From Candidatus Gastranaerophilales bacterium (GTDB lineage: Bacteria > Cyanobacteriota > Vampirovibrionia > Gastranaerophilales > Gastranaerophilaceae), in the NCBI GenBank assembly GCA_944325575.1, contig CALVAR010000006.1, positions 1 through 64,000 on the forward strand: a stretch of 64,000 nt of DNA. The letters are read 5' to 3'. This document shows positions 1-64,000 of this stretch, in pieces. The stretch's first letter is position 1, and the number at the start of each line of letters is the position of its first letter. The translations under genes were made by a program, and so were the position numbers. The notes beneath the pieces are model-generated. The model saw nothing but the letters and a program-made list of their open reading frames with translations, searched no databases and was not told the origin of the DNA.

Positions 1-249
1 TATCCTGATTCGTACGTCTCGTGTTTCTCGCCTACGACTCAGGAGAGTCTCGTACGCTCCAAATATTTCGGGCCTTCGGGCTCTTTTTTAATGCAACGAG
101 ACCCGAACTGTAAGATGCTCTCGATGTCGCATCTTACCGAGTTCTACCCGTACGAGTATCCTGATTCGTACGTCTCGTGTTTCTCGCCTACGACTCAGGA
201 GAGTCTCGTACGCTCCAAATATTTCGGGCCTTCAGGCTCTTTTTTAATG
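1..249 (+). repeat. Tandem 156-bp structured repeat with terminator, at least two units
   Basis: Bases 1-93 and 157-249 are the same sequence with one difference (G78 versus A234), so the period is 156 bp; the first unit is cut by the window edge. The full unit (94-249) folds well. An outer stem pairs 96-102 with 172-178 and encloses two hairpins: 105-118 with 129-144, and 149-155 with 166-172. A third hairpin pairs 192-196 with 201-205. The unit ends in a GGGCC/GGCTC stem followed by six Ts. The single difference lies in the terminator loop (TTCG versus TTCA). No credible protein is encoded. It looks like a tandemly duplicated small structured RNA, function unknown. Bases 250-308 hold nothing I recognise. 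Confidence 0.75.
222..245 (+). terminator. Intrinsic terminator at end of repeat unit
   Basis: Stem GGGCC (226-230), loop TTCA, GGCTC (235-239) with one G-U pair, then T6. The same terminator with a UUCG loop ends the previous unit at 70-89. Confidence 0.7.
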
Positions 250-308
250 TTTTTTTGTTTATTTCTATTATTTAACAATACAGAACAAGCTTTGTTGCAT
301 TCTTCTAA

Positions 309-1001
309 CTATGTTTTGTCAGAAAATCTGTATTTTAAAATTTTATTAAAAGTTTTATTAAAACCCAAAATTTCCTTTGGTGTATCATATTCTCTGATTA
401 TTTCTTTTCCGTTTTTGCCGACCAGAAAGCGTTTGGTTTCTTGGTTGTATGAATCGGGTATAACAGCCATATAAGCTGCACCGCCGCGGAATCCTAAAGC
501 CTTTATTGTTCGTTGTTTTGCCTCATCGCGAATAACAAATATTCCTTTATTATCTATTTCAATTTTTAATTTTTCAATATTTAATCTCAAAGTATTTAAT
601 GCTTCTTGTAAAAATTCGATTTGTTTACTCAAATGAATATTGCCGGGGGTGAAAAATTGATGCAGGATTTTAGGCTCTGTTATTACACAATTATTTTTAA
701 TACCAAGTAATTTTTTCAACTTGGACGGAACCTGATCATCAAGTCCGCTCTTAGTAGAAATTTCCGGATAATATTCAAATTTCACTTTGTTTGTATTTAT
801 AAAATCATTTACACGTTTATCGTATTTGTCCTGAGTGACAATTACTATATCACCGTCATTTTTGATATTATAAAAAATTTGTCTTCCTTTTTTCACAATA
901 TCAGGAATCGCTTCTTTGACAGCTTGATTTTGGGTATTGATAATAAAAGTTCCTTTAAAATTTGTATTTATATGTGGTGTGTTATTTTTATTAATTTCCA
1001 T
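309..1001 (-). CDS. Hypothetical protein with N-terminal NFKG motif
   Basis: A 230-residue soluble protein that I do not recognise. It has no signal peptide or membrane segment. The short motif NFKG is at residues 14-17, the same tetrapeptide found near the N-terminus of the unknown protein at 32761. Residues 123-150 form a likely amphipathic or coiled-coil helix (LSKQIEFLQEALNTLRLNIE). A well-placed GGAG about nine bases upstream supports the ATG at 1001. It diverges from the ABC ATPase at 1114. Probably lineage-specific. Confidence 0.7.
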   Translation of the reverse strand: MEINKNNTPHINTNFKGTFIINTQNQAVKEAIPDIVKKGRQIFYNIKNDGDIVIVTQDKYDKRVNDFINTNKVKFEYYPEISTKSGLDDQVPSKLKKLLGIKNNCVITEPKILHQFFTPGNIHLSKQIEFLQEALNTLRLNIEKLKIEIDNKGIFVIRDEAKQRTIKALGFRGGAAYMAVIPDSYNQETKRFLVGKNGKEIIREYDTPKEILGFNKTFNKILKYRFSDKT

Positions 1002-1069
1002 TGTTTGGTTCTCCTATTTACAGGAAACCCGAACAAAAAATTTTTTGCTGCATTAAAACAGAAATATAT

Positions 1070-1083
1070 TGTTAGAATATAAT
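1070..1083 (+). promoter_or_regulatory. Extended -10 promoter of ABC ATPase
   Basis: TG at 1070-1071, one base, then TAGAAT at 1073-1078, overlapping a TATAAT at 1078-1083. No good -35 at normal spacing. The same TTGTTAGAATA string lies before the PBP1A gene. Confidence 0.4.
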
Positions 1084-1113
1084 ATATTTGTTAAAAGATT
1101 TAAGGTATTAAAA

Positions 1114-1917
1114 TTGGACAAGCAAAAGGCAAACAACATAATAATTGATTTTGAAAATATATACGTAAACTACGGTATGACAACCGTCTTAAAGGACATA
1201 AATTTAAAAATCCAAAATAACGAAAACTGGGTCATCCTCGGCGCAAACGGAAGCGGTAAATCAACATTGATGAAACTTTTTTCACATGATATTTACCCAA
1301 ATACAAAATACCCGTTTAAAAAAGAAATATTTGGAAAAGACCGTTGGGATATTTTCGAACTTAAAAAATTTCTCGGTATTATCACAAACGATCTTCATAC
1401 AAAATTTGAAAACACGGCAAAGTCGGAGACTGCTTATGATGTTGTCCTAAGCGGATTTTACAGTTCTCTCGGAGTGTACAGGCATCATAATTTCAGCACG
1501 CAAGAAATCGAAAGTGCACAACAGGCAATGGACTTTTTGGGCATAACAAACATAAAAGACAAAAAAGTCTGTGAAATGAGCACAGGACAGCTCAGACGGT
1601 GTATAATAGGCAGGTCTTTGATTCATAATCCAAAAGCCTTTATCCTTGATGAACCCACAACAGGACTTGATATAAAAGCAAAACGCAATGTTATAAATGT
1701 TATACAAAAGCTTTCAAAAAGAGTACCTGTCATACTTGTAACGCACGATATTAACGAAATTTTTCCCGAAATAACACACGCTGCATTAATGTATAACAAT
1801 ACTGTTTACAAACAGGGAATAAAGGAAGATATACTGACATCTGAAAATCTTTCAGAAATTTTTGAAACTGATATTAACCTGCAAAAAGCCGGAAACAAAT
1901 ATTTTATTGAAAACTAA
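1114..1917 (+). CDS. ABC transporter ATP-binding protein
   Basis: Stand-alone ABC ATPase of 267 residues. Walker A is GANGSGKST (43-51), the signature is MSTGQLRR (from 155), Walker B is FILDEP (176-181) with D-loop TTGLD, and the switch histidine is H211. It would energise import or export with a membrane partner, but no permease gene is adjacent. The overall style resembles YlmA/ModF-type single-domain ATPases; the substrate cannot be told. I choose TTG 1114: AAGG lies eight bases upstream, whereas the longer ATG at 1069 lies at or before the extended -10 promoter at 1070-1083. Confidence 0.85.
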   Translation: MDKQKANNIIIDFENIYVNYGMTTVLKDINLKIQNNENWVILGANGSGKSTLMKLFSHDIYPNTKYPFKKEIFGKDRWDIFELKKFLGIITNDLHTKFENTAKSETAYDVVLSGFYSSLGVYRHHNFSTQEIESAQQAMDFLGITNIKDKKVCEMSTGQLRRCIIGRSLIHNPKAFILDEPTTGLDIKAKRNVINVIQKLSKRVPVILVTHDINEIFPEITHAALMYNNTVYKQGIKEDILTSENLSEIFETDINLQKAGNKYFIEN

Positions 1918-2558
1918 ATTTGATGATAATCAGAATATATATCTATCTCTTCATCAACATCTCTCAGCTTGGTTCTTATTACACAATCCGAATTATTTAT
2001 AGGAATAAGAATAACAATATCAGCCTGAGACAGCGGCGCAAGCGTAAGTTCACTGGTTAAAACACCTATAGTTTTTTTGTATTCTTTTCTTATTCTTTTA
2101 TGAGCAAAGTATTCATCAACTTTTTGCTGTGGATATACTCCTAAAAGTCCTACTCCGGCCACGGTAGCTCCTGCTGTTGCAAGTACATAAATCAGACCTT
2201 TGCGGGCCTTTGCTATATTGCCCGTACCTACATCTTCATTGTAACAATCAACAGCAATTTGCTTTGGAATTGATAATAAATTTTTAAAAGTCTGACCGGA
2301 TTCCAGCATTTTATTAATTGCTTCATCAGCATTTTGATTGGAAGGTATAAAAACATCTACGGGAGAACTTGTTAAATTCGTCACAGTAGTTTGATAAACT
2401 CTGAAATCATTCTTTATATCACTGTTTAAATCTATTTCCGATGCCGTAACATCAACATGCCCCGGTGTACAAACCCAGCCCGAAGTATCAGCGGGAAAAG
2501 CAAATGCAGCCTCACATAAAGTCAATAAAACCAACACTGTAGATAAGATTTTTTTCAT
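1914..2558 (-). CDS. Hypothetical exported membrane-anchored protein
   Basis: A 214-residue protein with a clear signal peptide (residues 1-20, ending AAFA) and one strongly hydrophobic Ala/Gly-rich segment at about 121-141, followed by a basic stretch. This suggests an envelope protein with a large outer domain and a C-terminal domain of about 70 residues. No family recognised. Its 3' end overlaps the convergent ABC ATPase by four bases. There is no Shine-Dalgarno; TATCAT lies seven bases before the ATG, so a leaderless message is possible. Confidence 0.65.
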   Translation of the reverse strand: MKKILSTVLVLLTLCEAAFAFPADTSGWVCTPGHVDVTASEIDLNSDIKNDFRVYQTTVTNLTSSPVDVFIPSNQNADEAINKMLESGQTFKNLLSIPKQIAVDCYNEDVGTGNIAKARKGLIYVLATAGATVAGVGLLGVYPQQKVDEYFAHKRIRKEYKKTIGVLTSELTLAPLSQADIVILIPINNSDCVIRTKLRDVDEEIDIYSDYHQI

Positions 2559-2625
2559 GTAATATATGATACTCTAAAATCAGTATTTTGCCTATACGTA
2601 TTTTTTCAGATATTCAATAAATATC

Positions 2626-3552
2626 TTGCAGCGCTATAATTTTTTATATAAGAAAAAGAAAGGCAGCGATATCATAAATTTTATAATATTAATAACCGCA
2701 TTATTTTTACGTATAACATCCGGATGTGTTGCAAATGTTTATCAAAAAAAGCTTACACAAAACATGTGCAGTCCGCTTTTTGTTAATGCCTCAACTTATA
2801 TAATACTCAGCATTTTCTGCATACCGCTTATATTTTTGCATAATTTTGCAAGTCTAAACAATAATGTGCTTTTTACTGCTGCAGAAGTAGGAATTCTGGG
2901 CGCTTTGGGCAACGGGTTTCTTGTAAAAGCCTTACAAAAAGGCGACTTATCGATTCTTGGACCGATAAATGCTTATAAATCCGTATTCGGGCTTATATTT
3001 GCATTTTTTATGCTAAGGGAAGTTCCGAATATGGCAGGTATAATTGGAATTATACTTATAATATTCGGGAGCTATTTTGTACTTGATACTACAGAAGAAA
3101 AATTTTCCTTTGCCCTTATTGAAAATAAGAGCATTCAATACAGATTTCTTGCTCTTATTTTCTGCTCTGCCGAAGCTGTTTTTATAAAAAAATTAATATC
3201 TGTTACTTCCGTACGTGATGCATTTGTTCTGTGGTGTTTTTCAGGCGCACTGTTTTCAACATTTTTGATGTTTTTTAATAGAACTGATTTGAGCAAAGAA
3301 TTCTTTAAAATAAAAAGCAGAAATATTTTATTTATACTTATAACCGTTGCCTGTATAGGAATTATGCAATACACCACAAACTATGTATTTAATAATATGA
3401 ATGTTGCGTATGCTCTGGCATTGTTTCAGCTTAGTTCTATAGTAAGTATATTTCTGGGGTACAAAATATTTAAAGAAAAAAATATTCTCAAAAAACTTCT
3501 GGGCACTGTTATAATGATTACGGGTGCAGTCCTTATTATATTATTTAAATAA
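2626..3552 (+). CDS. EamA/DMT-family permease
   Basis: A 308-residue integral membrane protein with about ten hydrophobic segments in two repeated halves, typical of the drug/metabolite transporter (EamA) superfamily. The segment ILGPINAYKSVFGLIFAFF matches the conserved end of the first half. Substrate unknown. The start is problematic. The only canonical in-frame start is TTG 2626, with no Shine-Dalgarno, and a TATAAT sits just after it (2635-2640). A good AAAGG (about 2658) precedes only ATC/ATA codons, so a non-canonical start is possible. Confidence 0.8.
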   Translation: MQRYNFLYKKKKGSDIINFIILITALFLRITSGCVANVYQKKLTQNMCSPLFVNASTYIILSIFCIPLIFLHNFASLNNNVLFTAAEVGILGALGNGFLVKALQKGDLSILGPINAYKSVFGLIFAFFMLREVPNMAGIIGIILIIFGSYFVLDTTEEKFSFALIENKSIQYRFLALIFCSAEAVFIKKLISVTSVRDAFVLWCFSGALFSTFLMFFNRTDLSKEFFKIKSRNILFILITVACIGIMQYTTNYVFNNMNVAYALALFQLSSIVSIFLGYKIFKEKNILKKLLGTVIMITGAVLIILFK

Positions 3553-3556
3553 AAGA

Positions 3557-4234
3557 ATGTTTCAAAATATAAAAAACAGCATAGATTTCTTTATAAGAAA
3601 TACAACAAAATTTTCTCGCAAAAATTTTCAGGAAAAAAGTGAAGAAAAACTTTTGCATAACTATCTTGAAAATCTTTATACATACGATGTTTTGGATAAA
3701 TTCATAATAAAAATCCCCTATGATAAAGCAAGAATCCTTGATATAGGATGCAAAAACTGGTTCTATGCAAAAGGTGAATATAATTTTTTCAAAACATTCA
3801 TAAAAAATCCCTTCCTTGACGGAGTGGAGATTGACGCATACAGATTATACTGCAATTTCTATTCACGATTTGAAACGGCAAAATTTTATACAAAAGGACT
3901 AACAAATACAAACTATATAGCAGGCAACCTGCTGGAAATAAAAGAAAATTACAATTTTATAATCTGGATTTTACCTTTTGTTTCTATAGAACCTCACAGA
4001 TACTGGGGCCTGCCTGAAAAGTTTTTTATGCCGGAAAAACTTTTGCAGCACGCATACAAGATTCTTAAGCATAACGGTCAAATGCTTATTATAAATCAGG
4101 GAGAAAAAGAGACGCTTATACAAAAACAAATGCTTGATAAACTCCGGATAAAATACGAAGAAAAAGGGATTGTTAAAAGTGAATTTATGGAGTATAAAAA
4201 CAATAGATACGCTTTTTTAATAAAGAAAGATTAA
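3557..4234 (+). CDS. SAM-dependent methyltransferase-like protein
   Basis: A 225-residue protein with the class I methyltransferase glycine-motif equivalent ILDIGC at about residues 60-65, an acidic residue at the end of the next strand (GVEIDAYRLY) and a late segment ILKHNGQMLII typical of the fold. Substrate unknown. ATG 3557 is chosen over 3524 because the longer form overlaps the permease; 3557 starts four bases after the permease stop, so the two are probably co-transcribed. Confidence 0.7.
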   Translation: MFQNIKNSIDFFIRNTTKFSRKNFQEKSEEKLLHNYLENLYTYDVLDKFIIKIPYDKARILDIGCKNWFYAKGEYNFFKTFIKNPFLDGVEIDAYRLYCNFYSRFETAKFYTKGLTNTNYIAGNLLEIKENYNFIIWILPFVSIEPHRYWGLPEKFFMPEKLLQHAYKILKHNGQMLIINQGEKETLIQKQMLDKLRIKYEEKGIVKSEFMEYKNNRYAFLIKKD

Positions 4235-4271
4235 ATCTGTTTAATTCCCCCAATAAATAGGAGTTTAAAAA

Positions 4272-6017
4272 ATGTCTGACGATTTAAAATTTGAACTAAA
4301 CCTGTCTCATGATGAACTTGTAAAAAGAACATCAAAAGACTGCTTGATCCCCAAAGAAATGCTCAAAGAAGATGCAAAAGAATATGAAGCACTGTCCCAA
4401 GGTGATAAAGAAGCGCTGAAACATCTTGTTAAAGCAGCAAAAGCAATAGATGAAGTTTTTATGAAACAGGACAATCCTTACAATCTTGCATTCAAATCTT
4501 TTCTTGAAGACGAAGTAAATAAAGGTAATGAAGATGCCAAGATGACATTGACTCTGTTCAATGCACAAATCGGCATGAATGCGGTAGACTCAGAGGCAAA
4601 CAAGATTTTTCTTGCAAAAGGATACGGAGAACTACCCGGCAAAGGCTTTTATCCAACAGATCTTACAAAAGAAGAGTTTCATAAAATTCTTATAAAGATG
4701 TTAAATGACGGTCAAATTGAAGAAGTAAAAAATATTCTAAACCAGCGCTCTATGGTTGTAAGAGACGGCGATAAACTAAAAGGAACGGATTATACAGAAT
4801 ATTTTGCAAAAGAATTTGATTATATAGCTGATGAACTCGAAGCCGCTGCAGAAGTTTCAACAAACGAAGATTTTAATAAATACCTGAAATTGCAGGCCAT
4901 TGCACTGTGCGAAAACAATCCGAAAAATGATGCCTATGCCGACAAAAAATGGGCAGAATTGCAAGATACCCCTCTGGAGTTTACAATCTCAAGAGAGCAA
5001 TATGCCGATGAAATGACAGGAACAGTAGTAGAAAATGAAGAACTAAAAACACTTCTTGATAAATATGAAATTGAACCGATATCAAAAGATTCAATAGGTA
5101 TAAGGGTAGGTATTGTAAACAAAGAAGGAACGGAAAAACTTCTGGAAATAAAAAAATACATGCCTGTACTTGCACAGCATATGCCATACAAAGATGAATA
5201 TGAACAAAACATAGGCCATGGCGATGATGAAAAACAAACCATGGTGGATGTCGATATAGTAACACTGCGCGGTGATGAAGGCACATACAGAGGAGGAATT
5301 ACACTCGCTCAGAACCTGCCTAATAATGACAAACCTTCATTAAAAATAGGAGGAGGAAGAAGAAACGTATACCATCGCCAGATACGTATTTCCACAAGTC
5401 CGGAAGCAAAAGAAAAAAGACAAAAAAGGCTTGATGCGACACTGGCAAAAGAATTTCACAAATATTACAATCAAGAGGCAGACCACTGGTTTACTATAGG
5501 ACATGAAAATGTCCACTCACTCGGTCCCAAATCCGGTACGGAAGCATTGGGCAAATACAAAAATATTATTGAAGAAAACAAAGCCGATATGGGCTCTCTT
5601 GCTTTGCTCAATGTGCTTGTAGAATTAGGCATGTACACGGAAGAAGAAAAGAAACAAATCATTGTAACCTATGCAGCAGACAACTTCCTGAAAGCAAAAC
5701 CCAATTTGTCACAGGCTCACAGGGTAAGAACCGTTATGCAGTCGAAGTATTTTCTTGAAAATAAAGCAATATGGCTGAATGATGAAGGAAAGCTTGAAAT
5801 TGACATGGACAAAATGGTTCCTACCGCACAAAAAATGCTTGCAGAGATTATACGAGTACAGCTGTCAAAAGATTTTTCCATCGGAGAAAAATATGTACTG
5901 GACAACTTTGTCTGGACAGATGAAATGGAAATCCTTGCTAAAAAGCTGAAAGAAATAGATAAAGCATTAAACGGAATTTTGAAAACTCCGCTTGCTGACA
6001 AGCTTGCACAAGAATAA
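4272..6017 (+). CDS. Peptidase M49-like (dipeptidyl peptidase III-related) zinc protein
   Basis: A 581-residue protein without a signal peptide, so probably cytoplasmic. Residues 411-418 read HENVHSLG and residues 434-439 read EENKAD. This is the zincin arrangement (HExxH, then E-E-x-K-A-D) seen in the bacterial/plant DPP III-like family that carries an HExxHxxGP motif, so zinc ligands H411, H415 and an E at 434/435 are expected with E412 as catalytic base. Peptidase activity is inferred from motif order only. Preceded by AGGAG in the gap after the methyltransferase. Confidence 0.75.
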   Translation: MSDDLKFELNLSHDELVKRTSKDCLIPKEMLKEDAKEYEALSQGDKEALKHLVKAAKAIDEVFMKQDNPYNLAFKSFLEDEVNKGNEDAKMTLTLFNAQIGMNAVDSEANKIFLAKGYGELPGKGFYPTDLTKEEFHKILIKMLNDGQIEEVKNILNQRSMVVRDGDKLKGTDYTEYFAKEFDYIADELEAAAEVSTNEDFNKYLKLQAIALCENNPKNDAYADKKWAELQDTPLEFTISREQYADEMTGTVVENEELKTLLDKYEIEPISKDSIGIRVGIVNKEGTEKLLEIKKYMPVLAQHMPYKDEYEQNIGHGDDEKQTMVDVDIVTLRGDEGTYRGGITLAQNLPNNDKPSLKIGGGRRNVYHRQIRISTSPEAKEKRQKRLDATLAKEFHKYYNQEADHWFTIGHENVHSLGPKSGTEALGKYKNIIEENKADMGSLALLNVLVELGMYTEEEKKQIIVTYAADNFLKAKPNLSQAHRVRTVMQSKYFLENKAIWLNDEGKLEIDMDKMVPTAQKMLAEIIRVQLSKDFSIGEKYVLDNFVWTDEMEILAKKLKEIDKALNGILKTPLADKLAQE

Positions 6018-6040
6018 ACAATTTAAAAACAGTAAATAAA

Positions 6041-6074
6041 ATTGCCTGATTTAAAAATATCAGGCAATTTTTTT
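6041..6074 (+). terminator. Intrinsic terminator after M49-like gene
   Basis: Perfect stem ATTGCCTGA (6041-6049) with TCAGGCAAT (6060-6068), then a T-run. The A-run-free 5' side favours + strand use. Confidence 0.85.
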
Positions 6075-6121
6075 ATGCAAAATGTTTTTATTTATATATA
6101 GGATATTTTTAAGGGAAGATT

Positions 6122-7030
6122 ATGACCTGGGAAAATTTTAACGACGCAGTTTTAAAATCAATGAGTTCGTCCGGACCAACATTTCCGAACTATATGACGA
6201 TGCCTGCATTCGGACAATTAAGTTCAGGTACGCAGGACTTTGCTCTTCCCGGACTTTTAAGTCAAAACCAGTTTACAAATGAATTACAAGCGGGCAGTTT
6301 TACAGTGGATAATTCGTCATTTATTCCCAATTTAACGCTTGACACTACAATGTTAATGCCTAATATGTCTGATGCATTAGACGGTACAATTGACTCAATG
6401 TTATCAAACTTTACTCAAGAATTAGATGCAAAGTATGCACAGCTTGAAAAAATGATAGAAAGCCTGAATCTCGGAGCCCCCGGCGCTGCACCGTATTCTG
6501 ATGAAGATACATCATATTTCAGCTATGATGCTAAAGCATTAAAAGACAAATGGTCTAAGAAAAAAACGAATCTATCGGACGCTTTTTATAATAAAGTTGT
6601 AGAAGTTGCAAAACGAGTTCAATGCGATCCGAATGATCTTATGGCTTTGATGAACGCGGAATCCGGACTAAACCCGGCAGCAGTAAATCCAAACGGCGGG
6701 GCAACAGGTTTAATACAGTTTATGCCCAAAACAGCACAGGGGCTTGGTACAACAACCGAGAAAATAAAACAAATGAGCGCGGAAGAACAGCTTGTTTATG
6801 TAGAAAAATATTTAAAACAAGCTAAGGCAAATGCCGGTTTCGGTGATAATGACAAAATCGGTGCAGGAACTCTGTATTCGTTGGTATTTTTGCCGGCATA
6901 TGCCAACAAAAATGTTTTGGCCAGCAGGGGTGATATTTATTACAACGAGAATGACTCTCTTGACATAAACGGTGACGGACAGATTACAAAAGATGAACTG
7001 GGACAGCGAGTACAAGACTTTATGGCATAA
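6122..7030 (+). CDS. Lytic transglycosylase (SLT) with C-terminal EF-hand
   Basis: A 302-residue protein. The N-terminal 130 residues are low-complexity Ser/Thr/Leu-rich. Residues 150-270 form a soluble lytic transglycosylase fold: catalytic E180 in NAESGLNP, then GLIQFMP (196-202). Residues 281-292 (DINGDGQITKDE) are a complete calcium-binding EF-hand loop. It should cleave peptidoglycan between MurNAc and GlcNAc. No classical signal peptide is visible, which is odd for such an enzyme; export by another route or a phage-tail-like role is possible. It sits between a terminator and the prenyl synthase gene. Confidence 0.82.
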   Translation: MTWENFNDAVLKSMSSSGPTFPNYMTMPAFGQLSSGTQDFALPGLLSQNQFTNELQAGSFTVDNSSFIPNLTLDTTMLMPNMSDALDGTIDSMLSNFTQELDAKYAQLEKMIESLNLGAPGAAPYSDEDTSYFSYDAKALKDKWSKKKTNLSDAFYNKVVEVAKRVQCDPNDLMALMNAESGLNPAAVNPNGGATGLIQFMPKTAQGLGTTTEKIKQMSAEEQLVYVEKYLKQAKANAGFGDNDKIGAGTLYSLVFLPAYANKNVLASRGDIYYNENDSLDINGDGQITKDELGQRVQDFMA

Positions 7031-7116
7031 TGACCCCCTGTAAGAGAATAGAAACAAGCGGATAGAAATAGACTTTTTTTTAATATATAATCGGACAGAA
7101 ATAAGGATTCATCATT

Positions 7117-8079
7117 TTGTCCGATAATTTTTTTAATGAAAAATATTTAAACATAGTGCAAAAAGTGAAGCCGTATCTTGAAAATCTGGATACGGAAATT
7201 AATAATCATTTTAACCAATATGACAATGATAGAAACGAAATACTCCCGATAATCAAAGAATTTCTTGCAAACAAAGGCAAAAGGATACGCCCTGTTGTCA
7301 TATTTCTTGTATTAAAAGCGCTAAATAGAGATATAAAGCCCGGGCATTATAAAATTGCAATGTCAAACGAGCTTATACACAATGCAACATTAATACACGA
7401 TGATATTATTGACTGCTCATTAATAAGACGGGGTAAAAACACATTAAACTTTAATTATGACAGCAAACTTGCAGTCCTTGCCGGCGACTACCTTCTTGCT
7501 GAAGTATTAGAAATACTCTCGGACATAGAATCTAAAGAGATAAGAAAAATATACTCCAACGCATTGTCTTATTTGATAAACGGAGAATTAAACCAGTATT
7601 TTCACAGATTTAAAATTTTAACGATAGCAGATTACATAGAAAAATCAAAAAACAAAACAGCACGTTTGTTTGAAGCAGGGATTGTAAGTGCTTATTTGTT
7701 TGAATCAAATGATAAGCAAAATCTTGAAAATATACGAGATTTTGCTCTTAACTTTGGTATAGCTTTCCAGATTTACAATGATCTTGAAAATTTAAACAGC
7801 GAAGATAAATTAAATGAAGATATTCAAAACGGCGATTACAGCGCTCCCGTTATTTTTTATGCACAGGAAAAATGTCCACAAAAAACTTGCCGTCTGGATA
7901 ATTCAACTTTAATATTAAAGCAGTTAAAAAAGACTTCTGCTATTGAAAAGACAAAAGAACTTATAAAAATTTATATTACCCGGGCTATTGAAAATCTCTC
8001 TTTTATTGAGGATAATTTATACAAACAAACATTAATTGAATTGTGTCAGTTATACATAACAGAAAAAAATGATGGATAA
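7117..8079 (+). CDS. Trans-isoprenyl diphosphate synthase
   Basis: A 320-residue polyprenyl synthetase. The first Asp-rich motif is DDIID (95-99), with GELNQ at 156-160 and SKNKTA around 177-182, all normal for the family. The second Asp-rich motif is altered: NDLEN (221-225) instead of DDxxD. Chain length cannot be judged. It extends an allylic diphosphate with IPP for quinone or carrier-lipid chains; ispD of the MEP pathway is also in this window. Start TTG 7117 has AAGGA nine bases upstream. Overlaps lepB by 11 bases. Confidence 0.85.
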   Translation: MSDNFFNEKYLNIVQKVKPYLENLDTEINNHFNQYDNDRNEILPIIKEFLANKGKRIRPVVIFLVLKALNRDIKPGHYKIAMSNELIHNATLIHDDIIDCSLIRRGKNTLNFNYDSKLAVLAGDYLLAEVLEILSDIESKEIRKIYSNALSYLINGELNQYFHRFKILTIADYIEKSKNKTARLFEAGIVSAYLFESNDKQNLENIRDFALNFGIAFQIYNDLENLNSEDKLNEDIQNGDYSAPVIFYAQEKCPQKTCRLDNSTLILKQLKKTSAIEKTKELIKIYITRAIENLSFIEDNLYKQTLIELCQLYITEKNDG

Positions 8080-8704
8080 AAAGACAAAAGAAAAAATTAT
8101 CGGAGCAATCAAAGAAACTGTGGAAACAGTTGTGTTTGTGGTTGTTATGGTAGTTATCATAAGATTTTTTATAGGCGAAATAAGATGGATACCGTCAGCA
8201 TCTATGCATCCAACACTTATAGAAGGCGACAGAATTTTTGTTGAAAGATTTTCAAGATTCTATTCAGAGCCAAAACGAGGAGACATAATGGTCTTTTATC
8301 CTCCGGAAGAAGAGATAAAAACAGACCCTTTGTCTGTGATGGCAAGACTGACGGGATTTTTCTGCAAAGATGTTGCATACATAAAAAGAGTCATAGGCGT
8401 GCCCGGTGATAAACTCGAAGTAAAAGAAATGCCTGACGGCAGCTACAGAGTTTATATTAACAACAAACCTTTAAAAGAAAATTACATAATGAGCCCGGAT
8501 GACTATATCCCTTGTACCGGAGAAATGTTCTGCGGTCCTATGAAAATACCCGCAGGCAACTATTTTATGATGGGCGACAACAGAGGCAATTCACAAGATT
8601 CAAGATTCTGGGGATTTTTGCCAAAAGAAAGATTTATAGGAAGAGCAGTATTTCTTTTCTGGCCTCCTACAAGGCTGAATATTTTTACAAGACCTCAATA
8701 CTAA
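8069..8704 (+). CDS. lepB: Signal peptidase I
   Basis: A 211-residue type I signal peptidase that removes leader peptides from exported proteins at the outer face of the inner membrane. One N-terminal transmembrane segment (about 18-36), catalytic Ser45 in SASMHPTL, general base Lys106 in YIKRVIGVPGD, and the box E-like motif MGDNRGNSQDSR near residue 173. Two adjacent ATGs (8069, 8072) are possible starts. Translationally coupled to the prenyl synthase (11-base overlap) and followed 12 bases later by nagZ. Confidence 0.95.
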   Translation: MMDKKTKEKIIGAIKETVETVVFVVVMVVIIRFFIGEIRWIPSASMHPTLIEGDRIFVERFSRFYSEPKRGDIMVFYPPEEEIKTDPLSVMARLTGFFCKDVAYIKRVIGVPGDKLEVKEMPDGSYRVYINNKPLKENYIMSPDDYIPCTGEMFCGPMKIPAGNYFMMGDNRGNSQDSRFWGFLPKERFIGRAVFLFWPPTRLNIFTRPQY

Positions 8705-8716
8705 ATAATACGCTGT

Positions 8717-9718
8717 ATGGAAGATTTATTTCAAAAACTAAATACAGAACAAAAGCTTTATCAGATGTTTATTCTCGGATATGAAGGAGAAAATCCTCAT
8801 GCCTGCCCGAACCTGACAAATGCGCTAAAATCCGGTCTTGGCGGAGTAATATTTTTTACACAAAATATTTACGATAAAGAAAGATTTAAAAATGCCGTAC
8901 AAATGATAAAAGAAGATGCGCTTATTTCGCCTTTTCTAAGTATTGATCAGGAAGGCGGCAGAGTTGAACGGACCCTGAATCTTTACGGAAAAAGCCACTA
9001 TCTCAGTGCAAGAGAAGCTGCAAAATGCGGCAAAAATACAGTCAAACAGCAGACTCAATGGATATCGGAAGAATTAAAATATCTCGGCTTAAATATGAAT
9101 TTTGCACCCGTTCTGGATGTGGATACAAACCCTGATAATCCTGTGATTGCTGACAGATCATACTCTTCAAATCCTGAAGAAGTTATAAAATACGGAAAAA
9201 TTGCTGTCGAGACTTATATTAAAAACGGAATTATTCCCGTGGGCAAACATTTTCCGGGTCACGGAGACACTGCGGCAGATTCACACATTGAAATGCCGGA
9301 AACTGCTCTTGATATAGAAGAATTGGAAAAAATACACATAAAACCTTTTAAAGCTCTGTGTGATATCTTGCCTGCAATAATGGTTGCACATGTACATTAC
9401 AAGGCTTTTGACAATGAAAAAATCCCTGCATCAGTTTCTTCTAACATAATAAACGGATATTTAAGAAATAAGCTGAATTTTAAAGGGCTTGTGATTTCTG
9501 ATGATATGGTTATGGGAGGTATAAAAAGATTTACACCGTTTGAAGCATGCAAACGAGCGATTAACGCAGGTGTAAACATGTTTATTTACAGAAACTCCGA
9601 TGACAGCACAACAAATTTAATAGAACAACTCGCAAATGCCGTTGAAAAAGGTGAAATTGATATAAATAAAATAGATAAAAGCCTTGATTATATCCGATTA
9701 ATTAAAAAATGTTTCTAA
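8717..9718 (+). CDS. nagZ: Beta-N-acetylhexosaminidase, GH3 (NagZ-like)
   Basis: A 333-residue glycoside hydrolase family 3 enzyme without a signal peptide, consistent with cytoplasmic removal of GlcNAc from recycled cell-wall muropeptides. The family loop KHFPGHGDTAADSH (177-190) carries the Asp-His catalytic pair typical of NagZ, and SDDM (261-264) carries the nucleophile. Length is usual. Last gene of a tight run with the prenyl synthase and lepB. Confidence 0.92.
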   Translation: MEDLFQKLNTEQKLYQMFILGYEGENPHACPNLTNALKSGLGGVIFFTQNIYDKERFKNAVQMIKEDALISPFLSIDQEGGRVERTLNLYGKSHYLSAREAAKCGKNTVKQQTQWISEELKYLGLNMNFAPVLDVDTNPDNPVIADRSYSSNPEEVIKYGKIAVETYIKNGIIPVGKHFPGHGDTAADSHIEMPETALDIEELEKIHIKPFKALCDILPAIMVAHVHYKAFDNEKIPASVSSNIINGYLRNKLNFKGLVISDDMVMGGIKRFTPFEACKRAINAGVNMFIYRNSDDSTTNLIEQLANAVEKGEIDINKIDKSLDYIRLIKKCF

Positions 9719-9836
9719 ACATTAACCTAATATTGCGCCACCCCTTGATATATGAACATGTTTTGATTAAGATACGTTTATTGTCACCAAATTGTGGTCA
9801 GGAAAAGAATTATTATAAGTATAAAGGAATAAAACA

Positions 9837-10193
9837 ATGAATCCGATAGTTGAAGCATTAGGAAAAAAACACATTGAAAATAACAATCTTCCGGAATTAA
9901 ATCCCGGAGATACTGTTAAAGTTTTCGTTAGAATTATCGAAGGCAACAAAGAAAGAACACAGGCTTTCGAAGGTATCATTATTAAAAAGAGAGGTTCAGG
10001 CGTAGGCAAAACCATCACTGTAAGAAAAACTTTCCAGGGTGTTGGTGTTGAAAGAGTATTCCCTGTATACTCTCCGAGACTTGAAAAAATTCAGGTTGTA
10101 AGACGCGGTGACGTTAGAAGAGCTAAATTGTACTACCTCAGAGAACGTTCAGGCAAAGCAACAAGAATTAAAGAAAAAATCGAAAAACGTTAA
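9837..10193 (+). CDS. rplS: Ribosomal protein bL19
   Basis: A 118-residue L19 protein of the large subunit at the interface with the small subunit. The motifs [20 protein letters not shown] and the C-terminal [13 protein letters not shown] are diagnostic. AAAGGA (9823-9828) precedes the ATG. The 118-base upstream gap has a possible promoter (TTGTGG 9792-9797, TATAAG 9814-9819) and nothing else I can name. Confidence 0.97.
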
Positions 10194-10210
10194 TCAAAAA
10201 AATGAACATG

Positions 10211-10253
10211 AAAAAACAGCCTTTATATAACTTTTATAAAGGCTGTTTTTTTA
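10211..10253. terminator. Bidirectional terminator between rplS and rnhB
   Basis: Twelve-base perfect stem (10216-10227 with 10235-10246) flanked by A-run and T-run, so it can end both convergent transcripts. Confidence 0.9.
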
Positions 10254-10940
10254 TTTATTATCAAAAAGCATCAGCTGCTGATTGTTCTGTTCTAAAATTT
10301 TTCTTAAAAACTTTGCCCTGTGCCACTTTGTAGGTCCATATTTTTTAATGGCATCAATATGATTTTTTGTAAGATAACCCTTATTGCTGCCCCAGCCATA
10401 CTGAGGAAATTCCTGTGCAAGTTTATTCATAAACCTGTCTCGTGACACTTTCGCAAGAATACTTGCTGCAGCTATTGCGGCTGATTTGGAATCACCTTTT
10501 ACAACTGTTTTCTGGGGCGCAATATAGTTTTTTATACGTTTATTTCCGTCTACTAGCGTAAGAGTATTATTGCTTTTTAATCGGCTCTGTACCTGTTCGC
10601 AGGCAATTTTCATACAGTTTAGTGAAGTATTTAAAATATTCTTTTTGTCTATCTCTTCTACAGAACCATCCTGTATAAAACACACACAATTTTCTATAAT
10701 TACTTCATACAGCTCTTCACGTATTTTTTCCGACAACTGTTTTGAATCATTAAGCAGAGATAATTTTTCAGCTAAATCCTCATTGTACTTTCCAAAACAA
10801 ACCGCAGCAGCAAAAACAGGACCCGCCCCCGGACCTCTTCCTGCCTCATCAGTACCTATTATATAGTCATAATCCTCTTTATTTTCTTCATCAAAAGAAA
10901 ATAATTCTTTGATTTTATTCTGCTTCTTTGTCAAAATCAT
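10251..10940 (-). CDS. rnhB: Ribonuclease HII
   Basis: A 229-residue RNase HII that cleaves RNA in RNA-DNA hybrids and excises misincorporated ribonucleotides. GTDEAGRGPGAGPV (29-42) carries the first acidic pair D31-E32; a later VDGN and the segment KGDSKSAAIAAASILAK with downstream SRDR are family motifs. Its 5' end overlaps the 3' end of rbgA by 26 bases, so the two are one transcript. Confidence 0.96.
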   Translation of the reverse strand: MILTKKQNKIKELFSFDEENKEDYDYIIGTDEAGRGPGAGPVFAAAVCFGKYNEDLAEKLSLLNDSKQLSEKIREELYEVIIENCVCFIQDGSVEEIDKKNILNTSLNCMKIACEQVQSRLKSNNTLTLVDGNKRIKNYIAPQKTVVKGDSKSAAIAAASILAKVSRDRFMNKLAQEFPQYGWGSNKGYLTKNHIDAIKKYGPTKWHRAKFLRKILEQNNQQLMLFDNK

Positions 10941-11763
10941 CTAAAATAAATCTTCCTATACGACCGTCACGAAAATCAGTAAGAATCATTACGGAAGTTC
11001 TTACTATATCAGGCTCGGAATTTTTTACAATCCAGTTTCTGCTTTTGGCAACTGCTTCTACTGATATATCATCGGACAAATTATAATAGCTTTTTACATT
11101 TTCCGGATATTTCTGTGCCAGTATGTCAAGAAGTTCTCTTGCTACTTCCTCATTTTCATAGGCATTTTCACTTACGGAATTTACCATTGCTAGTTTAGCG
11201 GCCTTAATCTGATCTTCCTGCTTCAAAGGAATAATACCAGGTGTATCAAGCAAATCAATCTTTGGATTTACTCTGACCCACTGTTGCTGTCTTGTAACAC
11301 CTGCTTTTGCACCTACTTTTGTTTTTCCTTTTCTTATCAGTTTATTAATAATACTGGATTTACCCACATTGGGCATTCCGACAACCACCACTCTGGCAGG
11401 TCTGGGCAAAAGACCTTTTGCAACAAGTTTATCTATTTTCGGTTTTGCAAGCTCTATAACTTTATTTACTATTGTTGAAATATCAGTATTTTTAGACGCA
11501 CTTGAAGCTATAACGGGAAAACCCGTCTGCTCCTGATAAAATTTAATCCATTTCAACAGAGCGGCTTCTTCCGCAAGATCCGCCTTATTTAAGACAATTA
11601 ATCTGGGCTTTTCTCCGAGGAGTTTTTTTATATCCGGATAAACAGAACTTTCAGGTATGCGTGCATCCAGCACCTCAATTACCACATCAACAAGATTGAT
11701 AAGTTCTTTGAGCTTTTTCTCCGCTTTTGCAATATGTCCGGGATACCAGTGAATATGAGCCAT
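10915..11763 (-). CDS. rbgA: Ribosome biogenesis GTPase (RbgA/YlqF)
   Basis: A 282-residue circularly permuted GTPase for late 50S assembly. The motifs run in permuted order: NKAD (59-62, G4), then GMPNVGKSS (129-137, G1) and DTPG (173-176, G3). The N-terminal HWYPGHIAKAEK is typical of YlqF. The C-terminal domain ends in an acidic tail. AGGAA precedes the ATG. It is divergent from rimO. Confidence 0.95.
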   Translation of the reverse strand: MAHIHWYPGHIAKAEKKLKELINLVDVVIEVLDARIPESSVYPDIKKLLGEKPRLIVLNKADLAEEAALLKWIKFYQEQTGFPVIASSASKNTDISTIVNKVIELAKPKIDKLVAKGLLPRPARVVVVGMPNVGKSSIINKLIRKGKTKVGAKAGVTRQQQWVRVNPKIDLLDTPGIIPLKQEDQIKAAKLAMVNSVSENAYENEEVARELLDILAQKYPENVKSYYNLSDDISVEAVAKSRNWIVKNSEPDIVRTSVMILTDFRDGRIGRFILDDFDKEAE

Positions 11764-11903
11764 AAATTTCCTTTTACTTATTTTAGTAGTAATTATAAGT
11801 TAAAGTCATATTAAGAACTGTAAAAAGAGTAATATGTATTGATGAAACATATTTTGGCTATATTAATGCCCAAAATTATCGTTTTTCGGGTAAAATAACA
11901 ACT

Positions 11904-13223
11904 ATGAAAAATAATAAATTTAAAATTGCATTGATAAATCACGGCTGTGCCAAAAACCTTGTGGATTCAGAGCTTATGCTGGGCATACTTGCACAAAACG
12001 GTTATGAAATAACACTTGATGACAGCAAAGCTGATATTGTAATAATAAACACCTGCTCTTTTATCCACGATGCGGAAAAAGAATCCGTACATTCCATAAT
12101 AGAAATGGTTAATAACGGCAAAAAAATAATTATTACTGGCTGTTTGCCTCAAAAGCACAAAGATGAACTAAAAAAAGCAGTGCCTGAGGCATGTGCAATG
12201 CTCGGCACATCCGATATTTCAAAAATTGCAGATGTTGTGAAAGAAATTACAGGTGACTCTTCAAAATATATTTGCGAAATATCCGAAAACCCGATTTTTC
12301 ACTATCCTGAAAATGCAATGCGCCAGCAGATAACAGTGGGAGCAAGCAGCTATATAAAAATCGCTGACGGCTGTAATTATAAATGCGGATACTGTGTTAT
12401 ACCGCAATTGAGAGGACCTTACAGTTCTCGTCCGATAGAAAAAATTGTTGAAGAAGCAAAAATGCTTGCGCAAAAAGGCGTGTCGGAAATTGTTTTGATT
12501 GCACAGGATACTACCGGCTATGGTATCGATTTATACAAAAAGCCTTCTTTAGCAAAATTATTGAAAGAGCTGAATAAAATAGAAGAAATTAACTGGATAC
12601 GTGTAATGTACACATATCCGTCCATGTTTGATGATGAATTGATAGATGCTTTTGCAAACTGTGAAAAAGTCGTAAAATATGTGGATATTCCTCTGCAGCA
12701 TTCGCATCCCGAAATGTTAAAGGCAATGAAACGTCCGGTTATGGATTACAGAGCATTTATTGAAAAACTTAGAAAAAAAATAAAAGGCGTTGCTATAAGA
12801 ACAACATTTATTGTCGGTTATCCCGGAGAAACAGATGAAATGTTTGAGGATTTATATGAATTTACAAAATGGGCCAAATTTGACAAAATGGGTGCTTTTG
12901 AATTTTCAAGAGAAAAAAATACATATGCATATTCTCTGCCTGAACAGATACCTGCAAAAATAAAAAAACAACGTAAAAATAAACTAATGAAACTGCAAAA
13001 GCAGATTTCCCGAGAAATTAATGAATCATTTATCGGCAGACAAATACCATGCATAATAGAATCCGTAACATCAGACGGACAAGTGATTGCACGTTCATAC
13101 AGGGATGCACCGGAGGTAGACGGTCTTGTATACATACAGACGGACGAAATTCCTGTTCCGGGAGACATCGAAACAGTAACAATTACGGGCTGTGATGATT
13201 ATGACCTGTATGGGGAGCTTTAA
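11904..13223 (+). CDS. rimO: Ribosomal protein S12 methylthiotransferase
   Basis: A 439-residue radical SAM enzyme that methylthiolates Asp of ribosomal protein S12. The N-terminal MTTase domain has cluster cysteines C15, C51 and C80; the radical SAM motif CNYKCGYC gives C157, C161 and C164; a C-terminal TRAM domain follows. NHGCAKNLVDSE distinguishes RimO from MiaB. No Shine-Dalgarno is seen; TAAAAT (11891-11896) ends seven bases before the ATG, so the message may be leaderless. Confidence 0.96.
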   Translation: MKNNKFKIALINHGCAKNLVDSELMLGILAQNGYEITLDDSKADIVIINTCSFIHDAEKESVHSIIEMVNNGKKIIITGCLPQKHKDELKKAVPEACAMLGTSDISKIADVVKEITGDSSKYICEISENPIFHYPENAMRQQITVGASSYIKIADGCNYKCGYCVIPQLRGPYSSRPIEKIVEEAKMLAQKGVSEIVLIAQDTTGYGIDLYKKPSLAKLLKELNKIEEINWIRVMYTYPSMFDDELIDAFANCEKVVKYVDIPLQHSHPEMLKAMKRPVMDYRAFIEKLRKKIKGVAIRTTFIVGYPGETDEMFEDLYEFTKWAKFDKMGAFEFSREKNTYAYSLPEQIPAKIKKQRKNKLMKLQKQISREINESFIGRQIPCIIESVTSDGQVIARSYRDAPEVDGLVYIQTDEIPVPGDIETVTITGCDDYDLYGEL

Positions 13224-13729
13224 CTTAAAAAGTCACGCTCACCAAGGTTTTGAAATTCACCGCTATATAGCATAGGATTTGTTGTGGTGCGAGTATCATC
13301 CTCCTGGCCGTTTTTCAATCTGCTTAATCTATTTTCTGTTAATGCAAGCTGCTGCTTTGCAAGTCCCAATTTTTCATCAAAAGATTTATCCAGATTATTG
13401 AAATAAGAAAATCTGAATAAAGATCGCAATTGGTCTATACCCTGCTGCATTTTTGCAGGATCATTTGTCTGCCCAAGATACAGACTTAGAATATCATTAT
13501 ATTTTTTCTCTGCAGTAGTTGTATTTTCTTCACGAATCTGCTTTGCCAGCTCCATTCTAAATTCTGCTATCCGTTTATTATAATCTTCAACGGATTCATA
13601 AATGCCCTGTTTTAGGTCATAAGAATTTAGTAACGCCTCATACTTTTTTCTGTCTGTGCTAAAAGACAGAAAATTAGTTGCGCTTATCGGCTGTGAAACT
13701 ATAGAATTTATTGCTTGTTCTCCGCCCAT
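13220..13729 (-). CDS. Hypothetical alpha-helical protein
   Basis: A 169-residue charged, soluble protein that I do not recognise. Most of it from residue 25 to 140 is predicted helical by its heptad-like pattern (long stretches rich in K, E, Q, L), ending in a Thr-rich tail. No signal peptide. GGAAG precedes the ATG. Its stop overlaps the rimO stop by four bases in convergent orientation. Confidence 0.6.
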   Translation of the reverse strand: MGGEQAINSIVSQPISATNFLSFSTDRKKYEALLNSYDLKQGIYESVEDYNKRIAEFRMELAKQIREENTTTAEKKYNDILSLYLGQTNDPAKMQQGIDQLRSLFRFSYFNNLDKSFDEKLGLAKQQLALTENRLSRLKNGQEDDTRTTTNPMLYSGEFQNLGERDFLS

Positions 13730-13836
13730 GAGACTTCCTCTAAATAATTATAATTTCCCTTAAATATATAAAAACATTTTCTTAAAAAAAATTGCTCTGT
13801 TATAAAATTTAGTCCTTAACAATTCTATAAGGTGAG

Positions 13837-14394
13837 ATGACAAATAAATTAGTGTGCGATAAAATTAAATACGTCAACAGGAGAATGAGGATTGGAACTA
13901 TTAACGAATTTTTCCCAAATATAAAACAGAATCAGGATAAACCGAATACTCCGGTTACAAAAATCAGTTCTCTTTCTGATGAAAAAGATACTTTTAGCTC
14001 TCTAAGCACATCATCTATGCTTGCCAGAGCGGGTGTGCCTCTGTCTCATATTGTAGTAGCTGATAACTATATGTTTATCAAAAAAATATACGGCACTCCT
14101 GTTGTAAAAAGCAGAATTACAAATCAGGAAAAGGCTATTCTTGGCAAATATGATTTTAATCAGCTTGAATACACAACAATAAAACAGATAAACGAAGAAA
14201 TCGAACTGTTAAAAAAATGGTCTCAATCTCTTGACGAAGATTTGAAAAACGATGCGGATAAAATACTAGAAATCCGTGCCAAAGAATTAAGATATCTTGC
14301 TGCCTGCCGTTATACAATAATTTCAAACGAAATTTATAACGGTTATATGGCGCTAGAAAAATATTTTGAAGATATTTCAAAGTACTCTATTTAA
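13837..14394 (+). CDS. Hypothetical protein
   Basis: A 185-residue protein with no recognised domain. The first 65 residues are polar and low complexity; the rest is helical and charged (QINEEIELLKKWSQSLDEDL). No signal peptide or membrane segment. Start uncertain: ATG 13837 has AAGGTG very close; ATG 13885 (MRIGTINEFF) also follows a close AGGAG. Divergent from the helical protein at 13220; possibly lineage-specific. Confidence 0.55.
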   Translation: MTNKLVCDKIKYVNRRMRIGTINEFFPNIKQNQDKPNTPVTKISSLSDEKDTFSSLSTSSMLARAGVPLSHIVVADNYMFIKKIYGTPVVKSRITNQEKAILGKYDFNQLEYTTIKQINEEIELLKKWSQSLDEDLKNDADKILEIRAKELRYLAACRYTIISNEIYNGYMALEKYFEDISKYSI

Positions 14395-14442
14395 TCATCC
14401 AAATTATTAACATTTGTAAATTTAACATCACATCTTGTCAAA

Positions 14443-14471
14443 TTTACATATTAATCGGTTTTACATATATA
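14443..14471 (+). promoter_or_regulatory. Candidate sigma-70 type promoter
   Basis: TTTACA (14443-14448), 17 bases, TATATA (14466-14471), about 30 bases before the next ATG. Read from consensus only. Confidence 0.4.
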
Positions 14472-14503
14472 TACATAGTGTGTGTGAAAGATAAGGAAGA
14501 ATT

Positions 14504-14929
14504 ATGTCAAAAGTTTTATTTTTGGTCTCACCTACATTAAATTCTTTTGTAGATCCGAGAAAAGGTACAACAGGTAACAAAATAGACTGTGCTATGCATC
14601 ATTTTGGAAATTCTCTTGCATCAAATGTTCAAATAGGCGCGGCAGCAGGTATTACGGCACTTGCCGGCAGAGCGGTTGTTAAGAAAACTCCGGAATTGGC
14701 TGCAAAGGTAGCAGGAATGGGCGGAGTTAAGAAATTTTTCCAATACCTAAAAGCAGCTCCGAAACCTTTAAAAGTTGCAGCAGGCGTTGTTGCAGGATTG
14801 AGCCTTCTTTACCGTACTTACAAAAAAGGTACTATTGAGCAAAAATATTTAGACAGAGCTCAGTTTGTAGACCATACATTTACATTGGACAACAAAGAAA
14901 AACCTGCTTCTGCTCCAATTAAAGCATAA
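14504..14929 (+). CDS. Small Ala/Gly/Lys-rich hypothetical protein
   Basis: A 141-residue protein of unknown function. The middle (about 45-110) is rich in Ala, Gly and Lys with two moderately hydrophobic helices (IGAAAGITALAGRAVV and VAAGVVAGLSLLY), which could be membrane-associated or DNA-compacting in character; I cannot decide. It stands as a single-gene unit with a promoter-like sequence and a terminator of its own, suggesting substantial independent expression. Confidence 0.6.
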   Translation: MSKVLFLVSPTLNSFVDPRKGTTGNKIDCAMHHFGNSLASNVQIGAAAGITALAGRAVVKKTPELAAKVAGMGGVKKFFQYLKAAPKPLKVAAGVVAGLSLLYRTYKKGTIEQKYLDRAQFVDHTFTLDNKEKPASAPIKA

Positions 14930-14945
14930 TTTTTTCAAAAAATAT

Positions 14946-14986
14946 AAAAAGATACAGCCTGTATAAGACTGTGTCTTTTTGTTTTT
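14946..14986 (+). terminator. Intrinsic terminator
   Basis: AAAAAGATACAG (14946-14957) pairs with CTGTGTCTTTTT (14969-14980) with one G-U pair, followed by more Ts. Confidence 0.8.
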
Positions 14987-15079
14987 AATCAATATTATGT
15001 AAAAAAAACAAAACAAACCATAGTAAAATTAACAAGTATATGATACATGTATTAAATATACATTTGGTTGGAGATAAAA

Positions 15080-15361
15080 ATGATTACCATAAAAGATGTA
15101 GAGCATGTTGCAAAACTTGCAAGGCTGGAGCTTACGGAAGAGGAAAAAGTTAAATTTTCAAAACAGCTCGGCGATATTTTAAAATATGTAGAACAAATGA
15201 ATGAAGTTGATACAACAAATGTCGAACCTATGAGCCACGCAATACCTGTTGTGAATGTAATGAGAGAAGATGTTGTTGTACAGGAGAACACGAAAGAGGA
15301 ACTTATGGCAAACGCGCCTTCCAAAGAGGACGGGTTTTTCAGGGTTCCAAAAATAAATTAA
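15080..15361 (+). CDS. gatC: Glutamyl-tRNA(Gln) amidotransferase subunit C
   Basis: A 93-residue GatC, the small subunit of GatCAB, which amidates Glu-tRNA(Gln) or Asp-tRNA(Asn). The pattern VEHVAKLARLELTEEE and the C-terminal DGFFRVPKI are diagnostic. ATG 15080 is preferred over TTG 15068 because GGAG at 15069-15072 is eight bases upstream of it. gatA and gatB are not in the window. Followed by a terminator, so it is monocistronic. Confidence 0.95.
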   Translation: MITIKDVEHVAKLARLELTEEEKVKFSKQLGDILKYVEQMNEVDTTNVEPMSHAIPVVNVMREDVVVQENTKEELMANAPSKEDGFFRVPKIN

Positions 15362-15366
15362 CTGAC

Positions 15367-15402
15367 AAAAAGCTTAGAGGAACTGCCCTCTAAGCTTTTT
15401 AA
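15367..15402 (+). terminator. Intrinsic terminator after gatC
   Basis: Fourteen-base perfect stem, 15367-15380 with 15387-15400, starting A5 and ending T5. Confidence 0.9.
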
Positions 15403-15443
15403 CTTATAAGGAAAGTGGTATATAACTAGATAAGGGGTATAAA

Positions 15444-17057
15444 ATGGCAACAAAATATATTTTTGTAACAGGCGGTGTTGTTTCTTCACTGGGTAAAGGT
15501 ATTGTAGCTGCATCTTTGGGGAAATTATTAAAATCCAGAGGTTTTTCTGTTGTCATACAAAAATTCGACCCTTATATAAATGTTGACCCCGGTACGATGA
15601 GCCCTTTCCAGCATGGCGAAGTTTTTGTAACTGATGATGGTGCGGAAACAGACCTTGACCTCGGCCACTATGAAAGATTTACTGATACTTCTTTAGGCAG
15701 AGTAAACAATGTAACTTCGGGCAGTATTTATCAAACGGTAATAAAAAAAGAAAGAAAAGGCGAATATCTTGGTGCTACTGTCCAAACTATTCCTCATATT
15801 ACAAACGAGATAAAATCAAGAATAAAAAAAGCTGCATCTCAGTTTAAGCCCGACTTTTTGATACTGGAAGTAGGCGGAACAATAGGGGATATTGAGAGTC
15901 TTCCGTTTATTGAAGCAATAAGACAATTTAAAACGGAAATAGGATTCGGAAACAGTATAAATATCCATGTAACATTGATTCCTTATCTGCCGACATCCGG
16001 CGAACTTAAAACAAAACCGTCACAACACAGTGTCGCTGTTTTAAGAAGCTATGGTCTTCAGCCGGAAATTCTTGTATGCAGAACAACACGCACTATCCCT
16101 AAAAAAGAAAAAGAAAAACTGGCTCTTTTCTGCTCCGTTCCCGTTGATGCGGTTATTGAATGCAAGGATTTAAAATCTATATATGAAGTACCGCTTGCTC
16201 TGGAAGACCAGAATATGGCGCATGTCGTTTTACAAAGACTGCAGCTGCTTGATAAAAAGCCAAATCTTGACAGCTGGAGAAAGCTTGTTGATGTAATAAA
16301 AAATCCGACAAAAACATTTAAAATTGCAATTGCAGGAAAATATACGGGTCTGTCTGATGCATATATATCTGTAGTAGAGGCGCTGAAACATGCCGGATAC
16401 GCTCATCATGCAAAGATTGATATTAAGTGGATAAATTCCGAAGAATGCACTGATTTAAAAAAGGCAAAAGAAATACTCAGCGATGTAGACGGACTTGTTG
16501 TACCGGGCGGATTCGGCGTCAGAGGTATAGAAGGCAAATTGAATGCAATAAGATATGCAAGAGAGAACAACCTTCCGTTCTTGGGTCTTTGCCTTGGCAT
16601 GCAGTGTTCGGTTATTGAATACGCCAGAAATGTCGTCGGGCTAAAAGATGCAAATTCAATGGAATTTAACGAAGGAACGCCATATCCTGTTATTGATATA
16701 ATGCTTGAGCAAAAAAATATTGAAAATATGGGCGGTACAATGAGACTCGGAAAATATGACTGTGTTTTGAAAAAAGGTACGAAAGCATACGATGCTTACG
16801 GAAAAGTAAAAACAATCTCAGAACGTCACCGCCACAGATACGAAGTAAATAATGAATACAAAGAACAGATAGAAAAGGCAGGTCTTGTATTTTCCGGCAT
16901 GTCTCCGGACGGACAACTGTGCGAAATTGTTGAATATCCGAAAAATGACTGGTTTGTTGCATGCCAGTTCCATCCTGAATTTAAATCAAGACCGGAACAT
17001 CCGCACCCCTTGTTTGCAGGCTTAATAAATGCTATAAATAAAAGGTTGAATAAATAA
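15444..17057 (+). CDS. pyrG: CTP synthase
   Basis: A 537-residue CTP synthase making CTP from UTP, ATP and glutamine. The N-terminal amidoligase domain begins [17 protein letters not shown] (P-loop-like); the C-terminal class I glutaminase domain has the nucleophile elbow GLCLGMQ and the late HPEF histidine-glutamate pair. Full family length. The downstream gap to surE (82 bases) shows no clear terminator. Confidence 0.98.
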
Positions 17058-17139
17058 AAGACAAAATAAACAGCATCCGTTTATATCTTATAAAAACAGG
17101 GTATAAATCATATAGGAAGACATAATACAGGAGTGCGCA

Positions 17140-17943
17140 ATGAATATTCTACTTTCAAATGATGACGGTCTTATGGCTAACGGTATCAGAGCTCTTACAG
17201 AAGCATTGAGCTGTGAACACGATGTTTATGTAATAGCGCCTGACAGAGAAAGAAGTGCTGCGGGGCATTCTCTGACACTTCATACTCCGTTGAGAGTGGA
17301 AGAATTGGATCCAAAATTCGGTGCAAAAAGAAACTGGGTCACAACAGGCACCCCCGGTGACTGTGTAAAAATCGGGCTCAGCGCAATTCTGGAGCCGCAT
17401 GAAATGCCTGATCTCGTTATCTCCGGTATAAATCATGGTCCAAACCTAGGTGCTGATATTTTGTATTCCGGTACGGTAAGCTGTGCACTGGAAGGTGCTA
17501 TGTTAGGTTTCCCTGCAATAGCTACTTCTCTTGCCGGTTTACATTATGAGGTTGAAAACTTTGCTTTTGCTGCTAATTTCATGGCCAAATTTGTACACAA
17601 AATTAAAGAAATAAACTTCCCTCAAAAATCAATTTTAAATATAAATTTCCCTTCTCTGGAAGAAGAAGATATTGCCGGTATTGCTATCACAAAACTCGGT
17701 ACAAGAATGTTTACAAGCAAATATGATAAACGTCTTGACCCGAGAGGCAAGACATATTACTGGCTTGCCGGAGAACTTATTGAATACGATGAAAATGACG
17801 GCACTGATATCAATGCAGTGCGTATGAATAAAGTTTCAATAACACCTATTACTTTTGAAATGACTCACCAGAGCATTATGAAAGATCTCGAAAAAGCTTT
17901 CTGCTCGGAAGAATCCTGTGACTGGTTTGCACCAAAAGAATAG
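17140..17943 (+). CDS. surE: 5'-nucleotidase SurE
   Basis: A 267-residue SurE, a metal-dependent phosphatase acting on nucleoside 5'-monophosphates. MNILLSNDDG carries the metal ligands D8 and D9; the motifs PDRERSAAGHS, GTPGDCV and SGINHGPNLG follow in family order. Stand-alone gene between pyrG and wecB. Confidence 0.97.
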   Translation: MNILLSNDDGLMANGIRALTEALSCEHDVYVIAPDRERSAAGHSLTLHTPLRVEELDPKFGAKRNWVTTGTPGDCVKIGLSAILEPHEMPDLVISGINHGPNLGADILYSGTVSCALEGAMLGFPAIATSLAGLHYEVENFAFAANFMAKFVHKIKEINFPQKSILNINFPSLEEEDIAGIAITKLGTRMFTSKYDKRLDPRGKTYYWLAGELIEYDENDGTDINAVRMNKVSITPITFEMTHQSIMKDLEKAFCSEESCDWFAPKE

Positions 17944-17971
17944 CTTATTACCAAAAACATATATTTGACAT

Positions 17972-18010
17972 ATAATATCCTTAAGTTTGAATCAAACCTG
18001 AGGATATTAT
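17972..18010 (+). promoter_or_regulatory. Hairpin covering the wecB ribosome binding site
   Basis: Ten perfect pairs join 17972-17981 with 18001-18010, and GTTTG/CAAAC (17985-17989, 17993-17997) extends the structure. The 3' arm contains the AGGA that should act as Shine-Dalgarno for the ATG at 18014. A TTGACA (17965-17970) and TATAAT (17971-17976) abut it. It may limit translation initiation or be a surE terminator lacking a strong T-run. Confidence 0.5.
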
Positions 18011-18013
18011 TTT

Positions 18014-19138
18014 ATGTCAAAGATAAAAGTACTTACAGTGTTCGGAACCCGTCCTGAAGCTATAAAAATGGCTCCTGTTGTGAAAGAGCTGGAAAAATAT
18101 CCTGACGAAATAGAAAGCATTGTATGCGTAACTGCCCAGCACAGACAAATGCTCGATCAGGTGCTTGATTTATTTGAGATAAAACCTGACTTTGATTTAA
18201 ACATAATGAAGCCGAATCAGGATTTATGGACAATAACATCGGATGTTTTGCTTCTTATGAAAGATGTTTTTGAAAAAAGCAAACCAGATATTGTACTTGT
18301 GCACGGAGATACAACGACATCTATGGCGGCGGCTTTGTCTGCTTTTTATGCCAGAATCCCTGTTGGACATGTAGAAGCAGGGCTTAGAACCTTTGACAAA
18401 TACTATCCGTTTCCTGAAGAAATCAACAGGGTTTTTGCTGATGCGGTGTGTACATATCACTTTGCACCTACTGATACAAGTGTAAATAACCTTATAAAAT
18501 CCGCCATACCTGAAGAGCACATATATAAAACAGGAAATACCGTAATAGATGCACTTTTGCATACGGTAAAAAATAATCAGGCTGATTTGTCCTATATTTG
18601 TTTAAATCCTGATTTAAAAACCATTCTTTTAACCTCTCACAGACGTGAAAACTTTGGCGAGCCAATAAGAAATATATGCAAAGCCGTGTTGGAACTTGTT
18701 GAAAAAAATAAAGATATACAGGTCGTTTATCCTGTGCATTTAAATCCTAATGTACAAAAGCCGGTTAAAGAACTTTTGGATAATAAAGAAAGAATTCATC
18801 TGATTGAGCCTATGGAGTATGCTCCTTTTTCAACGCTTATGAAAAAATCGCATATAATAATGACCGATTCGGGCGGAGTACAGGAAGAAGCCCCGTCTCT
18901 CGGCAAGCCTGTTATAGTTTTGAGAAGCACGACGGAAAGACCCGAAGCTGTGGAATACGGTACGGTAAAACTAGCCGGCACTGACAAAGATACAATTGTC
19001 AGAGAGGTTCAAAATCTTCTGGATAATGAAACAGAGTACAAAAAAATGTCAGAAGCAATAAACCCCTATGGAGACGGACTCGCAAGCAGAAGAATTGTTG
19101 AAATAATCAAAAAAGAACTCTCTCAAAAACTCCTGTAA
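18014..19138 (+). CDS. wecB: UDP-N-acetylglucosamine 2-epimerase (non-hydrolysing)
   Basis: A 374-residue epimerase interconverting UDP-GlcNAc and UDP-ManNAc for surface polysaccharide synthesis. VFGTRPEAIKMAPV at the N-terminus, HVEAGLRTF, the MTDSGGVQEEAP segment and RSTTERPEA are hallmark motifs with GT-B fold. No polysaccharide cluster is adjacent. Initiation may be controlled by the hairpin directly upstream. Confidence 0.95.
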   Translation: MSKIKVLTVFGTRPEAIKMAPVVKELEKYPDEIESIVCVTAQHRQMLDQVLDLFEIKPDFDLNIMKPNQDLWTITSDVLLLMKDVFEKSKPDIVLVHGDTTTSMAAALSAFYARIPVGHVEAGLRTFDKYYPFPEEINRVFADAVCTYHFAPTDTSVNNLIKSAIPEEHIYKTGNTVIDALLHTVKNNQADLSYICLNPDLKTILLTSHRRENFGEPIRNICKAVLELVEKNKDIQVVYPVHLNPNVQKPVKELLDNKERIHLIEPMEYAPFSTLMKKSHIIMTDSGGVQEEAPSLGKPVIVLRSTTERPEAVEYGTVKLAGTDKDTIVREVQNLLDNETEYKKMSEAINPYGDGLASRRIVEIIKKELSQKLL

Positions 19139-19167
19139 ATATAATTTATAAACAAGATTCGACAGAT

Positions 19168-19194
19168 TGTATTTATATATTTTTTTGTTAGAAT
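19168..19194 (+). promoter_or_regulatory. Extended -10 promoter of PBP1A gene
   Basis: TTGTAT (19168-19173), 15 bases, then TG plus one base and TAGAAT (19189-19194). The extended -10 matches that before the ABC ATPase at 1114. Confidence 0.45.
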
Positions 19195-19226
19195 ACGGCT
19201 ATATATTTAGTTTATGGAAATAATTT

Positions 19227-21326
19227 ATGTCAGAATTTGAAATGCCAAAGAAATTTAAAAATCCTAAAAATATCGGACCTATGAGACAATTTTTTATAAT
19301 GCTTTTTTCCTTTATGCTTGCAGGTTTTATAGGTGTAAACTTATTTCTGTCATCACAGCCGCCGATACAGCATCTGGAAGATTTTAAACCAAATGTTGTT
19401 ACAAAGTTGTATTCTGCTGATGACGAAGTTATAAAAACATTCACTGCATATAAATTTGAAAAAGTAGATATAAAAGATGTTCCGGATAATATAAAAAATG
19501 CGATTATAGCAACGGAAGACAAGAATTTTTACCACCACCACGGATATGACCCTATAGGTGTGATTCGTTCCATGATTGTAAACCTGTCAACGGGAAGTCT
19601 TTCTCAGGGTGCCAGCACAATAACCCAGCAGCTTGCAAGAATACTCTTTTTAAGCAATGAAAAAACTTTTGACAGAAAAATAAAAGAATTTATAGTTGCT
19701 GCAAGAATAGAAAAAACTATTCCGAAAGACAAAATTCTTGAAATGTATTTGAATAATGTTTATCTGGGCTCTGGTGCATACGGTGTGGCAGGTGCGGCAC
19801 AAATATATTTTAATAAGCCGCTAAAAGATTTAACCCTTGCAGAATGTGCTCTGATAGCAGGTTTACCTCAGGCACCTTCCGTATATTCTCCTTATAATGA
19901 CAAAAAACTGGCAACAGAAAGGAGAAATCAGGTTCTTGGCAGAATGCTCAAGATGAGATACATTACAAAAGAGCAGTATGAACAGGCAACGCAAGAAAAA
20001 CTGCATCTTAATCCAAACCCGAACATTTATTCATTAAACAGAGCTCCTTACTTTGTTGATTATGCAATGAAAGAGCTTGAAGAACTAGGGTTTGATGAGA
20101 CAGAAATCTCGCAGGGCGGATATAAAGTTATAACAACACTTAATTATGCAGCCCAAAAAGCTGCAGAAGATGCTATAAATGCACAGGTCGGAAACAGACA
20201 GGCTGCAGTATTTTCATTCTCTCCTATTACCGGTGAAATATATGTTTATATAGGCGGAAAAAATTACTTCAAGAGCCAATACGACCGTGTAACGCAATCA
20301 ATCAGACCTCCGGGATCTGCCTTTAAGCCGTTTGTTTACGCAGCGGCAATTGAAAAGGGCTGGGGACCGAATGACATGCTTGAGGATACTCCTGTAAACA
20401 TAAACGGATGGAAACCTCATAATTACAACAACAGATACAGAGGACAAATGCCTTTATTTATGGGGTTAATGCTTTCCTCCAATGTTATGGCTGCAAGACT
20501 GATACAAGATGTCGGTGTGCGTTCGGTTATAGGTGTTGCTCGTTCTATGGGTATAACAACTCCTATAGAATACGATATGACAATTGCTCTCGGTTCAAAC
20601 GGTGTAAAGCTCTATGAAATGACTATAGCGTACGGTGCATTTGCTAACGGAGGTTTTAAAGTTAAGCCTTATGCAATCGAAAGAGTCGAAACGTCACGCG
20701 GCAAAGTGATTTATCAGGCGCCTAAAACACGTGTAATGAAAGTATTAAATATGAATACTGCCGCAGTCATTACTGCTATGTTAAAAACTGTTGTGGAAAA
20801 CGGTACAGGCCGTTCCGCAAGTATAGGAAAGCCTGCAGCAGGTAAAACCGGAACAACTGATGATAACAAAGATGCTTCATTCTACGGATATACTCCGGAT
20901 GTTGTTACCGGCGTATGGGTCGGTAATGACGATAACTCAAAAATGGGCAGTGTATACGGAAGCACAATCCCTGCCGCTATTTGGAAGGTAACTATGAAAG
21001 TGGCTACATCAAAATTCGGCAATTCTGATTTTGATTATCCTGAAATAGAGCTAAAAAGATCTGCAGTAGGTGCGGCAAAAACAATAAAAGATGAGGATGT
21101 TACAGAAGAGCCGCCCAAACCGGAAATACCGGCAAGCGGAGATATTAATGGAGATATGATAAATAGCTCACAGCAAGGTTCTCAGCAGACACAAAATCCC
21201 GTATCATTTAACAATACTTTTTTGGAACCTTCAAAACAGGCTAAACAACCTGCTCTAAAGCCCATGCCGGTACTTCAGCCTGTTGCTCCGTCAGAGCCCC
21301 CGGTGCCGCCGATTCCCGGCAGATAG
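19227..21326 (+). CDS. mrcA: Penicillin-binding protein 1A, bifunctional
   Basis: A 699-residue class A PBP that polymerises and crosslinks peptidoglycan. Short cytoplasmic N-terminus, transmembrane segment 22-41, GT51 glycosyltransferase with catalytic E97 in ATEDKNFYHHHG and the QGASTITQQLAR motif, then transpeptidase with S364-A-F-K367, an SSN motif and K540-T-G-T. The last 90 residues are a disordered Pro/Gln-rich tail. Single gene with its own promoter, immediately followed by the first structured RNA element. Confidence 0.96.
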   Translation: MSEFEMPKKFKNPKNIGPMRQFFIMLFSFMLAGFIGVNLFLSSQPPIQHLEDFKPNVVTKLYSADDEVIKTFTAYKFEKVDIKDVPDNIKNAIIATEDKNFYHHHGYDPIGVIRSMIVNLSTGSLSQGASTITQQLARILFLSNEKTFDRKIKEFIVAARIEKTIPKDKILEMYLNNVYLGSGAYGVAGAAQIYFNKPLKDLTLAECALIAGLPQAPSVYSPYNDKKLATERRNQVLGRMLKMRYITKEQYEQATQEKLHLNPNPNIYSLNRAPYFVDYAMKELEELGFDETEISQGGYKVITTLNYAAQKAAEDAINAQVGNRQAAVFSFSPITGEIYVYIGGKNYFKSQYDRVTQSIRPPGSAFKPFVYAAAIEKGWGPNDMLEDTPVNINGWKPHNYNNRYRGQMPLFMGLMLSSNVMAARLIQDVGVRSVIGVARSMGITTPIEYDMTIALGSNGVKLYEMTIAYGAFANGGFKVKPYAIERVETSRGKVIYQAPKTRVMKVLNMNTAAVITAMLKTVVENGTGRSASIGKPAAGKTGTTDDNKDASFYGYTPDVVTGVWVGNDDNSKMGSVYGSTIPAAIWKVTMKVATSKFGNSDFDYPEIELKRSAVGAAKTIKDEDVTEEPPKPEIPASGDINGDMINSSQQGSQQTQNPVSFNNTFLEPSKQAKQPALKPMPVLQPVAPSEPPVPPIPGR

Positions 21327-21345
21327 TCATTAAAAAAATGTAAAA

Positions 21346-21524
21346 ATGTCTGAGGCGGCCTCGCTTGTAGAAGTGGTACACGGAGTGCGAGTGACGCAAA
21401 GTCTAGCATTTTGCGGAAGTGACCCCATGTACTTGTTGCCTGTGCTGGACTTGTTGAGAAAAATGGACTTGTTTATTGCACAGGTTCAACGGGTAATCGG
21501 AGTCAGTTGACAATATGAAATTAT
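21346..21524 (+). ncRNA. Dispersed structured RNA element, copy 1 (179 nt)
   Basis: First of three copies. Likely stems: GAGGC/GCCTC near the 5' end, CTCGC/GCGAG, CGCAAA/TTTGCG and CCTGTGC/GCACAGG. ACTTGTT occurs three times in the 3' half. It begins ATGTCTGAGG and ends TTGACAATATGAAATTAT. It has no long reading frame. It sits 19 bases after the PBP1A stop, and bioD converges on it from the other strand. GC content is clearly above its surroundings. Strand is assigned by analogy with copy 2, which points into a + strand gene. Not matched to a known family from memory. Confidence 0.7.
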
Positions 21525-21544
21525 AAAAATATAAAATACCGGAG

Positions 21545-22267
21545 TTACAAAGACAAATTCAGCTTCGGTATTTTTATTCTGAATATTTTTTCAATATCTA
21601 TACTGTTTACAAAAATATTAATTAATGCACCGGGCTTAACAATTTCAAAATTAGGAATCTCAGGAATTATACCCAGAATGTTTGCATCTGTATATTCCTC
21701 AATAAGTCTCGGTGCAGTTTTTATAGCTATGTCATTTGTCCCTTGAGGGTATCTGTTTATAATAATTCCTGCAATATCAAGACCTGCGGCTTTTGCCTCA
21801 TTTATCGTTAAAAGCGTATGATTTATTGTTCCAAGATCCGGTCTTATTACTATAAGCAGAGGAATATCCAGCATCTTTGCAATATCAACCATTAAAGTGT
21901 CTTTTGCAACAGGCACCATCAATCCGCCTGCTCCTTCCACAATAACAACTTCGCATGTTTGTTTCATAGTCTGATAATCTCTTCTGACAGAAGCGGGATT
22001 TATATTTATACCGTCAATTTCTGCTGCTATATAGGGTGCTGTCGGAGGTTTTAAAAGATAAGTGCACAGAGTCTCGACGTAAAAATCAAGCTTTTTTACA
22101 TAGGATAAATCCGGAGAAATCAAAAAACCGTTCTTTTCTTCCGCTCCGCTTTGAAAAGGTTTGTACACACCTGCTTTGTAACCCAAAGACTGCATAACAG
22201 CCGCCAATCCTGCGGTTACAACCGTTTTTCCTACATCTGTATCAGTACCCGTAACAAAAACCTGCAT
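21545..22267 (-). CDS. bioD: Dethiobiotin synthetase
   Basis: A 240-residue BioD forming dethiobiotin from DAPA, CO2 and ATP. P-loop GTDTDVGKT is at 7-15; VIVEGAGGLMVP is the other signature. Start ATG overlaps the rluB stop by one base (TAATG), so it is translationally coupled to rluB. No other biotin gene is in the window. The rluB-bioD pair lies between two direct copies of the structured RNA element. Confidence 0.93.
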   Translation of the reverse strand: MQVFVTGTDTDVGKTVVTAGLAAVMQSLGYKAGVYKPFQSGAEEKNGFLISPDLSYVKKLDFYVETLCTYLLKPPTAPYIAAEIDGININPASVRRDYQTMKQTCEVVIVEGAGGLMVPVAKDTLMVDIAKMLDIPLLIVIRPDLGTINHTLLTINEAKAAGLDIAGIIINRYPQGTNDIAIKTAPRLIEEYTDANILGIIPEIPNFEIVKPGALINIFVNSIDIEKIFRIKIPKLNLSL

Positions 22268-23040
22268 TACTTTTTATCCTTTTCGTTTTGTTTTTCAAGT
22301 TTTTGAATCTGTTTTATCATATCAGAGATTTCTCTTGGTTTTATATATTTAAACTGGCCTTTTTTCATTCCCTGTATATTAATTGTACCGTGAGAAATTC
22401 TTTTTAAAGAAATAACCGGAAATCCGAGAGAATCCAGCATTTTTCTTATCTGTCTGTTCATTCCCTGATATAAAATCACCTGCAATACTGTATTTTTTCC
22501 GTCATATTCTATTATGGAAGAATCGGCATAAGCAATTTTCCCCTGTTCTATTTCAATACCTTTTGCCATTTGAATAAGGTGCTGTGTATTCATCCTTCCC
22601 TGTGCGCATACTCTGTATATTTTAGGAATTTTAATGGAGGGATGAGTCATTTTATTTATAAAATCACCGTCATTTGTAAGGATAAGCAGCCCGGTAGAGT
22701 CTTTATCCAATCTGCCGACGGGTTTTAATTCTTTCAATTCCGCAGGAAGAATGTCATAAATAGTTTTTCTTCCCTTTTCATCACTCATTGTTGTGATATA
22801 GCCTGCAGGTTTATAGTATTTTACATATACGAGGTTGGCTTTTTTCAAAGGCTGTCCGTTAACAAGAACCCTGTCCCTGTTTGTTACAATATAACCGAGC
22901 TCAACAATAGTACGGCCGTTGACTTTAACCGCACCGCTTTCTATAAGTTCATCCGCTTTTCTTCTGGAGCATAAGCCCGAAGATGCGATAAACTTATTTA
23001 ATCTAACCTGTTCAACTTTTTGTTTTTTTCTGCCAAACAT
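22267..23040 (-). CDS. rluB: Ribosomal large-subunit pseudouridine synthase B type (RsuA/RluB family)
   Basis: A 257-residue protein with an N-terminal S4 RNA-binding domain (LNKFIASSGLCSRRKADELI) and a pseudouridine synthase domain with catalytic D112 in GRLDKDSTGLL. It isomerises a uridine in rRNA; RluB is more likely than RsuA or RluE but not proven. ATG 23040 is chosen: a longer frame to 23184 would add 48 residues encoded partly by RNA element copy 2 and has no S4 homology. Confidence 0.88.
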   Translation of the reverse strand: MFGRKKQKVEQVRLNKFIASSGLCSRRKADELIESGAVKVNGRTIVELGYIVTNRDRVLVNGQPLKKANLVYVKYYKPAGYITTMSDEKGRKTIYDILPAELKELKPVGRLDKDSTGLLILTNDGDFINKMTHPSIKIPKIYRVCAQGRMNTQHLIQMAKGIEIEQGKIAYADSSIIEYDGKNTVLQVILYQGMNRQIRKMLDSLGFPVISLKRISHGTINIQGMKKGQFKYIKPREISDMIKQIQKLEKQNEKDKK

Positions 23041-23149
23041 AATTTTAACGATTTTCTTACTGCAATCATGAATAAAAATCAGCAAAATTGCAAGCTGATT
23101 GCATACATTTTCGACACTTGATAAAATAAATTTTATGGAATTGCTAAAA

Positions 23150-23417
23150 ATGTCTGAGGCGGCCTCGCTTGTACTCAAGAGCATCCTGAGATGTATGGCT
23201 CGTAAACTCGCCTACATCTCAAGCTAGAAGTGGTACACGGAGTGCGAGTGACGCAAAGTCTAGCATTTTGCGACTCTGCCGAAGAAACAATTAAGTATTG
23301 TTTCTGAGAGGTAGACCCCATGTACTTGTTGCCTGTGCTGGACTTGTTGAGAAAAATGGACTTGTTTATTGCACAGGTTCAACGGGTAATCGGAGTCAGT
23401 TGACAATATGAAATTAT
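23150..23417 (+). ncRNA. Dispersed structured RNA element, copy 2 with two hairpin insertions (268 nt)
   Basis: Outside two insertions this copy is identical to copy 1. A 53-base insertion after CTCGCTTGTA contains the stem TGAGATGTA/TACATCTCA. A second replaces the pentamer GAAGT with 41 bases containing GAAACAAT/ATTGTTTC. Both enlarge loops with self-complementary arms, which is strong evidence for conserved RNA folding. The last ten bases, ATGAAATTAT, are also the first codons of the gene at 23408, and GGAG in the element (about 23392) is its only ribosome-binding-site candidate. Confidence 0.75.
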
Positions 23418-25108
23418 TCAAAAGAGAATATAAAAATTTACTGATTATTTTTGTTATTTTTTTGATAAATGTATTTTTGTTCAAATACAAAATGTACAAT
23501 CTCAATACGGATTTTGGAAGAGAAGCTTATTTCCCTGCAATAATGGCGGACGGAGCAGTTCTGTACAAAGATATTTTTAATACATTTATATGTCCGTTTT
23601 CTTATCTTTTTAATGCAATTTTGATAAAATTATTCGGACATAGTTTAAATGTTTTGTTTATTGCCGGTGCAGCAAATGCATTTGCGATTACGGGGGGAAT
23701 TTATCTGCTTTCACGTGAATTTCTAAACAAAACAATATCTATGGCAATTGCATTATTTATTATCTTCTATTCCTGCTTTTATACGGGTCTTATGAATTAT
23801 ATTACTCCGTATTCCTATGCGGTTGTTTACGGATTGTGTGCGGTAGTTTTTTCTCTGTTTTTTTATACCTTATATTTAAAACATACAAATACATCATTTT
23901 TGTACATAGCTTTTATGTTCTCAGGCATAGCAGCTTCCTGCAAATATGAATTTATTCTGTATTCTTTTATATTGTTTCTTATATTTTTTCTTTCAAAACC
24001 GGAGCTGAAAAAAACAGTATTAAGTATTCTGTTTTTCCTTGTTGTTCCTTTTGTTTGTGTTTTAACATTGTATTTACAGGGGTTAAGACTGACGGATTTG
24101 CAAAACTATTTTGAAATTTTAAAAAGATTTGTTCATCATCCTTATCTTCAAAAAGTATATGCAACATCGTTTTTCTTTGATATTCGATCTTTTATTACAT
24201 CTTTAAAAAATTTTATTACAATTACTGCTGTGGCAGGAATTGTATTTTTTCTGTATAAAAAATCTGATGAAACAAAAAATAAAATATATCCTGTGTTACT
24301 CACCGTGTTATCTGTATTTTTATTGATACTTTGCCTATGCTGTGTAAAATTTCTTGAGTTTTGCGTTTATGATGCTGTTTCATATCTGCCGGTGTTTGTT
24401 TTTATACTGGCTGCCGTAAAAATTAAAGAGATAGTAAAAGACAGGGCTGTTTTGCTGATTACTATGGCTTCACTGGCTGTGTCCGCTAAATGTTTCTGGT
24501 ATTTTGCCAATAATTTTTACGGAAGATACTTTTTGCCTCTTTTAATTATTGCTTTGTTTATAATAATTTTCAGATTTTTTTGTAAACCTGAATATCAAAA
24601 ATATCTGCAAAAATCTTTGATTTTTATAATGGCAGTTCTTGCTTTGTCTTCGTTCCGGCTCAATCTTGTCGGACTTGTGCTGAAAAATACCGTAATCAAA
24701 ACACAAGCAGGTAAAATATGCGCCCGGAAGACAGATGCACAGATTTATAATAATATTCTGCATTTTGTGAATGAACGGACAAAGCATGATGAAACAATTG
24801 CAGTACTTGGCGCGGCTCCTTTAATCAACTTTTTAACGAGAAGAAATTCCGTTAACTTTTATAACCATTTTGATGAGGCAATAGCAGGCGCATATGGAGA
24901 AAGCAAAATTATTGAAGCTTATTCAAAAAATATGCCCGATTACTTTATAATCTTTTGTAATACGGATAAGAATTATGACTTTTGCCATACGTACGGGCAA
25001 AATATATGCAAGTTTATAAAAAGCGGCTATATAGAAGAATTATCCGTAAAAACTAAAGGTACAAACGATTATGCTTTGATTTATAAAAATAAGCGGGTGG
25101 ATAAGTAA
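23408..25108 (+). CDS. Membrane glycosyltransferase-like protein (PMT_2/GT-C type), paralogue 1
   Basis: A 566-residue polytopic membrane protein with about a dozen hydrophobic segments and a soluble C-terminal domain of about 120 residues. The N-terminal DFGREAYFPAIM...LYKDIFNTF segment matches the first periplasmic loop of lipid-carrier-dependent glycosyltransferases such as ArnT/PMT_2 proteins. Acceptor unknown. The start MKLFKREYKN aligns with MEFIKKEYKT of the next gene, supporting ATG 23408, which lies inside RNA element copy 2. The stop overlaps the next ATG by one base (TAATG). Confidence 0.75.
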   Translation: MKLFKREYKNLLIIFVIFLINVFLFKYKMYNLNTDFGREAYFPAIMADGAVLYKDIFNTFICPFSYLFNAILIKLFGHSLNVLFIAGAANAFAITGGIYLLSREFLNKTISMAIALFIIFYSCFYTGLMNYITPYSYAVVYGLCAVVFSLFFYTLYLKHTNTSFLYIAFMFSGIAASCKYEFILYSFILFLIFFLSKPELKKTVLSILFFLVVPFVCVLTLYLQGLRLTDLQNYFEILKRFVHHPYLQKVYATSFFFDIRSFITSLKNFITITAVAGIVFFLYKKSDETKNKIYPVLLTVLSVFLLILCLCCVKFLEFCVYDAVSYLPVFVFILAAVKIKEIVKDRAVLLITMASLAVSAKCFWYFANNFYGRYFLPLLIIALFIIIFRFFCKPEYQKYLQKSLIFIMAVLALSSFRLNLVGLVLKNTVIKTQAGKICARKTDAQIYNNILHFVNERTKHDETIAVLGAAPLINFLTRRNSVNFYNHFDEAIAGAYGESKIIEAYSKNMPDYFIIFCNTDKNYDFCHTYGQNICKFIKSGYIEELSVKTKGTNDYALIYKNKRVDK

Positions 25109-26775
25109 TGGAGTTTATCAAAAAAGAATATAAAACGATATTATTAATGTCGCTTTTGTTTTTTGTGTCAGCGTTTTTATTCAAATACAAAATGACGGAT
25201 TTATACATTGATTTTGGACGAGAAACAATTATTCCCCTTTCAATACTTGAGGGTAAAGTATTATATCGGGATATATTTTCTATTTACTTTCCTTTTTCAT
25301 ATCTTTTAAATGCAGTATTTTTAAAACTATTAGGTGTAAATCTCAAAACCTTTAATATAATAGGATTTCTAAATACATATGTGATTTTTATCAGTTTTTA
25401 TTTTATTGCAAGAAATTTTTTAGACAGGGTCTATTCTGTATTGTTGTGCTTTTTTATGCTTTTTGTCTGTGCAATTGTGCCTGCCGTAACAAATTATATA
25501 ACACCGTACTCTTATGCTGCCGTATATGGTATAAGTTCTGTCTGTTTATGTATATTATGTTCGCTTTCTTACTTTAAAACCTGCAGAACAATATTTTTAT
25601 ATATCGCCTTTTTATCAGCAGGAATAGCTCTTGCAAATAAGTTTGATTATGTTTTTTGTATAATACCTTTAATTTGGGCTGTTTTATACAAAAAAACAAC
25701 AATAAAAACAAAAGCCAAAACAATTTGTATATGCTGTGCATTGTATTTTATGCCTATTGCTGTTTCATTTGCTATACTTGCATATCAGGGTTTAACAATA
25801 TATGACCTTAACAATTATTTTCAAATCATAAACAGGTATATTCATTCTCCTCTTTTATATGAATTTTACAGAGGGACTATGACTTTTTCTCTGAAAGAAT
25901 TTATCGGCGAAATTATACTGATGTTTATTAGTGCGGGTATTTTTGTGTCGGTATTTAATATCTTAAAATTTTTTGCAAATAAAAATATAAAAAACACGGA
26001 ATTACCGATATTTACTGCATTATTTTTTATGTTTTATAAATTGGAAATTTTTTCAACGACTCTATTTTTTCACTATTTCCCTCTGCTTTTATTTCTTCTT
26101 TTCATTTTTAAAATAAAAGAAATTAAAAATAATCCGCAATTATTGTTTTTGATACTCATGACGTTTTCGTTTGGCATAAAGTCGCTTTTTTTATTAAATA
26201 CATCCCAATACGGAAGGTATTTTCTGTCGTTTTATATGATATGTATTGTGATAGTACTCGTGCAGTATTATTTTTTAAAGGATAGCGATATCAATAAAAG
26301 TGCTGTTGTGCTGGTGCTGTGTGCACTTATAACTGCCAATTTGTGCATAAACATAGAGACATTTAAATATTATTCCAACAAAATCCAAACACCTCGCGGC
26401 ACTGTATGCGCAACGGAAAAGGATAAAAAAATCTTTGATTACATTATTAATTACGTAACACAGAATACCGATAAAAACGACAAAATAGTTGTTCTTAGAG
26501 AAAGTTCAATAATAAATTTTTTAACGGACAGAAAAACAGATGATTTTTACAATCATTTTGAAAATATATCCTTTTATGCATTTGGTGAGGATAACATAAT
26601 CAGCCACTACAATAAAAACAAGCCTGATTATTTCATAATTTTTACTTCACAAACCGATAACAATGCATTTTGTAACGGATATGGTGCTAACACCTGCCGC
26701 TGGATAGAAAAAAATTATAATTTAAAACAAATAATAAAATCCGAGCCGTTAATTTTAATATTTGAAAAAATATGA
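25108..26775 (+). CDS. Membrane glycosyltransferase-like protein (PMT_2/GT-C type), paralogue 2
   Basis: A 555-residue paralogue of the preceding gene along its whole length: same N-terminal loop (DFGRETIIPLSIL...LYRDIF), same NYITPYSYAAVYG segment, same C-terminal soluble domain with a NHFENISFYAFGE counterpart to NHFDEAIAGAYGE. A recent-enough tandem duplication, translationally coupled. Both probably transfer sugars from a lipid carrier on the outer face of the membrane; donor and acceptor unknown. Confidence 0.75.
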   Translation: MEFIKKEYKTILLMSLLFFVSAFLFKYKMTDLYIDFGRETIIPLSILEGKVLYRDIFSIYFPFSYLLNAVFLKLLGVNLKTFNIIGFLNTYVIFISFYFIARNFLDRVYSVLLCFFMLFVCAIVPAVTNYITPYSYAAVYGISSVCLCILCSLSYFKTCRTIFLYIAFLSAGIALANKFDYVFCIIPLIWAVLYKKTTIKTKAKTICICCALYFMPIAVSFAILAYQGLTIYDLNNYFQIINRYIHSPLLYEFYRGTMTFSLKEFIGEIILMFISAGIFVSVFNILKFFANKNIKNTELPIFTALFFMFYKLEIFSTTLFFHYFPLLLFLLFIFKIKEIKNNPQLLFLILMTFSFGIKSLFLLNTSQYGRYFLSFYMICIVIVLVQYYFLKDSDINKSAVVLVLCALITANLCINIETFKYYSNKIQTPRGTVCATEKDKKIFDYIINYVTQNTDKNDKIVVLRESSIINFLTDRKTDDFYNHFENISFYAFGEDNIISHYNKNKPDYFIIFTSQTDNNAFCNGYGANTCRWIEKNYNLKQIIKSEPLILIFEKI

Positions 26776-26816
26776 TAAGATAAGAAATTATTTGAGCATT
26801 AAGAGGTCTTAAAAAA

Positions 26817-27488
26817 ATGAGATTATTCAAACCCCACGATTTGCCGGGGACATTAATATGTGTAGAGGGTATAGACGGTTCAGGCAAGTCAACACAGCTG
26901 GCGATTTTGAGAGATTGGCTGAAATCCAAAAATCTCGATGTCATATTTACGGAGTGGAATTCGTCTGACTTGATATCTCAAACTACCAAAAAGGCTAAAA
27001 AGAAAAACCTCCTGAGTCCGAGAACTTTCAGCCTTTTACATGCGGTAGACTTTGCTGACAGACTGGAGCAGATTATTATACCTGCAATGAAAGCTGGATT
27101 TATAGTGCTTGCGGACAGATATGTTTATACGGCATTTGCTCGTGATGTAGCCAGAGGGGTAGATAAAGACTGGGTAAGAAACCTTTACGGTTTTGCCGTA
27201 AAACCGGACTTAACGCTTTATTATAATATCTCTGCGGAGATATCACTCGAGAGAATATGCGCCAATCGTGCACCTTCTTTCTATGAAGCAGGCATGGATT
27301 TAAAACTCAGCAACAACCCGTATAAAAGCTATGTAATATTCCAGAACAGAGTAAATGAAGAATATGCAAATATGGTGGACGAATTCGGTCTGGTAAAAAT
27401 AGATGCAAACAGTACTATTCATGCAAAACAGGTCATATTAAGACAGTATGTCACGGAACTTTTAAGTAAAAAAGGAATAAATATATAA
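26817..27488 (+). CDS. tmk: Thymidylate kinase family protein, paralogue 1
   Basis: A 223-residue P-loop kinase with EGIDGSGKSTQ (17-27) and ADRYVYTAFARD, the DRY-type motif of dTMP kinases. Expected reaction: dTMP to dTDP with ATP. It is followed with a one-base TAATG overlap by a close paralogue of the same size, so only one copy may be the housekeeping Tmk and the other may have another nucleotide or non-nucleotide substrate. The symbol is given to this copy by order only; I cannot say which is the true Tmk. Confidence 0.75.
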   Translation: MRLFKPHDLPGTLICVEGIDGSGKSTQLAILRDWLKSKNLDVIFTEWNSSDLISQTTKKAKKKNLLSPRTFSLLHAVDFADRLEQIIIPAMKAGFIVLADRYVYTAFARDVARGVDKDWVRNLYGFAVKPDLTLYYNISAEISLERICANRAPSFYEAGMDLKLSNNPYKSYVIFQNRVNEEYANMVDEFGLVKIDANSTIHAKQVILRQYVTELLSKKGINI

Positions 27489-28156
27489 TGAGCAGCTGCA
27501 ATACAAACGGACATAAAGGGTTGTTAATAGTAATAGAAGGAACTGACGGTTCCGGTAAATCCACACAGATTGAAAAACTCCGCAGATGGATTGAGGACAA
27601 AAGCTACGGCTGTATGGTCTCTGAGTGGAAAACGTCAAGGCTTATTGCCAATGTTATAGACGATGCAAAAGACAGAAACCTTCTTAATGCTACGACGTTC
27701 AGTCTTTTATATGCGGCAGATTTTGCTGACAGATTGGAAAACACAATTATTCCAGCATTAGATTCCGGATTTGTAGTCCTTTTAGACAGATATACTTATA
27801 CGGCTTTTGCCAGAGATGTAGTAAGAGGACTTAATATGGATTGGGTCAAAAAGTTATATGACTATGCCCCAAAGCCGGATCTTGTGTTTTATCTTGATAT
27901 GCCGATTGATATTCTGCTCAAAAGAGTAATCGGAACAACCGGTTTGGACTATTGGGAATCCGGCAGAGACATAGGTCTCAGTACTGATTTTTATGAAAGT
28001 TTTAAAATTTATCAGGCAAAATGTCTTGAAGAATACAATAAAATGAAAGATGAGTATAATTTTGTCAGCATAGATGGGACACTGCCGAGAGAAGATATTC
28101 ATAACATAATGATAGAACATGTAGAAAAACTGCTAAACACAGGAAAATTGGATTAA
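27488..28156 (+). CDS. Thymidylate kinase family protein, paralogue 2
   Basis: A 222-residue paralogue with EGTDGSGKSTQ (17-27) and LDRYTYTAFARDVVRG. Differences from paralogue 1 cluster in the C-terminal third, including the LID region (VIGTTGLDYWESGRD versus ICANRAPSFYEAGMD), the place where substrate choice and catalysis vary. Translationally coupled to paralogue 1, so the two may act as a heteromer or sequential pair. Convergent with gshA, five bases apart. Confidence 0.72.
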   Translation: MSSCNTNGHKGLLIVIEGTDGSGKSTQIEKLRRWIEDKSYGCMVSEWKTSRLIANVIDDAKDRNLLNATTFSLLYAADFADRLENTIIPALDSGFVVLLDRYTYTAFARDVVRGLNMDWVKKLYDYAPKPDLVFYLDMPIDILLKRVIGTTGLDYWESGRDIGLSTDFYESFKIYQAKCLEEYNKMKDEYNFVSIDGTLPREDIHNIMIEHVEKLLNTGKLD

Positions 28157-28160
28157 GATG

Positions 28161-29522
28161 CTATTTAAGTACGGAATATTCAACAAGTTTTGAGATATTT
28201 CCATTCCATTCTTTTTCCCATTTATCAATAATAATATCGGCAGGAGTCAGACCTTTATTGATATTTTCCATTAACGGCTCAAGCAGTCTTTCTTCTGATT
28301 TGCCGTAAGTTTTTAAGCTGTTATAAGAAACAGATATAATTTCTTTTGCTATATCTTTTAATTGATATCCGTTAATTTCCATATCCAGTGCATATTTGGG
28401 CGTTTCGTTTCTCAGATATTCAAAATCCGAATATGTAAAACCTTGTAACAAAGCTTCCGTTGATTCCATTGCATCGGCGTTGTATATAAGCCCCTTCCAT
28501 AAAGCAGGAACAGAACATATTAATGAAGATCTTTGATTATCATGGTTTCTTATTTCTATATAACTTTTAAATCTTACATCCGGAAAATACAGGCTAAGAT
28601 GAGTTTCCCAGTCCTGTTTGTTTGCAGCAAATCCCTGCCAGCCGTATTTTAAAAACTGCCTGAATGTAATATTCTCAGTCTTTAGTGCAGTTTTCTTTCC
28701 ATTTATGAATCTTTCTATAAAAATCATAGGAACATCAAGCAAAATTTCTGTATAACCATCAAAAGAGAATTCGCCTGTAAATACCTTTTCACTCACAAGC
28801 CCGCAGCGGTCATTATCAGTCTCCAGCCAGCTTGCAGCCCTGTTTGATTTATATTTTGTTAATTTTCCAGCTCTCACCGGTGAATTTGCAAACATTGCAC
28901 TAACTATCGGTGAAAGCTTTAACGCAAAAGCGAACTTTTTCATTGCATCTTCCTGCGAAGAATAATCAAAGCTGGATTGTATTCCTGCTGTTTCTCTCAT
29001 CATAATAAGAGGTTTTTTTGCAACGGTCGGAAGATATTTAGTCATATATTCGTAGCGTTTTTTGGGGATAATATTTATTTTATCAAATGTGGAAACGGGC
29101 TGGATACCATATCCCAGCCAGCATATACCAAAGTTTTCAGCAATTTCGGCTGTTTCTTTATTATAAATATCAAGATATTGTTTTACATCACAAAGATTAT
29201 CCGAAGGAATAAGGCTCAATTCAGTTTGTGAACCGGGCTCCAGAGATATTACTCCGTCTTTATCAGACAGCCCCAGAATGGAATTGTTTTCATACACAGG
29301 CTGTTTGTTGTTCTTTTTATAAGACTGCAAAAATTTTGCAACATCATAATAAGATGCAGCTTTATAATCATGTATTTTTACAGGCAGTTTTTCAAACTCA
29401 ACGCCGGTACGTTTTTGTGCAACAATATCAGACATTTTTATTCCATCCCAAAACACCTGCGCCAATTGGGATTTTGAGGTTATAATATTTTCCTGTAATT
29501 CTACTTTTGTGTGATTTAGCAT
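28161..29522 (-). CDS. gshA: Glutamate-cysteine ligase
   Basis: A 453-residue ligase of the GCS2 family, plant/alphaproteobacterial type, making gamma-glutamylcysteine. GYGIQPVST, MRETAGIQSSFDY, and the DWETHLSLYFPDVRFKSYIE segment with EIRNHD are characteristic of this branch. It follows gshB by six bases on the same strand, so both glutathione steps are one operon in the order gshB-gshA. Confidence 0.9.
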   Translation of the reverse strand: MLNHTKVELQENIITSKSQLAQVFWDGIKMSDIVAQKRTGVEFEKLPVKIHDYKAASYYDVAKFLQSYKKNNKQPVYENNSILGLSDKDGVISLEPGSQTELSLIPSDNLCDVKQYLDIYNKETAEIAENFGICWLGYGIQPVSTFDKINIIPKKRYEYMTKYLPTVAKKPLIMMRETAGIQSSFDYSSQEDAMKKFAFALKLSPIVSAMFANSPVRAGKLTKYKSNRAASWLETDNDRCGLVSEKVFTGEFSFDGYTEILLDVPMIFIERFINGKKTALKTENITFRQFLKYGWQGFAANKQDWETHLSLYFPDVRFKSYIEIRNHDNQRSSLICSVPALWKGLIYNADAMESTEALLQGFTYSDFEYLRNETPKYALDMEINGYQLKDIAKEIISVSYNSLKTYGKSEERLLEPLMENINKGLTPADIIIDKWEKEWNGNISKLVEYSVLK

Positions 29523-29528
29523 AACAAT

Positions 29529-30527
29529 TTAACACAACTGGGGTATATCAATTTTGCCCTGTTTAAGTTCAATAAGATTAATTAATTTTTCCATTAAGAT
29601 ATCCTGAAAACGTTCATTATTATGGGCATTTATCTCTCGTATAAAATAGCAGGGGCTTGTAACATTTATTTCCATTATCTTGCCGTCTGCAACATCCAGC
29701 CCTGCCATATAAAGCTCTACTGCATTTAAATGTTTGGCAACATGCAGCGCCATTTCTTTTTCTTCCTTTGTAAGCTTTGCTGTTTCAAAATATTTGTCCG
29801 AATGCATGCTGAATTTAAAATCATCTTTGCCCGGAAGTTTTATTATACATTCATCAAAGACGTGTTCTCCGACAATCAAAATACGTTTGTCTCCGTATTT
29901 GGCTCCTTCAAGATATTCCTGCACCATAACCATAGTTTTGCCGTTATTGGTAAGATTTTTTATAATAGCATTGATATTCTTTTCTTCCGTATCAAGGTAA
30001 TACACACCTCCGCCAAAACACTGGTTCAAAGGTTTTATGATAGCTTTTTTGTGCTCTCTGACAAAAGCTTTTATATCATCGGAATTTGTTGTAACAATAT
30101 TTTTAGGAGCATATTCCTCAAAATAATTTAAATGGAACTTTTCGTTAAAATTTTTAATCGCAACAGGATTATTGATTACTATAGTTCTTTCGGAATCTAC
30201 AAAATCAAAGACGTTGCACGCATTTATATAGTCAATATCCACAGGCGGATCCGGACGGAAAAATACTATATCAAAATGTTCTATAATATATCTTTGGGGC
30301 TCTTCTTTTTTATAAAAAATATTATTGTCTTTCAGGCAGGTTTCATAACAAACGGCAAAAGCTGTTTTGCCCTCTGTATACAAGCCTCCTTTTACAGCAG
30401 TATAAACTTCATAATCTCTTTGCAAAAACTCTTTTATCAACCAGAAGTTTGTTACAAGATCATTAAACTCAAAATATTTGAGCTCCAAATCATCAATAAT
30501 AAAAAGAATAGATTGTTTTAAAGGCAT
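29529..30527 (-). CDS. gshB: Glutathione synthetase
   Basis: A 332-residue ATP-grasp enzyme joining glycine to gamma-glutamylcysteine. FFRPDPPVDIDYI near residue 90 is a GshB hallmark; KPLNQCFGGGVY carries the ATP-grasp lysine and glycine loop; VQEYLEGAKYGDKRILIV and the C-terminal EINVTSPCYF complete the active site. First gene of the gshB-gshA operon and divergent from the glyoxalase gene. Confidence 0.93.
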   Translation of the reverse strand: MPLKQSILFIIDDLELKYFEFNDLVTNFWLIKEFLQRDYEVYTAVKGGLYTEGKTAFAVCYETCLKDNNIFYKKEEPQRYIIEHFDIVFFRPDPPVDIDYINACNVFDFVDSERTIVINNPVAIKNFNEKFHLNYFEEYAPKNIVTTNSDDIKAFVREHKKAIIKPLNQCFGGGVYYLDTEEKNINAIIKNLTNNGKTMVMVQEYLEGAKYGDKRILIVGEHVFDECIIKLPGKDDFKFSMHSDKYFETAKLTKEEKEMALHVAKHLNAVELYMAGLDVADGKIMEINVTSPCYFIREINAHNNERFQDILMEKLINLIELKQGKIDIPQLC

Positions 30528-30680
30528 AAAATTGCTCCCTATACAAATATATCAATTAAAGTAAAAATTACAATGATATAATATGATTAAGCCGCATGCT
30601 TATTCTATCTGGCCAACAGTCTGTGTTAATTTTAAAATATTTATAAAAATTTATGTAATTAGAAAGAAAAAGGAGAAAAA

Positions 30681-31058
30681 ATGAAACTTCTACACGCAAT
30701 GATAAGAGTAAAAAATATAGAAGACTCTATGAAATTTTATACAGAACTTTTGGGATTGAAAAAAACTCACGAGATTAAACTAGATGACTGTATTTTACAC
30801 TTTTTAAAAGGCGAAGATTCTGATTTTGAAATCGAATTAACACAAAATTTTGAAAACCCCGAAGAAGGATATAAAAACGGCAATGCTTTCGGACATTTTG
30901 CACTGGAAACAAAAGATATGGATGAATTTGATAAAAAGTTTAAAGCTTTTGGCGGCGAATATCTATACGAACCTTATATTATGGAAGAAGCGCAATCTAA
31001 AATCGCTTTTATAAAAGATCCTGACGGAAATGAAATTGAAATTATTCAAAAATTATAA
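30681..31058 (+). CDS. gloA: Lactoylglutathione lyase (glyoxalase I)
   Basis: A 125-residue vicinal-oxygen-chelate enzyme converting the methylglyoxal-glutathione hemithioacetal to S-lactoylglutathione. Predicted metal ligands are H5, E52, H72 and E120, in the spacing of the short nickel-type bacterial enzyme. The divergent gshBA operon supplies the cofactor. Strong AAGGAG at about 30670. No glyoxalase II gene is in the window. Confidence 0.92.
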   Translation: MKLLHAMIRVKNIEDSMKFYTELLGLKKTHEIKLDDCILHFLKGEDSDFEIELTQNFENPEEGYKNGNAFGHFALETKDMDEFDKKFKAFGGEYLYEPYIMEEAQSKIAFIKDPDGNEIEIIQKL

Positions 31059-31137
31059 ATTATATAGCTTCCGGACATTTAAGTTTTTTCTTGAGCAGAG
31101 ATAATATAATTAACCGAAACAATAAAAGGAGAGAAAA

Positions 31138-32670
31138 ATGACGGACAATAAAAGAGTGTTGTTGTGTATTATGGACGGTTGGGGAATAAATACAAACTGT
31201 CCTAAAGATGCAACAAAAACAGCAAATACACCTAACTTTGACAAATTAAAAGAAACAGAAAAATATACTCAGATAAATGCCTCCGGTGAATATGTCGGTC
31301 TTCCTGACGGACAGATGGGCAACTCGGAAGTAGGACACCTGAACCTGGGTGCCGGTCGTGTCGTTTATCAGGATTTAACAAGAATCAACAAAGAAATCAG
31401 AGAAGGAAAATTCTTTGAAAATAAAGAGTTTAGAGCTGCTATTGAACATGCAAAGAAAAATAATTCTTCACTTCACCTCTACGGGCTTGTTTCTACAGGC
31501 GGTGTACACAGCTCATTTGACCATGTTAAAGCTTTAGTAAAAATGGCTGCTGAAAACGGACTTAAAAAAGTTTATGTACACGCTTTCTTAGACGGAAGAG
31601 ACACACCTCCTAAGAGTGCCGTAGAATTTCTTGCGGAACTTGAAGAAGAACTGAAAAAATATAATCTGCCTCAAATTGCAACAATCTCTGGCAGATACTG
31701 GGCTATGGACAGAGACAACCGCTGGGAAAGAGTTGAAAAAGCATACAATGCATTGCTTCTCGGTGAAGGAATACAGGCAGCAAACTCTGAGGAAGCAATC
31801 AAAGCTTCTTATGACAAAGATGTTACGGATGAGTTTGTCGAACCCACCATTACAAATTCTGATCCTGACTCCCGTATAAAAGACAATGATTCTATTATCT
31901 TCTTTAACTACAGACCGGACAGAGCCAGAGAAATTACACGTGCTATGACTTTTGAAAACTTTGACGGATTTCAAAGAAAAGCAGTAAGAAAAAATCTTTA
32001 CTATGTTTGTATGGCACAGTATGATGAAACTTTCCCTCTGCCGATAGCATATCCGCCGGAAAAACTTACAAACATTCTGGGTGATGTGCTTGATGCAAAC
32101 GGTATCAAACAGTTTAGAACAGCAGAAACAGAAAAGTATGCTCATATCACATTCTTCTTCAACGGCGGAGAAGAAAAATCCGGCAAACTGGAAACAAGAG
32201 CACTCGTTGCTTCTCCAAAAGTTGCAACTTATGACCTTCAGCCGGAAATGAGCGCACCTCAGGTTTGCGAAAACGTGCTAAAAGCGCTTGACAATCCGGA
32301 ATACGGATTTATTCTTGTAAATTTTGCAAATCCGGATATGGTCGGTCACACAGGTGTATTTGAGGCAGCGGTTAAGGCTTGTGAAACCGTTGATACTTGT
32401 GTCGGTAAAATTGCACAAAAAGCAAAAGAAAACAATGTTATTATGCTTTTAACAGCCGATCACGGAAACTCTGAGTGTATGGAAGATCCGAATACTCACG
32501 CACCGTTTACGGCTCATACAACAAACCCTGTTCCGTTTATATTAATTAACGGAAACGGCAAATATGAACTCAAAGAAACAGGTGCTTTGTGTGACGTTGC
32601 ACCTACTGTTTTGCAGCTTCTTGGTATAAAACAGCCGGAAGAAATGACAGGACATTCTTTGATTAAATAG
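31138..32670 (+). CDS. gpmI: 2,3-bisphosphoglycerate-independent phosphoglycerate mutase
   Basis: A 510-residue alkaline-phosphatase-superfamily mutase interconverting 3- and 2-phosphoglycerate. D13 in LLCIMDGWGIN and catalytic S63 in GQMGNSEVGHLN bind the two metals with the later ADHGN and HTTNPVPF segments. Full length, own AAAGGAGAG ribosome site and a TATAAT about 40 bases upstream; appears monocistronic. Confidence 0.97.
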   Translation: MTDNKRVLLCIMDGWGINTNCPKDATKTANTPNFDKLKETEKYTQINASGEYVGLPDGQMGNSEVGHLNLGAGRVVYQDLTRINKEIREGKFFENKEFRAAIEHAKKNNSSLHLYGLVSTGGVHSSFDHVKALVKMAAENGLKKVYVHAFLDGRDTPPKSAVEFLAELEEELKKYNLPQIATISGRYWAMDRDNRWERVEKAYNALLLGEGIQAANSEEAIKASYDKDVTDEFVEPTITNSDPDSRIKDNDSIIFFNYRPDRAREITRAMTFENFDGFQRKAVRKNLYYVCMAQYDETFPLPIAYPPEKLTNILGDVLDANGIKQFRTAETEKYAHITFFFNGGEEKSGKLETRALVASPKVATYDLQPEMSAPQVCENVLKALDNPEYGFILVNFANPDMVGHTGVFEAAVKACETVDTCVGKIAQKAKENNVIMLLTADHGNSECMEDPNTHAPFTAHTTNPVPFILINGNGKYELKETGALCDVAPTVLQLLGIKQPEEMTGHSLIK

Positions 32671-32760
32671 TTAACTTTTGTTAAAAAAATAAATAGAAAT
32701 ATCAAATTGCATTATTTACAAACTTATTCTTATTGCAAAGAGAAAAAAGGACAGTAAATA

Positions 32761-34017
32761 ATGCAATTTTCTTATTCAATTACCACAAAACCCGCTGTAT
32801 CTTTGTTAAATACAAAACAGTACACAGCGGAGAGGAGTCAGGATACAGAAATTGGACAAAATAATACAATAAAACCGGTACAAAAGTTTTATGCACAAAA
32901 TCTTGCTGCTTTGGGCGTAAATTTTAAAGGAAGCAATGATAATCAAAAAACTCTGGAACAATTACGTAATGAATATACATGGTATGTAAATGCTGATCAT
33001 ACAAAACCGCTTGATGCTTTTTTAAAAATAAAAACTGATAAAGAAAATATGAACAAGCTTTTCTGCAGTATATTGAAAGATTCCGATTTAAGTTATAACC
33101 TTATTAACGATATTGCCGGAAGAGCAAGAGACTCTAAAAGAAATTATAAAATACTGAAAGAGCTTTTGGGAGAAAACTCTGATAATTTAAAATTTTTCCT
33201 GCCTAGTAATCCATACAGCAAGGCATTTGAATCTTATATGGACAAAAGATACAATGATGCCAAATGTGTTGAATCTTTATTAAAATTGAGACCGGACTGG
33301 AGAGAATCTGCACTAATCGGCAAATATAAGCAGCTGTATGGTACGGAATCTTTGAAAATAGGTAATTTACCGGATGAATTTAAAAACGGAGTATTTGAAC
33401 AAATTTATGACTATTTAAAAACATACTGTCAGTTTAGCGGATATAAAACCAGTGAAGAAATTCCGCCACTTAAAATTGGTAACAAAGAATACCATTTTGA
33501 ATATTTTACTGAGGGTAAAACTGATAAAAATGTATTTGGTGTATATACACCAGAGAAAAAATATGTATTTAAAATGGCAGAAGAAAGCAAAAAAAGTCTG
33601 AATAAACCCTTTTCATTGGGTGCACTTGCTTTAATAGATTCTTATCTGACGTTAAATAATTGCAGAAATATTGCACCGTTATATTATTATGATCATGACA
33701 GAAACACTTGTATATACAAATACCAGGATCATAATTCTGTCCATCGTAAATTAACAACGCCTAGCGAGGTAAACAGCTTTATGCCGGATTTTGAGGCATT
33801 AGGTATGTGCTATAACGATACAATAGGACATGACAACTATTTTCTTTCCGACAGAGACTGTGAATTATCTCCTGAAATGCAATGTTCTGTGTCTTCTCTT
33901 CCATCAAAAGAGTTGATATCAGTAGACAATGACCATGTAACGTTTTCATCTCCGTTTATGTTATTAGTGACAAAATACAATACTCCATTACCAAATGCGA
34001 TGCAAACGGCATTTTAG
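32761..34017 (+). CDS. Unknown protein with NFKG motif and kinase-like features
   Basis: A 418-residue protein that I do not recognise. The first 60 residues are polar and disordered, ending in VNFKGSNDNQ (NFKG at 54-57). The C-terminal half has features reminiscent of protein-kinase-like folds: K271 in YVFKMAEE as a possible beta-3 lysine, a hinge-like CIYKYQDH, and YNDTIGHDNYF (351-361) as a possible catalytic loop with D353. The D-to-N spacing is one longer than usual and no clear DFG follows. Effector, pseudokinase or phosphotransferase are guesses. Confidence 0.6.
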   Translation: MQFSYSITTKPAVSLLNTKQYTAERSQDTEIGQNNTIKPVQKFYAQNLAALGVNFKGSNDNQKTLEQLRNEYTWYVNADHTKPLDAFLKIKTDKENMNKLFCSILKDSDLSYNLINDIAGRARDSKRNYKILKELLGENSDNLKFFLPSNPYSKAFESYMDKRYNDAKCVESLLKLRPDWRESALIGKYKQLYGTESLKIGNLPDEFKNGVFEQIYDYLKTYCQFSGYKTSEEIPPLKIGNKEYHFEYFTEGKTDKNVFGVYTPEKKYVFKMAEESKKSLNKPFSLGALALIDSYLTLNNCRNIAPLYYYDHDRNTCIYKYQDHNSVHRKLTTPSEVNSFMPDFEALGMCYNDTIGHDNYFLSDRDCELSPEMQCSVSSLPSKELISVDNDHVTFSSPFMLLVTKYNTPLPNAMQTAF

Positions 34018-34061
34018 CGTGGCATGTGTCTTCTTTATATAGAACGATAATATAAAGTAAA

Positions 34062-34090
34062 TTGACAATGAATTATATACTCTTTAATAT
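34062..34090 (+). promoter_or_regulatory. Promoter of acsDC, probably leaderless
   Basis: TTGACA (34062-34067), exactly 17 bases, TAATAT (34085-34090). The ATG of acsD begins seven bases after the -10 hexamer, so transcription should start at or next to the start codon. No Shine-Dalgarno precedes the gene. Confidence 0.6.
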
Positions 34091-34096
34091 TATTTT

Positions 34097-34999
34097 ATGC
34101 ATAAATCAGACTCAATTTTTGTAGATTTTAATATTAAAGAAAAAATCAGAAAAACGGAAATTGCCGGAGCAGAAATAGGCGGTGCCGCATCATTTCCTTT
34201 TATGAAAGAAAATGACAATCCCGCTAAACCTCTTATTGCACTGGAAATTCCGTATAACATTGACGAGGGTTATCCGGATATAATAAAAGAAAAATGGCGG
34301 GGCAAATCACTTCCGCAAATACTTGAAGAAGCAGACAGCTCTAATGCGGATATAATTTCCATAAAATTTAATATTTCTGAAAATTTATTAAATGAAAAAA
34401 TATCAGAAATCAAAGATTTTTTAAAAAATATTGCTTCCAAAATCAAAAAAACTTTGATTTTGCGCGGTGCCAATAACAATAGTATTGATGTAAAACTTAT
34501 ACCGGTACTTGCCCAAAATGCGCCTAAAGAAAGCATAATCGCCTTTGCCGATGAAGAAACTTATGAACAGATAGTTCCTTATGTGACAAAGTATAACCAT
34601 ATACTGGTACTAAGAACACCTATTGATATAAATCTGGCAAAAGAGTTGAATATACTATCAATAGATAAAGGCATGAGCCCTGACAGGATACTTATTGATC
34701 CTGATATGGGCGGACTCGGCTACGGATTGGATTATGGATACAGTATTATAGAAAAAATTAAACAGGCGGCATTTGATGGAGATACAATGCTCAATATGCC
34801 GATAATTGCATTCATAGGTGAAGAATCCTACCGTGCAAAAGAGGCAAAAACAGATTCCTTTGAAAAAAACTGGGGAGATTATAAAGAAAGATCCTCCATG
34901 TGGGAAATATCGGGTGCAGCAGCAATGATTAGTGCGGGAGCAGACATAGTTGTTTTATGGAATCCTGAAAGTATAAAAGTGTTAAAAGGGATAATATAG
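34097..34999 (+). CDS. acsD: Corrinoid iron-sulfur protein small subunit (CODH/ACS delta-like)
   Basis: A 300-residue TIM-barrel protein of the CdhD/AcsD family, the small subunit of the corrinoid iron-sulfur protein that carries a methyl group in the Wood-Ljungdahl pathway. ISIKFNIS, ILRGANNNSID, DRILIDPDMGGLGYGLDYGYS and MPIIAFIGEESYRAKEAK match the family order, and WEISGAAAMISAGADIVVLWNPES closes the barrel. One-base overlap with acsC (TAGTG). No acetyl-CoA synthase, CO dehydrogenase or AcsE gene is near, so the pair may serve another methyl transfer. Confidence 0.85.
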   Translation: MHKSDSIFVDFNIKEKIRKTEIAGAEIGGAASFPFMKENDNPAKPLIALEIPYNIDEGYPDIIKEKWRGKSLPQILEEADSSNADIISIKFNISENLLNEKISEIKDFLKNIASKIKKTLILRGANNNSIDVKLIPVLAQNAPKESIIAFADEETYEQIVPYVTKYNHILVLRTPIDINLAKELNILSIDKGMSPDRILIDPDMGGLGYGLDYGYSIIEKIKQAAFDGDTMLNMPIIAFIGEESYRAKEAKTDSFEKNWGDYKERSSMWEISGAAAMISAGADIVVLWNPESIKVLKGII

Positions 35000-36222
35000 T
35001 GGAATTAACAGGTTTACAAATTTTTAAATATCTTCCGGGTGCAAAAAAAGCGGAAGGCACAAACTGCAAAAAATGCGGATGCCCAACCTGTATGGCTTAT
35101 GCTCTAAAATTGGCAAAAAAACAGACAGATATAGAAAAATGTCCTCATATTCCTGACGAATTAAAAGAAAAATTTTCAGAAGCATCAAAAATACAACAAC
35201 ACGAAATAAAACTTTCTGACAACCTTGTAACGGGCGGCGAGACAGTAATGTTCCGCCATGATAAAACTTTTGTTAACAAAACAGTCATAGCTATTCATCT
35301 GGATGCAGATGCTGCGGATTTTGATACAAAGCTGGAAAAAATAAAAAATTATCATACGGAAAGAATCGGAGAAATCTTCAAAGTAGATGCTGTTTACCTG
35401 ACCGGTACAAATAAAGATATTGCTCGTAAAAAGCTTCAAAATGAAAATATTGCGGTAATTCCCGATGACAGCTTGTATTCCATAGCCAGCGGAAATGATA
35501 TAGAAGAACTTGAACAAGAATCTACAAAACTTCTTTCGCAGGGTAAGAAGAATATAATACTTGAGCTGGAATACGGCAAAAAATCGGTTGCGGAAATTGC
35601 GGAACAGCTTACATATATAAGACGTGCCGCAATTATAAAACGATATGAGCCTCTGACTTATCCGGTGATGGTGAAACTGCCGCAGAATATTGATTCTTTG
35701 CAGGCATGCGCCGTTGCTTCACTTTTGGTATGCAGGTATGCAAATATAGTTGTGCTGAATGATTTTAACGAAGCACTCTTAACAACACTGTTTACGCTGA
35801 GACAAAATATTTATACAAATCCGCAAAAACCATTGCAGGTAGAAGCAAAAATATACGAATTTAATGAACCCGACAGAAACGCACCGGTACTGTTAACAAC
35901 AAACTTTGCTCTTACATACTTTGCAGTAGCGGGAGAGTTGGAATCACTGCCATGCGGTTCATACCTCGTTGTAACGCCGTCGGATGGCATGAGCGTGCTT
36001 ACGGCCTGGTCTGCAGACAAATTTACGGCCGACCTTGTCGCAAAGTCTGTAAAAGATTTTGAACTTGCAAAAAAGGTGGATACGCGCTCTATTATTATTC
36101 CGGGACTGCTTTCTCATATGAAGGACGAACTGCAAGAAGCAATGCCGGAATGGAATATCGTTACGGGTACAATCGAGGCGTGTCAGATTCCGGAATTTTT
36201 GAAAAGCAGAGAATCATTGTAA
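34999..36222 (+). CDS. acsC: Corrinoid iron-sulfur protein large subunit (CODH/ACS gamma-like)
   Basis: A 407-residue AcsC/CdhE homologue. The N-terminal Fe-S domain has C23-x2-C26-x4-C31-x16-C48, the [4Fe-4S] site that reductively reactivates the corrinoid. A TIM-barrel domain follows, and the C-terminal portion (TPSDGMSVLTAWSADKF through GTIEACQIPEFLK) corresponds to the cobalamin-binding domain. GTG start coupled to acsD. Length is somewhat below acetogen AcsC as I recall it. The 3' end overlaps the convergent phosphatase-like gene by nine bases. Confidence 0.87.
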   Translation: MELTGLQIFKYLPGAKKAEGTNCKKCGCPTCMAYALKLAKKQTDIEKCPHIPDELKEKFSEASKIQQHEIKLSDNLVTGGETVMFRHDKTFVNKTVIAIHLDADAADFDTKLEKIKNYHTERIGEIFKVDAVYLTGTNKDIARKKLQNENIAVIPDDSLYSIASGNDIEELEQESTKLLSQGKKNIILELEYGKKSVAEIAEQLTYIRRAAIIKRYEPLTYPVMVKLPQNIDSLQACAVASLLVCRYANIVVLNDFNEALLTTLFTLRQNIYTNPQKPLQVEAKIYEFNEPDRNAPVLLTTNFALTYFAVAGELESLPCGSYLVVTPSDGMSVLTAWSADKFTADLVAKSVKDFELAKKVDTRSIIIPGLLSHMKDELQEAMPEWNIVTGTIEACQIPEFLKSRESL

Positions 36223-36846
36223 AAACAGCGGTATATGACCCGAATACATCAGGATATTCCAGCCTTTGTAATATTTTATCTGGGTTGCGCTGCCTGTCGG
36301 GATAAATACTCTGTTCTGGTTTTCGACAGGTATCTCCAGTGCATTACGTATGGCCGCTCTTATAAAATTAGAATGCGTAACAACAACAATTCTTTTTGTA
36401 AGATTTTCTTCAATGAGATTATTAACAGTGTCTTCTACTCTTGCATCAAATTCAAGAAGAGTTTCTCCGCCTTCAGGTGCATAGCTGGAGGTAAGTTCAT
36501 GGTATTTTTGCAGCTGTTCGGGGTATCTTTCTTCTATTTCCATATAGCTAAGCCCCTTCCAAATACCAAATTCCTGATTTTTCAGCTCAGGACGGATTTC
36601 AAAATCCTGTCCGTACTCTTTTGCAACAAACTGGGCTGTTTGTATACAGCTTAAAGAAGAGCCTGTGTATATCTTGTCTACCTGCGGTGAACGATGGATT
36701 ATCCATTTTGCAATACGTTCCGCTTCTTCCTGACCTTCTTCATTTAACGGCGGGTGGCTTTCTTTGTCGCATATACGGTTTTCTTCCGTATAAAGAGTTG
36801 CCCCGTGAGCTATAAAGGTAATTTTGCATTTACGTTTAAACAGCAT
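36214..36846 (-). CDS. Histidine phosphatase superfamily protein lacking phosphate-pocket arginines
   Basis: A 210-residue protein of the CobC/GpmB-like branch. The nucleophile H14 and second histidine H158 (VVTHSNFIR) and acid E92 (QEFGIWKG) are kept, but the RHG motif reads AHG (13-15) and the usual SSLxRxxQTA motif reads SSLSCIQTA with its Arg missing. Loss of two substrate-binding arginines suggests reduced or changed activity. A corrinoid link (alpha-ribazole phosphatase, CobC) is tempting because acsC is next door, but the genes converge. Confidence 0.75.
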   Translation of the reverse strand: MLFKRKCKITFIAHGATLYTEENRICDKESHPPLNEEGQEEAERIAKWIIHRSPQVDKIYTGSSLSCIQTAQFVAKEYGQDFEIRPELKNQEFGIWKGLSYMEIEERYPEQLQKYHELTSSYAPEGGETLLEFDARVEDTVNNLIEENLTKRIVVVTHSNFIRAAIRNALEIPVENQNRVFIPTGSATQIKYYKGWNILMYSGHIPLFLQ

Positions 36847-36921
36847 AATGTCTCTCCGTTATTTTTTGTATGATTTTTGTCGGAACAAAAAGCAAAAACT
36901 TTAATATCTGCGGCAAAAATA

Positions 36922-36962
36922 AATTAAAAGACCGAGATTTTTTTAATCCCGGTCTTTATTAT
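36922..36962 (-). terminator. Intrinsic terminator of SLH protein gene
   Basis: AAAGACCG (36927-36934) pairs with CGGTCTTT (36950-36957) with short inner pairing; read on the minus strand it ends in a T-run. Confidence 0.75.
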
Positions 36963-36974
36963 AACTTTTAACTC

Positions 36975-38129
36975 TTATTCAAGAATCATTCCGTTAGTCA
37001 GGTCGATTCTGACAGGTTTTGTCAATTTCAGATTAAGGATATCGCCTTCTTTAATCTGGATTTTGTGACCTTTAATGATTTTTAAATACAAAGTTTTCCA
37101 GAAACCTTCCGGTCTGTATCCGCCGAGAGCTTCACCGCAGAAAGCAGCAGTCTGATTTCTGTCAGTAGTGATTGTATGAGTTTCCATAGTTACTTCACCG
37201 TTTCTGACAAATAATCTGCCGATTTTTACGTTTGATATTTTTCCGCTCAAAGCGTCATTTTCAACAAGAAGCAGATATTTTTCCGGCGTTACAAGGTTTT
37301 TAGGGAGTTTAGAAAGGAACTCATCGCCCGCTTTTGATTTTTTGCAGGTAATTTCCTTATTAACAACCATTATAGGAATAACTGTTCCGGCAGGAATAGT
37401 AGCTATATATCCTTCCAGTGTTGTTGTCGGAATAATAATACCTTCTGCCAGTCTCGGGCTCATAGCTTCTTTCAGCTTTTCGTTAGGATTCAATTTTGCC
37501 TGTTCAAGCATTTTTACTAAAAATGCAGCCAATTCAGCTCTTGTTGCAGGTCTGTTTGCGTTAATAACATTTTCTTCGCCTGGCTCTTTAACTACCATAC
37601 CGAGAATTTCAGCCTTACCTGCAGCTATGATAAGCCAATCCGGAATCTGCTGGTAATCTGTATAGCTGTTTTCCAGTATTTCTACAGCTTTTTGGTTTGA
37701 TATAGTTTCTGTTGTCAGTGCGTTTACCGTTGTAGATATTACGTGGCCTCTTGACACTGTTCCGTAAGGATCAAAGTGTCCGTCAGTATAACCTTTTAAA
37801 AGATCAAACATAACAGCTCTCTGCACCATACCGTAGAACCAGTCTTTTTCACTTACGTCAGTGAATTTGGCAGGCTTTTTAATATCAGCGTTTTGCTGAT
37901 CAAAAGCCTTCACTACCATAGTAGCAAATTCTGCTCTGGTAACGTTTTGGTCCGGACGATAGTTACCGTCAGGATATCCGACAACAACATTAAAATCAGT
38001 TAAAATTTGAATCTGCTTGTATGCCCAGTGATCTTTCGGCAAATCTGCGTAATCTTTAGCAAAAGATATTGCGGAAGTAAACCCGAAAACCATTGCAAGC
38101 ATTATAGCTTTTGTTAAAAGTTTCTTCAT
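36975..38129 (-). CDS. SLH-domain envelope protein
   Basis: A 384-residue exported protein: signal peptide 1-24 (ending ISFAKD), then about three S-layer homology repeats (about 27-85, 88-150, 155-215) with the hallmark VVGYPDGNYRPDQNVTRAEFA and LLKGYTDGHFDPYGTVSR. The C-terminal 170 residues are beta-rich (TIPAGTVIPIMVV, KIQIKEGDILNLKL) but too short for the large cyanobacterial SLH-porin barrel. Probably links the outer layer to peptidoglycan-attached polymer. GGAGA precedes the ATG; own terminator, so likely well expressed. Confidence 0.85.
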   Translation of the reverse strand: MKKLLTKAIMLAMVFGFTSAISFAKDYADLPKDHWAYKQIQILTDFNVVVGYPDGNYRPDQNVTRAEFATMVVKAFDQQNADIKKPAKFTDVSEKDWFYGMVQRAVMFDLLKGYTDGHFDPYGTVSRGHVISTTVNALTTETISNQKAVEILENSYTDYQQIPDWLIIAAGKAEILGMVVKEPGEENVINANRPATRAELAAFLVKMLEQAKLNPNEKLKEAMSPRLAEGIIIPTTTLEGYIATIPAGTVIPIMVVNKEITCKKSKAGDEFLSKLPKNLVTPEKYLLLVENDALSGKISNVKIGRLFVRNGEVTMETHTITTDRNQTAAFCGEALGGYRPEGFWKTLYLKIIKGHKIQIKEGDILNLKLTKPVRIDLTNGMILE

Positions 38130-38218
38130 AAAGTTCTCCTTAATACCTAAACACTTTGTGTTATTATGCTAGATTTTACCAGTATAAAGAATCAGTTGCA
38201 AGGAATCGTTATATATCT

Positions 38219-38968
38219 TTACCATTGTTGTGAATATCTTTTTACATAGAAATTATCATCATTTTTTAAATTTTCTTTTATACGCTCCAGAACAGGGCTT
38301 GTCTCAGACAGATATGACAGCACCATTGCAGTCTTTTCTCGAATTGTATAATCTCTGAATACGGAAGTTTTTTCCAAAACTTTTTCCAATCTTGCATCAG
38401 CCGGTGCTTTTATGACAGCCAGCGCCTCAAGACACCAGTAAAGGTTAAAAAGTTTTTTTGTGTACCAGTTGCTTCTTTTTAGCTTTTCCAGCTCCTCAAA
38501 AACATAATCAATCCTATGGTATAAATTTTCAAGAAAATATTCTTTTTCATTTATATAAGGCAAAACTTCGATAATCATACGGCAGATATTTGGATTTATG
38601 TCATTTACAGCTTTTAGCAGGCTATCGAGAATAGTCCTTGTCTGAAAAAATGCCGCATAACTTTCTTCTTTCATAAACTCATTAACTTTATGAGCACACG
38701 CCTCACGTATCAGTGCAGCATGATTTGTTAGGTGAAAAATCAGTATATCTGCTTCTTGCTGTGATAGAATCGAATCCAGTTTTAATATACAAATCTGTTT
38801 TTCTATATCCGTTTGAGGAAATTTGGAAGAATCTATGTTCAAAATATCAAAAACTTCTTCTCTTGTATAAGTTTTTTCACAAAAATCTGCAGCCCTTTCT
38901 ATTTCCGCTTCGGTATCAGTTACAATTTGATTTTGCATATTATTTAAAATTTGAACATCTTTATTCAT
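38219..38968 (-). CDS. HEAT/ARM-like helical repeat protein, hypothetical
   Basis: About 249 residues, entirely helical in appearance, with repeated helix pairs (for example LIREACAHKVNEFM and TIREKTAMVLSYLSE) reminiscent of HEAT repeats. No catalytic motif and no signal peptide; likely a protein-protein interaction scaffold. ATG 38968 is chosen; GTG 38974 is two codons longer. No Shine-Dalgarno is seen. Confidence 0.6.
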   Translation of the reverse strand: MNKDVQILNNMQNQIVTDTEAEIERAADFCEKTYTREEVFDILNIDSSKFPQTDIEKQICILKLDSILSQQEADILIFHLTNHAALIREACAHKVNEFMKEESYAAFFQTRTILDSLLKAVNDINPNICRMIIEVLPYINEKEYFLENLYHRIDYVFEELEKLKRSNWYTKKLFNLYWCLEALAVIKAPADARLEKVLEKTSVFRDYTIREKTAMVLSYLSETSPVLERIKENLKNDDNFYVKRYSQQW

Positions 38969-39053
38969 AGACACAAATATATCATAACCGGTGCTTAAAA
39001 AAATCTGTATAAAATTTTAAATTATTAATGCACAATCAAGAAAGGATTTAAAA

Positions 39054-39221
39054 GTGAGAGAACTTGTAGATTTAATGAAAGAACTTTTTTTAATTAAAGA
39101 AGAGAAAGCCGCAATAGTAGGGTTAAGCGGATTTAAAAAAACTAGAAAATCCGGTGTAAAAAGAACAAAAAAGAAAGTAAACAAAGAGGTCAAATTATCC
39201 GACCTTATGAGAAGAGCCTAA
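39054..39221 (+). CDS. Small basic protein, 55 residues
   Basis: A short GTG-initiated frame with a well-placed AGGA (39043-39046, seven bases before the start). The product begins MRELVDLMKELFLIKEEK and has a very basic middle (KKTRKSGVKRTKKK) and ends LSDLMRRA: an acidic helix followed by a Lys/Arg-rich segment, suggesting nucleic-acid or ribosome binding. Family unknown. It lies 14 bases before the acyltransferase frame and divergent from the HEAT-like gene. Confidence 0.55.
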   Translation: MRELVDLMKELFLIKEEKAAIVGLSGFKKTRKSGVKRTKKKVNKEVKLSDLMRRA

Positions 39222-39235
39222 AATAACATATAGAG

Positions 39236-39949
39236 ATGGCTATATTTCACAAACATGCAAAATCTTTTTGTTTGTTGTATTATAGACCTATGTTTAAAAA
39301 TATAGACAAGCGGAAACTGGTTTCATTTTTATCTTTTGTACTAAAGCATTTTTATGCTTTTGAAAGTCTTTTTTATAATTGTAAAAATATAAACTATCCA
39401 AAACAGAAACCCGTAATTTTTGCTCTGTGGCATGCCCATCAGTGTGCACTGTATGCAAACGAAGACAGAGGAAATCTGAATGTAATGATATCAAAGTCCA
39501 ATGACGGTGATATCATTGCAGCTGCAACAGAACATGTAGGAATAAAAGTCGTCAGAGGTTCTTCAAAACGTTCCGGTGCCTCGGCATCGTTAGCACTTTT
39601 AGAAAAACTTGAGCAGGGAGAATGTGCCGCTATTACAATAGATGGTCCAAGAGGTCCTTTCGGTGTTGTAAAAGAAGGCATTATAAATATTGCAAAATTA
39701 TCACAGGTTCCGATTGTTCCGATGATATGGTATTCACCGTCAAAATGGCTGTTAGAATTTGATACCTGGGACAAATTCCGTTTTCCGTTTCTTGGTGTAA
39801 AAACTATTGCCGTATATGGTGAGCCTATATATGTAAAATCGGATTGTTCTCCGGAAGAAGCCGAAGAATACAGGCTAAATGTCGAAAATAAACTCAAAGA
39901 TTTATACAAGTACGCTCAGGAAAATTTTGATGAGCTTTTAAAAAGCTAA
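39236..39949 (+). CDS. DUF374 lysophospholipid acyltransferase-like protein
   Basis: A 237-residue protein of the DUF374 branch of glycerolipid acyltransferases. LWHAHQ (about 63-68) stands for the usual HxxxxD region start, MISKSNDGDIIAAATEHVGIKVVRGSS and ITIDGPRGPFGVVKEG are diagnostic. It probably acylates lipid A-like or other envelope lipid acceptors in the inner membrane. The start may instead be ATG 39290 (MFKNIDKRK), which gives a more usual N-terminus; neither has a good ribosome site. Confidence 0.85.
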   Translation: MAIFHKHAKSFCLLYYRPMFKNIDKRKLVSFLSFVLKHFYAFESLFYNCKNINYPKQKPVIFALWHAHQCALYANEDRGNLNVMISKSNDGDIIAAATEHVGIKVVRGSSKRSGASASLALLEKLEQGECAAITIDGPRGPFGVVKEGIINIAKLSQVPIVPMIWYSPSKWLLEFDTWDKFRFPFLGVKTIAVYGEPIYVKSDCSPEEAEEYRLNVENKLKDLYKYAQENFDELLKS

Positions 39950-40051
39950 TCATACATATATCTTAATATTTTTTTAAACCGGTTAAACTTGTGCCGCTTT
40001 TCTGCCGATAATTATATTGTAGTGTTTATGCAGGTATTTTGAGGGTTAAAT

Positions 40052-41095
40052 ATGACTTCAATTATGAAAAAAGAAATTTTTGAAGAACCGGGAGTTGTTA
40101 AACATTTGTTAGACAGTTATGTCACTGATGAGAACAAAATTTCTATAGACTTGCCCGAAAAAATTGACAATATTGTTATAGTTGCAAGCGGCTCTTCTTA
40201 CAACTGTGCGGCAATAGCAGCACCTTTGTTTATAGAATACGTACAGATACCCTGTGAATATGAATATTCCAGCGAATTTATACTGCAGAAAAAACACTTT
40301 ATAACACCAGATTCATTATACATATTTGTTTCGCAATCAGGTGAAACTTCTGATACCCTGAAAGCCTTAAACATAATAAAAGAACAGGGCGTTAAAACAA
40401 TGTGTATCACAAACTCCAAAGATTCCACAATGTGGAAATTATGCGATTACAAAATATTATCCGATGCTGGAGAAGAAAAAAGTATTGCATCTACTAAAGC
40501 TCTAACCGCACAAATATTTTGTTCAATTCTAGTTATGCTGAAACTCGTATCACAAAATGGTGTGGATATTTCAGGATATTTGAACACTATGCGCAGATTA
40601 CCCGCATATCTGGAAAGAATAAAAATAGACGCACAAAAAATAGAGCAGGCTGCCCGTTTGACTGCAGATTTCCAAAATATCTCAATACTCGGAAACAAAA
40701 ACTATTATCCGATTGCAAAAGAAGGTGCCCTAAAAATGAAAGAGACCTGCTATCTCAATGTTATGGCTTATCCCTTTGGCGAATTTATGCACGGGCATGT
40801 GGCTGTGTTAAACCAAAAATCAATTGTAATTGCAATTATAGATGAAGAGAATGCCGAATTTGCAATGCGAAATCTAAAAAAAATTAAAGATGAATACAAC
40901 CCGAAAATAATATGTATAACCTCTGTTCAGGATGTAAAATCGGGTGATATAAATATCTATATAAAAACAAAACGTAAATTAAAAGCTATATTTGGTTCTT
41001 TGCTGACTCTTCAACTAATGGCGTGCGAAATGGCAAATCTGCTGGATAAAAATCCTGATTCGCCAAAAGGGCTGCACAAAGTTGTAAAAGACTGA
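40052..41095 (+). CDS. SIS-domain sugar isomerase/deaminase (GlmS C-terminal-like)
   Basis: A 347-residue protein with two SIS domains and no glutaminase domain. SGSSYNCA, SQSGETSDTLKAL and SIASTKALTAQ form the first sugar-phosphate site; EGALKMKETCYLNVMAYPFGEFMHGHVA is GlmS-like and the C-terminus (NPDSPKGLHKVVKD) matches the GlmS tail. Expected activity: ammonia-dependent glucosamine-6-phosphate or fructosamine-type deaminase/isomerase. GAGGG precedes the ATG. Stands alone before RNA element copy 3. Confidence 0.85.
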   Translation: MTSIMKKEIFEEPGVVKHLLDSYVTDENKISIDLPEKIDNIVIVASGSSYNCAAIAAPLFIEYVQIPCEYEYSSEFILQKKHFITPDSLYIFVSQSGETSDTLKALNIIKEQGVKTMCITNSKDSTMWKLCDYKILSDAGEEKSIASTKALTAQIFCSILVMLKLVSQNGVDISGYLNTMRRLPAYLERIKIDAQKIEQAARLTADFQNISILGNKNYYPIAKEGALKMKETCYLNVMAYPFGEFMHGHVAVLNQKSIVIAIIDEENAEFAMRNLKKIKDEYNPKIICITSVQDVKSGDINIYIKTKRKLKAIFGSLLTLQLMACEMANLLDKNPDSPKGLHKVVKD

Positions 41096-41186
41096 AAAAC
41101 ACGCACTATACAGCACTAAAATACGTATAATCTTTTTACATAATAATATTAATCATTACATAAAAACTGTCACCTAATTGTAGAAT

Positions 41187-41365
41187 ATGTCTGAGGCGGC
41201 CTCGCTTGTAGAAGTGGTCCACGGAGTGCGAGTGACGCCAAGTCTAGCATTTTGCGGAAGTGACCCCATGCACTTGTTGCCTGTGCCGGACTTGTTTTTA
41301 AAAACTGACTTGTTTATTGCACAGGTTCATCAAGTAGTCGGAGTCAGTTGACAATATGAAATTAT
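41187..41365 (+). ncRNA. Dispersed structured RNA element, copy 3 (179 nt)
   Basis: Same length as copy 1 with, by hand count, 13 substitutions and no insertion or deletion. The terminal blocks ATGTCTGAGG and GGAGTCAGTTGACAATATGAAATTAT-type end are unchanged, as are CTCGC/GCGAG and CCTGTGC/GCACAGG. Substitutions cluster between the second and third ACTTGTT and near GGTTCA. It lies alone in the 422-base gap between the SIS gene and the dehydrogenase, 150 bases before the latter. Otherwise that gap holds only AT-rich sequence and the GGGAGG ribosome site of the next gene. Confidence 0.7.
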
Positions 41366-41517
41366 AGTAATAATACTACTACTGTTTTTTAGAATATCCT
41401 ATGAAAACTTTATATAAACTATTAACATTAATACAACTAGCCCGGCCGGAGCATTAAACCAAAAGCAAATAAGTACTAATATTTTTTGTAAAACAATTCA
41501 CAGGGAGGAATAAAACT

Positions 41518-42531
41518 ATGGATAAAGTTGTCTATTTTGATGTTCAAGATGATGAGCAGGAATTCTTGAAATCACATAATGAAGGCAAATACAACTATTA
41601 TCTGGAAAAAAATTCGCTTACTAATATTTCACAAATACCTGACGAATACAAAGATGCAAGAATAATTTCTGTTTTTACAACTTCAAGAGTGGGCAAAGAA
41701 GTTCTTAAACAATTTTCTAAACTCGAGCTTATTGCTCTTCGTTCCGTAGGATTTAATCATATCGACCTTGATTACTGCAACGATAACAATATAGTAGTGG
41801 AAAATACACCTAATTACGGGAATAAAAGTGTTGCGGAATTTGCAATGGCACTGCTGCTTGATGTTTGCAGAAAAATCACAACGGCATATCTCGAGTACAA
41901 AGAAATTGATATAAAAACACAAAACTTTATCGGTCAGGAACTCGGAGGAAAGACTATAGGCATTGTTGGTTTGGGAGCAATAGGTTCGGAATTTGCCAGG
42001 CTTTCTTACGGTTTTGATATGAATATTCTTGGATATGATTTAAGTCAAAAAGAGAATTTAATTGAAAATTACCACGTTAAATATACGGACTTTGAAACGC
42101 TTTTAAAAGAATCAGACTTTATATCAATCCACGCACCTCTGACAAAAGATAACTACCATATGTTTAATGAAAATGCTTTCAAAAAAATGAAAAATTCCGC
42201 AATACTTATAAATACAGCAAGAGGCGAACACATAGAGACACAGGCTCTTTACAATGCAATAGTGAACAAAGAAATTGCAGGAGCCGGTCTTGATGTACTG
42301 GAAAGTGAAGAAACCATATCAGATCCTGACTATCTGGTTGATATAAGCAGATTGAATGAAAACACTCTGAAGCAAACAATTTTAAATACAAGACTTCAAC
42401 AGCTTCCAAATGTTATAATCACGCCTCATATTGCGTATAACACAAAAGAAGCTATAAACAGAATTCTTGAGACCGTAATGTCTAATATAGACTCATTTGC
42501 ACAGGGCGTTGTTGACAATAATGTAAATTAA
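41518..42531 (+). CDS. D-2-hydroxyacid dehydrogenase (D-lactate dehydrogenase-like)
   Basis: A 337-residue NAD-dependent D-isomer-specific 2-hydroxyacid dehydrogenase. RSVGFNHIDLDYC and NYGNKSVAEFAMAL are catalytic-domain motifs, GIVGLGAIGSEFA is the Rossmann loop, NTARGEHIETQAL carries the active-site Arg, and TPHIAYNTKEAI the catalytic His. The closest named activity is fermentative D-lactate dehydrogenase (LdhA), but glyoxylate or other 2-oxoacids remain possible. Strong GGGAGGA ribosome site. Confidence 0.87.
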   Translation: MDKVVYFDVQDDEQEFLKSHNEGKYNYYLEKNSLTNISQIPDEYKDARIISVFTTSRVGKEVLKQFSKLELIALRSVGFNHIDLDYCNDNNIVVENTPNYGNKSVAEFAMALLLDVCRKITTAYLEYKEIDIKTQNFIGQELGGKTIGIVGLGAIGSEFARLSYGFDMNILGYDLSQKENLIENYHVKYTDFETLLKESDFISIHAPLTKDNYHMFNENAFKKMKNSAILINTARGEHIETQALYNAIVNKEIAGAGLDVLESEETISDPDYLVDISRLNENTLKQTILNTRLQQLPNVIITPHIAYNTKEAINRILETVMSNIDSFAQGVVDNNVN

Positions 42532-42544
42532 ATATTATAGACTG

Positions 42545-42745
42545 TCCGAGAAAATTTTGCGATAAGGAACGTGAGCAAAATTTTTGAGTGTCATTTGAAA
42601 AAGTGAGCAGTGCCGGCTGCGTTGAGCGGAATCAGACTGGCACGCCGTGTGAGGCAACGCCGAACCCAGTGCCACTACGAAGGAAAACGTTGAGTTTTCC
42701 GAAGTGTCTGATTACAAGACAGCCGGCGGCATCTGCGACACTAGA
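42545..42745 (+). ncRNA. Candidate nested structured RNA upstream of rpsF
   Basis: GC-rich 200-base block in an AT-rich gap. A leading hairpin pairs 42551-42560 with 42575-42584 (ten bases). Then four nested stems: 42587-42592 with 42737-42742; 42612-42619 with 42720-42727; 42630-42637 with 42706-42713; 42638-42643 with 42669-42674. A side hairpin pairs 42682-42688 with 42694-42700. No reading frame. Strand cannot be told from pairing; + is assumed. It is upstream of the rpsF promoter-like TATAAT, so probably not part of that leader. Not recognised. Confidence 0.6.
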
Positions 42746-42804
42746 TTAGATAAATATTAAGCATACGTAAGATTTTAAACCAAATAATTTGTATTCGTAT
42801 TTTG

Positions 42805-42834
42805 TTTATGATAAGTTTCTTTTACACGTATAAT
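42805..42834 (+). promoter_or_regulatory. Candidate rpsF promoter
   Basis: TATAAT at 42829-42834 with a weak TTTATG (42805-42810) 18 bases before it. The start of transcription would be just ahead of the AAGGAG at 42842-42847, giving a very short leader. Confidence 0.4.
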
Positions 42835-42854
42835 TACCATAAAGGAGCAAAAAA

Positions 42855-43151
42855 TTGAGAAAATACGAATTACTTACAATTATTAAACCGAATATGGATG
42901 CTGAAGAAGCAGATAAAGTAATTGCAAAAATAGAAGAAAGCATCAAAGCTCTTGGCGGAAGCGTCTCTTCTACAGATAAAATGGGCAGAAAAAAATTAGC
43001 TCACGATATCCAGAATTTCAGAGACGGTCACTATGTAGCACAGAGACTTGAACTTGATCCTTCCAAAGTTGCAGAGTTTAAAAGACAATTAAGCTTAAAT
43101 GAAAATATCTTAAGAACTATGTTTATGGAAGAATCTAAAGTAGGCGCATAG
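42855..43151 (+). CDS. rpsF: Ribosomal protein bS6
   Basis: A 98-residue S6 protein of the small-subunit platform, partner of S18. Begins (M)RKYELLTIIKPN with TTG start, AAGGAG seven bases upstream. The body KLAHDIQNFRDGHYVAQRLEL is diagnostic. First gene of an rpsF-ssb-rpsR unit, 22 bases ahead of ssb. Confidence 0.97.
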   Translation: MRKYELLTIIKPNMDAEEADKVIAKIEESIKALGGSVSSTDKMGRKKLAHDIQNFRDGHYVAQRLELDPSKVAEFKRQLSLNENILRTMFMEESKVGA

Positions 43152-43173
43152 TCAGGAAAGTCAGGAGAAAAAA

Positions 43174-43575
43174 ATGAGCTTAGCAAAAGCAGTAATATCG
43201 GGAACAGTTTACAGAGCACCGGAAAAGCGCTTTACATCTAATAATGTGCCTATTTCCGCTTTTGCTATGAATATCTCCGATAACGAAGAAACACTGGTTA
43301 GAGTTATCGCAAAGGGAAACCTTGCCCAGACTGTTGAAGAAACAGTTCAAAAAGGCGACAGAGTTGTTGTTGAAGGAAGACTTCAGAACAATACTGTTAA
43401 AAATGAAGACGGTTCTGAAAAAAGAATTGTTGAAATAGATGCTTATGCATTGGAAAAACTGGCAGGAAGCTCAAGCAGCGCACCTTCTGCCAAAAACTCG
43501 CCCGATACACTGGTTCAATTCGGGCAGACCGATTTCTCGGACGACTTAATAGGCGAAGACGAAATTCCGTTTTAG
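43174..43575 (+). CDS. ssb: Single-stranded DNA-binding protein
   Basis: A 133-residue SSB with an N-terminal OB fold (about 1-100) and a short linker ending in the acidic tip DDLIGEDEIPF, which recruits replication and repair partners. Located between rpsF and rpsR as in many bacteria, but here separated from rpsR by a 370-base repeat array with terminators. Confidence 0.97.
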   Translation: MSLAKAVISGTVYRAPEKRFTSNNVPISAFAMNISDNEETLVRVIAKGNLAQTVEETVQKGDRVVVEGRLQNNTVKNEDGSEKRIVEIDAYALEKLAGSSSSAPSAKNSPDTLVQFGQTDFSDDLIGEDEIPF

Positions 43576-43582
43576 GACGAAG

Positions 43583-43902
43583 GAAGGCAGAGTCAAAAAC
43601 GAAGTTTTTGCGAGCCGTATAAAAATTTAAATCCTTGCTCTAATAAGTTAGTCCGGGCAAGGACTCCAAAAAAAAGCTGACTAAATGTCAGGTTTTTTAT
43701 GGAGGCAGGCAGAGTCAAAAACGAAGTTTTTGCGAGCCGTATAAAAATTTAAATCCTTGCTCTAATAAGTTAGTCCGGGCAAGGACTCCAAAAAAAAGCT
43801 GACTAAATGTCAGGTTTTTTATGGAGGCAGGCAGAGTCAAAAACGAAGTTTTTGCGAGCCGTATAAAAATTTAAATCCTTGCTCTAATAAGTTAGTCCGG
43901 GC
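43583..43902 (+). repeat. Tandem 122-bp structured repeat, two full units and a partial third
   Basis: Units start near 43586, 43708 and 43830 (period 122) and appear identical through most of their length. Each full unit has an outer stem GAGTC/GACTC (43590-43594 with 43662-43666) enclosing CAAAAAC/GTTTTTG (43594-43610) and TCCTTGC/GCAAGGA (43632-43638 with 43657-43663), then CTGAC/GTCAG with T6. The third unit stops at 43902 and runs into the rpsR leader without its terminator. The rest of the ssb-rpsR gap (43903-43945) holds only the AAAAGGA ribosome site. Confidence 0.8.
43669..43700. terminator. Terminator within tandem repeat (unit 1)
   Basis: CTGAC (43677-43681), GTCAG (43687-43691), preceded by an A-run and followed by GTTTTTT; the second unit repeats it 122 bases later at 43791-43822. 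Both lie between ssb and rpsR, so read-through or a separate promoter is needed for rpsR. Confidence 0.7.
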
Positions 43903-43945
43903 GTAAAAGCTATTAGTTACACAACAAACAGAAAAGGAAAAAACA

Positions 43946-44176
43946 ATGGCAAGACCACAAATCGACAAAAACAAAAGAAAAAGCTGCAACTTCTGTGCAG
44001 ACAAAGTTGAAGTCATCGATTATAAAGATGCACAAAAAATCAGAAGATATTTAACAGAAGCAGGAAAAATCCTTCCGAGAAGAATTACAGGTACATGTGC
44101 AGAACACCAGAGAATGCTTGCAAGAGCTGTGAAAAAAGCAAGAGAAGCTGCTCTGATAAATTATGTATATGACTAA
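43946..44176 (+). CDS. rpsR: Ribosomal protein bS18
   Basis: A 76-residue S18 protein of the 30S platform. NFCADKVEVIDYKDAQKIRRYLTEAGKILPRRITGTCAEHQR is the family core; here positions 16-57 are followed by the usual LARAVKKAREAAL. Third gene of the rpsF-ssb-rpsR set, followed by a terminator. Confidence 0.97.
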   Translation: MARPQIDKNKRKSCNFCADKVEVIDYKDAQKIRRYLTEAGKILPRRITGTCAEHQRMLARAVKKAREAALINYVYD

Positions 44177-44193
44177 TAAATAACAAGTTTTAT

Positions 44194-44233
44194 AAAAAGA
44201 CACCCTTTTAAATTTAAAGGGGTGTCTTTTTTT
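44194..44233 (+). terminator. Intrinsic terminator after rpsR
   Basis: AAAAAGACACCC pairs with GGGTGTCTTTTT across an AT-rich loop, then more Ts. Confidence 0.9.
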
Positions 44234-44280
44234 GATACAATTGTCTGGTAAGAAAAATATTGCGTCAGGAAAGTTTAAAT

Positions 44281-46257
44281 ATGGATGAAAGAGTTTATAC
44301 ACTAACCGAAAAAATTGATGAAGATTTAGAGCACAACTCACTTTCAGAAACCGAAAGACAAGGAATTTCAAATGAACTAAAAAATCTTATTCCAAAAGAT
44401 TCTGTTGTGCTGGCACAGATAAACCCCGTCTCAGGAGATATAAAAGGTAATGCGAAAAAGGCCTTAAAATGGATAAAATGGGCACAGAGTATTGATGTAA
44501 ATGCAGTTATCTTTCCGGAAATGTACCTTATAGGTTATCCTATCGGCGACTTTATAGACAGATTTCCTCTTATTGTGGAAGAAAATATTGAATGGCTGAA
44601 TGCACTGGCAAGCAGCGTCAGAGGCAAAACAAAAGTTATTATTGGTTTTGCAGAGTTTAATAAGGAAAAATACGGCAAAAAATACTACAACTCTGTTGCC
44701 GTATTAAGCGACGGGAAAATAGAAAAAGTAATAAGAAAAACTCTTCTGCCAAATTATGCAGAATTTAATGACTACAGACACTTTGAACCGTCAGAAATTA
44801 ACAGCGAATCAAGAATTACAAAAATCGGAAATAAAAACGCAGGCATAATAGTTTGTGAAGACGGCTGGAACGATAAAGACTTTTTTGACAAAAATTTATA
44901 TAAACAGGATCCTGTTCAAACGGTTGTGGAAGAACAGCATCCCGATTACTTAATAAACTGCTCTTCTTCTATTACAAGAGCAAAAAAAGAACAGTTAAAA
45001 CACAATATGCTTTCTTTTGCGGCTAAAAAGCACAAAACACCGATAATATATGTCAATCAAACCGGCTCGGGCGAATGTATGTCATTCGAAGGCGCCTCAA
45101 GAGTATACGACAATACCGGCAAGTTAATTGCAATGGCAAAATCATATCAGGAACAGTTTTTTATTGTTTCTCCGACAGAAGGCGGACAAATAAACCCGCT
45201 GCCTAAAGGGCTGGAAAAAACACTTAACTCCCAAAAGGCATTTACGCTTGATCATGAACCGGACCTTGAAAGAACTTACCTGACAATAGTTCAATCTATT
45301 CGTGATTATTTTAAAAAGACAGGTTTCAAACGTGCGGTGTTAGGCTTGTCAGGAGGACTTGATTCTACTGTCAGTGCGGTATTGCTGGCAGATGCACTGG
45401 GTGCGGAGAATGTTTTCGGCATAAGTATGCCGTCTAAAATAACCAGTACGGAAAGCAAAAATGATGCAAAAGAGCTTGCAAACAATCTAGGTATAAACTT
45501 TACGGAAATATCAATAAAAGATATGTATGACTCGACAAGAACAAAGTTTGATGAAGTATTTGCTGACATTGAACAAAAATGGGACTGCCGTTATAAAGAG
45601 AGTTTTACTAATGATAATATACAGGCACGCTCAAGATCTCTCATACTCTGGGGGATTGCAAATGAATTCGGCTCCTGCCTGCCAATTGCCACTTCGGACA
45701 AATCAGAGCTTTATATGGGATATGCAACAATAAACGGTGATATGTCAGGAGGTTTTGCACCTCTTGCGGATGTTTCCAAAACAAAACTTTTTGCACTTGC
45801 AAGATGGCTCAACAAAAACAGAAATATAAAAAATGCAATACCGGAAAGTATTATAGCAAAACGCCCGGGAGCAGAGCTTGCAATAAACCCAAAAACCGGC
45901 AAACCGCTTCTTGCTGAAGAAGCCCTTATGCCTTATGAGTTTCTTGATGAAGTTATATGGCGTGTAGAAAACCTTCAGCAGACAATCGGCGATATGATGA
46001 AAGAAGAATTTTTACACGAAAAACATATGAAAGAACAAAAGAATCCGATATCAAAAGAGCAAAAACTTGAATGGCTGCAAAAATTTTTCCGCAGAATGTC
46101 TACGGCATTATACAAATGGTCAATTATGCCGCCTTCTCCTATTGTAGATGCTCGATCTATAAACAAAACAGAATATAAACAGCCCATAATATCATCAAAA
46201 ATTAACTACCAAAAAACATCTTTTGAAGAAAAGTTAAAAGAGTTAAATAAGATTTAA
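44281..46257 (+). CDS. nadE: Glutamine-dependent NAD+ synthetase
   Basis: A 658-residue two-domain enzyme making NAD+ from deamido-NAD+. The N-terminal nitrilase-type glutaminase has the Glu (FPEMYLIGYPIGDF), Lys (RKTLLPNYAEFND) and Cys (IIVCEDGWND) triad; the C-terminal synthetase has the PP-loop LGLSGGLDSTVSA and KSELYMGYATINGD. ATG 44281 with AGGA upstream is chosen over TTG 44260. Stand-alone gene. Confidence 0.96.
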   Translation: MDERVYTLTEKIDEDLEHNSLSETERQGISNELKNLIPKDSVVLAQINPVSGDIKGNAKKALKWIKWAQSIDVNAVIFPEMYLIGYPIGDFIDRFPLIVEENIEWLNALASSVRGKTKVIIGFAEFNKEKYGKKYYNSVAVLSDGKIEKVIRKTLLPNYAEFNDYRHFEPSEINSESRITKIGNKNAGIIVCEDGWNDKDFFDKNLYKQDPVQTVVEEQHPDYLINCSSSITRAKKEQLKHNMLSFAAKKHKTPIIYVNQTGSGECMSFEGASRVYDNTGKLIAMAKSYQEQFFIVSPTEGGQINPLPKGLEKTLNSQKAFTLDHEPDLERTYLTIVQSIRDYFKKTGFKRAVLGLSGGLDSTVSAVLLADALGAENVFGISMPSKITSTESKNDAKELANNLGINFTEISIKDMYDSTRTKFDEVFADIEQKWDCRYKESFTNDNIQARSRSLILWGIANEFGSCLPIATSDKSELYMGYATINGDMSGGFAPLADVSKTKLFALARWLNKNRNIKNAIPESIIAKRPGAELAINPKTGKPLLAEEALMPYEFLDEVIWRVENLQQTIGDMMKEEFLHEKHMKEQKNPISKEQKLEWLQKFFRRMSTALYKWSIMPPSPIVDARSINKTEYKQPIISSKINYQKTSFEEKLKELNKI

Positions 46258-46361
46258 CCCTTGATAAAAATACCTGCCCGTGCACCCTTAAAAGCTAAAT
46301 AAATAATCCTCGGATTAATATAATATGGCTTTGAGAGCAAACTATACCATTAAGGTGCAAA

Positions 46362-46952
46362 ATGACAGAAAAACAAAAAATGTTAAACGGCGAGCTGTAT
46401 AATCCGTCCGTGGACAAAACACTCTTTGCGGAAAGATTAAAGTGCAAAAACCTATGTCACAAATACAACAAAATTTATCCGGAAATGATAGGTAACAGAC
46501 AGGCTATAGCATTAAAAATTCTGGGCAAAACAAAAGGCTTGTTTTTAATCGAACAGCCGTTTCATTGTGACTACGGGTACAACATAGAAATAGGCGAAAA
46601 TTTTTATGCCAATCACAGCCTTGTAATACTGGATGCAGGCAGAGTAACCTTCGGCGACAATGTGTTTATAGGACCGAACTGCGGATTTTATACATCACAC
46701 CACCCGATAGACGCAGCAGAAAGAAATAAAGGGCTGGAATATGCTTTTCCCATAGAAGTCGGCAACAATGTCTGGATTGGGGGAAATGTAAGCGTTATGC
46801 CCGGAGTAAAAATAGGAGATAACACCGTAATAGGTGCAGGCAGTGTAGTAACAAAAGATATTCCGTCCAATGTAGTAGCGGCGGGCAACCCCTGTAAAAT
46901 ATTGAGAAAGGTTGTTAACAAAGACAAAAATTATATTTCAGAAAATTTTTGA
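46362..46952 (+). CDS. Maltose/galactoside O-acetyltransferase family protein
   Basis: A 196-residue left-handed beta-helix acetyltransferase of the LacA/Maa type, using acetyl-CoA on sugar hydroxyls. N-terminal MLNGELYNPS, catalytic His in FYTSHHPIDAAERNKGLEYAFPIEVGNNVWIGGN and hexapeptide repeats to ILRKV are all present. AAGGTG precedes the ATG and a TATAAT (46319-46324) lies 38 bases upstream. Convergent with the XRE gene, seven bases apart. Confidence 0.92.
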   Translation: MTEKQKMLNGELYNPSVDKTLFAERLKCKNLCHKYNKIYPEMIGNRQAIALKILGKTKGLFLIEQPFHCDYGYNIEIGENFYANHSLVILDAGRVTFGDNVFIGPNCGFYTSHHPIDAAERNKGLEYAFPIEVGNNVWIGGNVSVMPGVKIGDNTVIGAGSVVTKDIPSNVVAAGNPCKILRKVVNKDKNYISENF

Positions 46953-46959
46953 TAAAGTT

Positions 46960-47175
46960 TTAATCAAACTTTGTTAATTCGGAAACACTTACATTAAGAG
47001 AGCTCGCTATATCAATAACAGTATCAAGAGAAGGTTTAGAGAATGCCACTTCTATCTTCCCGACAAAATTCAACGACTTATTGATTTTGTCAGCCAGCAT
47101 CTGCTGGGTAAAACCAGCCTTTTCTCTGTATTTTTTAATATTAATACCAAGATTTTTATAAAACAAATCTTTCAT
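46960..47175 (-). CDS. XRE-family transcriptional repressor
   Basis: A 71-residue protein that is almost only a Cro/CI helix-turn-helix (INIKKYREKAGFTQQMLADKINKSLNFVGKIE). The small size fits a phage-type or orphan regulator. Divergent from the gene at 47246, with two inverted-repeat operators in between, so it probably represses itself and its neighbour. Confidence 0.88.
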   Translation of the reverse strand: MKDLFYKNLGINIKKYREKAGFTQQMLADKINKSLNFVGKIEVAFSKPSLDTVIDIASSLNVSVSELTKFD

Positions 47176-47227
47176 ATGTACAATCTATACGTAAATTTTT
47201 ATTAAATATACGTACTGTCTGTACATA
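47175..47227. promoter_or_regulatory. Pair of inverted-repeat operators for the XRE repressor
   Basis: TATGTACA-atc-TATACGTA (47175-47193) and TATACGTAC-tgtct-GTACATA (47207-47227) are near mirror images of each other around an AT-rich spacer. The first touches the repressor start codon; the second ends seven bases before a TATAAT (47234-47239) for the rightward gene. Confidence 0.6.
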
Positions 47228-47245
47228 AAGTTGTATAATTATATT

Positions 47246-47470
47246 ATGGAAAAGAAAAGAATGTCCGACACAACAAAATGGGAAATATATTACTCAATAA
47301 GAGATGACATATCAATGCTGCTTTGTGCAATGGGCGATTTATGCGACAAATACGGACTTACAAAAGAATACGACTCACTGCATAACGAACTTGCCAAAAA
47401 ACTGGTAGAACTTGACCACCTTGTTCGTGATGAAATAATTTTTGTCCAAAGGGATATTAACGAAGCCTAA
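47246..47470 (+). CDS. Small hypothetical protein divergent from XRE repressor
   Basis: About 74 residues, charged and helical (REDEIIF-type C-terminus DEIIFVQRDINEA), with no recognised domain. Start ATG 47246 or 47261; the TATAAT at 47234-47239 favours the latter or a leaderless first. Likely controlled by the adjacent XRE protein; a toxin/antitoxin-like or accessory role is possible but unsupported. Confidence 0.55.
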   Translation: MEKKRMSDTTKWEIYYSIRDDISMLLCAMGDLCDKYGLTKEYDSLHNELAKKLVELDHLVRDEIIFVQRDINEA

Positions 47471-48270
47471 GAACCCTTAAAATTTGTACTGGCTGCAGGC
47501 ATCCATATGGATTTTAGATGATTAAGATACCCTTTTCTTCGAAGTTCACCTATTGCCGCATTTACCTGAGCTTTCAGGGCCGCGCTTTGAGGTTCTTTTC
47601 TAAATGCAATAGCATAAGCATCCTGAGAATATCTCTGAGGCAGAATCATAAACTCCGGATGATCCATTACAAAACCTGCCAGTATGCTGTCATCAGACGT
47701 CATTGCCTCTGCTTTTCTGTCCAGAAATGCATTAAATGCATCCTCGTATGTTTTGTATCCCTGCAGCATAACCTCAGGCGCAAAATATCTGATATTCTTT
47801 TCTCCAGTTGTACCTAGCACTATAATAACTCTGCGGCCGTTTAAGTCACCTACCGTCTTAATTGCAGTGCCTTTTCTTATCATAACTGCCTGACCTACAT
47901 AATAATAAGGAAGCGAAAAATCAACAACCTCTGCACGATTAGGATTTATAGACATGGTAGCAATAATCATATCAACTTCGCCGGAATTTAACTTTGAAAT
48001 ACGATTCGAAGCATTTACTTCTACAAACCGTACAAGTTTTTCATTACCGAGAATACGTTTTGCTATCAAATGAGCAATATCTATGTCATAGCCCTGCAGT
48101 TTGCCGTCTTGCACAAATCCAAAGGGCTTAGAATCGTATTTTACACCAACAACAATCTCCCCTCTTTTTTTTATTTCGGAAAGAGTATCGCTTTTTTCCT
48201 CTTTCTTAGTGCAGCCGGTTAAAATAAAAACCGATGAAACTATTAAACATATTAAAAATTTTTTCAACAT
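47467..48270 (-). CDS. Amino-acid ABC transporter substrate-binding lipoprotein
   Basis: A 267-residue family 3 solute-binding protein. Lipoprotein signal with lipobox LTGC (C20), then GEIVVGVKYDSKPFGFVQDGKLQGYDIDIAHLIAKR and the GTTGEKN loop, typical of polar amino acid binders. No permease or ATPase is adjacent. The C-terminus ends STNFKGS. Its stop overlaps the convergent small gene by four bases. Followed upstream by spmAB 18 bases away, so possibly one transcript. Confidence 0.9.
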   Translation of the reverse strand: MLKKFLICLIVSSVFILTGCTKKEEKSDTLSEIKKRGEIVVGVKYDSKPFGFVQDGKLQGYDIDIAHLIAKRILGNEKLVRFVEVNASNRISKLNSGEVDMIIATMSINPNRAEVVDFSLPYYYVGQAVMIRKGTAIKTVGDLNGRRVIIVLGTTGEKNIRYFAPEVMLQGYKTYEDAFNAFLDRKAEAMTSDDSILAGFVMDHPEFMILPQRYSQDAYAIAFRKEPQSAALKAQVNAAIGELRRKGYLNHLKSIWMPAASTNFKGS

Positions 48271-48288
48271 AATTTAATTTATCCTTTA

Positions 48289-48825
48289 CTAAAGAAACAT
48301 CCATCTTGCAACGGCAACCGCAGCTATTATTCCGATTATATCAGCCAGAATACCCGCACACAATGCATGGCGAAACTTTTTTATGCCGACAGAGCCGAAA
48401 TAGACAGCAAGAACATAAAATGTCGTTTCCGAACTTCCCACCATTATAGCTGCAAGCTTTGTTGCATATGCATCAGGTCCGTAATTGTTTGCAATTTCCG
48501 AAAATAAACCTAAAACAGCACTGCCCGAAAGTGATCTTATAACCATAACAGGCAAAACATCAACAGGAATTTTTAAATATGCCAAAACACCGGAAAAAGC
48601 CGATGCCGCAATGTCAATTGCACCTGATGCTCTCAGCATTGAAACAGCTACCATTATTGCAATAAGATACGGCAGAATATTTACAGATACTTTTAATCCG
48701 TCTTTTGCACCGTCAACAAATACCTCATATACAGGGATTTTCTTTATCAGCCCCCATAACAGTATAAAAAGAACCATTGCAGGTATAAGCCACACAGATA
48801 TATTATAGACAACTGTTTTAAACAT
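48289..48825 (-). CDS. spmB: Spore maturation protein B-like membrane protein
   Basis: A 178-residue polytopic membrane protein with the nucleoside-recognition/gate-type domain of SpmB (DGAKDGLKVSVNILPYLIAIMVAVSMLRASG, GSSETTFYVLAVYFGSVGI). Translationally overlaps spmA by eight bases. In non-sporulating bacteria this pair has no established role; transport is inferred from the fold. Confidence 0.9.
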   Translation of the reverse strand: MFKTVVYNISVWLIPAMVLFILLWGLIKKIPVYEVFVDGAKDGLKVSVNILPYLIAIMVAVSMLRASGAIDIAASAFSGVLAYLKIPVDVLPVMVIRSLSGSAVLGLFSEIANNYGPDAYATKLAAIMVGSSETTFYVLAVYFGSVGIKKFRHALCAGILADIIGIIAAVAVARWMFL

Positions 48826-49453
48826 CAGTATGTTCTCCTGTCTCTACTGCAGGCAATTTGCGGGCATGTGCTTTTTGCGGCTTCCAGAATTTTTCAAGTA
48901 TTTTTACAATAATTATTGCAGATACAAAAGTTATTGTTGTCACAATCAAAGTAGGCAATATTATAACAGCCGGATTCTTTTCACCGCACGCAGCAAGCAC
49001 GGCTATAACAGTAGCCGGCACTATCTGCCAGCCGGCTGTATTCATAGCAAGAAGTGTACACATGTCGTTTGAGGCAGAGCTTTTATCTTTATTTAAGTCC
49101 TGAAGTCTTTTCATCGCCTCAATACCGATAGGAGTTGCCGCATTAGAAAGCCCGAATGCATTTGCCGTAAAGTTCATTGCAATATCACCGATTGCTGGAT
49201 TATTCTTCGGCACATCCGGAAAAAGTTTTTTTGCAGCAGGTTCGAGCAGCCTTGAGACAGAAGAAACAAGCCCTGACTTTTCCGCTATTTTCATAATACC
49301 GAGCCAGAATGCCATAATTCCTGCAAGATACAGTGCAACCTCAACAGCTTTTTGGGCGCCGGTCATAACAGCATTGGACACAGCCTCTATCCTGCCCGTA
49401 AAAGCCGCAGCAACAACAGAAATTAATATAATTAAAAACCATATATAATTCAT
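48818..49453 (-). CDS. spmA: Spore maturation protein A-like membrane protein
   Basis: A 211-residue membrane protein of the SpmA family (GIMAFWLGIMKIAEKSGLV, NFTANAFGLSNAATPIGIEAMKRLQ). Forms a conserved pair with spmB and ends in a short charged cytoplasmic tail. No sporulation gene is otherwise present here. Confidence 0.9.
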   Translation of the reverse strand: MNYIWFLIILISVVAAAFTGRIEAVSNAVMTGAQKAVEVALYLAGIMAFWLGIMKIAEKSGLVSSVSRLLEPAAKKLFPDVPKNNPAIGDIAMNFTANAFGLSNAATPIGIEAMKRLQDLNKDKSSASNDMCTLLAMNTAGWQIVPATVIAVLAACGEKNPAVIILPTLIVTTITFVSAIIIVKILEKFWKPQKAHARKLPAVETGEHTDV

Positions 49454-49502
49454 GATTTTATTGTGTCAAAATCATACAAAAATGGCAAATATGTGTATTT
49501 AT

Positions 49503-51626
49503 TTACAGATTTATTTCTGTTGCGGTCAAAGGAGCACCTATTACACGCTCAAGGTTTGCTGCTGCAATATGATACTGCATCAAAGTATTATAAAACTGGA
49601 GTTTAGCATTTTGATATGTAATTTGAGCATCTTTGATTTCAATAGCATCGCCAAGACCTGCTTTGTATCTTCCTGCAGCAAGGTCATATCTTTCTTTTGC
49701 AACATTCATAGATGCTCTCGCAACAGGTATAGACTCCTGAGCATTCTTTAATTGAATATAAGCCTGTTTTACGTCTAGGTATAATTTTTGGCGCTGTGTT
49801 TCATAGTCAGCCTGATCTTTTTTATAAGTAAGTGTTGCTTCATCCACACGCTGTTTTAATAAGAGCAGGTTCAAGTTGGAATATGAAATCTGTGCACCGA
49901 GTTGGTATCCGTAATCCTTATTCGGCTCGCCGCCGCCTCTTGAATATTGTCCAAACCCTGTAATATCAGGTAAAAATGCCACCTTAGCAGATTTTACAAG
50001 AAGTTTTGAACCTTCCATTTTCTTTTTAGCTGCCTGCAACGTTGGATTTTGGTCACAAGCTATTTTTAAAGATTCATTAAATGTAATATCATATCGTCTT
50101 TTGTCCAGTCTGTCCTGAATCTCAAATTTTTCAAATTCAGGAACACCCATAGCATTTGTCAATTGCGCAAAGCCTGTTTCTACAGAATTTTTTGCCTGAA
50201 CAAGTGTTAATTTAGTGTTATCTAAATTCAATTCTGCGGTAGAAACATCTATTTTAGCTTTACTACCGATAGCATAATATGCTTTTGCCTGTTCAAGGTG
50301 GATTTGATATTGAAGTACTGAATCTTCGTAAACCTGAACCTGCTGCTGCAAAAACAGCTGATTATAATATGCACTTTTAACCTGATATACAACATCATTT
50401 ATGCTTGATTGCAAGGTTTCACGAGAAGCTTCGTACGTCTTTTTTGCAATACCGGCTTGAGAACTTGTTTTTCCAAAGTCATAGATCAAAAGGTTAACGC
50501 CTAAGCTCGGGGTATTCCACTGATTATATTTTTGCATCGGGAATCTGAAGTTTGTAACCAGCATATCATTTCTGGAGTAGCTTGCTGATGCGTTCAAAGT
50601 CGGGAAATAATTTGCCCAGGCCTGTGCTATCTGGTTTTTATAGATATCTTTGCTAATCAACTGTGATAAAATTGACGGATTATTTTCAAGTGCAATTTTT
50701 ACACAATCATCAACAGAAATGATACGTGTTGTAGAAACCGATCCTTCTACTGCTGCAGTAGAAGAAAATACATCCGCTTCAGGCACATTTTCCGTTTTTT
50801 CAGCAGGCTGTTTGAGGATTATCTCTCTTTCCTTTGGTTCTGCTGTATCTGCACCTTTTTTTGATTTTTTCTTTTTAAGTTTCTTTTTCTCAGAGACCTG
50901 TTTTTCTTTAGCATTATCTTTGACTTTTTTATTTTTTTTATCTGATTTGATAATGATTTTTACGGATGGTTTGGTCTCATGAGTTTTTGCCGTAACCACT
51001 GCATCATCGTACTTTTCTTTTTTTGCTTTTTTCTTTTTTTCTGCTTTTTGTTTTTTATCAGCTTTTTTTGTCTTTTTATCAGTAGCTTCTATTTTAACTT
51101 TTGCAGCTGTTTTTTCCGATGTTTTTGCCTTTGGCGTCTCTTTTTTATTTTCAATATTTTTTTGTTCTTTAGCTGTCTCTTGAACAGCATTTTTTACGTT
51201 CTTTGCCGGTTCTTTTGCCGTTCCTTTTTGTGTATTTGCGGTATCTTTAACTTCTTTAACTTTAGATTCTTTTGCTTGTGCAAGCTTTACGCTCTTTTTT
51301 TCAACCTTTTTACTTTTAACAATTTTTTGCGTATTTTGTTTTTTAGCGACATCAGCTGATTTTTGTTTACTCTGTGTCTGCTTATTTGTTTTCTGTTTAT
51401 TGGTGTCCTGTTTTTTTACTATTTTATTCAAAATTCCTGAGGAAGAAGATGTTTTAGTAACATCTGTGTTCTTTTTATTATCAGAAGCAGATGTATTTTT
51501 AGTTTCTACTGACTGAGTTTTCTTTTTTAAAATATTAAGATTCATCGACAGAGCATATTCACAGTTAAATGACAAAAGCCCCGTAATTACCAATGATATT
51601 ATTAATGTCCTTATTATCTTATTCAT
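49503..51626 (-). CDS. TolC-family outer-membrane factor with long Lys-rich N-terminal region
   Basis: A 707-residue protein. A signal peptide (about 1-25) is followed by about 270 residues of low-complexity, extremely Lys-rich sequence with Glu, Thr and Ala, then a normal outer membrane efflux domain from about residue 305 (IISVDDCVKIALENNPSI) with the two TolC repeats and YDLAAGRYKAGLGDAIEIKDAQ near the end. It should form the outer-membrane channel of the efflux pump encoded upstream. The Lys-rich insert is not part of TolC proteins I know. Confidence 0.88.
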   Translation of the reverse strand: MNKIIRTLIISLVITGLLSFNCEYALSMNLNILKKKTQSVETKNTSASDNKKNTDVTKTSSSSGILNKIVKKQDTNKQKTNKQTQSKQKSADVAKKQNTQKIVKSKKVEKKSVKLAQAKESKVKEVKDTANTQKGTAKEPAKNVKNAVQETAKEQKNIENKKETPKAKTSEKTAAKVKIEATDKKTKKADKKQKAEKKKKAKKEKYDDAVVTAKTHETKPSVKIIIKSDKKNKKVKDNAKEKQVSEKKKLKKKKSKKGADTAEPKEREIILKQPAEKTENVPEADVFSSTAAVEGSVSTTRIISVDDCVKIALENNPSILSQLISKDIYKNQIAQAWANYFPTLNASASYSRNDMLVTNFRFPMQKYNQWNTPSLGVNLLIYDFGKTSSQAGIAKKTYEASRETLQSSINDVVYQVKSAYYNQLFLQQQVQVYEDSVLQYQIHLEQAKAYYAIGSKAKIDVSTAELNLDNTKLTLVQAKNSVETGFAQLTNAMGVPEFEKFEIQDRLDKRRYDITFNESLKIACDQNPTLQAAKKKMEGSKLLVKSAKVAFLPDITGFGQYSRGGGEPNKDYGYQLGAQISYSNLNLLLLKQRVDEATLTYKKDQADYETQRQKLYLDVKQAYIQLKNAQESIPVARASMNVAKERYDLAAGRYKAGLGDAIEIKDAQITYQNAKLQFYNTLMQYHIAAANLERVIGAPLTATEINL

Positions 51627-51675
51627 ATCTTCCTCAATTTTATGAACTTACAACATTATTGTGTCAGTTTGCTCA

Positions 51676-54600
51676 TTATTCAATATTTTTCTGATCCTTT
51701 TTCTTCATAACTTTATCAACAAGGTGTTGAATTATTACATAGAAAGCAGGAGTCATAACAGTACCTATGGTACCTGCCGCCAGCATACCGCCAAAAACTG
51801 TAGAACCGACAGAAATTCTGGAAGATGCACCGGCACCATGGGCAAGAATCAAAGGAAGCATACCTATAACAAATGCAACAACCGTCATCATAATTGCCCT
51901 GAATCTTATCCTTGAAGCCTCAACAGCTGCATCTTCGATAGACATACCGTTTTCTTCATGCAGAACTTTAGCAAATTCTACAATAAGAATTGCCTGTTTT
52001 GCTGCCAGACCAATAAGCATAATCATACCGACCTGTGAGTACAAGTCAAACGCCTGTCCCATTATCAACTGGAATAATAATGCACCTGCCGCAGCAAGAG
52101 GACAAATTAACAGTACCGCAAACGGTATAGACCAGCTTTCATACAATGCAACGAGGAATAAATATACAAAGGTCAATGCCAGTGCAATAATAGTCGTTGT
52201 TTGTCCGCCTGATTCAATTTCTTGTTTAGAAGTACCTGACCATTCGTAGCCCATATCCTTCGGCAGAGTTTTTGTTGCAACTTCTTCCATTGCTTTCATT
52301 GCTTCGCCTGAACTTCTGCCTGAAGCCGGCTGTCCGGAGAACTGTACGCTTGTATACTGGTTGTATCTTGTAATAGAACCGGCACCTACAGTTTGTCTCA
52401 AAGAAACAACAGTTGTAATCGGAACCATTATACCTGCGCTGTTTTTAACATATATACCGGACAAATCATTTGCATGTCTTCTGAAACGTTGTTCTGCCTG
52501 CAGCTGAACCCTGAATACACGACCCAATTTATTAAAGTCATTTACATAATAGGTTCCCAGAGTAGAAGACAATGTGCTGTATAGTTCTTGTAAATCAATA
52601 CCCTGTGCCAGAGCCTTGTGGTAGTCTATATCCACAATATACTGGAGCATATTTGCCTGATACTGTGTATAAACGTTGGATAATCTCTTATCCTGATTTG
52701 CTGCAATCATAAGCATATTTGCATATTGCTGCATTTGCTGAGGAGTGTATTCAGCTTTTGAAAGCATCTGAAACTCAAAACCACCAAGCATACTCATACC
52801 TGAAATTGCAGGAGGGGAGAACACACCTATTTGTGCCTCTTTTATTTGTGCAAACTCGCCTCTTATTCTTCCTAGTATTGCATTAGCAGACAGGTCAGTT
52901 TCTTTACCCTGCATTTTTCTTATAATTTTCTGGAATATATTGAACTCACGTTTGCTCCATTCATCCAGTCTGATTACCAAAAACGCTTCGTTTGAAGGTC
53001 CCATCCCTACAAACACGATTCTGCCTTCAACACCTTCTGTTTTTTGAAGGATTTTATCCATCATTTCTGTTACTTCTGTTGTTCTGGCCAGTGATGCACC
53101 GGCAGGCAAGCTTATTTGTGCCATTAATACAGCCTGATCCTCGTCAGGAATAAAGCCCGTAGGAATTATTTTGAACAGAACAAGCATCAAAATAATAATT
53201 CCGCCAAATACAGCAAGTGTAAGCTTTTGATTATGAACAAATTTTTCTACATAATGGATATAAATATCAGTCAGCTTTTGGAAATAAACGTTAAATTCCA
53301 TAAATATCCATTTTATAGCTGCTGAAATTTTATTAGACGGTTTTCTGTTTGGATCCTCATGTCTTAATATAATTGAACATAATGCCGGAGAAAGTGTTAA
53401 CGCACAAACAGCGGATAACGCAATTGAAACAGCAATACAAACAGCAAACTGTTTGTACATTAAACCCGATAATCCGGGCATAAAACTTACAGGAACAAAT
53501 ACAGCCATCAACACTAATGCCATGGATACCAGCGCACCGCCAATTTCCTGCATGGTTATCTGTGTAGCCTCAACAGGAGATTTACCTGCTTCCAAGTGCC
53601 TTTTTACGTTTTCTATTACAACAATCGCATCGTCGACTACCGTTGCAACAGCGAGAACCATCGCAAACAGTGTCAGCAGGTTAATCGACATATCAAACAA
53701 CGGTAACGCTGCAAACGTACCAATCAAAGATACAGGGATTGCAATCAAAGGAACAAGAGTTGCTCTCGGGTCTCCGAGAAAGATAAAGATTATTGCAACT
53801 ACAATTATTGATGTTTCAATAATTGTTTTTACAACTTCTGACATAGATTCTCTGATAAACAAAGTGTCATCATGAACCATAGCAAGTTCCATACCGTCAG
53901 GCAATGTTTTTGAAACTTCCGCCATTTTTTTCTCAACAGCATTAACAATTTCTATAGCATTGGCACCCGGTATCTGGATAATCTGCATCAAGGCAGCAGG
54001 TTTGCCGTCAACTTTACCGTTTCTGGAGTATGTTTCAGAGCCTAATTCAACTCTTGCAATATCTTTTATTCTTATACTGGAGCCGTCCTGATTAGAGCGA
54101 ATGATGATATCTTCAAATTCCGAAGGTTCCAGTAATCTGCCCTTGGTTCTCAATGTAATCTGGAATCTTTGCTTATCAGGACCCGGTTCTTGACCCAATG
54201 CACCTGCAGAAACCTGAACGTTCTGCGTCGTAATCGCTTTTTGGACTTCAGCAACAGATACGTTCAAATTGGCCATTTTTTCTGTATCAAGCCATATTCT
54301 CATTGAATAATTGCCGGCACCGTATACACCAACTTCACCGACACCTGGTAAACGTGCAATTTCATCTTTAATATAAATAGACGCATAGTTAGTAACATCA
54401 AGCTGTGAGTATCTTCCGTCAGTAGATGCCAGATTCAAAATAGCAACACCCGCACCGGAAACCTGTTGTTTTGCAGTTACTCCCAAACGCCTAACATCTT
54501 CAGGCAATTTAGGCTCAATTTGTTGGATTCTGTTTTGTACGTTTACAAGGTCAATGTTTCTGTCAGAGCCTACTTTAAAATAGATTTGAAGCCTGTATGA

Positions 54601-54888
54601 TTCGTCCGAACTTGTTGAAATCATATAAAGCATATCTTCAACGCCGTTTATTTGAGACTCTAAAAGTGAAGCTACAGAAGACTCAACAACATCAGCACTT
54701 GCGCCGGGATATGAAGCACTAACTGTGATTTGCGGCGGTGTAATATCAGGATATTTTTCCAATTTTAATCCTGTCATTGCAATAAAGCCGACAAGCGTAA
54801 TAAATATAGAAATAACTATTGCAAATCTCGGCTTTTTAATAAAGAAATATAAATCTTTGTTATTTTGTTTATCTTGATTGTTTTCCAT
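51676..54888 (-). CDS. RND multidrug efflux transporter (HAE1, AcrB-like)
   Basis: A 1070-residue inner-membrane proton-drug antiporter with twelve transmembrane segments and two periplasmic loops. The TM4 proton-relay pair is in [14 protein letters not shown]; the TM10 lysine is in [22 protein letters not shown]-type N-terminal porter motif ([13 protein letters not shown]) is present. Three bases after the adaptor gene and 49 bases before the TolC-like gene: a complete tripartite operon in the order adaptor, pump, outer-membrane factor. Confidence 0.95.
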
Positions 54889-54891
54889 TTA

Positions 54892-56058
54892 TCACTTATT
54901 TTCCTTAGCTGCTTTATCTGCAGCATCTTTATCCACAGCAACACTTGCACCGTTTCTCAATCTTTGGAAACCTTTTGTTATAACTCTTTCTCCGGGCTGT
55001 AAGCCTTCATCAACAATCCACTTATCGCCCTCCTGGCTTGAAATTTTAACATAACGTTGTTCTGCCTGACTGTTAGCATTAACTACCCATACATATGTAC
55101 CGTCAGTACTGTCAGAAACTGCAATTTGAGGAACAACAACAACCTTGACCGGTTTTTTTGAAACAGCAATAACATTGATAAAATCACCGGGAACTAAAAG
55201 ATGATCCTTGTTTTGGAACACTGCACGCATAGCTATAGTGCCTGCTGTCGGGTCAACTGTGTTGTTCACAAACTCCAGTACACCTTTTTCTTTGTATTCA
55301 GTTCCGTCAGAAAGTTTAATAATTACATCAGTACCCGGTATACTTCCTTTTTGAAGAACCAGTCTTCTTTTCATATAACGCAAGTAATCTTCACTTTTTA
55401 TATTAAAATAAGCATATATCGGACTTACTGACACTATTCTTGTCAATGCACCTGACTGAGGGTTTACAAGGTTGCCTTCGGTAATAAGAATTTTACCTAC
55501 CTTACCGTCAACAGGAGATGTTATTTTTGTATAGCTTAAGTTAAGTTTTGCTGCCGCTAGGTTAGCTTTATTAACATCGAGAGTGGCTCTGTTTTGGTCT
55601 CTTGTTGCAAGTGCCTGATCATAATATGATTTGCTGACAAAATCATTTTTAACAAGCTCTTGTGCTCGGACAAGTTCTTTCTGGGCATTAACAAGAGCTG
55701 CCTGTGCCTGTCTTACCGCAGCTTCGGCTTGTTGTACGGCAATAATATACTCATTAGGCTGAATCAAAAACAAAGTCTGACCCTTTTTTACATAAGCACC
55801 TTCTTTAAAGTAGCTTTTTTGTAGCCAGCCGTTGATTCTTGCAACAACATCAACTGAATATTTTGCCTCAATACGTCCGACTGATTCATTTTTCGGATAA
55901 ACATCTTTTGTTGTAACATACTCAACATCAACAGGGGTAGGTCTTTTACTTTGTTCAGCAGCAATTTTCCCTGCAATATAACTTGCAACTTTATTAAAAA
56001 CAACAGGGACAACAATTATGGCAATAATTATTATCCATATTAATTTTTTCTTATTCAT
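54892..56058 (-). CDS. RND efflux periplasmic adaptor (AcrA/MexA-like)
   Basis: A 388-residue membrane fusion protein: N-terminal anchor (about 4-25), lipoyl-like half motifs GWLQKSYFKEGAYVKKGQTLFLI and LNLSYTKITSPVDGKVGKILI flanking a coiled-coil hairpin, then beta-barrel and membrane-proximal domains. Links pump and outer-membrane channel. GAGGA ribosome site; first gene of the efflux operon. No regulator is adjacent. Confidence 0.94.
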   Translation of the reverse strand: MNKKKLIWIIIIAIIVVPVVFNKVASYIAGKIAAEQSKRPTPVDVEYVTTKDVYPKNESVGRIEAKYSVDVVARINGWLQKSYFKEGAYVKKGQTLFLIQPNEYIIAVQQAEAAVRQAQAALVNAQKELVRAQELVKNDFVSKSYYDQALATRDQNRATLDVNKANLAAAKLNLSYTKITSPVDGKVGKILITEGNLVNPQSGALTRIVSVSPIYAYFNIKSEDYLRYMKRRLVLQKGSIPGTDVIIKLSDGTEYKEKGVLEFVNNTVDPTAGTIAMRAVFQNKDHLLVPGDFINVIAVSKKPVKVVVVPQIAVSDSTDGTYVWVVNANSQAEQRYVKISSQEGDKWIVDEGLQPGERVITKGFQRLRNGASVAVDKDAADKAAKENK

Positions 56059-56166
56059 TATAATTAATCCTCGTGATGTACAACTATGATTGTTAGCATA
56101 ACAACAATTTTATACTATGGCAATATTTTTACAATAGTACAAGAGGAGTATAAATAATGATATCAG

Positions 56167-56691
56167 CTATTTATTCCACATTTCATCAGTAAATTTCCAG
56201 TTGTTTTCAAACAACTTTCTTGTAACAGCATTACTTGGAGTAACTTTACTGTCAGTAAAATTGACACCAAAAACAAAAATATCCTTGCCTGATTTATTTG
56301 GACCTTTATCACCATTTACATCAACTGTAACTGTAAGAACTATCTTTGGAGCTATCGTTGCTGAGTTACATTTAAACTTCATATTATCTTTTGTTAAGAC
56401 TTCATAAGTAGAAATTGTTCTGGCAACTTTTAAATAAGGAACTATATATTGTTTAAAAGTAGTTGAAGAATTAGAGGCAAATGTCCACTTGTAAGCAGGA
56501 CCATTGTCAATAATAGACATATCCATTGCTTCGTTTAATGTAAGATATGCTTTTTGTGCCTGTCTGCCCAATTCTTCTCTTTGAGAATATTTTTTTAATG
56601 TAGGAATTGCTATTGAGGAAATTACTCCCACTATAACAAGTGTAAGCAAAACTTCTACATAAGAAATAGCTTTTAATTTATTAAAAAACAT
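56167..56691 (-). CDS. Prepilin-like protein, atypical cleavage motif
   Basis: A 174-residue type IV pilin-like protein. Short basic leader, then KA-ISYVEVLLTLVIVGVISSIA: position +5 Glu is kept, but the leader ends in Ala rather than Gly and the usual FTLVE reads ISYVE. The rest is a globular domain shared in layout with the upstream paralogue (REELGRQAQKAYLTLNEAMDMSI). Probably a minor pseudopilin of a type IV pilus or secretion machine. Confidence 0.82.
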   Translation of the reverse strand: MFFNKLKAISYVEVLLTLVIVGVISSIAIPTLKKYSQREELGRQAQKAYLTLNEAMDMSIIDNGPAYKWTFASNSSTTFKQYIVPYLKVARTISTYEVLTKDNMKFKCNSATIAPKIVLTVTVDVNGDKGPNKSGKDIFVFGVNFTDSKVTPSNAVTRKLFENNWKFTDEMWNK

Positions 56692-56709
56692 TATAAAAAC
56701 CTTTCTATT

Positions 56710-57312
56710 TTACCAGTATGTTATTGTCCAGTTGTCTTCCATTAAATTTTTAGCATGGTCAACAGGGCATATTTTCCATTTTCCACTTGTAGCACTTGCT
56801 TGACATTTGCTGTCATACTTACCAAAATTAAATATAAAAACATCAACACCTTCCATATTTGGCTCATTACTGCCATTTACATCTATATAAAATCTCGGTA
56901 AATTACCGTGCCCAGCAATAACTATACCATCAGGTAAAAGCATAGCTCGTACTGTAGGAGTTGTTTTATTCTCTGATTTAAAATTTCGATATCCACTAAA
57001 ACAGGCAGTATTAGAGCTCCAAGTATTAGAACAATCGATGGCCTTAATAAAATATTTACCAATATAATCTCTTATTACAAAACTGCCAACATTTGCAGAT
57101 GTCCATTCATCCGGCTCTTTTCCTGTTTCAACAACAGCCATATCAATTGCACCCTCTAAGGCTACATACCCCTTTTGTGCCAGTTTTGCGTATTCTGTTT
57201 TTTGAGAATGTTTACTCAAGCCGGGTATGGTAAGTGCAGCAACAACACCAAGAATTGTAAGCACAACCAGTAATTCAACAAGAGTAACTGCTTTTATCTT
57301 TTTTATTTGCAT
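56710..57312 (-). CDS. Type IV prepilin-like protein
   Basis: A 200-residue pseudopilin with a class III leader and KA-VTLVELLVVLTILGVVAALTIP, Glu at +5. The segment after the helix (KTEYAKLAQKGYVALEGAIDMAV) matches the next gene, so the two are paralogues. Four cysteines in the globular part may form disulfides, in keeping with the membrane thioredoxin gene that overlaps it by ten bases. Confidence 0.87.
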   Translation of the reverse strand: MQIKKIKAVTLVELLVVLTILGVVAALTIPGLSKHSQKTEYAKLAQKGYVALEGAIDMAVVETGKEPDEWTSANVGSFVIRDYIGKYFIKAIDCSNTWSSNTACFSGYRNFKSENKTTPTVRAMLLPDGIVIAGHGNLPRFYIDVNGSNEPNMEGVDVFIFNFGKYDSKCQASATSGKWKICPVDHAKNLMEDNWTITYW

Positions 57313-57776
57313 GATTCACCTTTTTTCACTAAATTTCTAAATTTCAAATATCTTTGAACTTCTTTATTTAAAGAAGTAACAGAATCAAGATATGCACTGT
57401 CTATATGCACCCTGTTGTCATACTTTGGATCCATGATATAAACCGTTGGATAGCCGGAAATTCTATATTCTTCAGCAATTTTAGCATTTTGTGGGTCATC
57501 TACATTGATTAAAACGACATTCAAATCATTCTTGTTTATATTTCTCACTTTATCAAGTTTGGGCATAAATCTCTGGCAATATGTGCACCAGTCAACATAA
57601 AAAACACCGATAATGGGTTTGTCTTCCTTTGATGCCTGTTCATAAGTCACGCCGAGATCATAATCAGACGGTCTGTGGCTTGCTTTGGGCATCAGCGCAA
57701 AACTTGCTGCGGAAACGATGCCTATTAAAATTAGTATAGCAATTGAAACAAGTGTTATTTTAAATTTTTTATTCAA
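57303..57776 (-). CDS. Membrane-anchored thioredoxin-like protein
   Basis: A 157-residue protein with one N-terminal membrane anchor (about 8-30) and an exported thioredoxin domain with active site WCTYC and the cis-proline segment SGYPTVYI. Resembles cyanobacterial TxlA/HCF164-type reductants. TTG start overlaps the glgC stop by four bases; the downstream pilin overlaps it by ten. A role in pilin disulfide handling is inference from context. Confidence 0.85.
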   Translation of the reverse strand: MNKKFKITLVSIAILILIGIVSAASFALMPKASHRPSDYDLGVTYEQASKEDKPIIGVFYVDWCTYCQRFMPKLDKVRNINKNDLNVVLINVDDPQNAKIAEEYRISGYPTVYIMDPKYDNRVHIDSAYLDSVTSLNKEVQRYLKFRNLVKKGESCK

Positions 57777-59011
57777 AGTTGTGCTCCTTTTGGTACTACA
57801 GTAACTCCGCCTTCCGAGACGTAGAAGCCTCTTGCCTCGTCTTCTTCTTTGTTAAAGCCGATTTTTGTGTACGGCGGAATATCTACATTTTTGTCTATAA
57901 TAGCTTTTTTAATATGCGAATGTCTGCCTATATTAACATTTTCCATAATTATAGAATCTACAACGCTTGAAAAGCTGTTGATCCTGACTTTTGGAGAAAG
58001 TATACATCTGGAAAGAGTACCTCCCGATATAACACAGCCTTCTGAAACCAGAGAGTTTGTCGCCATACCCCGTCTTTCCAGTTCTTCCCATATGAACTTT
58101 GCCGGAGGATAATTGTAATTGTATGTTCTTATCGGCCACTCTTTTGTGTACAAATTAAATTCAGGGTCATAAGCCAGCAAATCCATATTTGCCTGCCAGT
58201 ATGCGTCCATTGTCCCTACATCACGCCAGTATCCTCTTTCTGATTGTTCCATACCGGGGAATGTATTTTGTGCAAAATCATAAACATATATCTTATCACC
58301 CTGTTCAAGCATTTTTGGTATTATGTTTTTACCAAAATCATGGCTTGATGTTTGATTGTCTGCGTCTATTCTCAATTCTTCAATCAGTTTGTGTCTGTTA
58401 AAGAAATAATTTCCCATAGAAGCAAGACATTTTGTCGGGTCACCTGGTATATGTTTGGGTGTGTTTTTAGGCTTTTCTATAAAGTTTGTCAAATGCCAGT
58501 TGTCATCTACCTCCATGATACCGTATTCACCGGCCTCTTCAATCGGGATAGGTATAGCGGAAATAGTCAAATCTGCATTATGCTTTTTATGAAAATCAAG
58601 CATTTGTGCCACATTCATTTTATAAATATGGTCGCCGCCAAACACCGCAATATATTGAGAATCTTCCGCAAGAATATGATGGATGTTCTGAAAAACTGCA
58701 TCTGCAGTGCCCTTATACCAGTGTCCGTCTATTCTCATCTGTGCGGGGATAAGTTCAACATACTGGTTTAAAATAGGAGTCAAAGGCCACGTACGTGTGA
58801 TATGTTTATTCAAAGAATCCGATTTATACTGTGTTAGTATTTTTAATTTATAAAAACCGGAGTTTATAAAATTATTGATAACAAAATCAATGATACGATA
58901 TCTTCCGCCAAAAGGGACTGCCGGCTTAGCTCTGTCTCTTGTCAGAGGATAAAGTCTTTTTCCTTCTCCCCCCGCAAGTATCATAACCAGTGTATCGTCA
59001 TCAACAGGCAT
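57773..59011 (-). CDS. glgC: Glucose-1-phosphate adenylyltransferase
   Basis: A 412-residue ADP-glucose pyrophosphorylase, the committed step of glycogen synthesis. Begins with the nucleotide motif ILAGGEGKRLYPLT; GTADAVFQN, FGGDHIYKM and IEKPKN follow; C-terminal hexapeptide helix carries allosteric lysines (KAIIDKNVDIPP). GGGAG precedes the ATG. First gene of a run with the thioredoxin-like and pilin genes by overlap. Confidence 0.96.
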   Translation of the reverse strand: MPVDDDTLVMILAGGEGKRLYPLTRDRAKPAVPFGGRYRIIDFVINNFINSGFYKLKILTQYKSDSLNKHITRTWPLTPILNQYVELIPAQMRIDGHWYKGTADAVFQNIHHILAEDSQYIAVFGGDHIYKMNVAQMLDFHKKHNADLTISAIPIPIEEAGEYGIMEVDDNWHLTNFIEKPKNTPKHIPGDPTKCLASMGNYFFNRHKLIEELRIDADNQTSSHDFGKNIIPKMLEQGDKIYVYDFAQNTFPGMEQSERGYWRDVGTMDAYWQANMDLLAYDPEFNLYTKEWPIRTYNYNYPPAKFIWEELERRGMATNSLVSEGCVISGGTLSRCILSPKVRINSFSSVVDSIIMENVNIGRHSHIKKAIIDKNVDIPPYTKIGFNKEEDEARGFYVSEGGVTVVPKGAQL

Positions 59012-59054
59012 GCAATAACTCCCAAAATTTGTTTACTGTATATAATAATACCAT

Positions 59055-59085
59055 AAAAAAGACCTGACGTTAATCAGGTCTTTTT
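59055..59085 (-). terminator. Intrinsic terminator after the EF-hand/LysM-like gene
   Basis: Perfect twelve-base palindrome AAAAAGACCTGA/TCAGGTCTTTTT with a six-base loop, just downstream of the gene at 59117 on the minus strand. Confidence 0.9.
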
Positions 59086-59116
59086 GTAATTTAGATAAAA
59101 TGCTTAACAGGTCGAA

Positions 59117-60850
59117 TTAAATTTTTACTTTTCCTGTCATTAAGTCATTCATATCGTATTTCTTGCCGTTAATTTCAACCATCAAAGCTTTTGTTTGCCT
59201 GTCTATCTTAACAGGAATCCAGCCCTCATCACCATTAGCTCTTAGGTAATATGTATTGGAGACATAACGATCTGCTCTTATTGCACCTGTTTCTTGATCA
59301 ACAAAGTCTTCCAAGAAATCTTTAAAGTCCCAATGAGCATAGCCACCTTTACCTTTTGCCAGTTCATAAGTTGTGTCACCTATTTTTATCTGTACATTTG
59401 AATCATAGGTGGGATCCCTGTATAGCGGTGTTAATGAACCGTTTCTATACTGGTATGTATTATATTTTCTATAATCTTGTGACGGATACTTATCAGCAAA
59501 ATCTACACCTCCTCTACGAATTTTAGATTCCCTGTCGAAATCAACAAGTGTCTTTGTAGCCAGATTTTTGACCTGTCCGTTTTCATAGTATTTACCATCA
59601 TATGTACCGTTATATGGCTCATATCCTTTTAATGCTTCATTGTATCTGCACATGCCATGACCCTGTACATTAGCAAAATTTTTGTTATTCCATTTACCTG
59701 TTTCAGGATCAGCGCCTTTAAGTTTTAATACTCCCGAATTAGCCGGCGGAGGTGTAGATTGTTGATTTTCCGGAGGATTAACATCCTGTCCCTTTTGTCC
59801 GTTATCAGGAGTTTCAGGGGGGGTTATATCATCTAAAGCCTGCATAAACGGAGGATTTAAAGGATCAAATTCGCCGTCCAAAGGCATAAAGCCTACATTA
59901 AAATCAGGCATTTCATACTCCTGTTCTTTTGGAGCATAAGGCGGCAGGCCTTTTTCCTGCTTTTCTTTTTCTTCGGCTGCTATACGGGCTTCTTCTGCAG
60001 CTGCAGCTTCTGCATCTGCCTTTCTTTTAAGTAAAGCTGCTTCTATTTCATCAGAATTACCCTTATCTTCTAGATTACCCGCTATTTTTACTTCTGCACC
60101 CGCATACAGGTATTCAACACCTTTTTTTGTTGTATGAACAGCACCCGGGTTATCCTTCTTAAACTTAGCAATTGCTTCTTTCATCTGTTCATCAGTAGGA
60201 TTTTCAATTCCCTGTGCGGCAAGAGAACGTTTGATTAAATCTTTAAAAGATTCGTTCTCCTGAACAGTATAAGTTTTAGGAGTTTGCAAGTCTCTGATTC
60301 TTGCTGCTTCAGCTTCTTGTTTAGCCTTTGCTTGTTGTTCTGCTTCATATTCCTGAAGAATTTCTTGAGACCTATTTTCTGCAAATTCTCTTGCTCGTTG
60401 CTGCATTTCTTCTTGTTCTCTGGCTTCTTGAAGTTGTCTCAACTGAGCGTCTGCTTTTTTCTGTCGTTCTTCCAAAAGCTGCTGTGTTGAGACTTTTTCA
60501 TCTTTTTTAGTCCCTTTTCTTATGGCTTTCATAAAGTTTTTTAGATCTTCACCGCTGACCTCTCTGCCCCCTGAAAGCTCATTCCAGCGGTTAAAATTAT
60601 CAGCCATTTTTTCAAATTCTTTTTTAGAGATTTTATTATCTTCGCCCGCCGCTTTTATAAAATCATCCATTGCTGCAGCAAGTTCTGTTGAGCTTAAGCC
60701 TGCTTTTCCATCAGTATCATAAGCCTGAAAAATTTTGATAAGTCGTTTGTTTTTCTTTGTTAATTCAGCAATTTCTTCCTGCGTCAGTCCCTCTGCTGAG
60801 ACCTGAGTCGCATCGTATTTCTTGCCTTCACCAATTTTCATATCGCCCAT
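59117..60850 (-). CDS. Large protein with EF-hand-like, coiled-coil and LysM-like segments
   Basis: A 577-residue protein, not recognised as a whole. Near residues 45-60 is an EF-hand-like loop (DTDGKAGLSSTEL), and a second (GEDNKISKKEFEKM) follows. Residues 125-190 are a Glu/Gln/Ala-rich coiled coil. A LysM-like stretch starts at TYTVQENESFKDLI. Another coiled coil, a Pro-rich linker and a beta-rich C-terminal domain follow. No signal peptide. ATG 60850 is chosen over GTG 60856 because AAAGGTG is seven bases upstream of the ATG. Possibly an envelope-associated structural protein. Confidence 0.7.
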   Translation of the reverse strand: MGDMKIGEGKKYDATQVSAEGLTQEEIAELTKKNKRLIKIFQAYDTDGKAGLSSTELAAAMDDFIKAAGEDNKISKKEFEKMADNFNRWNELSGGREVSGEDLKNFMKAIRKGTKKDEKVSTQQLLEERQKKADAQLRQLQEAREQEEMQQRAREFAENRSQEILQEYEAEQQAKAKQEAEAARIRDLQTPKTYTVQENESFKDLIKRSLAAQGIENPTDEQMKEAIAKFKKDNPGAVHTTKKGVEYLYAGAEVKIAGNLEDKGNSDEIEAALLKRKADAEAAAAEEARIAAEEKEKQEKGLPPYAPKEQEYEMPDFNVGFMPLDGEFDPLNPPFMQALDDITPPETPDNGQKGQDVNPPENQQSTPPPANSGVLKLKGADPETGKWNNKNFANVQGHGMCRYNEALKGYEPYNGTYDGKYYENGQVKNLATKTLVDFDRESKIRRGGVDFADKYPSQDYRKYNTYQYRNGSLTPLYRDPTYDSNVQIKIGDTTYELAKGKGGYAHWDFKDFLEDFVDQETGAIRADRYVSNTYYLRANGDEGWIPVKIDRQTKALMVEINGKKYDMNDLMTGKVKI

Positions 60851-61054
60851 ACGCACACACCTTTCATTCCTTATATGTAAGACGGTTATATTAAGCTAAT
60901 CGGCAAAGTTAAAAAAAGCTTAAGCTAAAAAAAGTAAAATATCCCGACCTATCCTATCCTATTAGGCATTATATAAGGGTTTTAGAGATATGTAAATTTA
61001 TTTTAACATTTTTGAAATTTGTAATAAAATATAAAAAATAAAAGGAGATTTTTG

Positions 61055-62320
61055 ATGACCCGATCAATGACTATTGCGGAAAAAATACTTGCGGCACATG
61101 CCGGACTTGAAGAAGTAAAGCCCGGACAGCTTATTACTGCAAAACTCGACATAACACTGGCCAATGATATTACAGGTCCTGTTGCCATAAAAGAATTTAA
61201 AAAAATAGGCGTTGATAAAGTTTTTGATAAAGAAAGAGTTGTTTTTGTTCCGGATCATTTTGTGCCGAATAAAGATATAAAATCGGCACAGCAGGCAAAA
61301 ATGGTCAGAGAATTTTCGCACGAGCAAAATCTCAAAAACTACTTTGAAGTCGGGCGTATGGGCATAGAACATGCTCTTTTACCTGAGAAAGGCATAGTCA
61401 CGGCAGGAGACCTGATAATAGGAGCAGATTCTCATACCTGCACGTATGGTGCAATCGGTGCATTTTCAACAGGTGTAGGTTCAACAGACCTTGCCTGTGC
61501 AATGGCATCAGGCGAAACCTGGTTCAAGGTGCCTTCTACAATAAAAGTGGAATTTAACGGAACTTTAAACAAATGGGTAAGTGCAAAAGATTTGATACTC
61601 CATCTTATCGGTGATATAGGAGTAGACGGTGCTTTATACAAAGTCCTTGAAATCGGCGGTTCCGCAATTGAAAATATGGATATGGACGGACGTCTCACCA
61701 TTTGCAACATGGCGATAGAAGCAGGAGCAAAAGCAGGGATTATAGTTCCTGATGAAATTACAAAAGAATACCTCAAAAACCGTTCAATAAGAACTCCTGT
61801 ATTTTATGAAAGCGATAAAGATGCAGAATATGAAAAAGTGCTTGTTTATGATGTATCAAAAATAGAGCCTACTGTTGCATTTCCGCACCTGCCGGAAAAC
61901 ACAAAACCGGTATCTCAGGCAGGTAATATAAAAATACATCAGGCAGTTATAGGAAGCTGTACAAACGGAAGACTTTCGGATTTGAAGATAACAGCGGAAA
62001 TTTTAAAAGGAAGAACAGTTCATCCGGATGTAAGGTTAATAGTTTTTCCGGGAACGCAGGATATATATCTTGAAGCAATAAAACTCGGATATATACAAAC
62101 AATTATTGAAGCTCAGGGGGCAGTTTCGACACCGACCTGCGGACCCTGTCTTGGCGGGTGGGCAGGAATTCTTGCAGAAGGAGAACGCTGCATTTCTACG
62201 ACAAACCGCAACTTTGTAGGCAGAATGGGCCACGTCAACAGTGAAGTATACCTTGCATCACCGGCTGTAGCTGCAGCCAGTGCAGTGCTGGGACGTATTG
62301 CTTCGCCGGATGAGTTATAA
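61055..62320 (+). CDS. leuC: 3-isopropylmalate dehydratase large subunit
   Basis: A 421-residue aconitase-family large subunit isomerising 2- and 3-isopropylmalate in leucine synthesis, in the shorter (about 420-residue) HacA/LeuC2 class. Cluster cysteines are in [10 protein letters not shown]..., SCTNGR and [13 protein letters not shown]. The homoaconitase-type alternative cannot be excluded. AAAGGAG is seven bases before ATG 61055. leuD is not in the window, which is unusual because it normally follows. The 200-base upstream gap holds nothing obvious. Confidence 0.9.
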
Positions 62321-62339
62321 AACAGCAGATAATAAAGAA

Positions 62340-63008
62340 TCAGACATTTTCATAAAGGATTTTTGCTATTAAAAGATCCTCAGGTGTTGTTATCTTTATA
62401 TTTGAGCGGCTGCCTTCAGAGACATATACTTCTTTGCCCAAATATTCCAGCATACCAGCATCGTCAGAAAAAGACCGCCCCTGCAGTTTTTCGTGTGCGT
62501 CAAAAATCAATTTGTAATCGAAAATCTGAGGAGTTTGCACCGTCCAGAGTGTATTTCTGTCAGGCGTAGCTTCTATTTTATTGTTTTCATTAACTATCTT
62601 GATGGTATCAACGGCTTTTACCGCAACAATAGCAGCACCAGTGGCAACCGCTTTTTGAAGACATTTATCTATATCAGTTTTTTTTACAAGAGGTCTTGCT
62701 GCATCGTGGATTGCAACAATATCAGAAGCACTGCACTGTTTTAAAGCATTGTATATAGAAGCCTGTCTTGTATCTCCGCCTCTGACTATTTTTATATTTT
62801 CAATATTATATTTCTCCAAAAGTTCTTTTAGTATACTTTCCAACGATTCTGCGGCAGATACTATAATTTCAAATGGACAAAAAGGAACAAAAGCTTCTAT
62901 GGAATGAATAATAACCTCTTTACCGTCAATCTTTTCCAACAGCTTGTTAGTTTGTCCGTATCTTCTCGAGCTTCCGCCTGCGGTAATAATAACCGATAAT
63001 TTTGTCAT
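62340..63008 (-). CDS. ispD: 2-C-methyl-D-erythritol 4-phosphate cytidylyltransferase
   Basis: A 222-residue MEP-pathway enzyme making CDP-methylerythritol. ITAGGSSRRYGQTNK is the CTP-binding loop; HDAARPLV and WTVQTPQIF are IspD signatures. Three bases after the thiL stop, so co-transcribed. Converges with leuC 19 bases away. Confidence 0.95.
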   Translation of the reverse strand: MTKLSVIITAGGSSRRYGQTNKLLEKIDGKEVIIHSIEAFVPFCPFEIIVSAAESLESILKELLEKYNIENIKIVRGGDTRQASIYNALKQCSASDIVAIHDAARPLVKKTDIDKCLQKAVATGAAIVAVKAVDTIKIVNENNKIEATPDRNTLWTVQTPQIFDYKLIFDAHEKLQGRSFSDDAGMLEYLGKEVYVSEGSRSNIKITTPEDLLIAKILYENV

Positions 63009-63011
63009 CCT

Positions 63012-63947
63012 CTACTCTCCAAAATGTTTAAAACTTTTTTCCTGAAATTCCGCACCAAAATCCTGATTTTCGCAATCAGAAATCTTTTTATCAGACACCC
63101 TTCCGATTCTAAAAAATTTCCTTTTATCTAATTTATCAAAAATACTTTCTTCAACAGTAAATAACAATTCAAAATCTTCACCGCCCCACATCACCAAATC
63201 TTTGTATTCTTCAGGAAAAGTCCGTTTCAATTCGGAACTCACAGGGATGTTTTCATAATTTATATCAAAAACATAACCGCAACCTTTAGAGAGTTTGTAT
63301 ATAGCGTCTCCGAGACCGTCAGATGTGTCCATTATTGCAAGTTTTTTTATTTGTTCTTTCTGTAAAACAGCGGCAAGCTCCATTGCTTCCGATATTTTGG
63401 GACTTGGCAGCAGGTGCTTTTTGATGAGAGAATCATTCTCTCGGCGGCCCTGGGATAAAAGCCTCAGTCCGCCCGCGCTGTCACCGTGAGTCCCCGTCAC
63501 GACAATTACTTCATCCGGTTTAGAATAATGTCTTGAGACATTTACGTCAAATATCTTTTTGCCGATGGCGCATACAGAAACAACAACCTCTTTAGAACCT
63601 GTCAAATCACCGCCTGCGACTTTTACATTATATTCATTACATATTGCGTTAACACCCGTATAAAAATCTCTGACAAAATCAGTGTTTGTATTCTTGGGCA
63701 AAGAAAGTGATATAGTTATGTACATTGGCTTTGCAAGAGATGATGCAAGATCAGACAGGTTTACACTCACAGCCTTTTGCCCGAGTTCACAAGCTGTAGT
63801 TGTATCCAAATCAAAATGCACGTTTTCTACAAGAGTATCCTGTGTTACATAGATATTAAATTCCTGTAAAAATGCACAGTCATCACCAAGCAGCGATGAA
63901 TCGCCGAGTGTATTATTTATAATTTCAAGATATTCAAGTTCTTTCAT
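63012..63947 (-). CDS. thiL: Thiamine-monophosphate kinase
   Basis: A 311-residue ThiL phosphorylating thiamine phosphate to the diphosphate cofactor. DDCAFL near the N-terminus, KAVSVNLSDLASSLAKP, VAGGDLTGSKE and IMDTSDGLGDAIYKL are family motifs, with a WGGEDFELLF segment near the end. Upstream partner of ispD in one transcript. Confidence 0.95.
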   Translation of the reverse strand: MKELEYLEIINNTLGDSSLLGDDCAFLQEFNIYVTQDTLVENVHFDLDTTTACELGQKAVSVNLSDLASSLAKPMYITISLSLPKNTNTDFVRDFYTGVNAICNEYNVKVAGGDLTGSKEVVVSVCAIGKKIFDVNVSRHYSKPDEVIVVTGTHGDSAGGLRLLSQGRRENDSLIKKHLLPSPKISEAMELAAVLQKEQIKKLAIMDTSDGLGDAIYKLSKGCGYVFDINYENIPVSSELKRTFPEEYKDLVMWGGEDFELLFTVEESIFDKLDKRKFFRIGRVSDKKISDCENQDFGAEFQEKSFKHFGE

Positions 63948-63956
63948 ATATATATC

Positions 63957-64000
63957 TTATTCTTTGTCTTTTGCGCTCAAAACGAACTGGGCACAAATTT
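63957..64000 (-). CDS. Possible C-terminus of a gene cut by the window edge
   Basis: An open frame on the minus strand runs from the window edge to TAA at 63957-63959, giving QFVLSAKDKE at the end. Too short to identify; listed only because the start of thiL is ten bases away and the spacing fits an operon. Confidence 0.25.
   Translation of the reverse strand, partial: ICAQFVLSAKDKE

Follow-up and report, generated by a model that had tools for sequence, protein, structure and literature searches.

A modular mobile repeat of Candidatus Gastranaerophilales and its 3′ end as the probable start codon of a glycosyltransferase gene

Introduction

When a mobile repeat ends exactly on the start codon of a gene, did it land before that codon or did it bring the codon along? 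The question is raised by a 64,000-nt stretch of DNA from a Candidatus Gastranaerophilales bacterium (hereafter, the window), which is part of contig 6 of the host genome (2.02 Mb, 99.4% complete). In the window, the last nucleotides of a repeat copy open the reading frame of a 566-aa membrane glycosyltransferase (PMT_2). The initial annotation of this locus left two possibilities: ATGA sites are the precise insertion points of the element, or the first codons came with it. Our preferred reading, to which we assign a probability of about 85%, is that a mobile repeat carrying ATGAAAT as its own end cut off the original start of the gene and supplied its own; taken as a whole, this best explains the comparisons with element-free relatives described below.

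Results

The repeat, its ends, and its spread

The 10-mer ATGAAATTAT was found at positions 21515, 23408, and 41356 of the window, always on the plus strand and always where a repeat copy has its 3′ end. Taken by itself, this 10-mer says little (three matches versus 0.9 expected, with seven of 100 shuffles reaching three); in combination with a repeat of ~175 nt, it is not a chance occurrence. Copies 1 (21347–21521) and 3 (41188–41362) have the 175-nt core form and are located between a penicillin-binding protein gene and bioD, and between two open reading frames (ORFs), respectively. Copy 2 (23151–23414), also on the plus strand, is 264 nt long and reads TGTCTGAGG...GACAATATGAAAT. As initially annotated, translation from the ATG of copies 1 and 3 yields three codons before a stop (MKL in both cases), and that of copy 2 opens the 566-aa ORF (23408–25108, plus strand); the start is matched by that of the adjoining tandem paralogue (25108–26775, plus strand), which begins MEFIKKEYK.

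The repeat was detected at ~45 places in the host genome, including at least 36 complete copies; these were gathered from search matches. The exact end ATGAAAT was present in 34 of the 36 complete copies, the other two ending in ATAAAAT and ATGAAAA. The base that follows varied (T in 19 copies, A in 16, and C in one), and as the sequence past ATGAAAT is variable, the TAT common to the three window copies is a coincidence. The claim that every copy ends in the same 10-mer thus describes the window copies correctly, but the conserved part is ATGAAAT only. The aligned copies and the empty sites described below show the element to extend from TGTCTGAGG through ATGAAAT with fixed ends. Terminal inverted repeats were not found: the TGTCTGAGG and ATGAAAT ends show no inverted repetition except for a 4-nt UGUC/GACA pairing.

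The relatives whose records contained the repeat were mostly Candidatus Gastranaerophilales. When 146 genomes of the order were searched with a model of the repeat, nearly all matches fell within one genus, and a single convincing copy was detected outside it, in another genus (G160) of the same family; a match in G111 proved to be coding sequence and was discarded. The copy in the second genus (L255) contains a hairpin module, CTCTGCCGAAGAAACAATTAAGTATTGTTTCTGAGAGGTAGA, identical to window positions 23274–23315. No match to the repeat was found in the viral contigs, phages, and plasmids searched, and a search for literature on repeats in Gastranaerophilales returned nothing. One congener (G022) carries a decayed copy (L253, 1501–1674) in the same penicillin-binding protein/bioD intergenic region as window copy 1, and the two may represent either a shared old insertion or a hot spot.

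Empty sites and the origin of ATGAAAT

The flanks of insertions were joined and searched against 23 genomes of the genus, and the element-free orthologous loci were inspected for an intact target-like ATGAAAT near the junction. At seven occupied sites, in none of the 50 element-free orthologues did ATGAAAT occur 20 nt or less from the junction. Since ATGAAAT is missing from the empty sites, it belongs to the element as its 3′ end and is not its target, which disposes of the suggestion of precise insertion in front of ATGA. A particularly exact example came from a membrane-protein gene (L055, G015), whose joined flanks aligned without gaps over 500 nt, at 96% identity, to an empty site in G005 that also lacked ATGAAAT.

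A target choice of the HEARO type would have the element inserting exactly before an existing ATGA(AAT), so that the start codon was the gene's own. HEARO elements reportedly sit before ATGA, and the regularity of ATGAAAT at this place in 34 of 36 copies would fit such a choice. We nevertheless give it almost no credence, given the 50 orthologues and the ungapped empty site, and given that the HEARO model RF02033 had no match in the genome at E-values up to 10. HEARO/IscB omega-RNAs share with the repeat the nature of a mobile structured RNA, the many orphan copies, and an ATGA at the right end; they differ in that here ATGAAAT belongs to the element rather than to the target, in the missing covariance-model match, and in that no IscB was found (the RRXRR control was silent as well). 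Having failed both the covariance model and the test for a pre-existing ATGA/GTGA at empty sites, an identity with HEARO was rejected.

The empty-site comparisons revealed no target-site duplication upon insertion. The left flank was biased: A was present at position −4 in 86 of 103 copies (83%) and at −3 in 68 of 103 (66%), followed by A or T at −1, and insertion is shown by this alignment of flanks to follow a weak A-A-N-W motif. A gene for an SMR transporter illustrates the precision of the event. Its empty site in congeners reads ATATATG/CT.TGG (the slash marking the point of insertion), and the occupied site reads ATATATG, followed by TGTCTGAGG...ATGAAAT, followed by CTATTTGG. Taking out TGTCTGAGG...ATGAAAT, here a core copy (L036; G000 contig 4, 60301–60475), restores an ORF of 108 codons.

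The start of the glycosyltransferase gene

Glycosyltransferase orthologues without the element in G010, G006, and G014 start with ATGAATTTGTTAAAA, and the matching ATGGAATTGCTAAAA precedes the element in the window. In these three genomes the gene begins with ATGAATTTGTTAAAACAGGAATACAAG or a close variant of it, preceded by CTTGATAAAATAAAGTTT or CTTGTTAAAATAAAGTTT. The window shares this context: CTTGATAAAATAAATTTT stands before ATGGAATTGCTAAAAA, which abuts the element on its 5′ side. Based on alignment with the element-free orthologues and on translation, ATGGAATTGCTAAAAA (23135–23150, plus strand) is the native start of the gene. It is severed after codon 5, and reading on from it gives MELLKMSEAASLVLKSILRCMARKLAYISS and then a stop inside the element. 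The ATGAAAT of the element (23408–23414, plus strand) is in frame with what is left of the gene, giving MKLFKREYK. Copy 2 is thus shown by alignment to sit after codon 5, with its in-frame tail, ATG AAA T, as the predicted new start replacing the severed native one. The second initial proposal, donation of the first codons, agrees with these comparisons: the orthologues keep a different native start, and the window has the corresponding start upstream of the element.

The joined flanks of copy 2 read MELLKIFKREYKNLL. MELLKIFKREYK, the N-terminus predicted for the ancestral protein, exceeds those in G010, G006, and G014 by three codons, and the junction is accordingly not as exact as those at the other loci. 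As N-terminal length varies among relatives, the three additional codons do not upset the start-donation reading. The orthologous glycosyltransferase region of G006 harbors a distinct, oppositely oriented copy of the element (L083, 1274–1450), so insertions into this region have occurred at least twice in the genus.

Modular architecture and predicted RNA fold

Alignment of 36 copies revealed that internal hairpin modules have been gained and lost, resulting in many length classes. Two such modules, each present or absent depending on the copy, are found on the plus strand of copy 2: a 53-nt hairpin (23172–23224) and the hairpin CTCTGCCGAAGAAACAATTAAGTATTGTTTCTGAGAGGTAGA (23274–23315). Loci L201, L234, L235, L220, and L198 are long mosaics of several exchangeable hairpin modules, some of which are tandemly repeated. 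The best explanation of the family is a non-autonomous, non-coding mobile element consisting of a 175-nt core and interchangeable hairpin modules, found in one genus of Candidatus Gastranaerophilales.

The predicted folds of the three window copies were more stable on the plus strand (−61, −94, and −56 kcal/mol) than on the minus strand (−39, −80, and −49 kcal/mol), and copy 2 with three flanking bases had a fold z-score of −4.85. Across 32 core copies from the genus, 44 pairs held in 99.1% of cells, compared with only 34–41% pairing in a control in which the partners were slid. Two-sided changes in predicted pairs occurred in 17 cells versus 4.1 in shuffles. Nearly all one-sided changes were exchanges between Watson–Crick and G-U pairs, which fits an RNA read from the plus strand. 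In the predicted fold, the 5′ UGUC is matched by a GACA close to the 3′ end, beyond which AATATGAAAT protrudes as a tail. The covariation shows the plus strand to have a conserved, covarying predicted fold.

The conserved structure, together with the restoration of MELLKIFKREYK and of the SMR frame upon removal of the element, would also be compatible with a self-splicing intron that is excised from the mRNA. Any insertion without target duplication, however, restores a frame exactly on removal; Rfam yielded no group I or group II match at either gathering or relaxed thresholds; and just five of the 36 copies interrupt an ATG-started ORF of at least 90 codons. Splicing of this kind is therefore highly improbable, and we return to an insertion that supplied the start codon.

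Under start donation, transcription from the native upstream region would run through the element, yielding an mRNA with the element as its leader, and ribosomes would start the glycosyltransferase at the element's ATG. The sole Shine–Dalgarno (SD)-like motif before the new ATG is GGAG (23392–23395, plus strand; 12-nt spacing). It forms part of helix 6 in the predicted fold, where it is base-paired. For the initial proposals that the element supplies the ribosome site and that translation would depend on the folded RNA, this distant and paired motif is the one candidate, and folding of the element may possibly control translation in this way.

Candidate mobilization systems

We searched for an enzyme that might move the repeat. 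Y1 transposases were detected in eight of the 23 congeners and were absent from the copy-rich G006, G010, G014, and G021, a negative weakened by the incompleteness of the MAGs. The host genome has three Y1 genes, none of them flanked by the element's ends. Mobilization in trans by resident Y1 transposases was therefore considered unsupported, with neither element ends at Y1 genes nor such genes in the copy-rich congeners. L078, L079, and L080 (G000) are orphan Y1 transposase genes of RAYT-like type; one of the three is partial, and none has element ends nearby. The reverse transcriptase domain RVT_1 was detected in three of the 23 congeners and not in the host genome (incomplete assemblies weaken this negative), leaving spread driven by reverse transcription unsupported as well. 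Among the loci collected there was no autonomous, ORF-bearing version of the element, a negative that is likewise weakened by incomplete assemblies. Tandem or circular end junctions were not found either: of two candidates, one (L217) was a left flank with the usual AAAT and the other (L241) an unrelated piece of coding sequence.

Could the repeat be the guide-RNA (OMEGA) scaffold of an IscB or TnpB transposon, i.e., a MITE whose RNA takes its guide from the flank? The lack of target duplication, the structured RNA-like body beside a variable flank, and the high copy number would suit such a scaffold. We consider it very unlikely because RF02033 had no match, no TnpB domain was found in the host genome (PF07282; the control search was positive in six genomes, and incomplete assemblies weaken the negative), and an ORF-bearing version is missing from the collected loci. 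RRXRR had no match in 40 relatives, although its control search gave none either.

The joined ends of the element (AAAT/TGTC) resemble the occupied target (AANW/TGTC), from which we infer that its movement may involve a single-stranded DNA form or, alternatively, a recombinase supplied in trans. Mimicry of an occupied target by joined ends is the logic of single-strand IS200/IS605 transposition. Non-autonomous IS200/IS605 elements (MITEs of Y1 HUH transposases) share further features with the repeat: there is no target duplication, the short target motif is one-sided, and the end (AAAT) echoes that motif. The repeat differs from them in its degenerate AANW preference, in the copy-rich congeners devoid of Y1, and in the local Y1 genes devoid of element ends. 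REP/REPIN sequences with RAYT transposases are likewise high-copy, palindromic, non-coding, and possibly mobilized in trans; the repeat is much larger and multi-branched, and RAYT-like genes are absent from its copy-rich relatives. The family is thus of interest as a modular repeat whose mobilizing enzyme is not among the usual suspects.

A more far-reaching proposal is that an RNA-form element (strand-specific, covarying, and modular) reaches at least 40 copies per genome without target duplication, and in many hosts without TnpA, TnpB, IscB, or reverse transcriptase, by an undescribed transposition route, its 3′ tail repeatedly becoming a host start codon behind a structured leader that controls translation. 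We regard this proposal as speculative and rather improbable.

Start-codon capture at other loci

Start captures were shown in three cases among ~150 copies. In addition to the glycosyltransferase, these are the membrane-protein gene L055, the start of which changed from MRFLKECFKK to MKLFKDCFKK, and a gene for endonuclease III, identified by the domains PF00730, HHH, and EndIII_4Fe-2S. The native-start ATG of endonuclease III was present in all 14 relatives compared. In the host genome, the element lies just before this position, the native ATG is now ATT, and the element-derived ATG AAA TTT ATT AAT GAG is in frame (L007, 1652–2314; G000 contig 8). A 95%-identical congener reads TTATGAATGAG, compared with the element followed by TTATTAATGAG in the host genome. 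As the native ATG of this repair gene decayed after capture, host genes seem to have come to require what was a parasitic repeat. These are orthologue-checked cases of a mobile repeat replacing a gene's own start codon, one of them in a DNA-repair gene with a decayed native ATG.

Of 149 copies with enough downstream sequence, 10 had an open frame of at least 60 codons from the element's ATG and 14 had one in the other usable frame. Without an in-frame excess, chance exaptation suffices and there is no sign of selection for starting genes. Start capture is thus most likely chance exaptation rather than a function of the element, which is best read as a parasite whose tail happens to hold a start codon.

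The missing in-frame excess also suits a less favorable view of the window gene, namely that the element broke it, that the in-frame ATG is coincidental and unused, and that the remainder is a young pseudogene. Other copies do interrupt genes, as in the SMR case, and the paired state of GGAG at a distance of 12 nt points the same way. On the other hand, no stop interrupts the 566-codon frame, and endonuclease III, a conserved repair gene, lost its native ATG yet stays open from that of the element. We therefore take inactivation to be unlikely, albeit a serious alternative, and keep the reading in which the element's ATG starts the glycosyltransferase.

We place the family as non-autonomous modular repeats whose end is exapted as a start codon. 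Closest to them in form are the BOX elements of Streptococcus pneumoniae, in which boxC can give a start codon to an ORF leaving the element (Croucher et al. 2011, PMC3049150). Like the repeat, BOX elements are short, non-coding, high-copy, modular, and gene-disrupting, with RNA-like folds and variable internal modules. Unlike the repeat, which has neither and is unrelated in sequence, they possess terminal inverted repeats and target-site duplications (PMC3049150). A further distinction is that, for the captures reported here, orthologues that lack the element and retain a native start served as the reference.

At one further locus (L005, G000 contig 21), the element precedes a ferritin-like gene and creates a six-codon mini-ORF, MKYRRE followed by a stop, which overlaps the likely ribosome site AAGGGAG.
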